From the NCBI GenBank assembly GCA_030065985.1, contig JASJCM010000009.1, positions 62,001 through 126,000 on the forward strand: a stretch of 64,000 nucleotides of DNA, in the 5' to 3' direction. The translations under genes and the position numbers were made by a program. This document shows, piece by piece, positions 1-64,000 of the stretch (position 1 is its first letter; every line of letters starts with the position of its first letter). The stretch comes from Woeseiaceae bacterium. Its GTDB lineage: Bacteria > Pseudomonadota > Gammaproteobacteria > Steroidobacterales > Woeseiaceae. The notes under the pieces are model-generated. The model ran no database searches, was not told the DNA's origin, and was given only the letters and a program-made list of their open reading frames with translations.

Positions 1-1415
1 GCCCGGGTCGGGTCGTCGGTTGCGTAGTCGTAGCGCGTCATGTCGATGTCTTCGAAACGTACGCCGGGCGTAAATATCCAGTCGCCCGCCGAGATCTTCG
101 AGTCGACGAACAGTGACGTCACGTCGGCATCCGACACGCGGTTCGTGTTCGAACCGCCTGCTGCCGCGGTCGTTAGCACGAGCGTGCCGTTGTCCATACG
201 GTAGCCGTCCTGGTGCTGAAAGCGGTCTTCTTCATCCTTGTGGAGTCGAATGCCGGTCGACAGCAACAGGCCAACGTCACCGAGATTCAGATCCCAGTCG
301 ATCTTGGCCTGCACGCCTTGCGAGTAGTAGGTGCGGTTGTTGGCACGAATCTGGATGTCGTCGTCGGCGCTCGTGGCACCGGTCAGGTAGCCGTACTCGG
401 TCGCGTAGGCAACCGGATCGGCCAGCGCGTTGCCGGCGCTCTGGCCCGCGACGGACTGCAGCTTGTACCAGTTACGCTGGAAGTCGTTGCGATACGCCGT
501 TACTTCACCGCGCCAGTTGGCGTCGGTGTCGATGACGTAGGTCGCCTGGTAGGTCTCGTGCTCGCTCTGGAACGTGTCATTTGCAGACGCAGCATAACGA
601 CGATTCGGGTCGAGAGCGAAGTCCGCATCGGTCAGGCCGAGGTAGGTTTCGTTCGAGAACTGGTCGGTGTAGCCGAGCTTGACGCGCAGGCTCTGATACA
701 CGCGGCTCGTCGGGCTCGAGTCGAACTGGAACTTCGCCATGTAGTCCTCGATGTCGTAGCCCGTGTCGCCACCGACCGGACCGTCGATCGATTTGAAGCC
801 GTCGCTCTGTGCCTGCACGGTCTCGAGCAGCCACGAGACGCGTTCGCCGCGATTGCCGACATTAAGGTGTGCATCGAGTGTGGAATGATCGCCGCCGCGA
901 ATGTCGACATTGGCGCCCATCGCGTCGGGAATCGGCGTCGAGATCATGTTGAGCGCGCCGCCCGTCGTGCGCGGGCCAACTGCGACAGCTGCCGGACCCT
1001 TGAGCACTTCGAGCGCGCTCATGCGACGCTGTGTCGGGAAGTAGTAGGCCGAGGACGCGGCGTAAGGGGCCGGCGCGATGAGGACGCCGTCCTCGAGCAG
1101 GGCAATACGCGCGCTGCGGTCGAGGCCTGAGCCGCGGATTCCGATATTCGGTCGCAGGCCAAAGCCTTCTTCTTCCTGGATATACACGCCCGGTACCGAG
1201 CGGAGCACGCGAAGGATGTCAGCATTGACGTAAGCGCGCAGTTCCTCGGTGTCGACGACGTGGGCAGAGCCGGGAATGTCGGCGGCATCGATCTTCTTGC
1301 CGATGATCGTGACGGTGTCGATCTCTTCGATGGCCGGCTGTTCTTCGGCGACAGCGCCAAAAGGAAGCAGGGCGATGGCGGCGCAAATCCCTGCGCGGCG
1401 GTTCGATGTGTGCAT
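1..1415 (-). CDS. TonB-dependent outer-membrane receptor, FecA-like (C-terminal part runs off left edge)
   Basis: Manual translation from ATG at 1415 (minus): MHTSNRRAGICAAIALLPFGAVAEEQPAIEEIDTVTIIGKKIDAADIPGSAHVVDTEELRAYVNADILRVLRSVPGVYIQEEEGFGLRPNIGIRGSG...; TonB-box-like and plug motifs (RSVPGVYIQEE, IGIRGSG, LKGPAAVAVGPRTTGGALN). Absent from the ORF track because it is open at the edge. Confidence 0.85.
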   Translation of the reverse strand, partial: MHTSNRRAGICAAIALLPFGAVAEEQPAIEEIDTVTIIGKKIDAADIPGSAHVVDTEELRAYVNADILRVLRSVPGVYIQEEEGFGLRPNIGIRGSGLDRSARIALLEDGVLIAPAPYAASSAYYFPTQRRMSALEVLKGPAAVAVGPRTTGGALNMISTPIPDAMGANVDIRGGDHSTLDAHLNVGNRGERVSWLLETVQAQSDGFKSIDGPVGGDTGYDIEDYMAKFQFDSSPTSRVYQSLRVKLGYTDQFSNETYLGLTDADFALDPNRRYAASANDTFQSEHETYQATYVIDTDANWRGEVTAYRNDFQRNWYKLQSVAGQSAGNALADPVAYATEYGYLTGATSADDDIQIRANNRTYYSQGVQAKIDWDLNLGDVGLLLSTGIRLHKDEEDRFQHQDGYRMDNGTLVLTTAAAGGSNTNRVSDADVTSLFVDSKISAGDWIFTPGVRFEDIDMTRYDYATDDPTR

Positions 1416-1462
1416 CGTGTCTGTATACCGGTTGGGGTAGAATGCCCAAACGGTAATGTAAA

Positions 1463-1477
1463 TGAGAATGATTCGCA
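1463..1477. promoter_or_regulatory. Candidate Fur box upstream of the TonB receptor
   Basis: TGAGAATGATTCGCA resembles the 7-1-7 Fur consensus TGATAATnATTATCA (12 of 14 defined positions minus mismatches in the right arm); lies about 50 bp upstream of the receptor start. Confidence 0.5.
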
Positions 1478-1639
1478 ACTGCGGTTAGTACGTATTCCAG
1501 GACTATTTTCCTGCTTATGTGAAATGCCCGAATTCGACGAAGTGCACACCGATCCGTGTGATTCACCTACTGCAATCCATTGATTTTTCGTGGCACCATT
1601 GCGTCTCGTCGTTCGCTTGGGGCAGCGCACTACATCGGC

Positions 1640-3019
1640 ATGACTGAAAACGACCGTAAACTTCTTATCGTTGAGGACGACGCGAGCCTGCTTGATGAGT
1701 ACAAGCAGTGCTTCGACGAGTATGGCGTATCGACAGCCGTGGACCGCGACCACGCGATCGCCGAACTTCGGCGCCACGAACCGGCCGTTGTCTTGCTCGA
1801 CCTCGATCTGCCGCCGAAAAGTGACGACATGGAAGGCGGGCTCGCCGCGCTTGCCGATGTCCTGAAGCTCGCCCCGCACACCAAGGTCATCGTCCTGATC
1901 GACAATGTCGAGCAGGAGATAGCGCTCGAGGCGGTTGCCCAGGGCGCTTACAACTTCTACAAGAAACCGATCGACCCGGACATCCTCCGCCTGATCGTGA
2001 ATCGCGCGTTCGCGATCTACGAACTCGAAGCCGAGAACCGGCGCTTGCAAAACAAGGTCAATGAATCGCCGCTCGACGGTATCGTTGCCGCGAGCGAAGC
2101 GATGCTTGCTGTTTGTCGCATGATCGAGAAGGTTGCGCCGACCGATGTGACGACGTTACTGCTCGGCGAGAGCGGTACGGGCAAGGAACTGCTGGCGCGT
2201 GCCGTGCATCGACTGAGTCCGCGCGCCGACAACAGTTTCGTCGCAATCAACTGTGCGGCCATTCCCGAGAACCTGCTTGAGTCCGAGTTGTTCGGTCACG
2301 AGAAAGGCGCGTTCACGGGCGCGCACAAGCAGACCGTCGGCAAGGTCGAAGTCGCGAACGGCGGCACGCTGTTTCTCGACGAAATCGGCGACATGCCGAT
2401 GGCGCTGCAGGCGAAGCTGCTGCGCTTCCTCCAGGAGCGTGTCATCGAGCGAGTCGGTGGTCGCAAGGAAATACCGGTCGACGTGCGCGTTGTTTGCGCG
2501 ACGAACCAGAACCTCGAAGATCTGATCCGGGAAGGGCAGTTCAGGGAAGACCTCTTCTATCGCGTCAGCGAAATCACGATCAATATCCCGCCGTATCGCG
2601 ACCGTGAAGAAGGCCGCCTGATTCTCGCGCGCACGCTGTTGCACAAGTACGCGAAGTTGCAGAAGCGAGCGATCAACGGCTTCACCGACGATGCCGTTGC
2701 CGCTATCGAGGGCTATTCCTGGCCCGGCAACGTCCGCGAACTTGAGAACAAGATCAAGGGTGCGGTCATCATGGCCGACGGCAAGCTGGTCACGGCGCTG
2801 GACCTCGGCCTGACAGCGAACGACGACGTCGAGTCACTGAATCTTCGCGAGGTTCGCCAGCGGGCCGAGTCGAAGGCAATCCGCGTCGCGCTCACACGCT
2901 GCTACGGCAATATCTCGAAGGCCTCCGAGATGCTCGGCATCACGCGCCCGACGCTTTATGACCTGCTCAACAAGTACGGCATGAGCGCCGACAGCTACTC
3001 GAAGAAAGCCGCGTCCTAG
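1640..3019 (+). CDS. Sigma-54 response regulator resembling the PEP-CTERM-associated PrsR family
   Basis: Receiver ([34 protein letters not shown]), AAA+ ([14 protein letters not shown]) and Fis-type HTH; the receiver style matches the PEP-CTERM-box response regulator family. Confidence 0.75.
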
Positions 3020-3253
3020 ATTATTTGCGCAGATCGCGCGCCGTTTTCCCGTTTCAGGCCATTCAGCGCGCTTCGCGTGGTCCGAACCTGTCGAAGGGCA
3101 TCGTTTTGATGCTCAGCACCTTGTAACTCGTAGTTCACGTAGATTCTCAAACCCCGTCCGGGCCCCTCATTTTCCTGTAATAAATGAACCATATACGGTG
3201 TCTGTACTGGGTCTAAATCTCGGTAATAACGAACAACAAACGAGGGTGGAGCA

Positions 3254-3481
3254 ATGGGCGATACGGGACAGGCGGAGAGGTCCGGTACCGGAGTTACTTA
3301 CCGGCTGCGGAGCAGCGTACTCGGTTGGTTTTTTCGGCTCGAGGAATTGCCGACCGGCTTCTGGCGCGCGAAAGGACGCGATCTTCACGGCAACACGGTC
3401 AACCTGATTGGCAGCGATCCGAGCACGGTCTTGTCGATTGCGGAAGGCGCCGCGCGCGAGATCAGTGAGGCAGTAGCCTGA
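3254..3481 (+). CDS. Small hypothetical protein (75 aa)
   Basis: ORF with GGTGGAG-like RBS just upstream of ATG; no recognised domain. Confidence 0.4.
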   Translation: MGDTGQAERSGTGVTYRLRSSVLGWFFRLEELPTGFWRAKGRDLHGNTVNLIGSDPSTVLSIAEGAAREISEAVA

Positions 3482-3488
3482 CGCGAGG

Positions 3489-4841
3489 CTAGCGCGACTT
3501 GAACGAGTCGGGGTTCAGGTCGTGGCGTGCGAGCAGCTTGTAAAAGTCGGTGCGATTGCGTTTCGCGAGTCGCGCCGCCTGGCTGACATTACCCATCGTA
3601 ATCTGCAGGATCTGCGACAGGTAATTGCGCGTGAATTCGTCGCGCGCATCCGAGAACGACGCCAGCTTGCCCGCGTGCTCGCCGAGTGACTGCTGCACGA
3701 GCTCGCCACTGATCACCGGTGAGCGCGACAGCGCAACGTTCTGACGCACGATGTTGTAGAGCTGGCGAATGTTGCCCGGCCACTCGGCCGTAACCAGCAT
3801 CTCGACCGCTTCGGGTGCGTATACCTTGCGCTCCTGGTCGGCCTCCGCAGCAATCAGCTGCAGGAAATGCGCGACCAGTAGCGGGATATCCTCGCGGCGT
3901 CCGTCGAGCGTCGGCAGCTTGATGTTGACGACATTGAGGCGGTAGTAGAGGTCTTCGCGGAAGCGTCCCTGCGTCATCAATTCCTGCAGGTCCCGGTGCG
4001 TCGCCGAGATCACGCGCACATCGATCTGCTTCGCCTCAGTACTGCCGACGGGGCGAACCTGGCTTTCCTGTAGCACGCGCAGCAGTTTGACCTGCAGGCG
4101 CATCGGCATGTCGCCGATCTCGTCGAGCAGCAGCGTGCCGCCCTCGGCCGCCTGGAACAGGCCCTCGTGCGACCGCGTCGCGCCAGTGAACGCGCCCTTC
4201 TCGTGACCGAACAATTCGGACTCGAGCAGGTTCTCGGCCATGGCTGAGCAGTTGATCGCGGTAAACGGCTTGTTGCGGCGTTCGCTCGCATCGTGAATCG
4301 CTTGCGCGAGCAGTTCCTTACCGGTGCCACTTTCGCCCGTGATCAGCACGCGCGCGTCGGTTGCGGCGACCATCTTGGCCTGCTGCAGCACCTCTTTCAT
4401 CGCGGCGTTGCGGGTAATGATGCTTGATGCCCAGTCTTCCTCGACGTCGACGCTGCCCGAGACTTTTAGCGCGCGGTCAACGAGCGACATGAGCTCGTCC
4501 TTGTCGATGGGCTTGGTCAGGAAGCCGAACGCGCCGTGCTGCGTTGCGGTTACGGCATCCGGGATCGTGCCGTGCGCCGTGATGATCACGACGCGCAGGC
4601 CGGGCGACTTCGTCTGCAGTTCCTTGAGCAGCCCGATGCCGTCCATCTTGTCCATGCGCAGGTCGGTGATGACAAGGTCAGGGCTGAACTGACGCAGGGC
4701 GCCGAGCGCCTTGTGTGCGGACTCGACCGCCTCGACTTCGTATCCTTCCGCGCGCAGGCGGATGCTCAACAGGCGCAGCAATCCCGGGTCGTCATCGACG
4801 AGCAGGATCTTGCCTTCACGTTGTGGCTGCTTGGCTGCCAT
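3489..4841 (-). CDS. glrR: Sigma-54 response regulator, GlrR/QseF-like
   Basis: Receiver + AAA+ ([39 protein letters not shown]) + HTH; adjacent to a cognate-looking HAMP kinase and a lipoprotein, as in qseE-qseG-qseF. Confidence 0.75.
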
Positions 4842-4885
4842 GAGGAGAGGTTAACAAAATATAGGAATGGCTGACCTAGTTAAAT

Positions 4886-4930
4886 GGGGACATTCTGCTT
4901 TTCCACGTAGCGGAAAAGCAGAATGTCCCC
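4886..4930. repeat. REP-like solitary inverted repeat (19-bp perfect arms, 7-nt spacer)
   Basis: GGGGACATTCTGCTTTTCC-acgtagc-GGAAAAGCAGAATGTCCCC, read directly in the 4842-4937 intergenic region. Confidence 0.9.
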
Positions 4931-4937
4931 TTATTCC

Positions 4938-5567
4938 TTATTCCTGCTCACGGATCGACCGTTCGATCGACGTGATTGCCTCGAGCTTCTGTTCGGCGTC
5001 CTCGAGTTCGCGGCGCAGTTGCCGATTCTCGGCCTCGACGCTCGCGAGGCGCTGGCTGATGGCCTGTTCCTCCGTGCGCGCGGCCCGGTTCGACGACTCG
5101 CGCAGGCGCCGTGCTTCGGAGGTTGTGACGATCAGGCGTTCGACATTATTCAGGTGAATCGTGGCAAGCGCGATCTCGGCCGTGGTCAGCAGCTCGGTGC
5201 GTGCCAGTACCTCGCGCAGCATGCTCTCCGCCTCGCCGAAATCCGATTCCGGGTGACCGGGCGTGGCGAGCACGAGCGCCAGGCGCAGATTTGTGTTCGG
5301 GCCGGGCGTTAGCTGAGAGGCCGAGGCAGCGTCCGCATAGATCTCGGCTTGCATCGCCGGATCGCCGGACGCGAGGTCCTGCAGTTCGCGGAGGTACACA
5401 TCCGCATCAGGCGCGCCGAGGATGACGACGTCGTCAGCATTTGCCGTTTTTCGTCCCTTGAGCCAGTCGCCGGCCTTGCTGGCCGCGGCACACCCGGACA
5501 GCATCGACACCGCGACGAGCACCGTCACGGTCGAAAACAGTTTCGTTGTCGTTCCTGTCTTATGCAT
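4938..5567 (-). CDS. QseG-like lipoprotein
   Basis: Lipobox (VLVAVSMLSGCAAA); C-terminal coiled coil; positioned between kinase and regulator. Confidence 0.6.
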   Translation of the reverse strand: MHKTGTTTKLFSTVTVLVAVSMLSGCAAASKAGDWLKGRKTANADDVVILGAPDADVYLRELQDLASGDPAMQAEIYADAASASQLTPGPNTNLRLALVLATPGHPESDFGEAESMLREVLARTELLTTAEIALATIHLNNVERLIVTTSEARRLRESSNRAARTEEQAISQRLASVEAENRQLRRELEDAEQKLEAITSIERSIREQE

Positions 5568-7026
5568 TGGCTGCCAGTTTCTGTTGTCCAACCTCGCGCG
5601 CCTGCGGGATGTGAATCCTGAAGTGCGCGCCCGTGAATTCGTCCGAATCGATCAGTTCCACCGAACCATCGTGCGCCTGGATACATTCCAGTACGACGGA
5701 CAGGCCGATACCCGTGCCGCCGACCTGACCACCCTGTTCGCGGCGGCCCTGGAAGAATGCCTCGAAAATGCGCGGACTTTCTTCTTCGGGGATGCCGGGT
5801 CCCGTGTCGCCAAACTCCAGCACGAAACTCGTTGGCAGTCGGCGGGCACGAATCGTGATCAGGCCGCCCCGCGGCGTGAACTTGATCGCATTCGATAGCA
5901 GATTATCCAGCACTGTGCGGATTTTGTCTTGATCCGCGTTCACAATAATGTCGTCTACCTCGAGTTTCAGCTGAATATTTGCGGCCTTTAGAGCGAGTCT
6001 CTGCGCCTTGGCGATCGAAATCACCTGTGCGCGCAGCGGGAAATCGCTCAGCGTCAATACCTCGCTCTTGGTTTGCCAGGCGCTGAATGAGAGCAGGTTT
6101 TCGATCAGCTGCTGCAGTTTGAGGCCGTTCATGCGCAAGATGTCGGTCACTTCGCGCTGCGGCGCGTCGAGTTCTCCAACCGAGCCGTCGAGCAGCAATT
6201 CCGTGCCTTCGCGAATATTGGCCAGCGGTGTCTTCAATTCGTGCGACATGTGGCGCAGGAACTTGTTCTTCTCCTGCGCGAGTTCGAGCAGCCGGACGCG
6301 CAGCCATTCGAGCTGCCGGCCGAGGCGTTCGAGATCGGTCGGTCCGCGCACCTCGATCGGCCTCGCGAAACCACTTTCACCGAGCTGGCCGATGGCTTTG
6401 TCGAGCTGCGAAATCGGACGCGCCACGAGCAGCGTGAAGATGAGAATGAGCACCAGCGTGCCCGGCACGAGCGCCGCGACCTGCCAGGCCGAGACTTTCT
6501 GCGCATCGCGGGCCGTCTTCTGCAGGTTGGAGAGCTCGTTGTCGACGTAGGCCGTCAGTAGTCCTGTCAGGCGATCGGTCCGCTCGCGCAGCGGGACGAA
6601 GCGCGCGATCGCTGCGGTCATCTGTTCGTCAGTGACCTCGGGGTCGGCCAGTTCGGCAAAGATCGAACGCGCGCCGCGGCCGATCGAGCCGGCCAGGTCG
6701 GCAGCGTTTGCTTCCTCGGCGAGCGGCGCCATGTTGTTGAGTAGGCCCAGAACAGCGTCGAGGTCATCGCGCAGAATCTGCACGCTCTCGGGGTTGCGCA
6801 GTACCTGATACTGACGAGCGACGCGCTCCAGCGTGCCGAGCTGCTCTTCAAGCCGGCGGTTGTTCTCGGCCGCGGTCACGCCTGTGAACACGAGACGCTC
6901 GCTTTGTTCGGCAACGCGGTCGAGATTGACGAGCGCCCAGATAACGGCGATCAGCAGCGGCAGGGCGACGAGCCCGAAACCGACCAGCAGCAGGCCGTTC
7001 AGTGATCTTGGACGCGGAAACTTCAT
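5560..7026 (-). CDS. glrK: Membrane HAMP sensor histidine kinase, GlrK/QseE-like
   Basis: Two TM segments, HAMP, H-box (FLRHMSHELKTPLANI), ATPase boxes (NLLSNAIKFTPRGG, GDTGPGIP, GGTGIGLSVV). Confidence 0.8.
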   Translation of the reverse strand: MKFPRPRSLNGLLLVGFGLVALPLLIAVIWALVNLDRVAEQSERLVFTGVTAAENNRRLEEQLGTLERVARQYQVLRNPESVQILRDDLDAVLGLLNNMAPLAEEANAADLAGSIGRGARSIFAELADPEVTDEQMTAAIARFVPLRERTDRLTGLLTAYVDNELSNLQKTARDAQKVSAWQVAALVPGTLVLILIFTLLVARPISQLDKAIGQLGESGFARPIEVRGPTDLERLGRQLEWLRVRLLELAQEKNKFLRHMSHELKTPLANIREGTELLLDGSVGELDAPQREVTDILRMNGLKLQQLIENLLSFSAWQTKSEVLTLSDFPLRAQVISIAKAQRLALKAANIQLKLEVDDIIVNADQDKIRTVLDNLLSNAIKFTPRGGLITIRARRLPTSFVLEFGDTGPGIPEEESPRIFEAFFQGRREQGGQVGGTGIGLSVVLECIQAHDGSVELIDSDEFTGAHFRIHIPQAREVGQQKLAANA

Positions 7027-7032
7027 GTTTTC

Positions 7033-8043
7033 TCAGGCGGCCCAGTACGCCGTTGGGTCGTGGGCAGCGATCTTGCGTTCCCATTCGAGACTGGTGCGCA
7101 CAATGGTATCAAGATCGTCGAACTTCGGGGCCCAGCCGAGAACCGCGCGGACGCGTTCCGCGACAGCAATGAGTTCAGGCGGGTCTCCGGCGCGGCGCGC
7201 CTCTTCAGAGATGTTGAGCGGTTTGCCATTGGCTCGCTCAACGGCGGCCAGGACCTCGCGCACGCTGTAGCCGTGGCCGTAGCCGCAGTTCAGCACTGCG
7301 GACTCGCCGCCGTTGCGCAGGTAGGTCAAAGCGTCGAGGTGCGCGGTGGCGAGATCCTCGACGTGGATGTAATCGCGCAGTCCTGTGCCGTCCGGCGTCG
7401 GATAATCTGTGCCATAGATTGCAATACCGGGTCGGCGACCCGTGGCCGCTTCGCACGCGACTTTGACGAGCAGCGTTGCTTTGGGCGTCGACTGCCCGAT
7501 CGTGCCGGTTGGTTCGCAGCCGGCCACATTGAAATAGCGCAATGCGACGTAGGCCGGGCCACCGGCCGCTGCCAGGTCGCGCAGCATCCACTCGGTCATG
7601 AGTTTCGACGTGCCGTAGGGGTTAATCGGCGCAGTCGGCGAATCCTCCGACGCGCGGCCGCTCTCCGGCATGCCATAGACGGCGGCCGTTGACGAAAACA
7701 CGATGTTCTTCACGCCGCGACGATTCGCAACCTCGAGCAGCGTGCGGCTCGACGCCGTGTTATTGCGGTAATACTTGAGGGGATCTGCGACGGACTCGGG
7801 CACGATCGTGTGCGCCGCAAAGTGCATCACCGTGTCGATATCGTGCTCGGAGAAGATGCGCTCAAGGAGGGCAGCATCGCCGGTGTCGCCGATAATGAGG
7901 TCGCCCGCCGTCACGGCCGCTTCGAAGCCCGTCGACAGGTTGTCGAGCGTTACGACCGCTTCGCCGGACCGGCCGAGCTGTCGAACCACGTGGCTGCCGA
8001 TATAGCCGGCACCACCAGTCACGAGTATCTTATTGTTTTTCAT
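7033..8043 (-). CDS. galE: UDP-glucose 4-epimerase
   Basis: NAD-binding GGAGYIGSHVV, YGTSKLMTEW, YFNVAGCEP. Confidence 0.93.
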   Translation of the reverse strand: MKNNKILVTGGAGYIGSHVVRQLGRSGEAVVTLDNLSTGFEAAVTAGDLIIGDTGDAALLERIFSEHDIDTVMHFAAHTIVPESVADPLKYYRNNTASSRTLLEVANRRGVKNIVFSSTAAVYGMPESGRASEDSPTAPINPYGTSKLMTEWMLRDLAAAGGPAYVALRYFNVAGCEPTGTIGQSTPKATLLVKVACEAATGRRPGIAIYGTDYPTPDGTGLRDYIHVEDLATAHLDALTYLRNGGESAVLNCGYGHGYSVREVLAAVERANGKPLNISEEARRAGDPPELIAVAERVRAVLGWAPKFDDLDTIVRTSLEWERKIAAHDPTAYWAA

Positions 8044-8272
8044 AGAATAAATCTCAAACGAAACAATTGGTTTCAGATTTTGTGAACCCAGCATGCGAAT
8101 CTAGGCCGAAGTTTATCAATACTGGTGGACATAAGAGCGGACCTGAGTCCCACTGTGCTTTGTGATGTAACGAACTGATATGTCGCAAAAATCGCACGGT
8201 TCTCGTTATGTTCGTGTTCAGTTTTAAACGTTACTATTTATATTCACCTACGCTTGGGATGGTGACTACAGC

Positions 8273-10621
8273 ATGAAGCAGGTTCCTGGCCTTATGAAGG
8301 GCGCTCTGGCGCTGTGTGCGTTTAGTCTAGCCGCTTGTGGCGGCAGCAGTTCGGATAGCAGCGGCGGGACGACACCACCACCGCCGGCCAACAATCCGCC
8401 GACGGCGAATGCCGGCGCGGACATATCCGTTGATGAAATGTCGTCGGTTGGTCTCTCGGGCACTGCGTCGGACCCGGATGCCGGTGACACCCTCAGCTAT
8501 CTGTGGATCCAGACCGACGGCCCGACGGTTACGTTGACCGACAACGACACGCTGACGCCAAGTTTCACGGCGCCGGATGTCCTCGCAACGGCGACTCCGG
8601 TCACGCTGACGTTCCAGTTCCAGGTGACGGACGGCACAGTCAACGTCAATGACTCCGTCATAGTCACCGTCAACGACATCGGCGTCGGCACGAACAGTCC
8701 CCCGGTCGCTAACGCAGGACCGGACCGGGACGTTGCCGAAGTCACCCTCGTTGTTCTCGACGGCACCGCGTCAAGCGACCCGGATCCGGCCGACACGCTC
8801 ACTTATTCGTGGCAGCAGACCGCTGGCGCAACCGTCACGCTGGATGACAGCACGGCTAGTCAGCCGGAATTCACCTCGCCCGACGTGGCGCCGGGTGTCA
8901 CAGAAACGCTGACGTTCGAGCTGACCGTCAATGACGGCACTGATACTTCGACGGATACCGTCGATATTCGTGTTGCGGAAGGTATGAGCGCGGTCACCGT
9001 GGCGGGCAAACTGACTTACGAATTCGTGCCGCCGTCAGTTGTGGGCGGCGCTTGCAGCCTGAATTTCAATGCGATTGACGTTCGCCCGATTCGCCAGGCG
9101 ACCGTACAGCTCGTTGATGCGAACGACGACACCAATGTCCTGGACACCACAACGACCGATGACAACGGTGATTACTCGTTCACCAATGTCGGCGGCAGTA
9201 CCGACGTACGTATTCGCGTGCGTGCAGAGCTCATTCGGAACGGCACCCCGGGATGGAACGTCGAGGTTCGCGACAACACGTCGGACATAGGTAATCCGCT
9301 CAGCCAGCGGCCGATCTACGTCGTGCAGTGGGCCTCGTTCAACACGGGCGTCAACAACATCACGGATGCCGACTTTACCGCGACGACTGGCTGGGACGGC
9401 ACTGCCTACACGGGAACGCGAGCGGCCGCGCCGATGGCGATCCTCGATCAGATTTACACGGGCATGCTGGCGATTACGTCGGAAGCTGGCTACGAGAACG
9501 AAGTCTTCCCGCCGCTCGATGCGTTCTGGAGCGTCAACAATACTCTCACCGGCACGCTGGACGAGGATGCCGGCGAGTTACCGGCCTCGTTCTACCGCAC
9601 CAGCATCGATTCGTTATTCCTGCTCGGCGACGCAAATGTCGATACTGAGGAGTTCGATGACCACGTCACGATGCACGAGTGGGGTCACTACTTCGAGGAC
9701 GTGTTCTCGCGCTCCGACTCGATTGGCGGTCCGCACAGGATCGGCGCCAGTATCGACGCGCGTCTCGCGTGGGGCGAAGGCTGGGCAACGGCGCTCGCGG
9801 CGATCGTGTTGAACGAACAGCAGTACTGCGATACCGGTCCTGCCGATGGCACCGGCTTTGGACTCAGCACCGAGAATGAGAATCGCGGGCCGCAGGGCTG
9901 GATGAACGAGATGTCCGTTGCCACGTTCCTCTACGACCTTTGGGACACTGACAATGACGGTTCCGACACGAGCTCTATCGGCTTCAAGCCGATCCTTGAC
10001 ACGATGTTCGGTCCGCAGGCGAACACCGAAGCGTTCACGACGTTGTTCTCGTTTGCGACCGAGATTCGTAATCAGGTGCTCAGCGCGGATCGCGCTTTCA
10101 TAGACTCGCAACTGCAGCGCGAGAACATCGAGGTGACGATGCTCGATATCTGGGGCTCGAGTCAGAACATGATTTCGACGCCGCCGAACCAGGCTCGCGA
10201 CGTCCTGCCGCTCTATATCGACCTTCCGATCGGCGCCCCGCCGATCAATGTCTGCGTTAACAGCGACTACGACAATGATCGAGAAGGCAACAAGCTCGCT
10301 CAATACCGTTATCTGCGCTTCACGACGACGGGAGGAACACGTGCCTACGCTGTCAGCATTACGACGACGACCCCAACACCCGTAACCGCCGATCCCGACG
10401 ATCGCGATCAGAGCGACCCGGATATGTACGTGTACCGCAACGGCGTGCTGGTTGCTTTCGGCAGATCGGGCGCAGAAAACAGCGAGGCGTTCACGACGCA
10501 ACCGCTGCCGGTCGACACCTACGTAGCCGCGCTGCAGGAGTGGCGCTACGAGGACGACGAAGGGGCGCCTGCCGACTACCCGGACCAGATATGTTTCGAC
10601 GTCACAATCACGCCGCAATAA
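8273..10621 (+). CDS. Secreted lipoprotein with Ig/PKD-like repeats and a putative HExxH zinc metallopeptidase domain
   Basis: Lipobox (LAACGGSSS), two tandem cadherin/PKD-like repeats (PPTANAGADISVDE / PPVANAGPDRDVAE), HEWGH motif followed by GEGWATALA. Confidence 0.65.
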   Translation: MKQVPGLMKGALALCAFSLAACGGSSSDSSGGTTPPPPANNPPTANAGADISVDEMSSVGLSGTASDPDAGDTLSYLWIQTDGPTVTLTDNDTLTPSFTAPDVLATATPVTLTFQFQVTDGTVNVNDSVIVTVNDIGVGTNSPPVANAGPDRDVAEVTLVVLDGTASSDPDPADTLTYSWQQTAGATVTLDDSTASQPEFTSPDVAPGVTETLTFELTVNDGTDTSTDTVDIRVAEGMSAVTVAGKLTYEFVPPSVVGGACSLNFNAIDVRPIRQATVQLVDANDDTNVLDTTTTDDNGDYSFTNVGGSTDVRIRVRAELIRNGTPGWNVEVRDNTSDIGNPLSQRPIYVVQWASFNTGVNNITDADFTATTGWDGTAYTGTRAAAPMAILDQIYTGMLAITSEAGYENEVFPPLDAFWSVNNTLTGTLDEDAGELPASFYRTSIDSLFLLGDANVDTEEFDDHVTMHEWGHYFEDVFSRSDSIGGPHRIGASIDARLAWGEGWATALAAIVLNEQQYCDTGPADGTGFGLSTENENRGPQGWMNEMSVATFLYDLWDTDNDGSDTSSIGFKPILDTMFGPQANTEAFTTLFSFATEIRNQVLSADRAFIDSQLQRENIEVTMLDIWGSSQNMISTPPNQARDVLPLYIDLPIGAPPINVCVNSDYDNDREGNKLAQYRYLRFTTTGGTRAYAVSITTTTPTPVTADPDDRDQSDPDMYVYRNGVLVAFGRSGAENSEAFTTQPLPVDTYVAALQEWRYEDDEGAPADYPDQICFDVTITPQ

Positions 10622-10628
10622 CTCCGCT

Positions 10629-11207
10629 ATGGTGATGACAATGAATAACCTGAGATTGATTTCCCTGTTTGCTGTGTTCGCCCTCGCTGGCTGTAGCCAG
10701 GAGTCGGCCGCGCCTGCCGGGGAGGTTGCGGCTGTTGACAAGACGACCGTCGAGAAAGAAAAACCGATGGCGCCGTGGGATGGCGAAGTCGCCAAGGTCG
10801 GCGCACCGTTTCGCATCAGTTACCGGATAATCGGCACGCCGGTTGTCGGCGCGCCGCTCTCAATTGATCTGCGTGTCACGTCGACGCTCGGACAGCCCAG
10901 CGTCGATCTCTCCTATCGCATCCCCGATGCAACAGCGATGACTCTGCACGCTGCGCAGCCCGCCAACCTCGTCGCTGAGTTTGCGGCGAACGAGGACTTC
11001 GTTGATCAGCGCATCACGATCGTGCCGCAGCGTGAGGGGCGCCTGTTCGTGAACGTTGGCGTCGCGATGGACACAGAGACCGGCCGTGCATCGACGACGA
11101 TGGCGATCCCGGTCCAGGTCGGGCAGGGAGCGCGCGATATGGAAGAGCACGGCGAGCTCGGCACCGACGAAAAAGGCGAATCGATCCGGATTCTGACGCC
11201 GGAGTGA
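10629..11207 (+). CDS. Hypothetical lipoprotein
   Basis: Signal and lipobox FAVFALAGCSQES; 7 bp downstream of the preceding gene. Confidence 0.6.
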   Translation: MVMTMNNLRLISLFAVFALAGCSQESAAPAGEVAAVDKTTVEKEKPMAPWDGEVAKVGAPFRISYRIIGTPVVGAPLSIDLRVTSTLGQPSVDLSYRIPDATAMTLHAAQPANLVAEFAANEDFVDQRITIVPQREGRLFVNVGVAMDTETGRASTTMAIPVQVGQGARDMEEHGELGTDEKGESIRILTPE

Positions 11208-11213
11208 GAAAAA

Positions 11214-11238
11214 GGGAAAATTTTCCCATTATTTTTTT
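11214..11238 (+). terminator. Rho-independent terminator
   Basis: GGGAAAATTTTCCC followed by cattaTTTTTTT, directly after the stop at 11207. Confidence 0.75.
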
Positions 11239-11317
11239 CAGAATTGGATTCAGGTCACGGATTGCCAGCCGTGACCTGCCTTAGAGTTATTGGACAGGCT
11301 ACAGGAAAGGCTGGCCA

Positions 11318-14300
11318 ATGCAAGGCGACTTAAGGGACAAGATCAAAGCCGCGACTGAGGAGTCAGGGATAACGAAACCCGATTTCCTCGCCTTGCTCAA
11401 GCTGATTGACCAGCATTATGACAAAATGGAAGCGACAATTACTCAATCTCTTGAGGCTCAGTCGCTCCATTCGCAGACCCAGACCCCGATTGAAGCCATT
11501 TTCGACAGCGTGACCGACGCGCTGCTGTCTGTCGACGCGAAAGGCACCATCCGCAACTGCAATAAGGTCTGCCGCCGTTATTTCGGCGTGTCGCGCAGGC
11601 AGCTGATCGGTACTAACATCAACACGATTCTGTTCGGGCTCGAGGATAAGTCGCTCAGCGAGTTCCTGACGCCCTTCCTGTCGAGTCTCGACGATACCCA
11701 TCCTGGCATGGGTGGGGGCGAGATCAAGGCCATGCGCGCCGATGGCAGCGTCTTCGACGTTCGCATTAATGCGAGCACGCTCGAGACCGTCGGCGGGGAT
11801 GTCTACGTCATCAGCCTGCGCGATATCACCGACCGCATGCGTGCCGAAGTTGCGCTGCGCGAAAACGAGGAACGTTATCGCGCGCTGGTCGAGAACGCGC
11901 CCGAAGCAATCATCGTTTTCGACGTCGACGAGAACCGTTTTACCGATGCGAATGACAACGCGTGCACGCTCTTTAATCTCTCCCGTGCACGCCTGTTGAC
12001 GGTCGGGCCTGAAGCCATCAGCCCGAAGACACAGCCCGACGGCACGCCATCCTTTGGCGTCCGTCGGGGCTACATCGATGCCGCGCTTGCAGGCGAGCAT
12101 CCGACCTTCGAGTGGATGCACAAGGACTCGAATGGCCGTCGCATCCCGTGCGAAGTGCGCTTCAGCCGCTTGCCGTCCGACGACCAGCGGCTGATTCGCG
12201 TCAGCATTACGGACATTGAGGAACGCAAGCGTAACGAAGCGCTCGCGCATGCCCAGAACAAGGTGCTCGAGATGATCGCCGCGAGCATGCCGTACGACCG
12301 CACGCTGCGCGCGATCTGCCGCTTCGTTGAAAAGATTGGTCCCGGGTTCAAAGCTGCGATCATGTCGCTCGATGTCGCGAAACAGACGCTATCGGTGGAG
12401 CAGGCGCCTAGCCTGCCCGAGTCATTCAAGCTCTGCCTCGACTTCGTCAAGGTGGATCCGGACAGCCTGACCTGCGGCTCCGCCGTCCATCATGTGCAGG
12501 ATCGTATCTCGGAAGACCTTGCCAATGATCCCTGCTGGCAGGGCGTGGACAAGGAAGCCGCTCGGAACGGCATTCGCGCTGCCTGGTCTTTCCCGGTGTA
12601 TGGCGCGGCGAATCGCGTTATCGGCACGCTCGACGTGTACCTCGACGAGGCCCGCGCACCGGGCACCGACGAACTCGACAAGCTGGGTCGCATGGCGCGC
12701 CTGGCCGGCATTGCCATCAAACGTCAGCTCGATGAGCAACGTCTTCGCACGAGCGAGGCACGCTATCGCGGCCTGTTCGAGAACGTCGTCGACGGCGTTT
12801 ACATCGCCTCCCGCGATGGCGATATCATCACGGCCAACCCGGCACTCGTCGAAATGCTCGGTTACGACAATGTCGAAGATCTCAAGGCGGCGGGTCAGAC
12901 CACGGTGCTGTACGTCAACCCGATTGACCGCGAGCGCGTGTTTGCGCGGCTCGAGGCACAGGGCATCGTCAAAAACTTCGAGTACCGGCTGCGCCGCAAG
13001 GACGGTTCTGAAATCGTCGTGCTCGAAAATTCGCGGGCCATCTATGACGACAAGAACAACCTGATTGCCCACGAAGGAACGATTACCGATATCACGGAAC
13101 GCAAACGTGCGGAGACCCGCGTGTTCGAGGAGAAAGAACGCGCGCAGGTCACGCTGCAGTCAATCGGTGATGGCGTTATCACGACCGATGCGGACGGCCT
13201 GGTCGATTACATCAACCCGGTGGCGCAGGACCTGACCGGCTGGGACATGCGCAGCGCGCGTGGTATGCCCGTTACGGACCTGATGATGATCGTTAACGAG
13301 CACACGCGTGCATCGTGCGAGAACCCGGTTGTGCGCTGCCTCAAGGAAGGTCGCACCATCACGCTGCCCGAGAACTCGGTGCTGATTACGAAGGACGGCG
13401 ACGAGGTGCCGATCCAGGACTCAGCGGCGCCGATTCGCGATCGCATAGGCAACATCATCGGCTCGGTCATGGTGTTCCACGATGTCAGCAAGGAAACACG
13501 GCTGTTCCGCCAGCTGAGTTACCAAGCATCGCATGACACGCTGACCGGTCTGATCAACCGTCGCGAGTTCGAGAATCGTCTCGTCACCGCGCTCGACAAG
13601 ATCAAGTCGAACACAGAGGAAACACACGCGCTGCTGTATGTCGATCTTGACCAGTTCAAGGTCGTCAACGACACCTTCGGTCACACGGCCGGCGATGCGC
13701 TGCTGGGCCAGCTGTCCGAGTTGATCCATGCAAACATCCGTTCGACCGATGTGCTTGCGCGACTCGGCGGCGACGAGTTCGGCATCCTGCTCGAACGTTG
13801 CGACAAGGAGCGTGCCATTAAAGTCGCCGAAGCAATACGCGGTTCGATCGAGGGTTACCGCTTCGAGTGGCAGGACTCGTTTACGACAGTGCGTTGCTCG
13901 ATTGGTGTCGTCCTTGTCACGAACGAACATGCGGATGATGTTGCCGGCCTCATGAGCTCGGCTGATGTCGCGTGTTACTCCGCGAAGGATATGGGACGCA
14001 ACCAGGTCCACTTCTATCGCGACAGCGATGCGTCGTTACGCCACGAGGAGATGAAGTGGGTATCGCGCATCACGAGCGCCGTCGAAGACGATCGACTCGA
14101 ACTTTTCTACCAGCCGATCATCGGCATCGGCGACGACAACGGTGAGCATCGTGGCCATTACGAGCTGCTGCTGCGCATGCGCGATGAAGACGGCCAGCTC
14201 GTCAGCCCGGATCAGTTCATTCCGGCCGCCGAACGTTACAACCTGATGTCGACGCTCGATCGCTGGGTGATTCATGAAGCGCTGTCGCAGCTTGCGGACC

Positions 14301-14833
14301 GCAGCGAGGAAGGCGAGGCGCGTTACACGCTCGCAATCAACCTCTCCGGAACATCGCTGAGCGAAGACCGCTTCCTCGATTTCGTGATCGACGAACTTGA
14401 GAAACAGAAACTCCCGCACGGCGCGATTTGTTTCGAGATTACTGAGACCGCCGCAATCTCGAACCTCGCACGTGTCGTCCACTTTATGCAGGCGCTGAAG
14501 AAACTCGGCTGCAAGTTCTCCCTCGACGACTTCGGTAGCGGCCTGTCGTCATTCACGTACCTCAAGAACCTGCCCGTCGACTATCTCAAGATCGACGGCC
14601 AGTTCATCAGCAACGTCGCCGAAGACAACGTCGACGAGAGCATGGTCAAAGCCATCCACGAAGTTGGCAGTGCCATGGGCATCGAGACGATTGCCGAACG
14701 CGTCGAGACGCGTGAAGTGCTCGACAAACTGGGCTCACTCGGCGTCGAATTCGCACAGGGCTACTACATTGCACGCCCGACCTCGGTTGAGTCTTTCGAG
14801 CCCTGGGACGAAGACGCCAAGCTGCTCGCCTAG
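11318..14833 (+). CDS. Multi-PAS/GAF GGDEF-EAL c-di-GMP protein
   Basis: Several PAS repeats, RLGGDEFGILLE, YELLLRMRDE and DDFGSGLSSFTYLKNLPVDYLKID. Confidence 0.9.
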   Translation: MQGDLRDKIKAATEESGITKPDFLALLKLIDQHYDKMEATITQSLEAQSLHSQTQTPIEAIFDSVTDALLSVDAKGTIRNCNKVCRRYFGVSRRQLIGTNINTILFGLEDKSLSEFLTPFLSSLDDTHPGMGGGEIKAMRADGSVFDVRINASTLETVGGDVYVISLRDITDRMRAEVALRENEERYRALVENAPEAIIVFDVDENRFTDANDNACTLFNLSRARLLTVGPEAISPKTQPDGTPSFGVRRGYIDAALAGEHPTFEWMHKDSNGRRIPCEVRFSRLPSDDQRLIRVSITDIEERKRNEALAHAQNKVLEMIAASMPYDRTLRAICRFVEKIGPGFKAAIMSLDVAKQTLSVEQAPSLPESFKLCLDFVKVDPDSLTCGSAVHHVQDRISEDLANDPCWQGVDKEAARNGIRAAWSFPVYGAANRVIGTLDVYLDEARAPGTDELDKLGRMARLAGIAIKRQLDEQRLRTSEARYRGLFENVVDGVYIASRDGDIITANPALVEMLGYDNVEDLKAAGQTTVLYVNPIDRERVFARLEAQGIVKNFEYRLRRKDGSEIVVLENSRAIYDDKNNLIAHEGTITDITERKRAETRVFEEKERAQVTLQSIGDGVITTDADGLVDYINPVAQDLTGWDMRSARGMPVTDLMMIVNEHTRASCENPVVRCLKEGRTITLPENSVLITKDGDEVPIQDSAAPIRDRIGNIIGSVMVFHDVSKETRLFRQLSYQASHDTLTGLINRREFENRLVTALDKIKSNTEETHALLYVDLDQFKVVNDTFGHTAGDALLGQLSELIHANIRSTDVLARLGGDEFGILLERCDKERAIKVAEAIRGSIEGYRFEWQDSFTTVRCSIGVVLVTNEHADDVAGLMSSADVACYSAKDMGRNQVHFYRDSDASLRHEEMKWVSRITSAVEDDRLELFYQPIIGIGDDNGEHRGHYELLLRMRDEDGQLVSPDQFIPAAERYNLMSTLDRWVIHEALSQLADRSEEGEARYTLAINLSGTSLSEDRFLDFVIDELEKQKLPHGAICFEITETAAISNLARVVHFMQALKKLGCKFSLDDFGSGLSSFTYLKNLPVDYLKIDGQFISNVAEDNVDESMVKAIHEVGSAMGIETIAERVETREVLDKLGSLGVEFAQGYYIARPTSVESFEPWDEDAKLLA

Positions 14834-14914
14834 CGCGAATCCGCACTTTCCACGCTGGCGTTACGGCGTTGTTGCGGTAAACTGACCTGCATTCAGGTAT
14901 TGCGCAGACAGGGA

Positions 14915-15727
14915 ATGACGCGAGAGCAGCACCCGGGCATCGTGCACGCATTACTAGGCCCCGACGAGCCCGGACCCTACAGGGTACTTAACCCATTGGC
15001 TGAACAGCCAATTCTTCTCGTATGCGACCATGCCAGCCACCGCTTTCCAAAATCCCTTGGCGATATGGGTCTGGACCCGTTCGCACGTCGCTGCCACCTG
15101 GCCATCGATATCGGTGCCGGGCCCCTGACCGAGAAGCTCGCGGAAAGTCTCGGCGTTACAGCCGTGGTGCATAACTACTCGCGCCTCGTGGTCGACTGCA
15201 ATCGCCAGCTCATGGACCCCAGTGCATTTTTGCAGTACGGCGACGGTATTCTCGTGCCGGGTAATACCAATCTGCGGCAGTCCGACAGGGACCTGCGGGC
15301 AAGCACACTGTACTGGCCGTACCACGTTGCGATTGAAGAGCAGGTCACGCGTTTGCGGAACGCAGGACCGTTGCCCGCGTTCATCTCGATTCACAGCTTT
15401 ACGCCCGTACTGAACGGCGAGTCACGCGAATGGCAGATGGGAGTGCTGTGGGACAAGGACGAGAAGACGCGCGACATATTCCTCGAGGGACTGCGCGGCG
15501 CCGGATATCACGTTGGTGACAACGAACCGTACTCGGGTAAGGCGCCACAGGACTTCACGATTGACCATCACGCCGAGGAACTCGGCTTGCCGCATATCGG
15601 TATCGAAATTCGGCAAGATCTGATTGACGACGAGGCCGGTGTGGCGGAGATTGCGGCAGTGATGCACGACATCATCGGGTCACTACCTGAGCGGCTGGAG
15701 ATGAAGAACGATCGCATAACCGCGTAG
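14915..15727 (+). CDS. N-formylglutamate amidohydrolase family protein
   Basis: CDHASHRFP, DIGAG, IHSFTPVLNG, GIEIRQDLI. Confidence 0.8.
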   Translation: MTREQHPGIVHALLGPDEPGPYRVLNPLAEQPILLVCDHASHRFPKSLGDMGLDPFARRCHLAIDIGAGPLTEKLAESLGVTAVVHNYSRLVVDCNRQLMDPSAFLQYGDGILVPGNTNLRQSDRDLRASTLYWPYHVAIEEQVTRLRNAGPLPAFISIHSFTPVLNGESREWQMGVLWDKDEKTRDIFLEGLRGAGYHVGDNEPYSGKAPQDFTIDHHAEELGLPHIGIEIRQDLIDDEAGVAEIAAVMHDIIGSLPERLEMKNDRITA

Positions 15728-15766
15728 CCGCCCGGCAATAGGCCGATAATAAGAAAGGGGCAGGGG

Positions 15767-16903
15767 ATGGGCACTAACGAGCCGTCATTTACGCTCGGCA
15801 TAGAAGAAGAATATCTGTTGGTCGACAAGGAGACGCGAGGTCTCGTTATCGATCCGCCTGAAAGCCTGATGGCCGAGGCCGAGGAGAAGTGCGGCCCGCA
15901 GGTCACGTCGGAATTGCTGCGTTCGCAGATCGAGGTTGGCACCAAGGTCAGCGCCAATATCCAGGAAGCGCACGAAGATCTCGCGCACCTGCGCCGCAGC
16001 GTCATCGAGGTCGCTAACAACCACGGCCTGGCACCGATCGCCGCGTCGACGCATCCGTTCTCCGCCTGGCGAGAGCAGAAGCACACCGAGAAAGACCGCT
16101 ACGACCAGCTGACGCATGAAATGCAGGGTGCTGCGCGTCGGCTCATGATTTGCGGCATGCACGTCCATGTCGGCATCGACGACGACGAATTACGCATCGA
16201 CCTGATGAACCAGATGTCGTATTTCCTGCCGCATCTGCTCGCGCTGTCGTGCTCGTCACCGTTCTGGCTGGGACACGACACGGGTCTCAAGAGCTATCGA
16301 CTGACAATCTTTGACGCGTTGCCGCGCACCGGCATACCGGAGCGGTTCGCGAGCTGGGCCGAGTACGAGCGACATGTCGGCATCATGCAAAAGGCCGGGC
16401 TGATCGAAGACTCGACTCGAATCTGGTGGGACCTCCGTCCCAGCGGTCGCTACCCGACGCTCGAAACGCGCGTCATGGATGTGTGCACCCGCCTCAAGGA
16501 TTGCATCTCGCTCGCGGCCTTGCTCGCCTGCACCTTGCGCATGTTGTGGCGACTGCGCATGCGCAACCAGCGCTGGCGAATTTACACGCCAATGCTGATT
16601 CGTGAGAACCGCTGGCGAGCGATGCGCTACAGTTTCGACGAGGGGCTGATTGACCTTGCCAAGGGTGAGGTCGTGCCGTTCAGCGACCTGTTGGATGAAC
16701 TGTGCTCGCTGATCTGGGACGATGCGAAAGCGCTCGGTTGCGAAAAGGAAATCAGCGGCGTCCACGATATCCTGACGCGCGGCACGAGCGCGCACCGCCA
16801 GCTCAAGGACTACGAGCTCGAACGGGCCTCAGGCGCAAGCGTTGAGGACAGCCTCAAGGCCGTCGTCGATACGTTGATTCACGACACGGCCAAAGGCCTG
16901 TAG
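15767..16903 (+). CDS. Carboxylate-amine ligase (YbdK-like glutamate-cysteine ligase family 2)
   Basis: FTLGIEEEYLLVD, STHPFSAW, GMHVHVGI, RYPTLETRVMDVC. Confidence 0.88.
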   Translation: MGTNEPSFTLGIEEEYLLVDKETRGLVIDPPESLMAEAEEKCGPQVTSELLRSQIEVGTKVSANIQEAHEDLAHLRRSVIEVANNHGLAPIAASTHPFSAWREQKHTEKDRYDQLTHEMQGAARRLMICGMHVHVGIDDDELRIDLMNQMSYFLPHLLALSCSSPFWLGHDTGLKSYRLTIFDALPRTGIPERFASWAEYERHVGIMQKAGLIEDSTRIWWDLRPSGRYPTLETRVMDVCTRLKDCISLAALLACTLRMLWRLRMRNQRWRIYTPMLIRENRWRAMRYSFDEGLIDLAKGEVVPFSDLLDELCSLIWDDAKALGCEKEISGVHDILTRGTSAHRQLKDYELERASGASVEDSLKAVVDTLIHDTAKGL

Positions 16904-17007
16904 CGGCGGGCTTTTAGACTGTATCCAAGTCGTTTTGTGAACTACGACACACTGTGCCGTCCGGAATGGGGCACAGGTCGCATTATGTTGTGCCGAAGCC
17001 CGATAGC

Positions 17008-18936
17008 ATGGGCAACATGGTGTCGTTTACCTCAATTTTGCCGCCGATCCTGGCGGTGTCGGCCGTGGCGTACGCAATCCTTGCTGTACGCGTGGCGCGC
17101 ACGACCCCCGAAAACCCGAACAACCTGATCAGCTTCTTCCTGTTTCTCGTCGCCGGCATGGTGGCGGGCTCGGCGTTCTCCTACGGCGCGACGGATGCCA
17201 CCTTGTACGGCATCGGGCGCACGCTGAGCTTCTTCTCGGCTGGCTTCATACCCGTCGTGTTCTACCTGATCTACCGCGAGTTCACGGTAGGCAAAGCGCA
17301 CCCGATACTGATCGCAATGCTCTGTATCATCCCGATATCGACAACGGTGCTCGCGCTGACGAATTCGATGCATGAGATGATCTGGCAGGCCGTCGAAACG
17401 CCATCCGGGCTCATCTTCTCGGAGATGCTCGATCATCCCTGGTACCGGCAGATTTATGCGCCATATACCTACGGGCTGTTTGCGCTCTCAATGCTGCTGC
17501 TGATCAGTCGCTTGCCAACGATCGCGCCCGCGCATCGCGGGCGCATACTGCTGTTGCTCGTTGCCGCGGTACTGCCGTTCAGTATCAGTATCGCGAACTC
17601 GTTCTTCGGCATCGGCCCGCCGGAATTCCCGTTCACGACAACGTCGATGACCGTGATGTTCCCATTGTTCGCCTACGTCAGCCTGAAGCTGCGCCTGCAT
17701 GAGTTCAGCCCGCTGGCCTACCAAACCCTGTTCGACCACGTCCGTGACCCGATCTTCGTACTCGACAGCGACCAACGCATCATCTGTGCGAACCAGGCTG
17801 CTGAGCAGCTGCTCCAGGGTTCCGAACATGAACTGATCGGGAGAAAGCTCTGGGAGGACTTTCCGGAAGCGCGTGCGATCATCGAGCAGGCGAAGGACCT
17901 TGACCTGACACAGACGTTGCGCATGGACACGAACAATGTCTACGAGGTCAGCGTCGGTCCGCTGACCGGCCCCAAAGGACAGAATCTGGGCATGGTCGTT
18001 ACGTGCCGCGACGTCACCGAGCGTCGCCAGGCCCTCGAGAAGCTGGCCGAGAGCGAGCACCTCGTGCGTACGCTGATCGAAACCTCATCGAACGGCATCC
18101 TGCGCTTCTCGCGCGACGAGAGCGATGCGGGCCGCAAGTTCCGTTGCGTCTTTGCCAACCGCGCTGCCGAAGGCTTTGCAGGCGAGGGCGCCGGCACGCT
18201 CGTTGGCATGCCGCTCGAGAAACTCAAGCAGTTCGACCCTGAGCGGCTGCTACGCCACTTCACCGCAGAAGACCAGCCGGTGTCACAGGTCAGCTTCGAA
18301 GTGCACAGCGATATCGAGGACGGCGACCGCTGGCTGCGTATCGTCGCCGAACCGGTTGGCGACGACTTCTCGGTGACGCTGATCGATATCACGCAACGCA
18401 AGCGCAACGAGGACAAGATGCTCGCGGACGCGCTTTGCGACCCGCTTACCGGGGTTCTCAATCGTCGCGGTTTCGAAAAGGAAGCGGCGGCATGCATTCG
18501 TCGCAGCAGCGTCGGCGCGGTGCTCTACCTCGACCTCAATCAGTTCAAATCAATCAATGACCGCTTCGGTCACCAGGCCGGCGATGCATTGCTTAAGGCG
18601 TTCGGTCATCGCCTCGAATTCTGCCTGCGACCGGAAGACGTGCTCGGACGCCTGGGCGGCGATGAGTTTGCCATTGTGCTGCCCGGCGTGGGCGTCGAGG
18701 ACGTGAAGCACATCGCCGAGCGTCTGGTACAGACGTCGTCCGAGGCTTACATCATTCAGGGCCAGGAAATTACGTGTACGGCCAGCGTTGGTATCGCGTT
18801 GATACCAAAGCATGGCGAGGAACTCTGGCACCTGCTCAGCGTGGCCGACGAGGCCATGTACGGCGCGAAGAACATTTCCGAAGAAGAAGCGGCCAACGAT
18901 CGTGCCGCCTACGTGGACGCCGCTACCGCGAACTAG
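17008..18936 (+). CDS. N-terminal 7TM, PAS, GGDEF diguanylate cyclase
   Basis: Hydrophobic N-terminus, PAS repeats, GRLGGDEFAIVLP. Confidence 0.85.
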   Translation: MGNMVSFTSILPPILAVSAVAYAILAVRVARTTPENPNNLISFFLFLVAGMVAGSAFSYGATDATLYGIGRTLSFFSAGFIPVVFYLIYREFTVGKAHPILIAMLCIIPISTTVLALTNSMHEMIWQAVETPSGLIFSEMLDHPWYRQIYAPYTYGLFALSMLLLISRLPTIAPAHRGRILLLLVAAVLPFSISIANSFFGIGPPEFPFTTTSMTVMFPLFAYVSLKLRLHEFSPLAYQTLFDHVRDPIFVLDSDQRIICANQAAEQLLQGSEHELIGRKLWEDFPEARAIIEQAKDLDLTQTLRMDTNNVYEVSVGPLTGPKGQNLGMVVTCRDVTERRQALEKLAESEHLVRTLIETSSNGILRFSRDESDAGRKFRCVFANRAAEGFAGEGAGTLVGMPLEKLKQFDPERLLRHFTAEDQPVSQVSFEVHSDIEDGDRWLRIVAEPVGDDFSVTLIDITQRKRNEDKMLADALCDPLTGVLNRRGFEKEAAACIRRSSVGAVLYLDLNQFKSINDRFGHQAGDALLKAFGHRLEFCLRPEDVLGRLGGDEFAIVLPGVGVEDVKHIAERLVQTSSEAYIIQGQEITCTASVGIALIPKHGEELWHLLSVADEAMYGAKNISEEEAANDRAAYVDAATAN

Positions 18937-19408
18937 TCCTGCTTTCCGAATCACGGTGGATTGTGTTCAGCCGCTCTCGTAACTCGTCGGGACGAAGTGA
19001 CTCCAGCGGCAGATCCACCATTGCTTCGATGCGCGCCCGCAGACGCGCGTAGGCGGCGTCGAAATCGCCGTCAGCGGCCGGGTCCGGTATTCCCCAGTGT
19101 GCTGTTACAGGTGCACCGTTCCAGATGGGGCAGCACTCACCGGCTGCGTTGTCGCAGACCGTGATTACGATGTCTATCGGGGGGGCATCAGGTCCGCTGA
19201 ACCGATCCCAGGATTTGGATTCGAGATCACTGACCCGGTGACCTTCGTGCTGAAGCTTCTCGATAGCGCCCGGGTTGACCGTGCCAACCGGCCGGCTGCC
19301 CGCACTGAATGCGCGCAGCGCAGGCGCGCCAATGTCATTGATCAGCACTTCACCGAGAATGCTGCGCGCAGAATTTCCCGTGCACAGCACAAGAACGTTG
19401 GTGGTCAT
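18923..19408 (-). CDS. arsC: Arsenate reductase, LMW-phosphatase family
   Basis: VLVLCTGNSARSILGE, VITVCDNAAGECCP. Confidence 0.88.
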   Translation of the reverse strand: MTTNVLVLCTGNSARSILGEVLINDIGAPALRAFSAGSRPVGTVNPGAIEKLQHEGHRVSDLESKSWDRFSGPDAPPIDIVITVCDNAAGECCPIWNGAPVTAHWGIPDPAADGDFDAAYARLRARIEAMVDLPLESLRPDELRERLNTIHRDSESRTSSR

Positions 19409-20751
19409 CAGGGCAATGAAATGTCAACGAGGTCGATGATAGCTGGATCGACGTTGTCCACTGCGATCAGTTCGACGACACCGCCTATCACGAGTTCGAG
19501 CGGGAACCCTGAGACCACCACATTGCCCGTCAATGTATCCGTCAGGTAGAGGTCGTAACTCCCTTCTTCCAGCGCAACGACCGAGGACGGCCCGCCGTAA
19601 CGAACGTCAAACAAGATCGCACCGACATCGTCGTTGAACTCGCCGCCGCGGTCGACCAGAAACGCGTTAAAGCGACGGTTGTTGGCAGCACCGTGAAAAA
19701 TGACGAGCCTTGCACTCGTCGTATAGGCTGCGCGGTCCGGGACCAGTCCGGTCGCCACTGCACTTGACGCGTCGCCCACAACGTAGATGTTCGAAAACGT
19801 CGCCGAGGGTCGCGCCGTAAAGAGCTGTTCGATCAGAATTTGCGCCGTGCTTCCGGCAGGCGTGAAGTAAAAGGTCCGATCGGTGGTTGTCGTGTCGAGG
19901 TATGGCGTCGCGCCAGCGAACGGTACGTTAGCGGCGACGAGGTTGGTCAACTGGTCGTCGTCATAGATATCCACCGCGCCGACTTCAAGCGACGTGTTAA
20001 TGAATCGTACCTGTGGTGGGCTCGTGATGTCGCCAAACGCGATCGCGGTACCGTCGCCCGTCATCGAACGCACAGCGACCGTCCCTGCATCGTTGGCGTC
20101 GCCGTCATACACCGTAATGATATGCGCGAACCCCGCGGGCAGGCTCGTGTCCTGGGTCACGAAGTACACGGTATTCACGTCATTCGCCGCCGTGACGGTC
20201 AAAACGAAGTCGCCGGCTTCGAAGTCGGCCGGGTCGGAAATCTCGCCGAATGATAGCGACGCGGCCGGCGGATTCGTACCCGGCACCGTGCCAGCTGGAT
20301 CGAAATAGATATCGATGTCGCCGAGCGTGTTACTGCCGTGCGAGAAACGTGTTTCCAGGACAGTACCTTCCGCGTCAAACGTGCGAATGTCGCCATCCCA
20401 GATGGCTATGTCCGGGTTGTTGATGTCACCCGACAGGAAGAAGATCAGCTCGCGGTCTTTTTCGACCTGGAGCGTTCGCGAGGCGACACGCGACAGCGCG
20501 CTCGCACCGGGTACGATGATGTCGAAATTAAACGTGTAGCTGAAGTCGTCGTAGTCAGCGGGCGATGAGGAATTCTTGTAACTCACCTGGGAAATCAGAA
20601 GCTCCTCAATAAGAAACCGCACCGGCGGCGACCCCGGGATCGCGTTGATCATGCGGATGTTGCCTTTACCGGTCGGGTTCGGCAGCGCCGAATCGCCACC
20701 GCAGGCAACGAGCGTGACGAGGCACGCAACCAGAAACAAAATCCGTTTCAT
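19408..20751 (-). CDS. DUF4397-like lipoprotein
   Basis: Lipobox LVTLVACGGD; IRMINAIPGSPPVRF and VRFINTSLEVGAVDIYDDD repeat style. Confidence 0.6.
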   Translation of the reverse strand: MKRILFLVACLVTLVACGGDSALPNPTGKGNIRMINAIPGSPPVRFLIEELLISQVSYKNSSSPADYDDFSYTFNFDIIVPGASALSRVASRTLQVEKDRELIFFLSGDINNPDIAIWDGDIRTFDAEGTVLETRFSHGSNTLGDIDIYFDPAGTVPGTNPPAASLSFGEISDPADFEAGDFVLTVTAANDVNTVYFVTQDTSLPAGFAHIITVYDGDANDAGTVAVRSMTGDGTAIAFGDITSPPQVRFINTSLEVGAVDIYDDDQLTNLVAANVPFAGATPYLDTTTTDRTFYFTPAGSTAQILIEQLFTARPSATFSNIYVVGDASSAVATGLVPDRAAYTTSARLVIFHGAANNRRFNAFLVDRGGEFNDDVGAILFDVRYGGPSSVVALEEGSYDLYLTDTLTGNVVVSGFPLELVIGGVVELIAVDNVDPAIIDLVDISLP

Positions 20752-22187
20752 TATTTCTTTCTCTCTTCGTAGCCGTAGACCGACTTCACTTCAAGGAACT
20801 CTTCGATGCCGTGATGTCCCCACTCTCGGCCGTTGCCGGACTGCTTGTAACCACCAAATGGTGCGGCGGAATCCAGCCATGCGCCGTTGATGTGGACCAT
20901 GCCGGTGCGCATTCGCGATGCAATGCGGCGCGCAGTCTCGAGATCGGCACACGAGACGTAGCCAGACAAGCCGTAGGGCGTGTCATTGGCGATGTTAACC
21001 GCTTCGTCCTCGTCATCGTAAGCAATGATTGAGAGTACCGGGCCGAAGATCTCCTCACGCGCGATCGTCATGTCATTAGTGACATTTGCGAATACCGTAG
21101 GTTTCACGAAATAGCCTTTGTCGAGTCCGTCCGGGCGGCCGGTGCCGCCGGTGACCAGCGTGGCGCCCTCGTCGATGCCGGCCTGGATTAATCCCTGGAT
21201 CTTGTCCCACTGCACATCGGATACGACCGGTCCGACTTCGGTACCTTCTTCACGCGGGTTGCCGACCTTGGTTTCGGCAGCCACTCGCGCGGCGATCTCA
21301 GCTGCCTCGTCCATACGGGCCCGCGGCACGAGCATGCGCGAGGGCGCGTCACAGGACTGCCCGGTGTTGTCGAACATGTCGCCCACGCCGGACTCGACGC
21401 CTTTCGCGAAGCCGTCGTCGTCACAAATGATATTCGCCGATTTGCCGCCGAGCTCCTGCGCGACGCGCTTTACTGTCGGCGCCGCGTTCTGAGCGACCAG
21501 CACGCCGGCACGTGTTGACCCGGTAAACGACACCATCGCGATATCCGGATGGCCCGAAATCGCGGTGCCGACGCCCGGGCCGTCGCCGTTGACGAGATTG
21601 AAAACGCCTGCGGGCACGCCGGCGGCGTCGAGGATTTCGGCAAACACGATCGCGTCGAACGGTGCGATCTCGCTCGGCTTGAGTACCATCGTGCAGCCCG
21701 CGGCGAGAGCCGGAGCCACCTTGACCGCGATCTGATTCATTGGCCAGTTCCACGGCGTGATCAGGCCGCAAACGCCGATCGGCTCTTTGACGATGTTCGT
21801 CGTGCGGATGCGTTCCTCAAACTCGTAAGTTTCGAGCGCCTTGATCGCGGCCTTGATGTGCTGCGGCCCGCTCAGTGCCTGAGCTCCTTTCGCGAGTCCC
21901 CACGGTGCGCCCATCTCGTCCATGATCGCTTCCGCGACGTCCTCGTGGCGCTTGCCGAACTCGTCGAGGATGGCCTTCAGCAGGTCGAGGCGCTCCTCGC
22001 GCGTCGTCTGCGAGAAACTCGCGAAGGCTCGCTTGGCGGCAGCAACGGCCTTGTCGACATCCGCCGCTGAGCCGAGGCTGATACGGCCGTAGACCTCTTC
22101 GGTCGCCGGGTTGACGACGTCGAGGGTGCGCGGTTCGACCGGATCGACCCACTGGCCGCCGATATAGAACTGGAGCTTCTCAAGCAT
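20751..22187 (-). CDS. Aldehyde dehydrogenase family protein
   Basis: PWNWPMNQIAVK, FTGSTRAG, ELGGKSANII, GQSCDAPSR, EEIFGPVL. Confidence 0.92.
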   Translation of the reverse strand: MLEKLQFYIGGQWVDPVEPRTLDVVNPATEEVYGRISLGSAADVDKAVAAAKRAFASFSQTTREERLDLLKAILDEFGKRHEDVAEAIMDEMGAPWGLAKGAQALSGPQHIKAAIKALETYEFEERIRTTNIVKEPIGVCGLITPWNWPMNQIAVKVAPALAAGCTMVLKPSEIAPFDAIVFAEILDAAGVPAGVFNLVNGDGPGVGTAISGHPDIAMVSFTGSTRAGVLVAQNAAPTVKRVAQELGGKSANIICDDDGFAKGVESGVGDMFDNTGQSCDAPSRMLVPRARMDEAAEIAARVAAETKVGNPREEGTEVGPVVSDVQWDKIQGLIQAGIDEGATLVTGGTGRPDGLDKGYFVKPTVFANVTNDMTIAREEIFGPVLSIIAYDDEDEAVNIANDTPYGLSGYVSCADLETARRIASRMRTGMVHINGAWLDSAAPFGGYKQSGNGREWGHHGIEEFLEVKSVYGYEERKK

Positions 22188-22278
22188 GTCTTGTCCTCAA
22201 TGAGCGAGCCGCGAATGATAGCCTAAATCGGCTGCAGCAGGGCGGTTGGGAAGGCCGGAGCAGTCCGGCGCAGGCGGC

Positions 22279-22674
22279 TCAGGAGGCCGCGAGGATCTTC
22301 TGGCGGTACTCGGCCGGCGGCATGTCGTACCAGGACTTGAACGCGGTTGTAAAGGAGCTCAGGTTTGAGTAACCGAGCAGCATCGCGATCTCGAGCGATT
22401 TGAGGCGTGCGTCCTTGAGGTAGTTGACGGCCAGTTCGGCGCGCACCTCACGCAGGATCTTCTGAAAACTCGTCTTCTCGGCCTTGAGCCGGCGCTGCAG
22501 GGTCCGGCGACTCAGGCGCAGAGCGCGGCAGGCTGCGTCGGCGTTGGCTTCGCCGCGCGCCATGAGGTCGGCCAGGCGGCGTTTGAGCTGCCCGGCGATA
22601 TCGTCCTGCTGGTACAGCGACCGCAGGTACTTTTCCGCCTGTTCGATGAGTTGCCTGTACATTGTGAATGACAT
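22279..22674 (-). CDS. Short AraC-type HTH regulator
   Basis: C-terminal AraC double HTH (ALRLSRRTLQRRLKAE, LLGYSNLSSFTTAFKSWYDMPPAEYR); no sensor domain of usual length. Confidence 0.75.
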   Translation of the reverse strand: MSFTMYRQLIEQAEKYLRSLYQQDDIAGQLKRRLADLMARGEANADAACRALRLSRRTLQRRLKAEKTSFQKILREVRAELAVNYLKDARLKSLEIAMLLGYSNLSSFTTAFKSWYDMPPAEYRQKILAAS

Positions 22675-22739
22675 CCAAGCCGGTACAATCCAGCTGCCTC
22701 AACAATACAGAGTGCGCCCAGATTTATAAAGGAACCGGC

Positions 22740-24707
22740 ATGTCATCTCCCGTGAAATACACACTTACAGGCAATATCGGCGTCGTTACGGTCGATAATC
22801 CGCCCGTCAACGCGCTGTCCCACGCTGTTCGCCAGGGCCTGCTCGACGCCTTCGAGACCGCCGCCGGCGACGCCAGCGAAGCGCTGCTTCTCGTCTGCGA
22901 GGGCCGCACCTTCATTGCGGGCGCCGACATCTCGGAGTTCGGGCAGCCGCCCCAGGAGCCGTTTCTCCCGGATCTCTGCGATCGAATGGAGGCGTCAGAC
23001 AAGCTGTTCGTGGCAGCCATTCACGGCACAGCACTCGGTGGCGGCTTCGAAGTCGCGCTGTCTGCGGACTACCGCTGTGCCGTGCCATCGGCCAAGGTCG
23101 GTCTGCCCGAGGTCATGCTCGGGCTACTTCCGGGTGCCGGTGGGACGCAGCGGACCCCGAGACTTGCGGGCGTCGATGCGGCGCTGCAACTGATGACGAG
23201 TGGCAAACCGATCCCTGCGGCCATGGCAAAGGAAGCCGGGCTCGTTGACGAGATCATCGAAGGTGACTTGGTCGACGGCGCGCTTACTTACGTTCAGAAG
23301 CTGCTCGATGACAACGCGCCGCGGCGCAGCACGAGCGCGCTCGACGTACCCGAACACGATGCGGCGATTTTTGATCAGTTCCGCGCGGTGCTTGGCAAGA
23401 AAGCACGCGGCCAGGTCGCACCGCAGGCGATCGTCGATTGCGTCGAGAAGGCGGCCGCGACACCGTATGAGGAGGGCGTGGCCTACGAGCGACAGCGATT
23501 CATGGAGCTCATGGGCGGCGACCAGTCCAAAGCGCTGCGGCACTTTTTCTTCGCCGAGCGCGCGGCCGCGAAAGTCGACGACCTGCCCAGGGACGTCGAG
23601 CTGCGCAACGTAGAGAGCGTGGCCGTCATAGGCGGCGGCACGATGGGTGGTGGCATCGCGATGACGTTTGCGAATGCCGGCATTCCCGTCACGCTCGTGG
23701 AGATCAGCGACGAGGCGCTCGAGCGCGGACTGGCGATCATCGACCGCAATTACGCCGGGAGCGTGAAGCGCGGCAAGCTCAGCGAAGACAAAGCAGCAGC
23801 CTGCCGGGCGCTGATTTCCGGCGCTACCGACTATTCGCAGCTGGCCGATGTCGATCTGGTCATCGAGGCAGTGTTCGAGAACCTGAATCTCAAGAAAGAG
23901 ATCTTCGCGAAGCTTGACGACGTCTGTAAGGACGGCGCGATCCTCGCTACCAACACGTCGTATCAGGACGTGAATGAGATCGCAGCGGCGACAAAACGAC
24001 CGCAGGATGTTCTCGGCCTGCATTTCTTCAGCCCGGCGCACATCATGAAACTGCTCGAAGTCGTTCGCGGCGAAAAGACCGCTGACGATGTGCTCGCAAC
24101 CTGCATGAAACTGGCAAAGCGCATTCGCAAAGTGCCGGTTGTCGCCGGCGTCTGCTATGGCTTCATCGGCAACCGCATGCTGCAGCCGTATGCCCAGCAG
24201 ACGCAGCTGCTGCTGCTCGAAGGCGCGACGCCCGAACAGGTTGACACGGCCATGGAAAACTTCGGCATGGCCATGGGTCCGCTGCGGGTTTTCGATCTCG
24301 CCGGGCTCGACGTCGGCTACAAGGCACGCGAGGCGCTCAGCGAGGAGGAGAAGGGCGACCCTGCCGGCTATCGCGTACCGGACCTGCTGGTCGAGGCGGG
24401 TCGACTGGGCCAGAAGTCGGGCAGCGGCTTCTACTCTTACGACGAGAATCGCAAGCCGACGCCCGATCCCGAAGTGCACAAAATGATCGAGGACACCGCG
24501 TCAGAACTCGGTATCAAGCGTCGCGATATCAGCGATGACGAAATCGTGGAGCGGCTGGTCGGTGCACTGGTCGACGAGGGCCACAAGATTATCGATGAGG
24601 GCATTGCGCAGCGGGCGAGCGATATCGACGTCGTGTATGTCTATGGCTACGGATTTCCGGCGTTCCGCGGCGGCCCGATGTTCCATGCTTCGTTGACGGC
24701 AGGCTAG
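22740..24707 (+). CDS. Bifunctional enoyl-CoA hydratase / 3-hydroxyacyl-CoA dehydrogenase, FadJ-like
   Basis: Crotonase (AGADISEFG, HGTALGGGFE, LGLLPGAGGTQR) and HAD domains (VIGGGTMGGGIAMTF, LHFFSPAHIMKLLEVVRG). Confidence 0.92.
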   Translation: MSSPVKYTLTGNIGVVTVDNPPVNALSHAVRQGLLDAFETAAGDASEALLLVCEGRTFIAGADISEFGQPPQEPFLPDLCDRMEASDKLFVAAIHGTALGGGFEVALSADYRCAVPSAKVGLPEVMLGLLPGAGGTQRTPRLAGVDAALQLMTSGKPIPAAMAKEAGLVDEIIEGDLVDGALTYVQKLLDDNAPRRSTSALDVPEHDAAIFDQFRAVLGKKARGQVAPQAIVDCVEKAAATPYEEGVAYERQRFMELMGGDQSKALRHFFFAERAAAKVDDLPRDVELRNVESVAVIGGGTMGGGIAMTFANAGIPVTLVEISDEALERGLAIIDRNYAGSVKRGKLSEDKAAACRALISGATDYSQLADVDLVIEAVFENLNLKKEIFAKLDDVCKDGAILATNTSYQDVNEIAAATKRPQDVLGLHFFSPAHIMKLLEVVRGEKTADDVLATCMKLAKRIRKVPVVAGVCYGFIGNRMLQPYAQQTQLLLLEGATPEQVDTAMENFGMAMGPLRVFDLAGLDVGYKAREALSEEEKGDPAGYRVPDLLVEAGRLGQKSGSGFYSYDENRKPTPDPEVHKMIEDTASELGIKRRDISDDEIVERLVGALVDEGHKIIDEGIAQRASDIDVVYVYGYGFPAFRGGPMFHASLTAG

Positions 24708-24718
24708 CCAATGAATAA

Positions 24719-24752
24719 GAGCGGCACCGGGTATTGCTACCCGGCCCCGCTC
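24719..24752. terminator. Hairpin between convergent genes
   Basis: GAGCGG-ca-CCGGGTA-ttgc-TACCCGG-cc-CCGCTC; lacks a clear T-tract. Confidence 0.6.
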
Positions 24753-24774
24753 CGTCAGTCGCAATCCGCTACGT

Positions 24775-26496
24775 CTAGCGAACCGCGACTTTAACGAGCT
24801 CTTCGCCCTCGGGATCCGTTACATGCACGGCGCAGGCGATACACGGGTCGAAGCTGTGTATCGTGCGCAGGATCTCGAGCGGTTGCTCCGGATCGTGCAT
24901 GTCGTGCGCATCCTCCAGCGCGGCTTCATAGGCACCGGGCTGGCCATTGGGGTCGCGAGGACCCGCGTTCCAGGTGCTCGGAACGATCGCCTGGTAGTTC
25001 GCGATCTTCTCATCTTCGATCACGATCCAGTGCGACAGCGCGCCTCGAGGCGCTTCCATGACGCCAACGCCCTTGCATTGCTTCGGCCAACTCGACGGTT
25101 TCCACAACGTCTCGTCGAACGTCTTCGTGTCGCCGGCCTTGATGTTGCCAATCAGCGAATCCAGCCAGGTCTGCATGCCGTCGGCAAGCACAGCCGTCTC
25201 GAGCGTGCGGGCCGCCGTGCGGCCGAGCGTCGAGAACAGCGCCCGCGTCGGCAGCTCGAGCTGTTGGAGCGTCGTGTTGACGAGGTGCTGGGTCAGGTCG
25301 TGACCTTTGGCGTACAGCATCAGGACGCGCGCCAGCGGTCCAACTTCCATTGCATGGCCGTTCCAGCGTGGTGACTTGAGCCACGAATAGCCGGTCTCGA
25401 CATCGAGCTGGTCATACGGTGGTTGCGGGCCGGTGTAGTTCAGGTTCGTTTCACCGGTCCACGGATGCAGTCCGACTTCCTTGCCGCCCGTGTAGTCGTA
25501 CCACGAGTGGGAGACGAACTCCTGGACACCGTTCGGGTCGTCGAGCGGTACCTCGTGGATCGTTGTGATATCGCGATCGAGGATCGCGCCGCGCGGGAAC
25601 AGGAACGAATCGGGATCGTCCATGCTGGTTGCGGGCAGGTCGCCAAAGCACAGGAAGTTGCCAAGACCTTCGCCGCGATAGAACCAGTCCTTGTAGAAAC
25701 TGGCGACCGCCAGCGTGTCCGGCACGTAGACCTGCTCGACGAAGGTCTTCATCTTGTTGATGATGTCCTGGACCTCGGCCAGCCGCTTGGAGTTGATGGC
25801 GGAATCGGAGTTCAGGTCGATCGGGCAGGGCGCGCCGCCGACGACGAAGTTCGGATGCGGGTTCTTGCCACCGAAGATCGCGTGCAGGCGTGCGACATCG
25901 CGTTGCCACTCGAGCGCGTCGAGATAATGCGCAACGGCCATCAGGTTGGCTTCAGCCGGCAGCTTGTACTCAGGGTGTCCCCAGTACGCTTTGGCGAAGA
26001 TACCGAGCTGGCCGGCCTCAACGAAGTCTTTTACCTTCTTCTGCACGTCGCGGAAGTAGCCCTCCGACGAACGCGGGTAACTGCTCAGCGACTGCGCGAG
26101 TGCCGACGTCGCCTTGGGATCCGCGCTCAGCGCCGATACGACGTCCACCCAGTCCAGCGCGTGCAGGTGATAGAAGTGCATCACGTGGTCATGGATGTAC
26201 TGCGCGCCGATCATCAGGTTGCGGATCAGCTCGGCGTTCGGCGGAATCTTCGCGCCGACCGCGTTTTCTACCGACCGGATCGAGGCCATGCCGTGTACCA
26301 GCGTGCAAACCCCGCAGATGCGCTGCGCGAATGCCCAGGCGTCGCGAGGATCGCGGCCTTGCAGGATAATCTCGATACCGCGGACCATCGTGCCGGACGA
26401 ATAGGCCTGACCGATGCTGTTGCCATCCATCTGGGCTTCGATGCGCAGGTGTCCTTCGATGCGTGTGATGGGATCGACTACGACTCTTGCGTTCAT
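24775..26496 (-). CDS. hynL: [NiFe] hydrogenase large subunit (Isp-type group 1)
   Basis: RIEGHLR, RICGVCT and C-terminal DPCIACAVH plus a short cleavable tail VTDPEGEELVKVAVR. Confidence 0.93.
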   Translation of the reverse strand: MNARVVVDPITRIEGHLRIEAQMDGNSIGQAYSSGTMVRGIEIILQGRDPRDAWAFAQRICGVCTLVHGMASIRSVENAVGAKIPPNAELIRNLMIGAQYIHDHVMHFYHLHALDWVDVVSALSADPKATSALAQSLSSYPRSSEGYFRDVQKKVKDFVEAGQLGIFAKAYWGHPEYKLPAEANLMAVAHYLDALEWQRDVARLHAIFGGKNPHPNFVVGGAPCPIDLNSDSAINSKRLAEVQDIINKMKTFVEQVYVPDTLAVASFYKDWFYRGEGLGNFLCFGDLPATSMDDPDSFLFPRGAILDRDITTIHEVPLDDPNGVQEFVSHSWYDYTGGKEVGLHPWTGETNLNYTGPQPPYDQLDVETGYSWLKSPRWNGHAMEVGPLARVLMLYAKGHDLTQHLVNTTLQQLELPTRALFSTLGRTAARTLETAVLADGMQTWLDSLIGNIKAGDTKTFDETLWKPSSWPKQCKGVGVMEAPRGALSHWIVIEDEKIANYQAIVPSTWNAGPRDPNGQPGAYEAALEDAHDMHDPEQPLEILRTIHSFDPCIACAVHVTDPEGEELVKVAVR

Positions 26497-27854
26497 GACC
26501 CATCCTCCTCAAGGTTTTCGGCAACCATTTCCATGAGGCTGCCCATCTTGTAATCCCAGTTGAAGTATTCCTGAGAGTCGTCAAAGCTTTGTCGACAGTT
26601 GGCGCAGCTCGACAACAGCTCGTCGGCTTCGGTCTTCTCAACCTGGTCCATCTTCAGTTTGAAAACACGACGCCGTAAGCCATCGGCACGCGTGATCGTG
26701 ACGACACCGCCGCCGCCGCCGCAGCACCAGTTATAGTCGCCGCCAAACTGCATCTCGCGGAAATCCACACCGAGGTGATCGAGCACGACACGTGCCGCCT
26801 TGGTGGCGCCGCCGCGTCGTGAGACCTGGCAGGGATCGTGATACGTGACGCTCTTCGGAACGTGCTTGACACGAATCTTGCCCTTCTCGAGGGCGTCGGC
26901 CATGTACTCGGAGATGTGCATCACCTTGAACGGCAGAGGCTTGCCGTACATGTTGGCGCCTTGCCAGCGCAGCGCCATGTAGGCGTGGCCGCACTCCGGA
27001 AGCACGATCATCTTTGCGCCGATCTTGATGGCGGCATCGATGAGTTTCATCGTTGCAACCTTCTGCCAGTCCGGGTTGCCGGAGAGCATGCCGAAGTTGG
27101 TTGCCTCGAAACCGTCGGTCCTGAAGGTCCAGGTTTCGCCGGCCGCGTTCAGGATCTTCGCGGTTGCGGCGATCGACTGCGGATACTTCTGGATTTCGAT
27201 CGACGACATGACGGCGAGCACGTCGGCTTGTTCGACGTCCATCGGAATCTCGACGTCGTGCTCGTCAGCCATCCATTCGACACGGTCCTCGAACTTCTCT
27301 GGCGTAATGCCGAGCGGGCTGCCGGTTTCGGCCGATTTCTTTGCGACCTCGTGCAGCTCGTGCGGAATCAGGCCGGCTTTGAACATGCCGTGCCGTGCCA
27401 TCGAGACCAGTCCCGCGATATCGATGCCCATCGGGCACACGAGTGAGCAGCGACCGCACACGGTGCAGCTGTCATACAGCAAGTGCTGCCACTCTTCGAG
27501 GTCGTCAATCGTGACGTGGCGTTTCAGGCCGAGCAGGCGATAGAAGAACGCGAACGGTCCAACCTGTCGCTTGTACGTCCGTTTGAACAGTTCGATCTTC
27601 CAGATCGGCGTGTAGCGCGGATCGTCGGTGCGTACGTGATAGTGGCACGCATCTGCGCACATGCCGCAGTGCAGGCAGCCGTCGAGATACGACGCGGTCT
27701 GCGTGTTGAAGTTCTTGACGAAGTGGTGCATCGCAGCATTGATGCGCGCCTCGTCTTCCATGTCACCCTGTTTGTCGTGCCGAATCTCGGGCGGCTTGTA
27801 GGCCAGCCGTTCAGCTTCACGATCAAGAGTGTGTCTGCCGTCTACGGTGGTCAT
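26493..27854 (-). CDS. isp2: Isp2: HdrD/DsrK-like iron-sulfur protein with CCG domain
   Basis: CLHCGMCADACHYH, CTVCGRCSLVCP, CCGGGGG...SSCANCRQS; overlaps hynL by 4 nt. Confidence 0.88.
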   Translation of the reverse strand: MTTVDGRHTLDREAERLAYKPPEIRHDKQGDMEDEARINAAMHHFVKNFNTQTASYLDGCLHCGMCADACHYHVRTDDPRYTPIWKIELFKRTYKRQVGPFAFFYRLLGLKRHVTIDDLEEWQHLLYDSCTVCGRCSLVCPMGIDIAGLVSMARHGMFKAGLIPHELHEVAKKSAETGSPLGITPEKFEDRVEWMADEHDVEIPMDVEQADVLAVMSSIEIQKYPQSIAATAKILNAAGETWTFRTDGFEATNFGMLSGNPDWQKVATMKLIDAAIKIGAKMIVLPECGHAYMALRWQGANMYGKPLPFKVMHISEYMADALEKGKIRVKHVPKSVTYHDPCQVSRRGGATKAARVVLDHLGVDFREMQFGGDYNWCCGGGGGVVTITRADGLRRRVFKLKMDQVEKTEADELLSSCANCRQSFDDSQEYFNWDYKMGSLMEMVAENLEEDGS

Positions 27855-28504
27855 GTCCGTGCCCCCCTGCGCTCAAATACCATGCCGGTTGTGCCACGTG
27901 TGATGAACACGAGGAACGTGTGGCCGAGCTTGCCGAACGGCAGCCAGATCATGAGTAGCACGACGCTCAGAATGTGGATCGCCAGCAGGTCTTCGTAACG
28001 GAAGCCGATGCGTAGCGGAATAATGAGTCCCGTTACGAGCGGCAACGTGGATACGAACCAGCTGAAGTAGTCATCAAAATTCGAGATCAGCCTCAGTACC
28101 GGGCTCGTGAGACGCCGCACAAGCAGTGCGACAGCGGAGGCCACGGAAGCCACGCCGAGCACGTAGATTGCATTGTTCGGAAGGCCCGGCCAGCTAAAGC
28201 CCAGGAAGCCCTCGAAGAACATGATGTGCGGGACGAACAACAAGACGACTGCGAACAGCCCGATGTGCATGACGTAGGCCAGCATCTTCGGGTACAGCGT
28301 CGCCGGCTTGAACGGTGTCGCGGTGAAGCTGCGTGAGTAGATTACCTTTAGCGCTGCACCGAGACCGCCGCGCGCGCGTGGTTCGGAGTAGTCCGGCTTT
28401 TCCCTGAGCAGGAGGATACCGACGATGCGCCAGATCGTACCGGCGACGAGTATGTAGGCCGCTACCTGCAGGGCAGGGCCGCGTGCGAATTCAAGAAGGT
28501 CCAT
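27851..28504 (-). CDS. isp1: Isp1: membrane cytochrome b (NarI/DsrM-like)
   Basis: MDLLEFARGPALQVAAYILVAGTIWRIVGILLL...; multiple TM helices with His; lies between hynS and isp2. Start revised from the 347-aa track ORF to ATG at 28504. Confidence 0.85.
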   Translation of the reverse strand: MDLLEFARGPALQVAAYILVAGTIWRIVGILLLREKPDYSEPRARGGLGAALKVIYSRSFTATPFKPATLYPKMLAYVMHIGLFAVVLLFVPHIMFFEGFLGFSWPGLPNNAIYVLGVASVASAVALLVRRLTSPVLRLISNFDDYFSWFVSTLPLVTGLIIPLRIGFRYEDLLAIHILSVVLLMIWLPFGKLGHTFLVFITRGTTGMVFERRGART

Positions 28505-28505
28505 A

Positions 28506-29561
28506 TCATCCCTCCCGCGTAAACTTGTCTTGGCGACGACGTCCCGCCGCGGCCGCGACGACACCCATTGCCACGCCGGCAGCCGCAGCGCCAGCCAGTT
28601 TGGTGCCGCTATCGAACTTGCCTGTCGACAGCGGATTGTAGAAACCGCCTTTGTCCCAGAATGCCGGCTCCGAGCAGCCGAGGCAGGGGTGACCGCCTTC
28701 GATCGGGAAGCTCGTGCCACTGTTCCATTTGGCCGTGGCACAGGCGTTGTACGTGATCGGCCCCTTGCAGCCGAGTTTGTACAGGCACCAGCCCGCCTTC
28801 GCGCCTTCGTCGTCGAAGGTCTCGGCGAACTTGCCCTGCTCGTAGAACGGCCGACGGTAGCAGCGGTCGTGGATCGTCTGGCCGTAGAAAGCAAGCGGAC
28901 GACCGTGCTTGTCGAGTTCGGGTAATTGCCCGAACGTCAGGAACTGCGTCAATACCGCGGTCATGACCATCGGGATCGGCGGGCAGCCAGGTACGTTGAT
29001 AACGGGCTTGTCGGTCACCAGTTCGTCAACGGCAACGGCACCGGTCGGGTTGGGGTCCGCACCGGGGATGCCGCCAAATGCCGCGCAGCTGCCGATTGCG
29101 ACGACGGCCGCGGCGCCCTCGACCGTTTCCTTGAGCATGTCGAGGTTGCTGATGCCGGCAATCGTTGAGTAACCGGGATTGCCAAGCGGGATCGAGCCAT
29201 CAACGAGTACGAGGTAGCTGCCGTGGTTCTCCTCCATCGCAGCGTGGCGGGCAGCTTCGGCCTGGTCGCCCGAGGCGGCCTGCAGCGTGTGATGGTAGTC
29301 GAGCGAGATCGCATCGAAGATGAGCCCCTCGACGGTCGGCGACGCCGACCGCGTCAGCGACTCCGTGCACCCCGTGCACTCCTGAAAGGACAGCCAGATG
29401 ACGGATGGCCGCCGCGCACTCTCGATTGCCGCGGCGATGCGCGGAATCATGCTTGGCGGTAATGCCAGTATCGAGGCCGTCGTGGCGCAGTACTTGAGAA
29501 ATCCGCGGCGAGATACCCCCTTCGCTTGCAGAACTTCCCCAACGGTAGGTCTTTTCTTCAT
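28506..29561 (-). CDS. hynS: [NiFe] hydrogenase small subunit, Tat-exported
   Basis: Tat motif SRRGFLKYC; WLSFQECTGCTESL; VPGCPPIPM; C-terminal cluster ligands (HDRCYRR, CLYKLGCKGP, PCLGCSEP). Confidence 0.93.
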   Translation of the reverse strand: MKKRPTVGEVLQAKGVSRRGFLKYCATTASILALPPSMIPRIAAAIESARRPSVIWLSFQECTGCTESLTRSASPTVEGLIFDAISLDYHHTLQAASGDQAEAARHAAMEENHGSYLVLVDGSIPLGNPGYSTIAGISNLDMLKETVEGAAAVVAIGSCAAFGGIPGADPNPTGAVAVDELVTDKPVINVPGCPPIPMVMTAVLTQFLTFGQLPELDKHGRPLAFYGQTIHDRCYRRPFYEQGKFAETFDDEGAKAGWCLYKLGCKGPITYNACATAKWNSGTSFPIEGGHPCLGCSEPAFWDKGGFYNPLSTGKFDSGTKLAGAAAAGVAMGVVAAAAGRRRQDKFTREG

Positions 29562-29583
29562 GCTGTTTTCCTCCCGCGAAAAT

Positions 29584-29973
29584 CTATGTAGTCAGCTGAT
29601 CCTCCAGGCGAGCGCGGCCGGCGGTAATGTCGGCTTCCTGTGACGACAGGATTTCCGGTGTACGGGTAATCTCGATGTAACGGCCCACGACTTCGTCATG
29701 GGGATTGCGGTGTTCGAGCCACCACACGCCCGGATAGGCCGTTTCGCGAATGCGACTGGTCCCCAGTGCATCCAGTTTGCACGACAGCTCGCCCGTACCG
29801 AGCGTCGCTTCAAGGTGTTCAAGTTCGCCGGGTCCGAACGGCAGTCCGGCGAGATCGATGGTTGTTGGCTCGTCCGTTTCCAGCAGTCGGTCGACCGCGT
29901 GCAGGACTTCGTTGAGCAGCGGGCCCACGTTGCCGTAGAAGGGTGTATTCCTGACTTCTTCGGGGCCCGTCAC
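29584..29973 (-). CDS. HupH/HyaF-like hydrogenase accessory protein (C-terminal-domain size)
   Basis: GELSCKLDALGTSRIRETAYPGVWWLEHRN and operon context. Confidence 0.65.
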   Translation of the reverse strand: MTGPEEVRNTPFYGNVGPLLNEVLHAVDRLLETDEPTTIDLAGLPFGPGELEHLEATLGTGELSCKLDALGTSRIRETAYPGVWWLEHRNPHDEVVGRYIEITRTPEILSSQEADITAGRARLEDQLTT

Positions 29974-30470
29974 GCCCGTGCTTCCGGCGGGGCATCATCG
30001 CGCCACGAACGCACTAGATCTTCGGCCAGCGCGACGGCTTCGGGCACGGCCGCAGCCACGGGTTCGGTTGGTTCGGTGCCCCAGTCCATATCGGCCGGTT
30101 CGATGCCGATCAGGGCGCGATGGCAGGGCAGTTCGCCGCGCAGGCGCAGCGCATCCATGAGGTCCGACAGGCCAACCTCGTGCACGCTGCCTTTCTGTCG
30201 GCGCAGGTGCGAGTCCATGTCCTCGTCCTGCAGGACCGTCACGGAGCCCGGCGCCTTGCCGAGTTTCATCGCATCAAGGGCAACCAGGCCGTCGAGTCCG
30301 GCGAGTCGATCGAGGAGTGCGAGCCCCACCGTGCCGCCGTCGATACAGTCGATCGTATCGTCGCTATTGCCTTCGGCAAATCGCTCTAGCGTGTGGATAC
30401 CGGCGCCGTCATCCGTGAGCAGGCTGTTTCCGATTCCAACGACGGCGATGGATTTCGCGTTGCTGGTCAT
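29970..30470 (-). CDS. Hydrogenase maturation protease
   Basis: VVGIGNSLLTDDGAGIHTLERF, DGGTVGLALLDRLAGLDGLVALDA. Confidence 0.9.
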   Translation of the reverse strand: MTSNAKSIAVVGIGNSLLTDDGAGIHTLERFAEGNSDDTIDCIDGGTVGLALLDRLAGLDGLVALDAMKLGKAPGSVTVLQDEDMDSHLRRQKGSVHEVGLSDLMDALRLRGELPCHRALIGIEPADMDWGTEPTEPVAAAVPEAVALAEDLVRSWRDDAPPEARA

Positions 30471-30480
30471 GTACGTTCTC

Positions 30481-30502
30481 TTTATTAGCAAACCCTAATA
30501 AA
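30481..30502. promoter_or_regulatory. Candidate repressor operator (site 1): perfect 8-bp inverted repeat
   Basis: TTTATTAG-caaacc-CTAATAAA, 11 bp upstream of the hydrogenase operon start and in the divergent intergenic region with the MBL gene. Confidence 0.6.
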
Positions 30503-30554
30503 GGAATCGGGTGATTAATATGCCGGTTAATACGGATACACCTGAAACTTCTAT

Positions 30555-31481
30555 ATGACAATACGCAGTTTCACCAAGTCGTTACTCTCTGTTTTTATTG
30601 GGATTTTCACGCTACAAGCCGCTCAGGCGGCCGATTCGTGCTCCGCGGAGTCCGAAGTTGCCCTGCAAATCCTCGGTTCTGGCGGCCCGATCGCCGACGA
30701 CGGCCGAGCATCGAGCGGCTTCCTTGTCTGGATCGACGGCAAATCCCGCGTGCTGATCGATGCCGGCGGCGGCACGTTTCTGCGCTTTGGTGAAGCCGGT
30801 GCGCACTTTATCGATCTCGAATTCGTCGGTCTGAGCCATTTTCACACCGACCACTCCGCCGACTTCGCGGCGCTGATCAAGTCCGGCAATTTCTCGACGC
30901 GCAAACGCTCGTTGCGCGTCGCCGGGCCCGACGGCGACCGGATGTTCCCCGGGCTGAACGGCTTTCTCACGTCACTGTTCGATAGCGACGCGGGTGCCTA
31001 TGCCTACCTGTCTTCGTTCCTCGACGGCACCTCGGGAACGCCGATGCTGACGCGGCGCGAGGTCGGCCGTGGCGATCCCGTCGTTGTGTATCAGAGTGAG
31101 GGTCTCGTCGTCGACGCCATGCGCGTGCCGCACGGCATCGTCCCGGCCGTCGCATTCCGCGTGAGGGCCGGGGACAAGACGATCGTCTTCGCCAGCGACC
31201 AGAACGGCAGCGATCCGGCGTTCGCTGACTTCGCAGCTGACGCAACGATTCTCGTTATGCACATGGTCGTACCCGAGGGTATCGAAGGCGTTGCTCGGCG
31301 CCTGCACGCCCCGCCGAGCGTCATCGGCGGCATCGCTGCGGCGGCGAGTCCCGATACGCTGGTGCTGAGCCATTTCATGGCGCGCAGCCTGCATAAAATC
31401 GATCGCAATGTCGCGCTCGTACGCGAGCGCTACGATGGCAGGATTGTTCTCGCCGAAGACCTGATGTGCGTTATGCCGTGA
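30555..31481 (+). CDS. Exported metallo-beta-lactamase-fold hydrolase
   Basis: Signal peptide; LSHFHTDHSADF (HxHxDH). Confidence 0.85.
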   Translation: MTIRSFTKSLLSVFIGIFTLQAAQAADSCSAESEVALQILGSGGPIADDGRASSGFLVWIDGKSRVLIDAGGGTFLRFGEAGAHFIDLEFVGLSHFHTDHSADFAALIKSGNFSTRKRSLRVAGPDGDRMFPGLNGFLTSLFDSDAGAYAYLSSFLDGTSGTPMLTRREVGRGDPVVVYQSEGLVVDAMRVPHGIVPAVAFRVRAGDKTIVFASDQNGSDPAFADFAADATILVMHMVVPEGIEGVARRLHAPPSVIGGIAAAASPDTLVLSHFMARSLHKIDRNVALVRERYDGRIVLAEDLMCVMP

Positions 31482-31505
31482 GTGGCAGTCGCCGAGCGAC
31501 TTGGG

Positions 31506-31889
31506 TTACGCAGGCTTATCGACCGGCAGACCTGCCTCGTTCCAGGCGACGATGCCGCCGTCCATCGAGCGCACGTTGCGAAAGCCCATATCGTCCATCG
31601 ACTTGGCTGCCAGCGCCGAGCGGCCGCCCGTGCCACAGTAAAGCACCATGTCTGCATCGGCCGGGTCGGTGGTGGCACCGATGTGCTCGAGGGTTTTGAG
31701 AATCTGAAACTCGAGCATCCCGCGCGGTACGTGAATTGCGCCCGGGATGTGCCCGCGCGCGTATTCTTCCGGCTCCCTGATGTCGACCAGAATCGTGTCC
31801 GAATTAAGGAACTCTTCTACCTGGGACACCGTGCATTCCTTGATCGTGGCCTTGGCCTTGGCGACAAAATCGGCGGGCGAAACGAGCAT
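31506..31889 (-). CDS. Single-domain rhodanese-like protein
   Basis: DIREPEEYARGHIPGAIH, active-site loop CGTGGRS. Confidence 0.9.
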   Translation of the reverse strand: MLVSPADFVAKAKATIKECTVSQVEEFLNSDTILVDIREPEEYARGHIPGAIHVPRGMLEFQILKTLEHIGATTDPADADMVLYCGTGGRSALAAKSMDDMGFRNVRSMDGGIVAWNEAGLPVDKPA

Positions 31890-31893
31890 CGGG

Positions 31894-32310
31894 TTACTCC
31901 GTAGACGAATAGGGGTTGGGCGGCATCAGTGCCGCGGGAATTGCAGCCCGACGGCGAGCCGCGTCGGGCGGGTAGTTGTCCGCAAGATAGGCAATGATGC
32001 GGCTCTCCGTCTCCGTATCGAACTGCCAGAGGTTCTGCTTGGCCTGCATCCAGCGGATCATGGTCAGCCACTGTTGTGCCGTGCCTCGCTGCTGCGTCAC
32101 CAGCTTGGCCGAATGGCACGGGGTGCAGTTCGCGCGCACGATCTCCCAGTGCTCGGCCATGATCAGGCCGGTCACCGGATCCACTTCAGGCTCGGCCACG
32201 ACGACCACAGGTTTGGCCGCTGGTGCCGGCGGCGCGGCTTCTTCCTTTGAGCACGCGCCGAGCAATGTGGCTCCAGTGACGGCGGCGATGATGAAGCCAA
32301 GTCGCGTCAT
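31894..32310 (-). CDS. sorB: Monohaem c-type cytochrome lipoprotein, SorB-like
   Basis: Lipobox LLGACSK; CTPCH; start codon overlaps the sorA-like stop (TGATG). Confidence 0.75.
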   Translation of the reverse strand: MTRLGFIIAAVTGATLLGACSKEEAAPPAPAAKPVVVVAEPEVDPVTGLIMAEHWEIVRANCTPCHSAKLVTQQRGTAQQWLTMIRWMQAKQNLWQFDTETESRIIAYLADNYPPDAARRRAAIPAALMPPNPYSSTE

Positions 32311-33626
32311 CAAACTGCCTGCACCGCGATCCTGTGACACGCGTTGTTCAGATAGCCCTTCGGGTTCCAGCCGGGCAGCACCATCGGTTGTGCGCGCCCC
32401 GTATCGTCGGTTGCCCGCGCCCAGACTTCGTAATAACCGGTTTCAGGAAACTCGACAGACGCCTGCCAGTGTTGCCACGCGAAACGGTTGGCCGGTTTCT
32501 CCAGCGTGGCCTTCGTCCATGTAGCGCCGAAGTCGATCGATACGTGTACTTCGACAACCTCGCGATCGCCGGCCCAGGCATGTCCGCGAATGGCGAGTTT
32601 GGCCGCAATGTCATGCTCGATGCCGGACTTCGGGTAGGTGACCAGGGATTTCACGGGCATCGACTCGATGATGCACATTTCTTCGTCCGGCACGACGGTG
32701 CCCGGCGCGACGGACTCGCAAGGCACTCGGTATGACGTGCCGGTCATCTTTGGACCATCGTGCACCTGGTTGCGAACGACGATTTTGCGTAGCCATTTGC
32801 CGGCAACCGAGCCAGGCCAGCCTGCGATGACGAGTCGCAACGGATAGCCATTCATATGCGGAATGTCTTCGCCATTCATTGCCCAAGCGATCAGGGATTC
32901 GTCCTCGAGGGCTTTGTCGAGCGGGACGCCCCGAGAGATCGGCACCTTGTTCGGGTCACCGCTGACATGGGTATCTGCGCCGTAATAGGCAACATAGACG
33001 GCGTCGTCCTTGATACCGACGTGTTCGAGGACATCGCGCAGGCGCACCCCCGTCCACTGGGGGCAGCCGATCGCGCCCGTGGTCCACTGGTTACCTGAGG
33101 CCGGCGGGACAAACTCACTGCGACCATTACCGCCGCACTCGAGCTGCAACTGGTAGGTATGGTGCCTGAACTTCGCTTTGAGGTCGGCGACCGACAGCGT
33201 CATCTCCTGCTCAACGGATTCGCCGCCGATCGTGAGTTCCCAGGGGTCCACTTCGATGTTGTCAGCGACCGGCGGAATGCCGTTATTGCGCACGAACAGC
33301 CTTTCTGCCGGTGTGATGCGATCGTCGAGGAGGTGTGCCGGCGCCTCGGCGTTGACAGGCCGATCGTTGAGAACGATCAGTCCTTCCTTGCCGGGAATCG
33401 TGAACGGTTTCTCGCTCTGTGCGAGCGCTGCCGGGATCAGCCCGCCCGGCATCAGGTGGGCGAACGGAATTGAAGCGCCGACGGCGGCGGACATTGCCAT
33501 GAGGCCGCTTCCTTTGAGAAAACCGCGTCGAGTGACCGGATTCGTCTGTCGTCCCCAGACGGCCTTGTCGGCGGCAACGGGGTCGTCCCCGTAGAGTTCG
33601 TGAATACCGCGCTTCTTGTCTGTCAT
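32310..33626 (-). CDS. sorA: SorA/SoxC-type molybdopterin sulfite dehydrogenase, Tat-exported
   Basis: TRRGFLKGSG Tat motif; LQLECGGNGRSEF (Mo-ligand Cys); GVRLRDVLEHVG; AWAGDREVVEVHVSIDFGATW. Confidence 0.88.
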   Translation of the reverse strand: MTDKKRGIHELYGDDPVAADKAVWGRQTNPVTRRGFLKGSGLMAMSAAVGASIPFAHLMPGGLIPAALAQSEKPFTIPGKEGLIVLNDRPVNAEAPAHLLDDRITPAERLFVRNNGIPPVADNIEVDPWELTIGGESVEQEMTLSVADLKAKFRHHTYQLQLECGGNGRSEFVPPASGNQWTTGAIGCPQWTGVRLRDVLEHVGIKDDAVYVAYYGADTHVSGDPNKVPISRGVPLDKALEDESLIAWAMNGEDIPHMNGYPLRLVIAGWPGSVAGKWLRKIVVRNQVHDGPKMTGTSYRVPCESVAPGTVVPDEEMCIIESMPVKSLVTYPKSGIEHDIAAKLAIRGHAWAGDREVVEVHVSIDFGATWTKATLEKPANRFAWQHWQASVEFPETGYYEVWARATDDTGRAQPMVLPGWNPKGYLNNACHRIAVQAV

Positions 33627-33650
33627 ACGGTTAACCTGGCGCGTCGCCAA

Positions 33651-34706
33651 TTAGTAAAGTAATGAAATCAGCGCGATGCTGACGCCGCCGACGAGCAGGG
33701 CCGCGACGAGTCCGGCGCCGAGAGGCTTGAGCCCAATGTCTGCGAGTCCCCGGATGCTCGTGCCGAGCCCGACCGCTGCCATCGCTACACCGAGGCAGAG
33801 CTCGGCCGCTTCCTTCGTGTGGCTGACGATCGCCTGCCATAGTGCGGGCTCGAGTACGCCGAACGGTTGCTCCCCCATGTCACCCACTGTGCGCAGCAGG
33901 CTCATTAGCGCAAAGCCGATGACGAACAACGGAATCATCGTGTACCAGGCTGGCGCCTCGGTGCCGTCCGAGTGGTTACGGTGATAGACGATGCTCATTA
34001 ACGGGATCACGAGGAGCATGCCAAGATTTCGCACGAGCTTGGTAACAGTCGCGACATCGAGCGCCTGCGGTTCGTTGTAGTACTGCTGGTAAACGAGACC
34101 GGCGCCGGCAACCTGCGCGGTTTCGTGCACCGAGGTGCCGAGGAACAGGCCGCTCTTGAACGCATCGCCGTCAAAAATGAAGTGCCCCGCGAACGGGTAC
34201 AGGAGCATGGCAATGACACCGAACAGCGTGATGCAGGCGACCGCGTAGGCCACCTCGTTGTCCTTGGCCGCGATCGTCGGCGCTGTGGCAACGATCGCGG
34301 TCGCGCCGCAGATACTCGTGCCTACGGCGATCAATGTACCCAGCTTGCCGGACAGACCGAGTCGTCTTGCAAGGAATGTGACGACGATGAGCGCCGCGGC
34401 GACGGCGCCGATGATCACGGGCAGTGCCTGCAGGCCAATGGCGCCGGCCTGGCCAAGACTCAGGCGAATGCCGAGCAGTACGATACCGAGTCGCAGCACG
34501 CGGACGAGACCGAAACGGATGCCATCCTGCATGATGTTCGGCAGTGTGAAAGTGTTGCGAATGATGATGCCGAGAATAATCGCCATCATGATTGCGCTGA
34601 CAGGGCTCTTCGGCAGACCCATCAGGTCCTTGCCGATGAACTCCGACAGAAATTGCCCGGCAAACGCCAGGACGAGTGCAAGTAGCAGTCCAGGTAAGAC
34701 GTTCAT
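33651..34706 (-). CDS. YeiH/UPF0324 family membrane protein (putative sulfate exporter family)
   Basis: Multiple TM helices; GTSICGATAIVATAPTI; GTSVHETAQVAGAGL. Confidence 0.85.
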   Translation of the reverse strand: MNVLPGLLLALVLAFAGQFLSEFIGKDLMGLPKSPVSAIMMAIILGIIIRNTFTLPNIMQDGIRFGLVRVLRLGIVLLGIRLSLGQAGAIGLQALPVIIGAVAAALIVVTFLARRLGLSGKLGTLIAVGTSICGATAIVATAPTIAAKDNEVAYAVACITLFGVIAMLLYPFAGHFIFDGDAFKSGLFLGTSVHETAQVAGAGLVYQQYYNEPQALDVATVTKLVRNLGMLLVIPLMSIVYHRNHSDGTEAPAWYTMIPLFVIGFALMSLLRTVGDMGEQPFGVLEPALWQAIVSHTKEAAELCLGVAMAAVGLGTSIRGLADIGLKPLGAGLVAALLVGGVSIALISLLY

Positions 34707-34742
34707 GATATTGCCCAGAGCCCCAAATCCCGGAGCAAGATA

Positions 34743-34774
34743 AAGGGCGTGGAGATTGTTATCTGCACGCCCTT
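34743..34774. terminator. Strong hairpin between tusA and yeiH-like genes
   Basis: AAGGGCGTG-g-AGAT-tgtt-ATCT-g-CACGCCCTT. Confidence 0.6.
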
Positions 34775-34782
34775 GGGTGGTT

Positions 34783-35010
34783 CTACGCGGTGTGTTTGAT
34801 CAGGAACCGAAACACGCCGTCGTCTTCCGAGTGTTCGACGAGTTCGTTTCCGGTCTGGCGGCAGAATGCCTCGAAATCGGCAACGGAACCCGGGTCGGTT
34901 GCGAGGATCTCGAGCGTCCCGTCAGCCGGCACCTCCTTGAGCGCCTTGCGGGCCTTGAGAATCGGCAGCGGGCAGTTGAGGCCCTTCGCGTCGAGTGTAT
35001 GGTCAGCCAT
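34783..35010 (-). CDS. tusA: TusA-family sulfur carrier
   Basis: DAKGLNCPLPILKARKAL (CPxP). Confidence 0.93.
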   Translation of the reverse strand: MADHTLDAKGLNCPLPILKARKALKEVPADGTLEILATDPGSVADFEAFCRQTGNELVEHSEDDGVFRFLIKHTA

Positions 35011-35022
35011 GGGTTGTCTCCG

Positions 35023-35511
35023 TCAGATAAAGAGGTTGATGTCGGCTTGCGTTGCGACTTCGATGTAGGTTGCCGCGCCGCCAAGCTCCGGACCTTCGAT
35101 CATATCGTCGAGCGTATACTCGAACAGGTCCATCGTCATCTGGCAGGCGATGAGCCGAACCTCGGCCTCGACGGCCAGTTCGCGCAGGTCCTCGATCGAG
35201 GCGACGCCTTTCTTGTTCATGAGGTTTTTCATCATCTTCGTGCAGGCTGCATCAACACCCGGGATCGCCGTCAGGATGTTAGGCAGGCCCATGTGGCCGC
35301 CCATCATCGGCATCTTCATCGCCGGGTTACCGGCCGCGGTGAGCTGCAGGTCGAGCTTCTTCAGGAGTAGCGGCAGACCATAGAACGTGAAGAACATGGT
35401 CACGGGCAAACCCATGGCTGCGGCAGTGGTCGCAAGGATGAACGGCGGGTAGGCCCAGTCGAGAGACCCCTTGGTCACGATGATCGACATGCTTTTTTCT
35501 TCAGCAGACAT
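35023..35511 (-). CDS. DsrE3A-like DsrE/DsrF-family sulfurtransferase
   Basis: SIIVTKGSLDWAYPPFILATTAAAMG; conserved Cys in RLIACQMTMDLF. Confidence 0.85.
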   Translation of the reverse strand: MSAEEKSMSIIVTKGSLDWAYPPFILATTAAAMGLPVTMFFTFYGLPLLLKKLDLQLTAAGNPAMKMPMMGGHMGLPNILTAIPGVDAACTKMMKNLMNKKGVASIEDLRELAVEAEVRLIACQMTMDLFEYTLDDMIEGPELGGAATYIEVATQADINLFI

Positions 35512-35572
35512 GGCTTGGTTCCTCTTCTCTTAAGGGGTTCAGGCAAACTCATATTAGACTATCAGAATTGTC

Positions 35573-35594
35573 TTTATTAGTGAAATGTAATATT
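35573..35594. promoter_or_regulatory. Candidate repressor operator (site 2)
   Basis: TTTATTAG-tgaaat-GTAATATT; left arm identical to site 1; in the divergent dsrE/HDAC intergenic region. Confidence 0.45.
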
Positions 35595-35602
35595 GTCAAT
35601 TG

Positions 35603-36715
35603 ATGCGCTCTCTCGATCCAATCTACATCGGTAGCGAGATTTTCAGGCGGCCGGCCTTCGGTGCCAACCACCCGCTCAGCATCATGCGGCACGCGGCCGT
35701 GATGGATCTTCTCAATATGCTCGGCTGGCTCGACGATGATGAATTCATGAAGTGCAAGCCTGCATCCGTCGAGCAACTGCAGCGCTTCCACGACCGGTCT
35801 TACGTGCGTGCCCTGCAACATGCGAACGCGACGGGCAAGGTCGATCCGGAGGTGCGTGATCGATACCAGATCGGCACGATGGAGAACCCACTTTTTGCCG
35901 GCGTCTTCGATCGCGCCGCGACGACAGTCGGCGGATCGATACTCGCTGCAAATCTGGCGAACGAGGGCAGGGTGGTATTTCATCCGTCGGGGGGCACGCA
36001 TCATGGTCGTCCGGATCGCGCCAGCGGCTTCTGCTATTTCAACGACCCCGTTTTCGCGATTCTTACGCTGCTCGACCTCGGCAGAGAGCGAGTCCTCTAT
36101 ATTGACCTCGATGCGCATCATGGCGACGGTGTCGAGGAAGCCTTCTATCTCTACCAGCGTGTGACGACGCTGTCTGTTCACGAAGCCCAGCGGTGGCCGT
36201 TCAGCGGCACGCGCTCGCGGCCTTCCCAGAACGTTCACAATTTCAGCGTGGCGCCGGGGCTCAACGACACGGAACTCGAGTTTCTCGTCGATCACGCGAT
36301 CATGCCGCTGATCGCGGAGCGCGAACCCGATGCGCTCGTATTATGTTGCGGCGCTGATTGCCTTGCTGGCGACCCGTTGTCGAAGATGGCGCTGTCGAAT
36401 GTTGCCCTCTGGGATACCGTCGCGCGCTTGCTTGCCATCGACCTGCCGACCGTCGTTCTGGGCGGCGGTGGCTACAACCCGTGGACGGTCACGCGCTACT
36501 GGGCCGGCATATGGGGCATGATCAAGGGCGAAACGGTGCCCGAGCGCCTGTCAGCTGAAGCGACAAGCTTCCTTGGAGAGATGGAATGCGACCTCATCGA
36601 TGAGGACGAGATCGAGCCGGAGTGGCTCACGTCGCTCGCGGATACCCCGTATCCCGGGCCCGTGCGGGACACGATAAAATCACTGGTAACTGATGCCGGG
36701 AGACACGTTGCATGA
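35603..36715 (+). CDS. Histone-deacetylase-superfamily (class I HDAC/AcuC-like) zinc deacylase
   Basis: GGTHHGRPDRASGFCYFND, YIDLDAHHGDGVEEAFY, GADCLAGDPL, GGGGYNPWTVTRYW: catalytic His pair, Zn ligands and Tyr all present. Confidence 0.92.
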   Translation: MRSLDPIYIGSEIFRRPAFGANHPLSIMRHAAVMDLLNMLGWLDDDEFMKCKPASVEQLQRFHDRSYVRALQHANATGKVDPEVRDRYQIGTMENPLFAGVFDRAATTVGGSILAANLANEGRVVFHPSGGTHHGRPDRASGFCYFNDPVFAILTLLDLGRERVLYIDLDAHHGDGVEEAFYLYQRVTTLSVHEAQRWPFSGTRSRPSQNVHNFSVAPGLNDTELEFLVDHAIMPLIAEREPDALVLCCGADCLAGDPLSKMALSNVALWDTVARLLAIDLPTVVLGGGGYNPWTVTRYWAGIWGMIKGETVPERLSAEATSFLGEMECDLIDEDEIEPEWLTSLADTPYPGPVRDTIKSLVTDAGRHVA

Positions 36716-37749
36716 GCTGGCTTGATTTGCTTGCGGGAATCGAGGATCTCGAGGATGCGGAGTTCGATGCCGATCTCATCGCCGAATTCGAACGACGTCG
36801 GGACGTCGCCGTTGCGCGGCCAATACGATTCTCGACGCCGACGTTCAAGGAGTACGAGAGCACCGAACTCGAGGGTTGCGGCAAGAACAGTTTCCCGGCG
36901 TTCTCGATAACCGCCGGCGAATGTGGTCTCAACTGCGACCACTGCCAGAAGAAGATCCTCGAGCCGATGATTCCTGCGACCAGTCCGCAGATGCTCGATG
37001 AGAAGGTACGGCAACTCGTCGACACCCAACAGCTCAGCGGCTTCCTGCTGAGCGGCGGTTCGAACCGCAAGAACGAAATTCCCTACGGCCGCTACATGCC
37101 CGTCATCGAGGGGCTCAAGACCGAGTTTCCGGGTCTCAAGGTCGCCGTGCACACCGCGCTGCTCGATGAGCGGCGCGCGAAAGACATGGAAAGCGCCGGT
37201 GTGGATACGGTCATGATGGACGTCATCGGCGCGCAGGAAACGATCGAGCAGGTGTACAAGCTCAAGCGCCCGGTCGAGGACTTCGAAGAAACGCTGGCTG
37301 CGCTGTGTTCAACTTCAATGGAAGTAACGCCGCACATCGTTGTCGGCCTTCACTATGGGCAGATACTTGGCGAAGCTAACGCGCTCGACATGGTCAGTCG
37401 CTATGACGTCAACGCGCTCGTTCTCGTCGTGATCATGCCGTTCTATGCGAAACCCGGCACGTTCGTGACCCCTGAGACGTCCGACGTCGGTCGCATCTTC
37501 CTCGAGGCGAGGGAGCGGCTCGCGGACCAGCAGGTGCTGCTGGGCTGCGCCAGGCCGCCCGGGATGCACAAGCGTATCACCGATGCCTACGCGATCATGG
37601 CCGGACTCGACGGTATCGCATTTCCCGCCGACGGCGCCGTGTCGGTCGCGCATACGATCGGCCGGCCATTCGAGCAGGCGCATTCATGCTGTTCAATCAA
37701 GGTGGGCAGCGATCTCAAGAACCGATTACAGGCATCGTTCGCCGCTTAG
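36712..37749 (+). CDS. Radical SAM protein, LipS-type (sHdr-associated lipoate synthesis)
   Basis: CGLNCDHCQ (CxxxCxxC); ATGA overlap with the HDAC-like gene; paired with a second radical SAM and a lipoate ligase. Confidence 0.82.
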   Translation: MSWLDLLAGIEDLEDAEFDADLIAEFERRRDVAVARPIRFSTPTFKEYESTELEGCGKNSFPAFSITAGECGLNCDHCQKKILEPMIPATSPQMLDEKVRQLVDTQQLSGFLLSGGSNRKNEIPYGRYMPVIEGLKTEFPGLKVAVHTALLDERRAKDMESAGVDTVMMDVIGAQETIEQVYKLKRPVEDFEETLAALCSTSMEVTPHIVVGLHYGQILGEANALDMVSRYDVNALVLVVIMPFYAKPGTFVTPETSDVGRIFLEARERLADQQVLLGCARPPGMHKRITDAYAIMAGLDGIAFPADGAVSVAHTIGRPFEQAHSCCSIKVGSDLKNRLQASFAA

Positions 37750-37760
37750 GACCGGAAATT

Positions 37761-39014
37761 ATGGGTTGTATCGAACACAAGAAATCGCCGGCGACCGATA
37801 GCAACGGTCGCGACTTCAATCCTTACGAGGTCATGGAGCCGCGGCTGCCTGGCAAGACGCCGGTCGATCGGCGTAATGGCAAGCACGTCAAGGCCAACGA
37901 CATACCGCCAGAGGGTGTTTACCTGCCCAACAACAACATACTCGCGCCTCACATGAAGTCGCCCGAGTATGTTCAGCTTTCCAATGCCGCCGCGATCACG
38001 CTCGGCATCATGGGCGGCCGCATGTACGGCTGTGAGTGCACGCGCTGCCTGAACCTGCTGCTGACTTATCCCGAGGGCTGCCGCGCCAACTGTGCCTACT
38101 GCGGCCTCGCGCGTCATCGCGAGGCAGAGCGTGACTACGCGGACCGCAACTTCATTCGCGTCGACTGGCCCGCCGTGCCGATGACCGACATCGTCGACAT
38201 CGTGGCCAGGGATCCGGAGAACAGCCCGTTCCATCGCATGTGCATCTCGATGATCACGCACCCGCGATCCGAACAGGACACATTCAACGTGCTCGAACAG
38301 TGGACCGACCGTATCGATCCCGACGCGATCCCGGTGTCGATCCTGTCGAATCCGACCACAATGACGCGTGACGACGTGCAGAAGTGCAAGGACCTTGGCG
38401 CCGATATTTTCACGGTCGCCCTCGATGCGGCGACGCCCGAACTGTTCGACCGCACACGCGGCAAAGGCGTGCAGTCGCCCCACAAATGGAAGAAGTACTG
38501 GGACACGCTGCTCGAAGCGAAAGATATTTTCGGCCAGGAGAAATTCGGTGCCCACATCATCGTTGGCATGGGTGAGACCGAGTACGAGGTACTGAATCTC
38601 GTCCAGGAACTGGTCGACCTCGGCGGGCACAGCCACATGTTCTGTTTCTTCCCCGAAGAAGGCTCGCTCATGGATCACCTGCCGGCGACGCCGCGCGACC
38701 AGTGGCGGCGCGTGCAGCTGGCGCGTTACCTGATCGACTACCGCGATGTTCGCGTCGACCACATGCGCTTCGACGATGCGGGCCGGGTCACTGATTACGG
38801 CATTTCGAACGCCGAACTCAACGATGTCATCGACGCCGGTATCGCCTTTCGAACATCGGGTTGTCCAGGTAAATTCCAGGACGACATCTCGGCCTGTGAC
38901 CGTCCTTACGGTGACTCACCGCCCAGCAACATCGCGAGCTACCCGTTCCAGCCCAAGAAGAAAGACCTCAAGAAGATTCGCAAGCAGCTCGATATTCCGG
39001 TGACCGTCAGGTAA
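37761..39014 (+). CDS. Radical SAM protein, second LipS-type
   Basis: CRANCAYCGLA; context with LipS-like and sLpl-like genes. Confidence 0.82.
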   Translation: MGCIEHKKSPATDSNGRDFNPYEVMEPRLPGKTPVDRRNGKHVKANDIPPEGVYLPNNNILAPHMKSPEYVQLSNAAAITLGIMGGRMYGCECTRCLNLLLTYPEGCRANCAYCGLARHREAERDYADRNFIRVDWPAVPMTDIVDIVARDPENSPFHRMCISMITHPRSEQDTFNVLEQWTDRIDPDAIPVSILSNPTTMTRDDVQKCKDLGADIFTVALDAATPELFDRTRGKGVQSPHKWKKYWDTLLEAKDIFGQEKFGAHIIVGMGETEYEVLNLVQELVDLGGHSHMFCFFPEEGSLMDHLPATPRDQWRRVQLARYLIDYRDVRVDHMRFDDAGRVTDYGISNAELNDVIDAGIAFRTSGCPGKFQDDISACDRPYGDSPPSNIASYPFQPKKKDLKKIRKQLDIPVTVR

Positions 39015-40090
39015 TGAGCGAGACATTCCGCATTATCGACACCGGAGTGCGGGAAGGGCGTTCCAACATTGCTTTCGACGCGGCGCTGATCGAGCTGCGG
39101 CAGCAAGGGGTCGTGCCGGACACGATTCGCTTTCTTCGCTTCCCGCCCACGGCATTGATCGGTCGTCACCAGGATTTGAGCCGTGAAATCAACCTCGATT
39201 ATTGCCGCGACGATGGCGTCGGCACGGTCCGGCGGATCACGGGAGGCGGGGCGATCTACCTCGACGAGGGGCAGCTCGGCTGGGAGCTCGTCTTTCATCG
39301 CTCGGCACTTGGCATCGCGGCGCTGCCCGACCTCGCTCGCGAGATCTGCAATGCGGCCGCAGCCGGTTTGAGCGAGCTCGGTGTTGACGCCAAGTTCCGG
39401 CCGCGCAATGACATTGAAGTTGGCGGACGAAAGATCAGCGGCACGGGCGGCTTCTTCGACGGGGACATCCTGATCTACCAGGGCACTGTGCTCGTCGACA
39501 TGAATCCCGCCCAGATGGTCAGGGCGCTGAACATCCCCGAGGCAAAGGTCACGAAGCACGACCTCGACTCGGCGGAGAAGCGTGTGGTCACTTTGAAAGA
39601 GCTGCTGGGTGACGAGCTGCCGGACATAGAAACAATCAAGGCAGCGCTGATCAAGGGCTTCACGGAAGGTCTGGGTATCAAGGCCGAGCCAGGCGAGATC
39701 ACCGAGGCCGAGGAGGCTCTCGCGCAGCGTATCTTTGAAGAGGAAATCGGCACCGACGACTTCGTCGCCGAAATCGATAACCCTGGCGGGAGCGATCAAT
39801 TGCTCGAAGGAACGCATACGGGAGCCGGCGGCACAATCGCGACCTTCGTCAAGCTCGAGGGTCCGACACACGGCCTCGTGCAGCGAGCGCTCATCACAGG
39901 GGACTTCTTCGTCACGCCGCCGCGCGTTGTGTTCGATCTCGAAGCCGCGTTGGCAGGAACCCGACTCGACGACGTTGAAAGTACGGTCAATAACTTCTTC
40001 GATGAGACCGACATCGACATGCTGAGTGTCGGTGCCGGCGATTTCGTTGCATCAATCAACGATGCGCTGTCGCACCGGGAAGGGACCTGA
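39014..40090 (+). CDS. sLpl(AB)-type lipoate-protein ligase (catalytic plus accessory domain)
   Basis: RRITGGGAIYLDEGQLGWELV, DIEVGGRKISGTGGF; C-terminal accessory-domain-length extension; adjacent to the lbpA locus. Confidence 0.85.
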   Translation: MSETFRIIDTGVREGRSNIAFDAALIELRQQGVVPDTIRFLRFPPTALIGRHQDLSREINLDYCRDDGVGTVRRITGGGAIYLDEGQLGWELVFHRSALGIAALPDLAREICNAAAAGLSELGVDAKFRPRNDIEVGGRKISGTGGFFDGDILIYQGTVLVDMNPAQMVRALNIPEAKVTKHDLDSAEKRVVTLKELLGDELPDIETIKAALIKGFTEGLGIKAEPGEITEAEEALAQRIFEEEIGTDDFVAEIDNPGGSDQLLEGTHTGAGGTIATFVKLEGPTHGLVQRALITGDFFVTPPRVVFDLEAALAGTRLDDVESTVNNFFDETDIDMLSVGAGDFVASINDALSHREGT

Positions 40091-40092
40091 AC

Positions 40093-40881
40093 TTGGCCCA
40101 GTGTAAGAACCCTGACGACGCTTTCGTGCTTGCCGCGCATGAAGCGGACCCGATGAATGTGGTCGCCGTCATCCAGCACACGTCCGGCGAATATCTTGGG
40201 CTGATCGAGGACCATCTCGAAGGTCGCCGAGTCCGTTTTCAGTATTACCGACCGTTTGCAGCCGGCAAGCTGCCCGACCCGACGCTGCCTGCCGACGCAT
40301 TGATTTTGCTCGGCGGCGGCCCCTGGGGCGCGGCCGGGTCGCGAGATCTGCCGACCCTCGAGCAGGAGGTCGAGCTGACCCGCCAGCGACTCGCAGAAGG
40401 CACGCCGGTGATCGCGTTCGGTCTGGGCGCCCAGGTGCTGGCGCTTGCGGCAGGCGGCAGCGTCGATTCGCGCGACCTGACCTTCGAGATCCTGCCGGCG
40501 CGTCGCACCCGCGATGGCGCGCTCAACGGCTTTTTGCCCGAGAGCCTGACCCAGGTGGTCTACATGCGGGACTGGCCGCGATTTCCGGATGCGGCGCAGA
40601 CGCTTGCTGAGGACGAGTCAGGCCGAGCCGTAGCGTGGCAGCTTGGAGACAACGTCTTCGCCTTCGCGGGCAACCCGGGGGTCAAGCTCGGCATGATCGA
40701 GGATCTCGTCATGGAATTTGAGGAGGTGCCCGCGAACACCGGGGAGGGCCTTGAAAAACTTAGAGAAATTCAGGGGGTTATCGAGGACGAGCTCGTTCCG
40801 CTGATGACCGGACTCGTGCAGTGTACCGCGCTAATGGCCAGGCCAAGGGCGGCTCAGGAGTTGGATGCACAGCTAATTTAG
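40093..40881 (+). CDS. Class-I glutamine-amidotransferase-like protein with apparently degenerate catalytic triad
   Basis: GATase-like core PADALILLGGGPWGA..., TPVIAFGLGAQVLALAAGG, VFAFAGNPGVK; TTG start directly after the ligase. Confidence 0.7.
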   Translation: MAQCKNPDDAFVLAAHEADPMNVVAVIQHTSGEYLGLIEDHLEGRRVRFQYYRPFAAGKLPDPTLPADALILLGGGPWGAAGSRDLPTLEQEVELTRQRLAEGTPVIAFGLGAQVLALAAGGSVDSRDLTFEILPARRTRDGALNGFLPESLTQVVYMRDWPRFPDAAQTLAEDESGRAVAWQLGDNVFAFAGNPGVKLGMIEDLVMEFEEVPANTGEGLEKLREIQGVIEDELVPLMTGLVQCTALMARPRAAQELDAQLI

Positions 40882-40895
40882 TATATGCTAATGAA
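40874..40895. promoter_or_regulatory. Candidate repressor operator (site 3)
   Basis: TAATTTAG-tatatg-CTAATGAA; shares TTAG-N6-CTAAT with site 1; 37 bp upstream of the dsrE start. Confidence 0.45.
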
Positions 40896-40932
40896 CTGTT
40901 GGACGGCCGTTCAACGTCAGGGGAATCACAAC

Positions 40933-41310
40933 ATGGCAGAAAAACTCATCATCGTGATGGCGAACACCGATACGCGTAACGGCGAGGAACTCGGTGCGCC
41001 AATTTTCCAGGCTACCGTCGCCGCCGCGATGGACTACGACGTCGACGTGATCTGCACCGCAACGTCGGGGCGACTCATGAAGAAGGGCGTCGCGGAGAAC
41101 CTGTACGTCAAGGAAGGTTCGCCCAAGTCGGTTTACAGCTTTATCCAGGACGCCCACGAGGCAGGCGCCAAATTCTATTGCTGTTCGCCCAATCTCGACC
41201 TGTTCGACATGACGAAGGACGACCTGATTCCCGAATGTGAGGGTATCGTTGGTGGCGCCCATCTGATCGAAGAGGTCATGGAAGGCGATTGCCGGGTACT
41301 GTCTTACTAA
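40933..41310 (+). CDS. DsrE-family protein (DsrE3C-like), first gene of the sHdr cluster
   Basis: AEKLIIVMANTDTRNGEELGAPIFQATVAAAMDYDVDVI; FYCCSPNLDLFDM. Confidence 0.82.
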   Translation: MAEKLIIVMANTDTRNGEELGAPIFQATVAAAMDYDVDVICTATSGRLMKKGVAENLYVKEGSPKSVYSFIQDAHEAGAKFYCCSPNLDLFDMTKDDLIPECEGIVGGAHLIEEVMEGDCRVLSY

Positions 41311-41331
41311 GTAACAGAGAGGTTCGAGCCT

Positions 41332-42078
41332 ATGTCGCATTCCTCCGCGTCACGAGTACAGGAATACATCGGCGATCCGGTCTCCGACTCACCGCCCGTC
41401 GATCGAGGCAAGCTCGAAGAGATATTCCAGGACATCCAGGCGGACCTGCGCTACGACCATGAGCTCAATGGCTGCCTGAACTGCGGCATCTGCACGGCCA
41501 CGTGCCCGGCCGCGCATTACTACGACTTCAGCCCCCGCGAAATCGTGCAGCTGCTCTGGACCGAGAATCTCGAGGGCATTCACGATGCGATGCAGGAGAA
41601 GATCTGGTCCTGCGCGCAGTGCTACACCTGCGCAGCGCGTTGTCCGTTCGGCAACTCGCCCGGCGGTCTCGTCATGCTGATGCGTGAGACCGCGATCAAG
41701 CACGGCATGGAGTCGGCGAAGAGCGTGTTGCGCCCGTTCAGCCGCGTGATGCTGAAGCTCATTTCGACCGGCAACCAGTTGTCGCCGGACATGATCAACC
41801 CTGAAGGCTTTGCCGACTGGGGTCCCCATATTTCCAAGGTGGACGCGCCACTGGCGACGCTGCGCAAAGCCATCCCGATGCCGACCTTGCACACGACCAA
41901 GACGGCATGGGAAGTCAATCTCAAGACCTCCGTCGAGCTCTACACGATCTGGGAAGAGACCGGCGTGCTGGACAGCCTTGAGACGATTGACGAAAACCTC
42001 TTCGACGTCATTCTCGACATCATGGATGAGAAGCGCGACGACTACGAAGACTGGCTCGACGAACAGGATGATGATTGA
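41332..42078 (+). CDS. shdrC1: sHdrC1, ferredoxin-like Hdr subunit
   Basis: CLNCGICTATCPAAHYYDFSPRE, CAQCYTCAARCPFGN. Confidence 0.88.
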   Translation: MSHSSASRVQEYIGDPVSDSPPVDRGKLEEIFQDIQADLRYDHELNGCLNCGICTATCPAAHYYDFSPREIVQLLWTENLEGIHDAMQEKIWSCAQCYTCAARCPFGNSPGGLVMLMRETAIKHGMESAKSVLRPFSRVMLKLISTGNQLSPDMINPEGFADWGPHISKVDAPLATLRKAIPMPTLHTTKTAWEVNLKTSVELYTIWEETGVLDSLETIDENLFDVILDIMDEKRDDYEDWLDEQDDD

Positions 42079-42089
42079 GGTAACGCGTT

Positions 42090-43445
42090 ATGGCAGGTAA
42101 CGACGGCGAACGATTTACAGGGCATGGCTCCGAGTGGGTCGATGCGAATCTCTCGAAAGAGGATGCTCACACGGCGACGGTCTGGGTTGACCAGATCATC
42201 AACAAACGCTCGATGCTGACCAACAAGGATCGCGTCGAAGACGTACGTGATGCCATGTGGGAACTCGAAAAGAACGGCGAGATCGTCGTTCATCGAGTGA
42301 AGGACGAGCATGAGCCCGTCACGGTCAAGACGCTGTACGGCTGGGACAAGCGTGTGCCGACGACACAGCTCTGGCACCACAAGTCCTGCGGCCAGTGCGG
42401 CAACATCCCCGGGTACCCCGCGTCACTCTTGTGGCTCATGAACAAGATGGACATCCGGTATCTCGACGAGACGGACCAGACGTCCTGTACTGCGTGGAAC
42501 TACCACGGCTCGGGCATCGGCAATATCGAGAGTCTCGCGGCCGTGTTCCTGCGCAATTTCCACCAGGCCTATGTGTCGGCGAAGGCGCAGGGTCTGCCCG
42601 ATGGTTATTTCTACCCCCTCGTGCACTGCGGCACGTCTTTCGGCAACTACAAGGAAGTCCGCGGCTACCTGTTGCATTCCGCGAAGCTGCGCGAGCGCGT
42701 TAAGACGATTCTCGGCAAGCTCGGCCGCCTCGTCGATGGCAAGCTGCTGATTCCGGAAGAGATCGTGCACTACTCGGAGTGGGTGCACGTCATGCGCGAC
42801 CGTATCAAGGAACACCAGGTCATCGACTGCAGCAACATCCGCGCGACGGTGCACCCGGCCTGCCACGTCTACAAGATGGTTCCCGAGGACGCGATTTACG
42901 ACGACGATATCCTCGAAGGTAACCGCGTAGCGGTGACGACGGGAATCCTCGAGACGCTGGGTACGCAGGTCATCGACTACTCGACGTGGTACGACTGCTG
43001 CGGCTTCGGCTTCCGCCACATCATCTCGGAGCGCGAGTTCACGCGTTCGTTCGCGATCGACCGCAAACTGCGTGTCGCTCAGGAAGAAGCGCGGGCCGAC
43101 ATGATGGTCGGTCACGACACGGGCTGCATTACGACGCTCGACAAGAACCAGTGGATTGGCGCGGCCGCGGGTAAACCGGTCGAGCTTCCCGTACTTGCGG
43201 ACTGCCAGTTCGCCGCGCTTATTTGCGGCGCGCATCCCTACAAGATCGTCCAGTCGCATTGGCACGCATCGCCGACCGAGCAGCTCTACGAGAAGCTCGG
43301 CATCGACTGGGAAGCGAAGAAGAAGGAATTCGAGGACTACCTCAAGGAAGTCGAGGCGGGTCGGGGTGAGAACCTCTACGATCCGCGCTTGATGATCACG
43401 TCCGGCCCGGGCTTCAAGCCTGTGGGCCAGATCGCCGAAGAATAA
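42090..43445 (+). CDS. shdrB1: sHdrB1
   Basis: HKSCGQCGNIPGYPASLLW, CHVYKMVP...YDCCGFGFRH; gene order. Confidence 0.86.
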   Translation: MAGNDGERFTGHGSEWVDANLSKEDAHTATVWVDQIINKRSMLTNKDRVEDVRDAMWELEKNGEIVVHRVKDEHEPVTVKTLYGWDKRVPTTQLWHHKSCGQCGNIPGYPASLLWLMNKMDIRYLDETDQTSCTAWNYHGSGIGNIESLAAVFLRNFHQAYVSAKAQGLPDGYFYPLVHCGTSFGNYKEVRGYLLHSAKLRERVKTILGKLGRLVDGKLLIPEEIVHYSEWVHVMRDRIKEHQVIDCSNIRATVHPACHVYKMVPEDAIYDDDILEGNRVAVTTGILETLGTQVIDYSTWYDCCGFGFRHIISEREFTRSFAIDRKLRVAQEEARADMMVGHDTGCITTLDKNQWIGAAAGKPVELPVLADCQFAALICGAHPYKIVQSHWHASPTEQLYEKLGIDWEAKKKEFEDYLKEVEAGRGENLYDPRLMITSGPGFKPVGQIAEE

Positions 43446-43471
43446 CGGCCTTAACAAACAGGCAGCAGACA

Positions 43472-44515
43472 ATGAGTAAACCCGTTCTAGTAGTTGGTGG
43501 CGGCCCGGCAGGTCTGGCGGCCGCACACAGTCTTGCAACCGTTGGCAAGGAATGCGTCATCGTCGAAAAGGAAGACCGCCTCGGTGGCACGCCAATCCTC
43601 TCGGGGTACGCCAAGCTCGTGCCGACCGGGGAATGGGCCAAAGATGCGATCGGCGGCATGGTCGATCGTGTGGCGAACGAAGACAAGGTGAAGATCGTCA
43701 CGAATGCGACGGTAACGAGCTTCGACGGCACGCCGGGCAACTTCACGGCGCAGCTTTCCAATGGCGACAGCCTCGACGCCGAGGCGGCCATCCTCTGCAG
43801 CGGGTTCTCCCATTTCGATTCCGTCAACAAGCCCGAATGGGGTTTCGGCACGTACGAAGACGTCGTCACGACGACGCAGGTCGAGCAGATGATCTCGTCA
43901 GGGCAGGGCGTGCGCTGTCCGTCGGATGGACGCAAACCGCAACGCGTTGCCATTTTGTTGTGCGTCGGCTCGCGCGATCGCCAGATCGGGCGTGAGTGGT
44001 GCTCGAAGATCTGCTGCACCGTATCGGCCAACATGGCGATGGAAATTCGCGAAGAGCTGCCGGACTGCCACGTCTACATCTACTACATGGATATCCGTAC
44101 GTTCGGCCTCTACGAGACCAAGTACTACTGGAAGAGCCAGGAAGAGTTCAAGGTCAAGTACATCAAAGCGCGTATCGCCGAAGTCACGTCCGACGGCGAA
44201 AAACTCATTGTGAAGGGCGAAGATACGCTCGTGAAGCGCCCGATAACGATTCCGTTCGACATGGTCGTGCATGCCATTGGCATGGACCCGAACGTCGACA
44301 ACCCGGAGATCGCCGAGACGTTTGGTATCGATCTCGAGACCCACGGCTACATCGATGTAGCGAATAGCTACGGCGCCATGGGCGCAACGTCGCGACCGGG
44401 GGTCTTCGTCGCGGGATCGGCAACGGGCCCGGAAACGATCGACGATTCGATCGCACAGGGCCACGCCGCGGCGATGGCCGTGCTGTCCAGCGGCAAAGCG
44501 CTCAAGTCCGCCTGA
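43472..44515 (+). CDS. shdrA: sHdrA flavoprotein
   Basis: VLVVGGGPAGLAAAHSLATVGKECVIVEKEDRLGGTP; CSKICCTVSANMA. Confidence 0.92.
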   Translation: MSKPVLVVGGGPAGLAAAHSLATVGKECVIVEKEDRLGGTPILSGYAKLVPTGEWAKDAIGGMVDRVANEDKVKIVTNATVTSFDGTPGNFTAQLSNGDSLDAEAAILCSGFSHFDSVNKPEWGFGTYEDVVTTTQVEQMISSGQGVRCPSDGRKPQRVAILLCVGSRDRQIGREWCSKICCTVSANMAMEIREELPDCHVYIYYMDIRTFGLYETKYYWKSQEEFKVKYIKARIAEVTSDGEKLIVKGEDTLVKRPITIPFDMVVHAIGMDPNVDNPEIAETFGIDLETHGYIDVANSYGAMGATSRPGVFVAGSATGPETIDDSIAQGHAAAMAVLSSGKALKSA

Positions 44516-44516
44516 G

Positions 44517-45359
44517 ATGCCATCCCCGACCGCACTGCAACCGCATGAGTTCGAGCGCCCTGTTCTCGACCTGCACGGTCCTGCGTTGCGGGCCGCGTTC
44601 CAGGCCATGATCCAGGGAAGCGAGGAACACGGCGGTATCGAACGCTATATCGATGCGGTCAAACTCAAGAGCCAGATGTTCCGGCAGGCACTCGTCGAGA
44701 ACGATGTCGCCGAGCTGGATCTCGAGACCTTCAAGGGCCTCTGCACGTTTATGGCAACAGTGCGACGTCGCATCGGTGACTGGCTCAACGAAGATTCGTT
44801 CGCGACGATGCGTGGCCACATTGTTGAGTTACTCGACGAAGCTGAGCATATCGACAACAGGATTGGTCGCTTTTGTGAGCAGTTTCCGGACGACAAGCGC
44901 CATCGCTGGGTACGCGATCTCGCGACCGAATTACTACACAACGCCGATCCCGAACGCGTACCGCTCATGAACCGTTGGGTCTGGGACGCGAAAGCCAATA
45001 CCGGCGTGATTCGCGAAGTCTGGCATGGCGACGACGTCGACCACATTACGATTGCCGTCACCGACGGCTACGGCACCTACATCATGCTGCGCGAGGAGTT
45101 GTCCCAGTTCCTGAGCGACAACGGTGTGTTCCGGGACGTGCTCTATTACGTCGACGTCCTGTGCGCCCAGGTTTACGCGCAATATATCTGTGAACAAGGT
45201 GGTTCCTACCTGCGCGCCGACTTCTCGGCACCGGAGGATCCGATGCAACACACGCGTCGACTCCTCGGTCTCGATGGCGTTCAGCCGGGCAACGGCAGGA
45301 CCCGTCTCAAGTCGATTGATGGCGAGGCTTTCGTCCTCGATGACAAGCACCTGAATTAA
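44517..45359 (+). CDS. Conserved hypothetical of the sHdr operon (sHdrH/Hyp position)
   Basis: Position between shdrA and shdrC2, as in described sHdr loci. Confidence 0.8.
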   Translation: MPSPTALQPHEFERPVLDLHGPALRAAFQAMIQGSEEHGGIERYIDAVKLKSQMFRQALVENDVAELDLETFKGLCTFMATVRRRIGDWLNEDSFATMRGHIVELLDEAEHIDNRIGRFCEQFPDDKRHRWVRDLATELLHNADPERVPLMNRWVWDAKANTGVIREVWHGDDVDHITIAVTDGYGTYIMLREELSQFLSDNGVFRDVLYYVDVLCAQVYAQYICEQGGSYLRADFSAPEDPMQHTRRLLGLDGVQPGNGRTRLKSIDGEAFVLDDKHLN

Positions 45360-45372
45360 GCGGAATAACGCA

Positions 45373-46140
45373 ATGCCCATTCATGAGAAGAACCTGATTC
45401 GCCCCGAGGACATCAAAACCCACGATGAACTCGTGCTGGATGGCGTCGATGTGTCCGGCCACTGGAGCACGTTCATTGAGACGCGCGTGGTGAAGGACTA
45501 CAACGAAAACCTCCAGGAGGAGATCGCGGCGTTGCCAGGGGGCGAGGAAATTCATCGCTGCTGGCAGTGCGGTTCCTGCACGAATGCCTGTACGGTCAAC
45601 GCCATTAACCCGGACTTCAACCCGCGCTACTGGATCTACCTGATTCGCATGGGCTATGAATCCGAACTGCTGCGCGACAAGGACATTATCTGGCAGTGCG
45701 TTTCGTGCAATAAGTGCACCTATGCCTGCCCGCGCGACGTATTCCCCGAAGGCGTTATGAAAGCCACCGCGCACTGGCTCGAGTTGAAGGGCCACACGAG
45801 CAAATCGCCGTCGACGCATTTCGACGAGATTTTCACCGAGCAGATCGTCGCCACGGGCAAGATCGAGGAAAGCCGCACGATCCGGCGTTTCTTCACGCGC
45901 ACAGGCCAGGCGCTGATGCAGCCGTGGCTCATTGAAATGACCAAACGGATGCTGCGCGGCCTGCCGATCGGGTTGCTGACGCGCATGGGCCTTGCGACGT
46001 TCGTGGCGCCAAGAACCAGCGACTGGTCCAAAGCCTCGGCCGCGATTCAGGAATACATCGACGAACAGCACGATAAACACGAGCAGGCGCTGAGTCTTGC
46101 CCAGCTCGTGGAGACTGCAAAGCAAGACGTGGCTGCCTAA
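45373..46140 (+). CDS. shdrC2: sHdrC2
   Basis: CWQCGSCTNACTVNAINPDFNPRYWI, CVSCNKCTYACPRDV. Confidence 0.9.
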   Translation: MPIHEKNLIRPEDIKTHDELVLDGVDVSGHWSTFIETRVVKDYNENLQEEIAALPGGEEIHRCWQCGSCTNACTVNAINPDFNPRYWIYLIRMGYESELLRDKDIIWQCVSCNKCTYACPRDVFPEGVMKATAHWLELKGHTSKSPSTHFDEIFTEQIVATGKIEESRTIRRFFTRTGQALMQPWLIEMTKRMLRGLPIGLLTRMGLATFVAPRTSDWSKASAAIQEYIDEQHDKHEQALSLAQLVETAKQDVAA

Positions 46141-46150
46141 GGGATTCGAG

Positions 46151-47086
46151 ATGAGTACGACGAAAGACAAATACAAGAAGGTCGCCTACTACCCGGGCTG
46201 TGCCCTTGAGGGTACGGGTCACGCCTACAATCGTTCGACCAAGGCCGTTGGCAAGAAGCTGGGTCTCGATCTTGTCGAGGTCGAAAACTGGAACTGCTGC
46301 GGCGCGATGGAAGTCAAAAATATCGATCCGAAGATTCAGACTTACCTGTCGTCGCGCGTCATGTCGACGGCGGCGAACGAGATGGATATGGATGTGGTCA
46401 TGGCGCCGTGCAATGGCTGCTACCACAATCTCAAGAAAGCCGAATACGATCTCGCCAATGACGACGAGTCCGTTGCGGTTGTCGACAAGCTGTCGCAAAA
46501 AGCCGGCCACAAGACTTACGAGTCCGGCCAGGTCGAGACCATTCACGCGCTCGACTGGATCAAGGATACGATCGGCGAAGAGGGTCTCAAGGCCCGCGTC
46601 AAGAATTCGCTCGAAGGCATCAAGGTTGCGAACTACTACGGCTGCATGTACACGCGGCCGCGCCATATCTTCCCCGAGAAAGACCAGGGGCCGGGCAGCG
46701 AGTCGACCTCAAAGCCCCACTTCATGGACGACCTGCTGGCGGCGGCCGGCGCCGAAAACGTCGACTTCCCGTTGAAGACAGCCTGCTGTGGCGGTGCGCA
46801 CACACTGTCTGACAGCGACACGTCGACCAAGCTGGTACTCAATATCCTCAAAGCCGCGAAGATGTCGGGTGCGGATGTCATTGCGACCGAGTGTCCGACC
46901 TGTCACTCGGGTCTCGAGATGCACCAGATCCGCGCCGAAAAAGTATTTGGCGAGAAAGTCGAGATGAAGATTCTGTACTTCACCCAGCTGCTCGGCATGG
47001 CGCTCGGTCTGAAGCCCCGCAAGGTTGGCGTCCACGAAAACGTGTCGGACTCAATCCAGTTCCTGAAAGAGAAGGGGCTTGCGTGA
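46151..47086 (+). CDS. shdrB2: sHdrB2 with two CCG domains
   Basis: YYPGCALEGTGHAYNRS, NWNCCGAMEV...APCNGCYHN, ACCGGAHTLSD...CPTCHSG. Confidence 0.92.
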   Translation: MSTTKDKYKKVAYYPGCALEGTGHAYNRSTKAVGKKLGLDLVEVENWNCCGAMEVKNIDPKIQTYLSSRVMSTAANEMDMDVVMAPCNGCYHNLKKAEYDLANDDESVAVVDKLSQKAGHKTYESGQVETIHALDWIKDTIGEEGLKARVKNSLEGIKVANYYGCMYTRPRHIFPEKDQGPGSESTSKPHFMDDLLAAAGAENVDFPLKTACCGGAHTLSDSDTSTKLVLNILKAAKMSGADVIATECPTCHSGLEMHQIRAEKVFGEKVEMKILYFTQLLGMALGLKPRKVGVHENVSDSIQFLKEKGLA

Positions 47087-47526
47087 GACCGCTCGCAGAA
47101 CTCGAGGCGATATTCGACGCGCCAATGCAGGATGGCGATGTCCAGGCATCGGCACGGAATCTGCTCGCCGCGAGCGAAGAAGTGCTCGAACACTGGATTA
47201 CGGCACACGGGCACGAGCCAACTAATGACACACGCGAGGGCTTTCGCCTACTCGCGTTGCACCGGCAAGGCACGACGGGCGATCCGAGCTTTAATGCCTG
47301 TCGGGAGACGTGCCGGGAGATCGCCTACTACTTCAACCTCATCACAATGCAGCCCGAGAATTCGGATATTACGGATCGCTTATATATGATGGGGATGGTA
47401 TCCAGACACCTGTATTTGTTTATAAGTGGCAAGCTGCAGGTGGCGGAGCTCGGCGAGTTTTGCTGCTCGTCGCGTCCTATTAGGTCGAAGCCAGGCCACG
47501 ATTCAACGACACACAAGGAGGCCTAG
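47083..47526 (+). CDS. Hypothetical protein, Cys-containing, between shdrB2 and lbpA
   Basis: GTG start overlapping the shdrB2 stop (GTGA); FNACRETCREIAYYFNLITM, LGEFCCSSRP. Confidence 0.7.
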   Translation: MRPLAELEAIFDAPMQDGDVQASARNLLAASEEVLEHWITAHGHEPTNDTREGFRLLALHRQGTTGDPSFNACRETCREIAYYFNLITMQPENSDITDRLYMMGMVSRHLYLFISGKLQVAELGEFCCSSRPIRSKPGHDSTTHKEA

Positions 47527-47528
47527 GT

Positions 47529-47969
47529 ATGCCATCTGTACGCGGATGTAATCTGCCCGACGATCTGCTCTACGACGTAGACAATCACATCTGGTTCACG
47601 GAAGTGGGCGACGGTACCGTGAAAATCGGTATGACGGCTGTGGCCACGGCGATGTCGGGCAAGCTGGTTGCCTTTACGCCGAAGAAGGTCGGGCGCAGCG
47701 TTCGTGCCGGCAAGTCCTGTGGCACGCTGGAATCCGGCAAATGGGTCGGTCCTGCGAAATCCGCCGCCGGCGGCGAGGTGGTTGGTGTCAACGAAGACCT
47801 TGTCGGCGATCCGAGCATTGCCAATGATGATCCTTACGAGAAAGGCTGGCTGATCATTCTGCGCCCGGATGACTGGGACTCGGTCAAAGGATCGTTGGTT
47901 GTCGGCAGCGACGTCTCTGGACCTTACGAAGCCAAGATGGATTCGGAAGGCTTCGGTGGCTGCGAGTGA
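47529..47969 (+). CDS. lbpA: Lipoate-binding protein of sulfur oxidation (GcvH-like)
   Basis: MPSVRGCNLPDDLLYDVDNHIWF; lipoyl-lysine context CGTLESGKWVGPAKS; AAGGAGG RBS. Confidence 0.93.
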   Translation: MPSVRGCNLPDDLLYDVDNHIWFTEVGDGTVKIGMTAVATAMSGKLVAFTPKKVGRSVRAGKSCGTLESGKWVGPAKSAAGGEVVGVNEDLVGDPSIANDDPYEKGWLIILRPDDWDSVKGSLVVGSDVSGPYEAKMDSEGFGGCE

Positions 47970-48319
47970 CGACTGACGAGGCGATACAACGGTCCGACGA
48001 GGACTTTACCAAACTCAAAGAGCTGCACGACTCGGCCGCGCATGCTGTCGAGCTGCTCAAAGCCATGGCGAACGAGTGGCGCCTGATGATTCTGTGCCAG
48101 CTGTCGGAGGGGGAAAAAACCGTCAGCGAATTGCAGGATATTCTCGGGCTTAGCCAGTCGGCGTTGTCACAGCACCTGGCGGTGCTGCGGCGCGAGAAAA
48201 TCGTCACGGCCAGGAAGCATGCGCAATCGGTCAGCTATTCGCTGGCCGGCGATGATGCACCGAAAGTGATGCATACATTGCACGAAGTTTTTTGCGAATC
48301 GCGGGGAGACAAATCATGA
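47966..48319 (+). CDS. ArsR-family repressor, SqrR/BigR/sHdrR-like, two-Cys
   Basis: LKAMANEWRLMILCQLSEGEKTVSELQDILGLSQSALSQHLAVLRREKIVTARK; Cys44 and Cys110 by count; GTGA overlap with lbpA. Confidence 0.88.
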   Translation: MTTDEAIQRSDEDFTKLKELHDSAAHAVELLKAMANEWRLMILCQLSEGEKTVSELQDILGLSQSALSQHLAVLRREKIVTARKHAQSVSYSLAGDDAPKVMHTLHEVFCESRGDKS

Positions 48320-49707
48320 CATCTTTAAACAAGACGGCCGTCACAGGCCTGCTGGCGACCGGACTGTTCGCGCTCAGTGCGCCGGCTGTAGCCACGAATG
48401 GCTACTTCACGCATGGCGTCGGCACCGACTCGAAGGCGATGGCTGGAACAGGCATAGGCTCCAGCGAAAATGTGGGCGCAATCTCGGTTGCAAGCAATCC
48501 TGCGCTGGGCGTGTTTTCCGACGAGAAATGGCAGGTCGGTCTGTCACTCTTCAGCCCGATGCGTTCGTACACGACGAACGGCGGCATTGGCGGCACGATG
48601 GGCGCGTTCACGTTGAGCAACGGCGAATACGACAGCGACAACGAAGCCTTTCCGATTCCCTACGTTGCCAAGAACTGGAAACTGGCTAACGACAATGCCA
48701 TCACAGCCGTGTTTTACGGTCGCGGCGGCATGAACACGGAGTGGAACAGCAACCAGACTGCTTCCTTCGATCCGACCGGGCAGGGCGGCGCGCCGTCGAC
48801 TTTCCCGGGCACGTTTGGTGGAGGCGTAGCTGGTGTGAACCTTGTCCAGGCATTCCTGAGCGTCAACTACTCGGGCAAGATCGGCAACAACTTCGCCTAT
48901 GGCCTGGGTCCGGTAGTAGCAATCCAGATGTTTGAGGCGAAAGGGCTTGTGAACTTCACGCCCTACACGCAAACGTTTGCCAACGCGGCATTGAGCAACG
49001 GCGTCGGTGCGCCGGCTAATTCGCTGACCAACAACGATTCGGACATGTCCACCGGTTACGGTTTTGCCGCGGGTATCTGGGCCGGTAATGAAACCTTCAG
49101 CTTCGGCCTTGCTTACCAGAGCGTCATCTCAATGGACGAGTTCAGCGACTATTCGGACCTGTTTGCCGAGCGGGGCGGTTTCGATATTCCCTCGTCGATC
49201 AAGGCTGGCGTGTCGTTCAGAGCGGCAGAGGCCGTTACGCTGAACTTCGATATCGAGCACATTGCCTATAGCGACGCTGACTCCGTCCACAACCCGATTT
49301 CGAACCTGCTGACAGGTTGCTTCACGGCGAATCCGGCGGTTGCACCGGCAACGAGCGGTTGCCTGGGCGGTCCGTCCGGTGCCGGCTTCGGCTGGGAAGA
49401 CATGACGGTCTACAAGGTCGGTGCTGCGATCAGGAGCGAGAACGGCAACACCTGGCGTCTCGGCTACAGCTATGGCGAACAGCCGATTCCGTCGACCGAG
49501 GTACTGTTCAACATCCTGGCGCCGGGCGTCATGGAACAGCACATTACGTTCGGTTGGACCGGTGAGCGCGACAACGGCGACATCATGTCCTTCTCGTTCA
49601 TGTATGCGCCGAAGACCGAGGTTAGTGGCTTTAGCACATTCGATCCGTTCCAGAGCATCCGGCTGGAAATGACCCAGCTCGAGTTCGAGTTTGCATATCG
49701 CTTCTAG
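48316..49707 (+). CDS. FadL/OmpP1-family outer-membrane transporter
   Basis: Signal peptide then ATNGYFTHGVGTDSKAMAGTGIGSSENVGAISVASNPA; C-terminal ...LEFEFAYRF; ATGA overlap with the arsR-type gene. Confidence 0.88.
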   Translation: MTSLNKTAVTGLLATGLFALSAPAVATNGYFTHGVGTDSKAMAGTGIGSSENVGAISVASNPALGVFSDEKWQVGLSLFSPMRSYTTNGGIGGTMGAFTLSNGEYDSDNEAFPIPYVAKNWKLANDNAITAVFYGRGGMNTEWNSNQTASFDPTGQGGAPSTFPGTFGGGVAGVNLVQAFLSVNYSGKIGNNFAYGLGPVVAIQMFEAKGLVNFTPYTQTFANAALSNGVGAPANSLTNNDSDMSTGYGFAAGIWAGNETFSFGLAYQSVISMDEFSDYSDLFAERGGFDIPSSIKAGVSFRAAEAVTLNFDIEHIAYSDADSVHNPISNLLTGCFTANPAVAPATSGCLGGPSGAGFGWEDMTVYKVGAAIRSENGNTWRLGYSYGEQPIPSTEVLFNILAPGVMEQHITFGWTGERDNGDIMSFSFMYAPKTEVSGFSTFDPFQSIRLEMTQLEFEFAYRF

Positions 49708-49710
49708 GAG

Positions 49711-50748
49711 ATGATGATGAAGGCCAGGACTATTTTGGCCGTCGTCACGATTGCGGCGCTGTTCTCAGCGCCGTTTTCGTTTGCGGCGGATGACGAAATC
49801 GGCATCTTCGAGATGCTTCACGCATCGTCGGTATCTTTCGAGGAAACGACCAGCGTGCTCGAAGCGTCGTTGGCGAAGTCTGCGCTCGTGCTGCACGCGA
49901 CGCATGACGTCCGGGTGCCGGAGGCGCGCCACAAAGCGCGTGTCTATGTATTGACCTCGCCGTCGTATGCGGCTGCAGCCGCCTCTGAACCGGCGCGCAC
50001 GATTTCGGCACAGGTTCTTCGCCTCGCCGTCTTCACGCAGGGTGACTCACAGGCAACGTACATCAATATGGCGAACCCGGTGGCGCACGCGATGGTGTAC
50101 TACGCCAATTCGTCGGACTACGACGCCATGATCAAGGCTGCAGCCGGTGCCGCAGGCGAGATTCGGAACGCCGTCGCCGACGTACCGGGTAAAGCAATGT
50201 CGGTTCAGGCCGAGCCGATGCGCAGCGAAAAACACTATCGCAAGTTCAAAGGCGACGGCCCGGCCCGCATGATGGCGAAATTTCGCACCTTCGAGAAAAG
50301 CCAGCTCGTCATCGCGGAAGACGGTGCAACGTCGTTCGACGATGTTGTCGCACGCGTTGAGGCTGCGGTGGCCAGGAGTAAAGTGACCGGGGCCGAGGAT
50401 TCGCAGGGCTGGGAGCCGGTGGCGACGATTCGCCTGCGCGATGACGCGGTGTATATCGGCGTGACGAACCCGTATATAGAAGACAAGATGGTGCGCATCA
50501 ACTCGCGTTTTCGCAAAGACGGCAAGAGCGAGGCTTCACCGTATCCGGGTGTCGATCACGTCACGGCGCTGCCGACCGATGTGCTCGTAATTCGCGAGGA
50601 CGATCGGACGCTCGTTTTGCACTACGGCCAGATGTGGCGGATGCAGCTGTACTTCTGGGACTCGGGCTATCGTGCTTTCACCGCCAATGTCGGTGTGCCG
50701 AGCAAGATTGCCAACTCGATCGAAGACACGATCAACGAGAGCCCCTGA
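49711..50748 (+). CDS. Exported hypothetical protein, possibly DUF302-related
   Basis: Signal peptide (AALFSAPFSFAAD); ASLAKSALVLHATHDVRVPEARHKARVYVLTSPSY; 3 bp after the FadL-like gene. Confidence 0.5.
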   Translation: MMMKARTILAVVTIAALFSAPFSFAADDEIGIFEMLHASSVSFEETTSVLEASLAKSALVLHATHDVRVPEARHKARVYVLTSPSYAAAAASEPARTISAQVLRLAVFTQGDSQATYINMANPVAHAMVYYANSSDYDAMIKAAAGAAGEIRNAVADVPGKAMSVQAEPMRSEKHYRKFKGDGPARMMAKFRTFEKSQLVIAEDGATSFDDVVARVEAAVARSKVTGAEDSQGWEPVATIRLRDDAVYIGVTNPYIEDKMVRINSRFRKDGKSEASPYPGVDHVTALPTDVLVIREDDRTLVLHYGQMWRMQLYFWDSGYRAFTANVGVPSKIANSIEDTINESP

Positions 50749-50789
50749 ACAAGGCATAATTGGGTCGAGAACCGACCAGGGCAGGCTTG

Positions 50790-52496
50790 ATGAGCAAGGC
50801 AAAACTCGATCCGGAATACCTGCGCCAGCAAATTGTTGGCGTGGATTCGACCTTTGAAACACCGTTCGGCGAACGCCTGATGGTGTACTGCGACTACACC
50901 GCATCAGGGCGGTGCCTGCGCTTCGTCGAGTCGTATCTGCAAAGCCTGCAGCGCGTCTACGCCAATACCCACACTGAGGACGACATTACCGGTCGCAGCA
51001 TGAGCCAGCTGCTGCACGAAGCGGAAGAGGCCATCAAGGATTCAGTGAACGCCGGCCCGCAGGGACGCATTATTGCCTGCGGTACGGGCGCGACCGGTGC
51101 CATCGACAAGCTGCAGCAGATCGTGGGCGTAACGATGGCGCCCGCTACCCGGCGCAACCTGGGCGACCTGCTGGACGACGAGGTGCTGATGGAGACTCAG
51201 CCGGTCGTGTTCATCGGTCCCTATGAACATCATTCCAATGAACTTTCATGGCGCCAGTCGCTGGCAACGACAGTACAGGTGCGTCTCGACGCCGCTGGGC
51301 ATCTCGACCTCGCGCACCTTGAAACCCTGCTGCAGGATCCGAAATACTCCGGTCGTACATTGATCGGGTCGTTTTCTGCCGCGTCCAATGTGACCGGTAT
51401 CAAGACGGACGTTCGCAAAGTTACGTCCCTGTTGCACAAGCACGGCGCGATGGCCTGCTTCGACTACGCGGCGTGCGCGCCTTACGTCGACATCGACATG
51501 AATCCGGAGCCCGGGGCCGACGGCGAGGATCCGAGCATCGATGCCATCTTCATTTCCCCGCACAAGTTCCTCGGTGGTCCGGGCTCGAGCGGGGTGCTCG
51601 TATTCAACGAGAGAATATATGATCGCACGTTACCGCCGAGCGTCAGCGCAGGCGGTACCGTCGACTACGTTGGCATGAACGATCAGGACTTCATTTCGCG
51701 TATCGAGGAACGCGAGAAAGCGGGTACGCCCGGCGTGCTGCAGACGCTCAAGGCGGGGCTCGTATTCCAGGTTAAGGACGCTGTCGGTGTGGACACGATC
51801 GCGAAGCGAGAGCACGAATACACGTGCCGGGCGCTATCGAGCTTTGCGGAGAATGAGAACATCGAGGTGCTGGGCAATCCCGACCCTGGGTGCCGTGTCG
51901 GGATCATTTCGTTCAACGTCAAGGACACGACGGGCAAGTACTTGCACCACAAGTTCCTGACGGTGCTATTGAATGATCTGTTCGGTATTCAGTCGCGCGC
52001 GGGCTGTTCCTGTGCGGGCCCTTATGGCCATCGCTTGCTCGATATTGACGAAGATACGTCAGAGAAATACCGGGCTGCGGTACAGCAGGGACACTGCGGT
52101 CTCAAGCCAGGCTGGTGTCGCGTCGGCCTCCACTGGGTCATGGATGACGCCGAGGTCAACTATGTCATCGATGCGGTGCATTTCCTGGCCCGGGAAGGCC
52201 ACCACTTCCTCAGCCTGTATGACTTCGATCTCGATACGGGAACCTGGGTGCATAAGTACGCGGCCAGCACACTGCCGCAGTTCTCTCTCGATGCTGCGCT
52301 GTCCAACGACGAAGGAGAGCCGGCAACGCTTGGCCTCAAGCTGCGCGAGCAGTTGTATCGTCACTACATGGCCGAGGCGGCCAAGCTGGCGACCCGGCTA
52401 CGCAACGATCCGGACACGAAACTGACGTCACTCCGAGGCGATCTCGGCGAACTGCAGTTCTTTGCGATGCCGGCGGACGAACGCCAGCGACACTAG
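50790..52496 (+). CDS. Class V aminotransferase / cysteine-desulfurase-like PLP enzyme
   Basis: DYTASGR, ISPHKFLGGPGSSG (PLP Lys), SRAGCSCAGPYGH. Confidence 0.85.
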   Translation: MSKAKLDPEYLRQQIVGVDSTFETPFGERLMVYCDYTASGRCLRFVESYLQSLQRVYANTHTEDDITGRSMSQLLHEAEEAIKDSVNAGPQGRIIACGTGATGAIDKLQQIVGVTMAPATRRNLGDLLDDEVLMETQPVVFIGPYEHHSNELSWRQSLATTVQVRLDAAGHLDLAHLETLLQDPKYSGRTLIGSFSAASNVTGIKTDVRKVTSLLHKHGAMACFDYAACAPYVDIDMNPEPGADGEDPSIDAIFISPHKFLGGPGSSGVLVFNERIYDRTLPPSVSAGGTVDYVGMNDQDFISRIEEREKAGTPGVLQTLKAGLVFQVKDAVGVDTIAKREHEYTCRALSSFAENENIEVLGNPDPGCRVGIISFNVKDTTGKYLHHKFLTVLLNDLFGIQSRAGCSCAGPYGHRLLDIDEDTSEKYRAAVQQGHCGLKPGWCRVGLHWVMDDAEVNYVIDAVHFLAREGHHFLSLYDFDLDTGTWVHKYAASTLPQFSLDAALSNDEGEPATLGLKLREQLYRHYMAEAAKLATRLRNDPDTKLTSLRGDLGELQFFAMPADERQRH

Positions 52497-55072
52497 TCCG
52501 GTCGACGAATCCCGAGTCGTTTCATGCGCGATCGAAGCGAGCTTGGCGCCAGGCCGAGTTTCTCGGCTGCACCTTTCTTGCCTTCGATCACCCAGCCTGT
52601 CGAGGTCAGGACGGACATTATGTGCGACCGTTGGGCATCTTCGAGTTTTTGCGTCGAGGCCTGGCCCAGGGGCAGGGCATCACCGTCAAGTCGACCGTTG
52701 GCCAGTTCGAGAATCGGGCTGCTCTCGGAAATCAGTGCGCGCAGGATCGCGCCTTCAAGCTCGCGGACATTGCCGGGCCATTCCTGAGCGCTGAGGTACT
52801 CCAGGCTCTCGTTCGAGATCGAACTGATCGTCTTGCCCAGCTTGCGCGCGTGTTTCCTGGCCAGGTGCTCGGCGAGCAGTGGGATATCCGATTTGCGTTC
52901 GCGCAGCGGTGGCACGTGGATCGGGAAACTATTGATGCGGTAGTAGAGATCGGCACGGAAGCGGCCGGCATCGACCTCTGCTTTGAGATCGCGATTCGTG
53001 GCCGTGATCAACCTGACGTCGGTGCGCAGCGTAGTAGTGCCGCCCAGTCGCTCGAATTCGCCTTCTTGCAGCACACGCAACAGTTTCGCCTGCAAAGCCG
53101 GACTGATCTCGCCGATCTCGTCCAGAAACAGCGTGCCGCCGTTGGCCAGCTCGAAGCGCCCCTTGCGCTGTTCGTGCGCACCGGTAAATGCACCTTTTTC
53201 GTGGCCGAACAGTTCGCTCTCGATGAGGTCGGCCGACAGTGCCGCGCAGTTAACGCTGATCATCGGCATGTCCTTGCGATCGCTGAGGTCGTGAATCGCC
53301 TGTGCGACCAGTTCTTTGCCGGTACCGGTCTCGCCGGTCACAAGCACCGTGACGTTGGTCGGTGCGACCTGTTCCGCGCTGGCAAGGACCTTGCGCAGCG
53401 CGGTGCTTTCGCCGACGATGTTCTCGAGTCCGTGCGCCGCGCGAACCTCATCGCGCAGGTAGACGTTCTCGTCCTGCAACTGGTCCTTGTACAGCTCGAT
53501 CTGTCGAAGAGCGGCTTCGAGCCGCTTGTTGGCTTCGACCCATTGCGTAACGTCTTTCAGCGTGCCAAGGACCGAGACGTAGCCCTCGTCGTCAATGTCG
53601 ACGAACTGGCTGACCGACTGGATAATCCGACGGGATCCGTCAGGTCTCAGGATGCGGTATTCGTTCTCCGTGCCGGCCTGCTTGGTTGCCAGTTCATGGA
53701 TCGCCCCCGCGAGTTTTTCGCGATCGTCGGGGTGTGTGCGCCTGACAATGTCGTCACCGAGCGAATCGCCGCGCTCAACATCGAAGAGCACGAGCATCTG
53801 GTCGGAAACCCAGAGATCCTTCCAGTCGACCGTGCCGTCCTCATTCGGTCGCGCCGTGTAGCGAAAGCTGCCGACGCCCGCAACGCCTTGCGAATGACGC
53901 AGGTCGGCCTCGCGGCGGGACAGCGCGACATTGGCGTTGTGAACGTCGGTCAGGTCACGCACGACCCCGAACGTTCGCGGCCCGTCCCGGGTGTCGATAC
54001 TGGCGATTGCGATCTCGCAATACAGGTCTCGGCCGTCAGCGCCGGAATGTAGCCACTCGAATCGAGCCAGCCCCCGGTCCAGCATCTGCTGAATGCGCTC
54101 ACGCCCGACGTCGATGGACGGACGGCCGTCCGATTGCAGGTCGGGCGACAGATCGATATGCCAGGGAGGTTTGCCCACGATCTCCGACTTTGGCTTGCCG
54201 AAGATCTGTGTTGCAGCGTCGTTGCAATCGACGATGATCTCCGCGTCCATGAACAGAGCGCCGTCGCGGATTGAATTGAGCATGGTCCCGAGCATCTTCT
54301 CGTAGCCCTGGATTTCGCCGGCGGCGAAGTATTCGCCACTGACATCGCGGTCGACACCGCGGAATCCGCGCATCTCGCCGCGTGAGTCAAATATTGGCGT
54401 CGCTGAAGATTCGACGAAGCGATACGTCTCGTCCTTGCGACGAACACGAATCAGGCGCCGCCGCCACCCTTCGCGATTGACGATCTTCTCGGGCAGCATG
54501 TCCCGCATCAGCCGCAGGTCGTCAGGGTGCACCGCTTCCTCGAGCGTGCGGCCACTCGGTAGTGGGCGATTGACATACGTCGTGTTGAGCTCGAGATCCG
54601 ACTCCCAGATCAGGTCCTCCGTGTTCTCGACAATGTCCTTGAAGCGCGTCTCGCTCGTTTCGAGCTTGCGGCGCTGGCGCGCCGCGCGAAATGCGCCGCC
54701 GATGATATTGCCAAGGAACGAGACTTCCGATCGAGCGGTCGATCCCCAGTCGTGAGGTGCTTCTCGACCGATGACGAGAACGCCGTCGGTCGAATCCCTG
54801 TCCTGGAACCGTGCCCGGACCTCGTCAAGGTTGTCGTCATCGATCGCCGGGTCTTTGCGCCAGGAACCGCCGAGGAAGGGCTCGCTCTCCTCGTCGTCGT
54901 ACCAGTAAAGTGACACGGCGTCGGCTCCATAATGCTCGCCGATCAGGCGAAGCACGTTGTCCAGGGCACCGGGATCGGGGCGACCCCGGTCACCAAGAAG
55001 CACGACCGAGATGTGGCCGGCAATCTGCAGGAACACATCCCTGTGCACCATATAGTCGTGGGGGCTACTCAA
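52493..55072 (-). CDS. PAS-domain sigma-54-dependent transcriptional activator
   Basis: PAS repeats; [48 protein letters not shown]-terminal HTH; no receiver. Confidence 0.88.
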   Translation of the reverse strand: MSSPHDYMVHRDVFLQIAGHISVVLLGDRGRPDPGALDNVLRLIGEHYGADAVSLYWYDDEESEPFLGGSWRKDPAIDDDNLDEVRARFQDRDSTDGVLVIGREAPHDWGSTARSEVSFLGNIIGGAFRAARQRRKLETSETRFKDIVENTEDLIWESDLELNTTYVNRPLPSGRTLEEAVHPDDLRLMRDMLPEKIVNREGWRRRLIRVRRKDETYRFVESSATPIFDSRGEMRGFRGVDRDVSGEYFAAGEIQGYEKMLGTMLNSIRDGALFMDAEIIVDCNDAATQIFGKPKSEIVGKPPWHIDLSPDLQSDGRPSIDVGRERIQQMLDRGLARFEWLHSGADGRDLYCEIAIASIDTRDGPRTFGVVRDLTDVHNANVALSRREADLRHSQGVAGVGSFRYTARPNEDGTVDWKDLWVSDQMLVLFDVERGDSLGDDIVRRTHPDDREKLAGAIHELATKQAGTENEYRILRPDGSRRIIQSVSQFVDIDDEGYVSVLGTLKDVTQWVEANKRLEAALRQIELYKDQLQDENVYLRDEVRAAHGLENIVGESTALRKVLASAEQVAPTNVTVLVTGETGTGKELVAQAIHDLSDRKDMPMISVNCAALSADLIESELFGHEKGAFTGAHEQRKGRFELANGGTLFLDEIGEISPALQAKLLRVLQEGEFERLGGTTTLRTDVRLITATNRDLKAEVDAGRFRADLYYRINSFPIHVPPLRERKSDIPLLAEHLARKHARKLGKTISSISNESLEYLSAQEWPGNVRELEGAILRALISESSPILELANGRLDGDALPLGQASTQKLEDAQRSHIMSVLTSTGWVIEGKKGAAEKLGLAPSSLRSRMKRLGIRRPD

Positions 55073-55234
55073 GCGAAAACTCTTTATTTAACGGTGCCTT
55101 GTAACACGTCGCATGGCCGAATGCCACGAACTGTCGCGGGTTTTCGTGACCGCCCACGAATTTTGGTGGGCAGAGGCGCCCCAAGTTTCACGCGAAAGTA
55201 CTTATGCTACTGTTTTTATTGGTAATTTGTCACT

Positions 55235-55250
55235 TGGCACGCACGTCGCT
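55235..55250 (+). promoter_or_regulatory. Near-consensus sigma-54 (-24/-12) promoter
   Basis: TGGCACG-cacg-TCGCT versus TGGCACG-N4-TTGCW; correct GG/GC spacing, one mismatch. Confidence 0.65.
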
Positions 55251-55356
55251 TTTCAGGGCACGTCAACCGGTTTTTCCGGATCTCGCCCTTTCGCCCCTGT
55301 TTTAAGAGGACAGTCGAGCAAGCAATGATTGAATTGGCTGTCAAAACAATGCCTCG

Positions 55357-55592
55357 GTGCGCAGAGTTGCAAGTAACCTGCTGAAATTCCTGAACTGCGA
55401 TGTGATCGAGGCGGAAACGGACCCGATGCCATTGATCTGCTGCGGCGAGGGGAAACGTTTGACCTGCTGCTCACATCCGGCTATTCGGGCTCTGAAGAAG
55501 GTCTCCGGGCACCGGCGAACGAGAATATTCTGCACAAGCCCTACATGAAAGATGCGCTGGCGCAGACGGTGCGCGAGGTGCCCGATCGGTAA
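55357..55592 (+). pseudogene. Remnant of a response-regulator receiver domain
   Basis: VRRVASNLLKFLNCDVIEAET [frameshift] GPDAIDLLRRGETFDLLLTSGYSGSEEG...NENILHKPYMKDALAQTVREVPDR*: receiver motifs with a frameshift, missing N-terminus and missing phosphoacceptor segment. Confidence 0.7.
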
Positions 55593-55616
55593 CGACGCGG
55601 CTGCCGCGATAGCGGT

Positions 55617-56387
55617 ATGCTGTATCGAATGGCACATTTCGTTACGACCAACGCAGTTGCACTTGTAGCGACACTTGCCGGCCTGCTTGTTGTCTGTGTC
55701 GGGTTGCTGACCGTGGCGATCATGCGGCGCATTCGCCAGCGCGATGCGGTAAGTCGCCTGCTCGAACTGGCCGAGAAAGAGGGCCGCTATGTCTGCGACG
55801 CGGTTACGTCGCGGTTTGTGCATGACCTCAACAACATCATCCTCGTGCTGTCCATGGAAGCAGAACGTCCCGATGCATCGTCGCGCAGCGACATCCTGCA
55901 GCAGGTAATCGACGAGGGCAGGGATGTCGTTGAGCATTGTCGAGCGCAGATGACGCCGTTCGAAGCCGCTGCAAGCAATCTCTGCGACGAGCTTCGCGTT
56001 GCCACTCGGCTGCTTGGCGCTGCCGGCTTAAGCAGCGTTGACGTTGCATTCGCAAAGGCTGTGCCGACGGTTGTCATGGTGCCGGGATCAGCGAGCGACG
56101 TTCACGTGCTGGTGTTATCCATGGCACGAGTGGTCGGGCTGGATGTCGATTCCGGTGGCCTGTCCCTGACCGTATCGAAAGGGCGCGATGCCGCTCTTCC
56201 GAATGAGACAAACGACGGCGGCTGGGTAAACGTATCGGCGGCGTGCCCCGAACTGCCAGCCGACGGTGAGGCCGCGAGTATCGTGCTTACTCGAATCGCG
56301 CGGCGACTGTCAGGTGAAGTCGTCTTTCCGGATTCCACCGGCGGACGTCGCCGATTGGCGGTGAGTCTGCCCGTCATCGACCGATAG
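55617..56387 (+). CDS. Membrane-anchored histidine-kinase-like protein with degenerate ATPase domain (ChpT-like architecture)
   Basis: N-terminal TM; H-box-like FVHDLNNIILVLSM; no recognisable N/G1 boxes; C-terminal IARRLSGEVVFPDSTGGRRRLAVSLPVID resembles the last HATPase strands. Confidence 0.55.
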   Translation: MLYRMAHFVTTNAVALVATLAGLLVVCVGLLTVAIMRRIRQRDAVSRLLELAEKEGRYVCDAVTSRFVHDLNNIILVLSMEAERPDASSRSDILQQVIDEGRDVVEHCRAQMTPFEAAASNLCDELRVATRLLGAAGLSSVDVAFAKAVPTVVMVPGSASDVHVLVLSMARVVGLDVDSGGLSLTVSKGRDAALPNETNDGGWVNVSAACPELPADGEAASIVLTRIARRLSGEVVFPDSTGGRRRLAVSLPVIDR

Positions 56388-56395
56388 CGAACCGT

Positions 56396-57652
56396 TTAAT
56401 TGTAGTGCGCCGGCAACGGCTGCTTCGCGACGTGCGCGTGCGGCCGAACCTCGTTGTCATCCAGATCGGCGCTGTTGTCTGTGAAACCGTCTTGCTGAAA
56501 CTCGCCGATACGCTTTTCGACCATGCGCGCGGACGAGGGGCGTCCAACGTAGTAACCCTGTACCTTGTCGCATCCGGCATTGACGAGAAAGTCGAGGCTC
56601 TCACGGGTTTCGACGCCTTCGGCGCAAACCGTGATGCCGAGTTTGTGACCAAGCAGGATAATGGTCTCGACGATCGTCGAGGCTTCTGTTCGCGTGCCAA
56701 TGTCCCTGACCAGGAAGCGGTCGATCTTCAGCTCATTGAACGGCATCCGGTAGAGCTGCTCCAGCGACGAATAACCCGTGCCGAAATCGTCGATTGCCAG
56801 GTTATGGCCCTTGATACGCATGCGGCTCAGAATCTCGATGGCGAGGCCCGCGTTCTGCGTCAACGCCGACTCCGTGAGTTCGAGCGTCAGCCGTGAATTG
56901 TCGACACCGAACTCTTCGGTCAGCGCGCTGAGTTGCTCGGGAAAACCCGCATCGGTCAGCAGTGAAGGCGACAAGTTCACCGAAGCTGTGAGATTCAGGC
57001 CCTGGTTGTCCCATTCGGCAAGCTGAATCAAGGTCTGACGAACGATCGAGCGCGTCAATGCAGGAAGCAGGCCGGCTTCCTCAGCGATCTCAATGAAGGC
57101 GCTCGGCAGAATGACTTCAGCATCCTGGCGGTGCCACCTTGCCAATACCTCAACCTCGTCGATCGACCATTTGCCGTCGGCAGCGCGTGTGGCTTTCGGC
57201 TGGTACGAGGGCATGATCTCGCCGCGGGCAATCGCTTCCTGCAGCTGGTCTGCGTCGACTCCCCAGTGTTCGGCTTTGGCGTTACAGAGTTTGCGTCGCA
57301 GTTCCCCAATCAGGATCGGTTTTTCGAGCGACCCATCCATATTCAGGCCGAAGATCTTGCCCAGTTGCGTGGCCGTCGCCAGCGTGCGTTTGTCCAACCC
57401 GCTCATCAAGACGACGCGTGCCTGCGATTTGTGGTCTTTCAACACCTTGAGAATCTGGATGCCGTCTTCGCCCGGCATTTGCAGGTCAAGCAAAATTACA
57501 CTCGGGTCGAAAGTCGTCAGTTTGCGCACGACGGCTTCGCGTCCTACGGCCGTTGTAGCAACGAAATTCAGGCGACGACAGGCGGCAGCCAGGTACTCTC
57601 GTACCCCTTTTTCATCGTCGATGATCAGTAGCTTGTCCATATGCTCATTCAT
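56396..57652 (-). CDS. Response regulator with EAL phosphodiesterase domain
   Basis: LLIIDDEKGVREYL, VILLDLQMPGEDG; YQPKA...EVLARWH, DDFGTGYSSLEQLYRMPFNELKIDR. Confidence 0.9.
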   Translation of the reverse strand: MNEHMDKLLIIDDEKGVREYLAAACRRLNFVATTAVGREAVVRKLTTFDPSVILLDLQMPGEDGIQILKVLKDHKSQARVVLMSGLDKRTLATATQLGKIFGLNMDGSLEKPILIGELRRKLCNAKAEHWGVDADQLQEAIARGEIMPSYQPKATRAADGKWSIDEVEVLARWHRQDAEVILPSAFIEIAEEAGLLPALTRSIVRQTLIQLAEWDNQGLNLTASVNLSPSLLTDAGFPEQLSALTEEFGVDNSRLTLELTESALTQNAGLAIEILSRMRIKGHNLAIDDFGTGYSSLEQLYRMPFNELKIDRFLVRDIGTRTEASTIVETIILLGHKLGITVCAEGVETRESLDFLVNAGCDKVQGYYVGRPSSARMVEKRIGEFQQDGFTDNSADLDDNEVRPHAHVAKQPLPAHYN

Positions 57653-60186
57653 GATGTCTGGTCCAATGCGGCGCGAATGCGCTCAGCGAGGTTTTGTTTT
57701 CGGTATGGTTTTGGAATGAATTCGAAGTCATCGACACTCTCACCGTCCGGCAGGACAGGGTGGTCGGTGAAGCCGGACGTCAGGAGAATCCGTGTCTTCG
57801 GGTATTGACTGCGCACGAGTGACGCGAGCTCGAAGCCGGTCATGCCTGGCATTCGAATGTCGCTGAATAAGAGGTCGGCACCTGACGCTTCGAGGACCTG
57901 CAGGGCCGCATCGGCATCCGCGGCATTGACGACGTCGTAGCCCAGGTCTCGCACCAGTTCGCTCGCGGACGCGCGCACGTTGGCGTCGTCGTCCACGATC
58001 AGCACTCGTTCGTTGCCGCGCGGAACAATACCGTTACCGTGTCGATCGGTGGCTCGCGTACCGGGGCTTTCGTGCCGTGGCAGGAACACCTCGACCGTCG
58101 CACCTCGTTTTTCTGTGCCACCGATCTGCAGGAAGCCGCCGGACTGTCGCGCAAAACCGTAGACCATGCTCAATCCCAGTCCGGAGCTGCTGTGCTCCTT
58201 GGTCGTAAAGAACGGATCGACGGCTCGCTTGCGGACCTCGGCCGTCATGCCGCAACCATCGTCAGTCACGGCAATGCACAGGACCTCGCATGGTTCGCTG
58301 CCCTCGTCATCGGTCGCGTCGCGGTTGACAGGACAGGTTTCGCGATTGCTTATCGAAATCGTGAATTTGCCGCGCCCGTTGCAGGCTTCCGCCGAGTTGC
58401 TCGCCAGGCTGAGAATGGCGTTTTCGAGCTGCTCGGGATCGACCTTGATCGACCAGGCGTCGTCTGGACACTCGATATGGGTGGCAATTTTCGGTCCGAG
58501 CACACTGCGGAGCGCGGGCTCGATATCGCGCAGCAATTGGCCGATGCGGATTGGCTGCGGGTCAAGGGGCTGACAGCGCGCAAATGCGAGCAGCTGCCGG
58601 TTTAGCTCCGAGCCACGCATCGCAGCGCGCAGTGCGAGGTCAATCTGCTTGCTGACTTCCAAATCGTCCTGGCCTTCGTCGATAAGCTGCAGGCAGCCGA
58701 CGATGACGGTTAACAGGTTATTGAAGTCATGGGCGATACCGCCTGTCAGTTGGCCGAGTGCTGCCAGTTTGTGGGTTTGTGTCTGGCGGTCTGTTTCCAG
58801 CCGTTTCGTCGACACATCGCGCGAACTCACAACTGCACGCAGCTGGCCTTTGCTATCGACAAATGCGCTGCCGACCGACTCCATATGAACGTAGCCACCG
58901 TCCCGGTTCAATGCTCTGAAATCGAGTGGCTTGCGCTTGCCCGGCTCGGAGAAGAGGGCCGCAACCGACTCGCGCGTCGTATCGACATCCTCGGGATGCA
59001 CAAGGTCGTAACCGCATTTGCCGTTGAGCTCGAACGGCTGAAATCCCAGGACGCGCTCGGACGCCGGGCTGCAATAAAGAAGGCAAGCGTCTTCGTCGAT
59101 GACAGTGATCATGTCGGCCGTGTTGTCGGTCAGGGCGCGAAAGTGTTCTTCGCTGTCGCGCAGCGCGTCGGTCGCGTTCCTGAGGTCCGTGATATTGGCC
59201 AGCGTACCTTGCAGTACCGATTCGCCGTCTGGCCCGCCAGGAACCCGCATGACATTGGCTTTGACAACAACCTCGGTCAGATCCTTACGTCGCAGATCCA
59301 GCTCCGCGTTGTGCGCGTGTCCGTCCAGTCCCAACTGCTCGAGAAGCTGGTCGCGCTGTTCGCCAAACAGGAACAGGTCGAACAGGTTGACCTGCTCGCG
59401 AAGCTCGCGCTCCGAAGCGTAGCCAAGCATCTCCACGAGGGCGGGATTTGCCGTCAGTATCGTGCCGTCCCGGCAGCTGCGGAAAACGCCGTCCGGCATC
59501 TGTTCGAACAGCTCGAGGTATTTTTCTCGCGTCCTGCGCAGCGCCTCTTGTGCGCCAGCTTCGTCGCGGCACTCACGCAGGAAAAAGACGTAACCGTTTG
59601 CGGCGGGTTCGGGGTCACGCATGATACGGAGCTCCGCCGTAGTCGGGCTGCCGTCAGCGCGGGTCACTTGTGCCATCAGCGTGCGATAGGTCCAGACGTC
59701 GCTCTGCTGCAGAAGGTCCAGCACTTCGTCCACAGCCGACGAGCGGCGCGTCGGTACGATCGAGATAAAGCGGTCAACCGATACCGGCGCATTGGCGACG
59801 CTGTTGCCAAGCAGACGATGAGCCGCCTCGTTGGCCGCAATCACCATCGCGCTATCGTCCAGCGTAAGTACGCTGTCGAACGTCGACTCCAATAGCAGTT
59901 GCGCCGGTATCGGTGCCCGCGTTGCACGCTTTGCCCGTTCGCGAAGTGCAAAGTTGTGTGCGAAAGCCCCCAGGAATGCGGCGCCGGCGATTGCGATCGC
60001 GACGACGAAACGCCGCGCCGCCGGCTCACCTGCAGGCAGCAGCGCATCGACGGCTGCCCAGTCATGCCAATAGATCATCAGACCGGTATCGAATAACCAC
60101 CAGCCCATACCTGCAAACACCGCCGTGATGGCGGGCAGGTACGTTACGAGCAGGTTGCGATTCAATGTGACAGTCTTGTTTAACAT
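57649..60186 (-). CDS. Hybrid PAS histidine kinase with C-terminal receiver
   Basis: PAS repeats, [20 protein letters not shown], HATPase boxes, C-terminal [12 protein letters not shown]...[10 protein letters not shown]...IPKPY. Start chosen at ATG 60186. Confidence 0.88.
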
Positions 60187-60390
60187 AACAGCATAGAAAT
60201 TGAGTTCATCCCTGAACGTGTGCACCCCCGGCATGTCAGGGAACCAGAGGGGCAAATCCCTTGCTACAAAATATGATCGTTTGGACTTAGACTCGATATC
60301 GGGAAAAGCCTGAATGCGGCCCTCTGATTACCCGGTTTCGAGGCGCCGGATCTATGGCATAGTGGGGAGGCAAGGGGATTGGCGAAATCT

Positions 60391-61038
60391 ATGCGGACGC
60401 TGCTAGTTGATGATCACAACCTGGTTCGGGCTGGCATTCGCCGTATGCTCGAAAGCTTGCCATCACAAGCCGAAGTGGTCGGCGAGGCTGCCAACGGACG
60501 AGAAGCGCTGCGACTGATCCTTGATCACGACATCGAGCTCCTTATGACCGACCTGACGATGCCCGATATGGACGGCATTACGCTGATTCGCAGGGCGCTG
60601 AGACGGACCCCCGACCTGAAATGCGTTGTGCTCAGCATGCACACGACCCAGGACCGCGTTGTCGCGGCACTCAAAGCGGGCGCGATCGGCTACGTCTACA
60701 AGGATGCCTCCGCCGATGAACTGCTGGCCTCGATCCAGGCCGCCAGCAAGGGTTCGACCTACCTGCACCCACGCATCGCCGGTTCGGTCGTGGAAATACT
60801 GCGTTCCGGCGACGGCTCCGACGATCCGCTGGATGTGCTGACGGACCGCCAGCGCGAGATTCTCAAGCTGATCGCCGAAGGTCTCAGCACGAAGCAGATT
60901 GGCGAGCGCCTCGCGGTGAGCGCCAAGACCGTCGAAACGCATCGCGCACAGCTCATGGACCGGCTGAACATTCGCAATGTGCCGGGTCTCGTCAAATTTG
61001 CCGTGCGTCACGGTCTGGTCGAACTGACGTCCGACTAG
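60391..61038 (+). CDS. NarL/LuxR-type response regulator
   Basis: RTLLVDDHNLVRAGIRRML; LMTDLTMPDMDG; LTDRQREILKLIAEGLSTKQIGERLAVSAKTVETHRAQLMDRL. Confidence 0.92.
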   Translation: MRTLLVDDHNLVRAGIRRMLESLPSQAEVVGEAANGREALRLILDHDIELLMTDLTMPDMDGITLIRRALRRTPDLKCVVLSMHTTQDRVVAALKAGAIGYVYKDASADELLASIQAASKGSTYLHPRIAGSVVEILRSGDGSDDPLDVLTDRQREILKLIAEGLSTKQIGERLAVSAKTVETHRAQLMDRLNIRNVPGLVKFAVRHGLVELTSD

Positions 61039-61065
61039 TCTCCATTATTTGCGGCAAGCCGCTGC

Positions 61066-61464
61066 TTAGTTATTCTTCGCGCCCTGGTCTATCCAGAGTC
61101 CGATTCTCTCAATCGAATCCGGCGACAACATGAAGCCGCGTCCTTTGGCGAAGGACTCGTCCGTGTGCGGCGGCATGCGGATCTCCGGTGCCGTCCTGCC
61201 GGCGACAACCAGGTACAGTGTGCTGGACATGCGGCTGCCCGCGACGACGACCTTGCCGTGCTTGGTTCCTTCCATGACGTTGTCGTAATCCGTCATCAGG
61301 TACTCGCTCATCTCAGCGCCTTCGCCAGTGCCCGCGTGGCAGCTAACACAATAGTTGTCAAAGACTGGCTGGATGTCCCGCGAATAACTTACCTCGCCCT
61401 GGCCACAGCCGAGGAGAAGCAAGGCGGGCGCGAACAGCATCAGTCGGGTAATTGCTGTCGTCAT
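61066..61464 (-). CDS. c-type-cytochrome-like lipoprotein
   Basis: Lipobox LLLLGCGQ; IQPVFDNYCVSCHAGTGEGAEMSEY. Confidence 0.75.
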   Translation of the reverse strand: MTTAITRLMLFAPALLLLGCGQGEVSYSRDIQPVFDNYCVSCHAGTGEGAEMSEYLMTDYDNVMEGTKHGKVVVAGSRMSSTLYLVVAGRTAPEIRMPPHTDESFAKGRGFMLSPDSIERIGLWIDQGAKNN

Positions 61465-61710
61465 CGCATACACCTCGTTATCCCGTATTGACGCCGCAGG
61501 GCGCCGCTCCTTGACTATGGTTGTGTTCGCCACAGACGGTCAATGCGGGGATGTACGCACGGCGACGCGCGAAATTCGGCGGCGCGAGGCGCCGACGGTG
61601 CCTCGCAGGGCCGACAAACGGGTTCCTCTCTGCAGCCCAATACAGTAAGGTCTGCTCCCAACGGCCGCCGCGCCAGCGGCGCTTCGAAGCACTTTCGCGG
61701 GAGAACCGGG

Positions 61711-63147
61711 ATGATTAATCGCCTGGTCAACGAGAGCGATCGCCTCAACACCTTATGGGTCCGCGGGGAGCCAGGCGAACTCGCGCCCGAAAACCGGGAT
61801 CTGCTCGATGAGATAGAAGATCTCGTCCGCGACGATGCGCGCGAGGAAATGCTCCAGGTTATCGACGGCTGGCAGCCAACCGATGTCATGGAGCTCATGA
61901 TCCACCTGCCGATTCGCCTCGCCCGCGTGGTTTATGACTGGCTGGAACCCGAGCTCGCGGCGGACGTGCTCGAGGAAATGAGCCCGGATCTGCGCTCGAA
62001 TCTCGTCGAAAAGACCGACATTGAGCGCATCGCCGAGATTACTGAGGAGCTCCACGAAGACGACGCGGTAGAACTGCTCGACGACCTGCCGGATCCACTC
62101 ATGGAGCAGGTCCTTGAGCGACTCCCCGGCGCCGAGGACATTCGGGAGCGCCTCGAGTTCGACGACGACACGGCCGGCGAGGCAATGACGACCAAGTTCG
62201 TCGCCGTGCTCGACGACTGGAACGTGCGGACGGCGACCCGCGCGGTGCGCAAGATGGCCGCGGAAATCGAGTCTTTTTACGAAGTCTATGTCGTCAACGA
62301 AGCGCGCCAACTGGTAGGCCGCCTGCAGCTGCGCGACCTGCTCCTCAACAAAAAAAAGGCCCTGATTCGCGACATCATGCGCGAGGTGTCTGTCTATGTG
62401 CATCCCGATGCGGACCAGGAAGACGTGCTCGAGCTGGCGCGCACGTCAGACGTGCAGACGATCCCGGTTGTCGACGAGGAGCATCATGTGATCGGCCGAA
62501 TCACGGTCGAGGAGCTCCAGGAAATCGTTCGTGATGAGGCCGAAGAGGACATCATGCTCATGAGTGGTCTGGCGCCCGATGCGCTGCCGGATGACTCTGT
62601 AGGGCGAATCATTCGCGGTCGCTTGCCATGGCTTGCTGGCGGACTGGTCGGTGCGGCGCTCGCCGGCGCTGTTGTCGGTTCGTTCGAAACCCAGCTAAGG
62701 CAGGCTGCGATACTGGCGAGTTTCATTCCCGTCGTGATGGCGATGGCCGGCAACGCAGGCATCCAGGCATCGACTGTGACGGTGCAAGGCCTGGCAGCCG
62801 GCAATCTCTGGATCGGCGATCTCGGGCGGCGTGTTGTCAAAGAGTTCCTTGGATCGTTGATTAACGGTGCGCTGATCGCGGTTGCGCTGGGACTGCTCGT
62901 GGTGCTGATGTCGCAATTCGTGACGGTTGAAGCACCGCTGCACCTGGCGATGGCTGCCGGATTGTCGGTGTTGCTCGTAACCATCATCGCCGCGACGCTT
63001 GGCTCAACGATTCCGCTTGTGCTCAATCACTTCGACATTGACCCTGCCGTTGCGACCGGTGTCTTTATTACGACGGCGAACGATATTCTCGGCGTTTTCG
63101 TCTACTTCGTCGTCGCGTCCGGTATTTACCTGTCCGCAATAACCTGA
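61711..63147 (+). CDS. mgtE: Magnesium transporter MgtE
   Basis: MgtE N domain, CBS pair, TM domain GNAGIQASTVTVQGLAAGNL; start placed at ATG 61711. Confidence 0.92.
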   Translation: MINRLVNESDRLNTLWVRGEPGELAPENRDLLDEIEDLVRDDAREEMLQVIDGWQPTDVMELMIHLPIRLARVVYDWLEPELAADVLEEMSPDLRSNLVEKTDIERIAEITEELHEDDAVELLDDLPDPLMEQVLERLPGAEDIRERLEFDDDTAGEAMTTKFVAVLDDWNVRTATRAVRKMAAEIESFYEVYVVNEARQLVGRLQLRDLLLNKKKALIRDIMREVSVYVHPDADQEDVLELARTSDVQTIPVVDEEHHVIGRITVEELQEIVRDEAEEDIMLMSGLAPDALPDDSVGRIIRGRLPWLAGGLVGAALAGAVVGSFETQLRQAAILASFIPVVMAMAGNAGIQASTVTVQGLAAGNLWIGDLGRRVVKEFLGSLINGALIAVALGLLVVLMSQFVTVEAPLHLAMAAGLSVLLVTIIAATLGSTIPLVLNHFDIDPAVATGVFITTANDILGVFVYFVVASGIYLSAIT

Positions 63148-63155
63148 CGCAGACC

Positions 63156-64000
63156 ATGCGCGCTCATGCCGACAAGGCCGCGGCGAGGGTTGCCGTAGCA
63201 CCGATGATGGACTGGACCGACCGGCATTGCCGGTATTTCATGCGCCTGATAAGTCCGTCTGCGCTGCTGTATACGGAAATGGTAACGGCGGCCGCGATCG
63301 TGCACGGCGACGCGGAGCGTTTCCTGCGTTACAACGACGAAGAGCACCCTGTTGCGCTGCAGCTTGGCGGCAGCGATCCGGACTGGATGGCCAAAGCCAC
63401 GTCGATCGCATCGAGCTTTGGCTACGACGAGATCAACATCAATGTTGGTTGCCCCAGCGACCGCGTGCAGAGCGGCCAGTTTGGTGCTTGCCTGATGGCG
63501 AACCCCGAGCTCGTTGCAACCTGCTTTAAGGCGATGCAGGCAGAAACGGATATACCGGTGACGGTCAAATCGCGCATCGGTATCGATGAGCAGGACAGTG
63601 AGGAATTTCTGCGGGCGTTCGTCGAGCCGCTCATCAATGCCGGGTGCCGCAAGTTTATCGTCCATGCACGAATTGCGATTCTCGAGGGCCTGAGTCCCAA
63701 GGAGAATCGCACCATCCCGCCGCTCAACTACGAACGCGTGTACGCGCTCAAGCGTGACTTTTCCGAGCTGGAGGTCGTCATCAATGGCGGCTTCACGGAT
63801 TTAACGGGTATCGACGAGGCCCTCAGGAATGTGGACGGGGTCATGATAGGCCGGCAGGCCTATCATCAGCCTTATTTCCTGGCCGAGCTCGAGGCGCATC
63901 TCAATGGCGAATGGTCGCCGGCGCCGCGCGCAGCGGTCGTCGAGCGCATGCTGCCGTACATTGATCGGGAAATCGCAAACGGCGCGTCGCTAAACAGTAT
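63156..64000 (+). CDS. dusA: tRNA-dihydrouridine synthase, DusA-like (truncated by right edge)
   Basis: VAVAPMMDWTDRHCRYFMRL, LQLGGSDP, INVGCPSDRVQSGQFGACLM, IVHARIAILEGLSPKENR. Confidence 0.9.
   Translation, partial: MRAHADKAAARVAVAPMMDWTDRHCRYFMRLISPSALLYTEMVTAAAIVHGDAERFLRYNDEEHPVALQLGGSDPDWMAKATSIASSFGYDEININVGCPSDRVQSGQFGACLMANPELVATCFKAMQAETDIPVTVKSRIGIDEQDSEEFLRAFVEPLINAGCRKFIVHARIAILEGLSPKENRTIPPLNYERVYALKRDFSELEVVINGGFTDLTGIDEALRNVDGVMIGRQAYHQPYFLAELEAHLNGEWSPAPRAAVVERMLPYIDREIANGASLNS

Follow-up and report, generated by a model that had tools for sequence, protein, structure and literature searches.

A predicted zinc-dependent lysine deacylase of the histone deacetylase family accompanies the sHdr-LbpA sulfur-oxidation system in Proteobacteria

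The DNA analyzed here, referred to as the window, is a 64-kb stretch from a Woeseiaceae bacterium, and it is a sulfur-oxidation island. A gene of the histone deacetylase (HDAC) family is followed by lipS1, lipS2, sLpl, lipX, dsrE, shdrC1B1AHC2B2, a small gene, lbpA, and a gene for an ArsR-type regulator (Table 1); the gene names are taken from PMC6067878, PMC10332631, and PMC10451225. With shdrC1B1AHC2B2 clustered with lbpA and the lip genes (36712-47969), this is a type I sHdr-LbpA locus. A first-pass annotation of the same DNA had described the HDAC gene as heading a LipS-LipS-ligase-sHdr-LbpA run, and so it does, although that description left out lipX and the DsrE-like gene. The range given there, 35603-37749, covers lipS1 (36712-37749) as well as the deacylase; the ATGA, reported as shared by the HDAC stop codon and the start of the first LipS-like gene, lies where the two genes overlap.

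Table 1. Features of the deacylase locus in the window, with the evidence for each assignment
Feature	Position	Strand	Evidence
DsrE2 sulfur carrier, divergent neighbor, kept in many T1 loci	35023-35511	-	NCBIfam SulfCarrDsrE2 above cut-off
Zn-dependent lysine deacylase (predicted), HDAC family PF00850, clade T1, 370 aa, ATG start	35603-36715	+	ORF, Pfam, structure search, AlphaFold2 model, invariant catalytic residues
ATGA, HDAC stop/lipS1 start overlap	36712-36715	+	Sequence; translational coupling inferred
lipS1, radical SAM (CGLNCDHC)	36712-37749	+	NCBIfam LipS1 E 3.3e-59, under curated cut-off; CxxxCxxC kept
lipS2, radical SAM (CRANCAYC)	37686-39014, true start maybe more downstream	+	NCBIfam LipS2 E 2.6e-54, under curated cut-off; CxxxCxxC kept
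sLpl(AB), lipoate:protein ligase	39014-40090	+	Pfam LplA-B_cat E 1e-45
lipX, resembles class I glutamine amidotransferases, Gly in place of the nucleophile Cys	40093-40881	+	NCBIfam PRK07053 E 1.3e-19; motif alignment
DsrE-like sulfur carrier (dsrE3C position in Hyphomicrobium)	40885-41310	+	Pfam DrsE_2; gene order from PMC10451225
sHdrC1, Fe-S protein	41332-42078	+	Pfam Fer4; conserved order
sHdrB1	42090-43445	+	Position and conserved order; 67-90% identity to homologues in other sHdr genomes
sHdrA, flavoprotein	43472-44515	+	Conserved order
sHdrH	44517-45359	+	Conserved order
sHdrC2	45373-46140	+	Conserved order
sHdrB2	46151-47086	+	Conserved order
LbpA, GcvH-like lipoate-binding protein; presumed lipoyl-lysine K71 (ESGKWVGP)	47529-47969	+	Pfam GCV_H E 1.5e-30; lysine by analogy with GcvH
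ArsR-type regulator, sHdrR-like	47966-48319	+	NCBIfam ArsR/SmtB, BigR-like

The order of genes is nearly that of Hyphomicrobium denitrificans, in which lipS1, lipS2, slpl, lipX, dsrE3C, shdr, and lbpA are found (PMC10451225). There, as judged by the locus tags, lipS1 (Hden_0683) directly follows shdrR (Hden_0682) with no gene between them, whereas the window cluster is headed by an HDAC, which also sets it apart from the sLpl(AB)-LipS1/LipS2 and sHdr-LbpA system as described (Cao 2018, PMC6067878; Tanabe 2023, PMC10332631). The word "deacetylase" does not occur in the sHdr and lipoate papers on that system that we examined, and the main texts of the open-access literature searched yielded no paper that connects an HDAC or deacetylase with sHdr, with LbpA, or with sulfur oxidation by heterodisulfide reductase. 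Unlike Hyphomicrobium, the window has no lipT between lipS1 and lipS2 (36712-39014); in many other loci of the clade called T1 below, about 1 kb is left free at this place, which would fit lipT.

Several other features of the neighborhood should be recorded. Published work labels LipX as a putative glutamine amidotransferase, but in the aligned survey homologues (I/F)GLGAQ (xGxGxQ) replaces xCxGxQ; as the nucleophile Cys is missing, LipX is probably not an amidotransferase. Upstream of the HDAC gene and divergent from it, beside dsrE2, lie genes for a YeiH-like membrane transporter (PF03601) and for a molybdoenzyme that resembles sulfite dehydrogenase (32310-34706, minus strand), which suggests that sulfite oxidation or export adjoins the sHdr cluster. 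A search of the gap between dsrE2 and the HDAC gene for a promoter or palindrome that might serve co-regulation by sHdrR found no repeats, and promoter matches were at chance level.

The deacylase matches Pfam family PF00850 (Hist_deacetyl) with an E value of 1.1e-63 and 215.8 bits against a cut-off of 27.9, and no family in NCBIfam. Its top solved relative is HDLP of Aquifex aeolicus (E 2.9e-62); HDAC8 and further HDACs of class I come next, and the protein is therefore not of the class IV (HDAC11) type by sequence. The AlphaFold2 model (mean pLDDT 93.4, pTM 0.93) has the arginase-deacetylase fold and superimposes on HDLP with a TM score of 0.91-0.93 at 34% identity and on human HDAC8 with one of about 0.80-0.87. 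HDLP (PDB 1c3p, 1c3r) is thus the best match in both sequence and fold, and its catalytic and rim residues are the same as those of the window protein. All four catalytic motifs that had been quoted as intact (GGTHHGRP, DLDAHHGDG, GADCLAGD, and GGGGY) are present in the translation; the fold and the catalytic residues of the deacylase are intact.

The His pair, zinc ligands, and catalytic Tyr (H133, H134, D168, D170, H172, D175, D252, and Y291) are invariant in 56 T1 sequences, and the same residues are invariant in a second clade, T2. The acidic residue at the rim, E94, which corresponds to HDLP E92, is kept in 56/56 T1 and 21/21 T2 sequences and lost in 11/11 of a third group, T1b. In HDAC8 the equivalent acid, D101, holds the backbone of the substrate; the presence of the acid in the sHdr-linked clades T1 and T2 and its absence from T1b speak for a protein substrate in the former, and catalytic residues, rim acid, and fold together support the prediction of a lysine deacylase. 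The gatekeeper Glu of polyamine deacetylases (HDAC10/ApaH) is absent: at the site of HDLP L265, which is L259 in the window protein and Leu in both, 55 of the 56 T1 sequences have Leu and one has X. The foot-pocket motif is SGGTHH with GGGY and not of the RPP type, and XGGXHH with GGGY in place of RPP goes with wider acyl-chain acceptance according to PMC11532494. The foot pocket resembles the acyl-promiscuous or long-chain classes of that paper, which makes promiscuity for acyl length plausible.

Homologous loci were selected by their similarity to the HDAC and not by neighborhood. The deacylase protein alone was used as the query against 84,980 species genomes, giving 339 relatives, and the window proteins were then mapped onto the loci of the best 80. 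Of these, 66 have lipS1 on the strand of the HDAC gene, and in all but four of the 66 (62/66) it begins within 150 nt downstream of that gene; the gap is at most 30 nt in 44/66, and the two genes overlap by 1-14 nt in 20/66. Chance is excluded as the cause of this arrangement. The linked loci span the Gamma-, Beta-, and Alphaproteobacteria, with hosts in the Woeseiaceae, Lysobacterales, Burkholderiales, Rhodospirillales, Hyphomicrobiales, Kordiimonadaceae, Parvularculaceae, and others. When the phylum and the class around G600 were sampled, the genomes outside the Gammaproteobacteria in which T1 adjoins lipS1 were G371, G416, G600, G910, and G858; G693 and G903 carry an HDAC relative of about 500 bits on a different contig. 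Nine Robiginitomaculum-like genomes have the HDAC gene away from the lip genes, with LipS1 or sHdrB1 elsewhere in 8/9; in several of these the HDAC gene adjoins dsrE2, and two that were closely inspected also have a TusA-like gene there. No genes of the cluster evolve faster than the HDAC gene and lipX, whose products have median identities of 63% and 62% to those of the window, versus 72-92% for the others. Among plasmids, only four records, of the Roseobacter group, hold relatives, 41-45% identical, and LipS1 was not found.

A tree of 96 HDAC sequences, made with a careful search though with bootstrap values not fully settled, separates three groups: T1 (support 100/99), T1b (98/90), and T2 (100/99). 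T1 is monophyletic, and its sister T1b, about 46% identical to it, comprises free-standing alphaproteobacterial HDACs. The notion that any close HDAC relative is linked to sHdr was considered and rejected, as T1b shows no common neighborhood across the seven loci inspected and sHdrB1 is absent from all 13 genomes with T1b-tier HDACs. T2 is an HDLP-like clade with CbbQ/NorQ-type and aldo/keto reductase genes as neighbors; at L149:3256-11551 and similar T2 loci, a second protein with an LplA/B catalytic domain is encoded farther off, and the CbbQ/NorQ-type AAA ATPase has a large partner. HDLP itself groups with T1, T1b, and T2 at full support, but it has a long branch of unsure placement that falls within neither T1 nor T2; it is closer in mean identity to T2 (41.6%) than to T1 (35.6%).

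LipS1 and the HDAC were searched for in the same set of 369 Gammaproteobacteria. LipS1 is present in 26 of these (at least 184 bits, the next score being 61). The HDAC profile scores fall into tiers of about 600 bits for T1 (G000 and G167) and 325-390 bits for T2 (20 genomes), with ordinary HDACs at 205 bits or less. When the sHdr status of the 26 LipS1-positive genomes was established from the regions around LipS1 and an sHdrB1 search, all 20 with sHdr had a T1 or T2 HDAC, and none of the six lacking sHdr did. The six (G311, G045, G178, G035, G186, and G267) possess LbpA, LipS1, and sLpl, with no sHdrB1 genome-wide and no T1/T2 HDAC, which led us to reject the idea that the HDAC link is a by-product of the lipoate genes. 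Their LbpA-LipS1-sLpl(-LipS2) sets (L114, L115, L116, L118, L132, and L138, in G178, G311, G267, G035, G186, and G045, respectively) mostly adjoin DsrE2, and in G311 sox-like genes are also nearby.

The same pattern is seen from the side of sHdr. In a sample of 234 Gammaproteobacteria, sHdrB1 was found in 15 genomes, of which 14 have a T1/T2 HDAC; the count in the 219 sHdrB1-negative genomes is zero if HDAC-bearing genomes outside the listed sample matches are taken as not drawn. Fisher p values, calculated with kinship ignored, are 1e-21 for sHdr and 4e-6 within the LipS1-positive genomes. Co-occurrence with sHdr loci, on which the first-pass annotation had made its reading depend, is thus found both by neighborhood and by genome content. 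The one exception, G106, has sHdrB1 and lacks both LipS1 and a T1/T2 HDAC, so that its family (f108) is concordant for LipS1 and not for sHdrB1. LipS1, sHdrB1, and the HDAC are present or absent together within families f149 (present in G147, absent from G259 and G355), f91 (G089 versus G212 and G313), and f123 (G121 and G236 versus G333), which argues against shared ancestry alone. Family f158 is concordant for sHdr, G156 having both and G267 neither sHdrB1 nor HDAC. In G337, a genome only 75% complete, a T2 HDAC was found and neither LipS1 nor sHdrB1 was; a further candidate for an HDAC without LipS1, G191, was rejected, as its contig has lipS2 and sLpl and its genome sHdrB1.

The T1/T2 deacylase therefore tracks sHdr-LbpA as a complete system, not the genes of lipoate assembly on their own; it sits in the sHdr cluster of many proteobacteria and almost never occurs without sHdr. 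Synteny, co-occurrence, and presence or absence within families strongly support the functional link to the sHdr-LbpA locus that had been proposed from the window. Conversely, G868 and G369 have sHdr and LipS and no T1/T2 HDAC. Because these two genomes and the H. denitrificans locus do without the deacylase, it is an accessory and not an essential or obligatory step of lipoylation. The alphaproteobacterium G868 (L199), whose lip genes are clustered with those for sHdr, LbpA, and DsrE2, offers a natural comparison.

What, then, might the enzyme do? We infer an enzymatic activity, a protein substrate, LbpA as the target, and a reset role; the deacylase probably takes an acyl group off some lysine within the sHdr-LbpA machinery. 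The reading that we prefer, with roughly even confidence, is that T1 is an active zinc lysine deacylase and a dedicated accessory of sHdr-LbpA, that LbpA is its likeliest predicted substrate, and that it resets the lipoyl arm. The enzyme would have been recruited, apparently once in clade T1, and would be produced together with the lipoate-assembly genes. It would hydrolyze acyl-lysine on an sHdr-LbpA protein, most likely LbpA, stripping non-functional or worn groups such as octanoyl, acetyl, or incompletely sulfurated or over-oxidized lipoyl, after which sLpl and LipS1/LipS2 could rebuild a working arm. The need for such a reset may arise only when sHdr turns LbpA over. LbpA is favored as the substrate because the gene is coupled to lipS1 and lipoyl-lysine is the obligatory acyl-lysine of the system, whereas the co-occurrence pattern favors the sHdr proteins: since genomes with LipS1, sLpl, and LbpA but without sHdr lack the HDAC, lipoyl-LbpA alone does not require it, and an sHdr subunit could be the substrate. 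The earlier suggestion of a zinc deacylase editing the cofactor pathway is partly supported: residues, rim acid, and fold speak for the lysine deacylase, and the six LipS1-positive genomes without sHdrB1 speak against a role in lipoate assembly as such; a pure lipoate-editing role is weakened. Against the dedicated accessory stand the genomes with sHdr genes and no T1/T2 HDAC (G868, G369, and G106), the T1 genes beside dsrE2-tusA in the unlinked Robiginitomaculum-like genomes and the T2 neighborhood of CbbQ/NorQ-type and aldo/keto reductase genes. A bolder version, in which a zinc eraser dedicated to LbpA takes octanoyl or lipoyl off so that the arm is rebuilt, and Aquifex HDLP natively does the same for sulfur oxidation, seems to us doubtful.

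There are precedents for the chemistry. Removal of lipoyl from lysine has been reported for HDAC11 and for the lipoamidase sirtuins CobB and SIRT4 (PMC10622836, PMC5596343), though HDAC11 is of class IV and the window enzyme HDLP/class-I-like, and sirtuins are NAD-dependent and of a different fold. The site of a zinc HDAC can also receive the lipoyl group: (R)-dihydrolipoate binds in the HDAC6 site by thiolate-zinc coordination with a KD of 350 nM (PMC10622836). The same finding, with the inhibition of human HDACs by reduced lipoyl groups (PMC10272112), means that reduced lipoyl-LbpA might inhibit the deacylase instead of being cleaved.

Other readings have to be weighed against the same observations. 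The enzyme could be a deacetylase that guards lysines of sHdr subunits, LipS1/LipS2, sLpl, or apo-LbpA from chemical acetylation, with lipoyl not a substrate. This agrees with a presence that tracks sHdr and not the lip genes, with deacetylation as the usual activity of a family whose nearest folds here are HDLP and HDAC8, and with the HDLP-like leucine at L259; yet the gene lies directly before lipS1 and not beside the shdr genes, and general acetyl stress leaves its absence from sHdr-negative relatives with LbpA and lip genes unexplained. We regard it as possible, if on the unlikely side. Because sLpl(AB) uses only free octanoate or lipoate (PMC10332631), one may also imagine that the deacylase frees these from octanoyl- or lipoyl-proteins made by LipB (GcvH, E2), for a two-step transfer through sLpl to LbpA. 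LipB was present in 12/12 genomes tested, and the gene stands ahead of lipS1-lipS2-sLpl, but genomes with sLpl, LipS1, and LipB and without sHdr lack the HDAC, and lipoyl-E2 enzymes would be harmed unless the activity were highly specific, so that we find this improbable.

We think it equally hard to credit that the protein is a passenger of the operon which, like AcuC, regulates acetyl-CoA synthetase or some other enzyme of metabolism. Three of the four Roseobacter-group plasmid relatives are annotated as acetoin utilization protein AcuC, and the window enzyme has XGGXHH and GGGY in common with AcuC and the cluster 2 bacterial deacylases of PMC11532494, where no deacylase from an sHdr locus is named in the text examined. 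However, AcuC acts on acetyl-CoA synthetase from the acu operon whereas T1 lies in the sHdr-lip operon, the deacylase has no NCBIfam match, and the tight co-occurrence with sHdr and adjacency to lipS1 would be left unexplained. Least probable of all, and in our view very remote, is a small-amide hydrolase that acts on an acyl-polyamine or acylated thiol carrier in cytoplasmic sulfur transfer: small-molecule amidohydrolases do exist in the family (PMC11532494) and some T1 genes are paired with dsrE2-tusA, but the gatekeeper Glu is absent and the peptide-binding rim acid is invariant in T1.

For the preferred reading, a dedicated accessory of sHdr-LbpA with LbpA as the likeliest target, no such job has been described before for an HDAC-family enzyme in the literature searched. 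Bacterial zinc deacylases are numerous and few have a known natural substrate; here, the dedicated operon leaves only a few proteins as candidates. HDLP, a bacterial HDAC homologue whose structure was reportedly solved in 1999, has long been used as the structural model for histone deacetylases, and the binding of class I HDAC inhibitors was first understood on it. We know of no earlier zinc-dependent eraser assigned to a lysine that carries a cofactor. Should LbpA prove to be the substrate, the T1 deacylase would be the first, lipoylation in sulfur oxidizers could be reset, and one could suggest what HDLP, the protein that served as the model for inhibitor binding, does natively.
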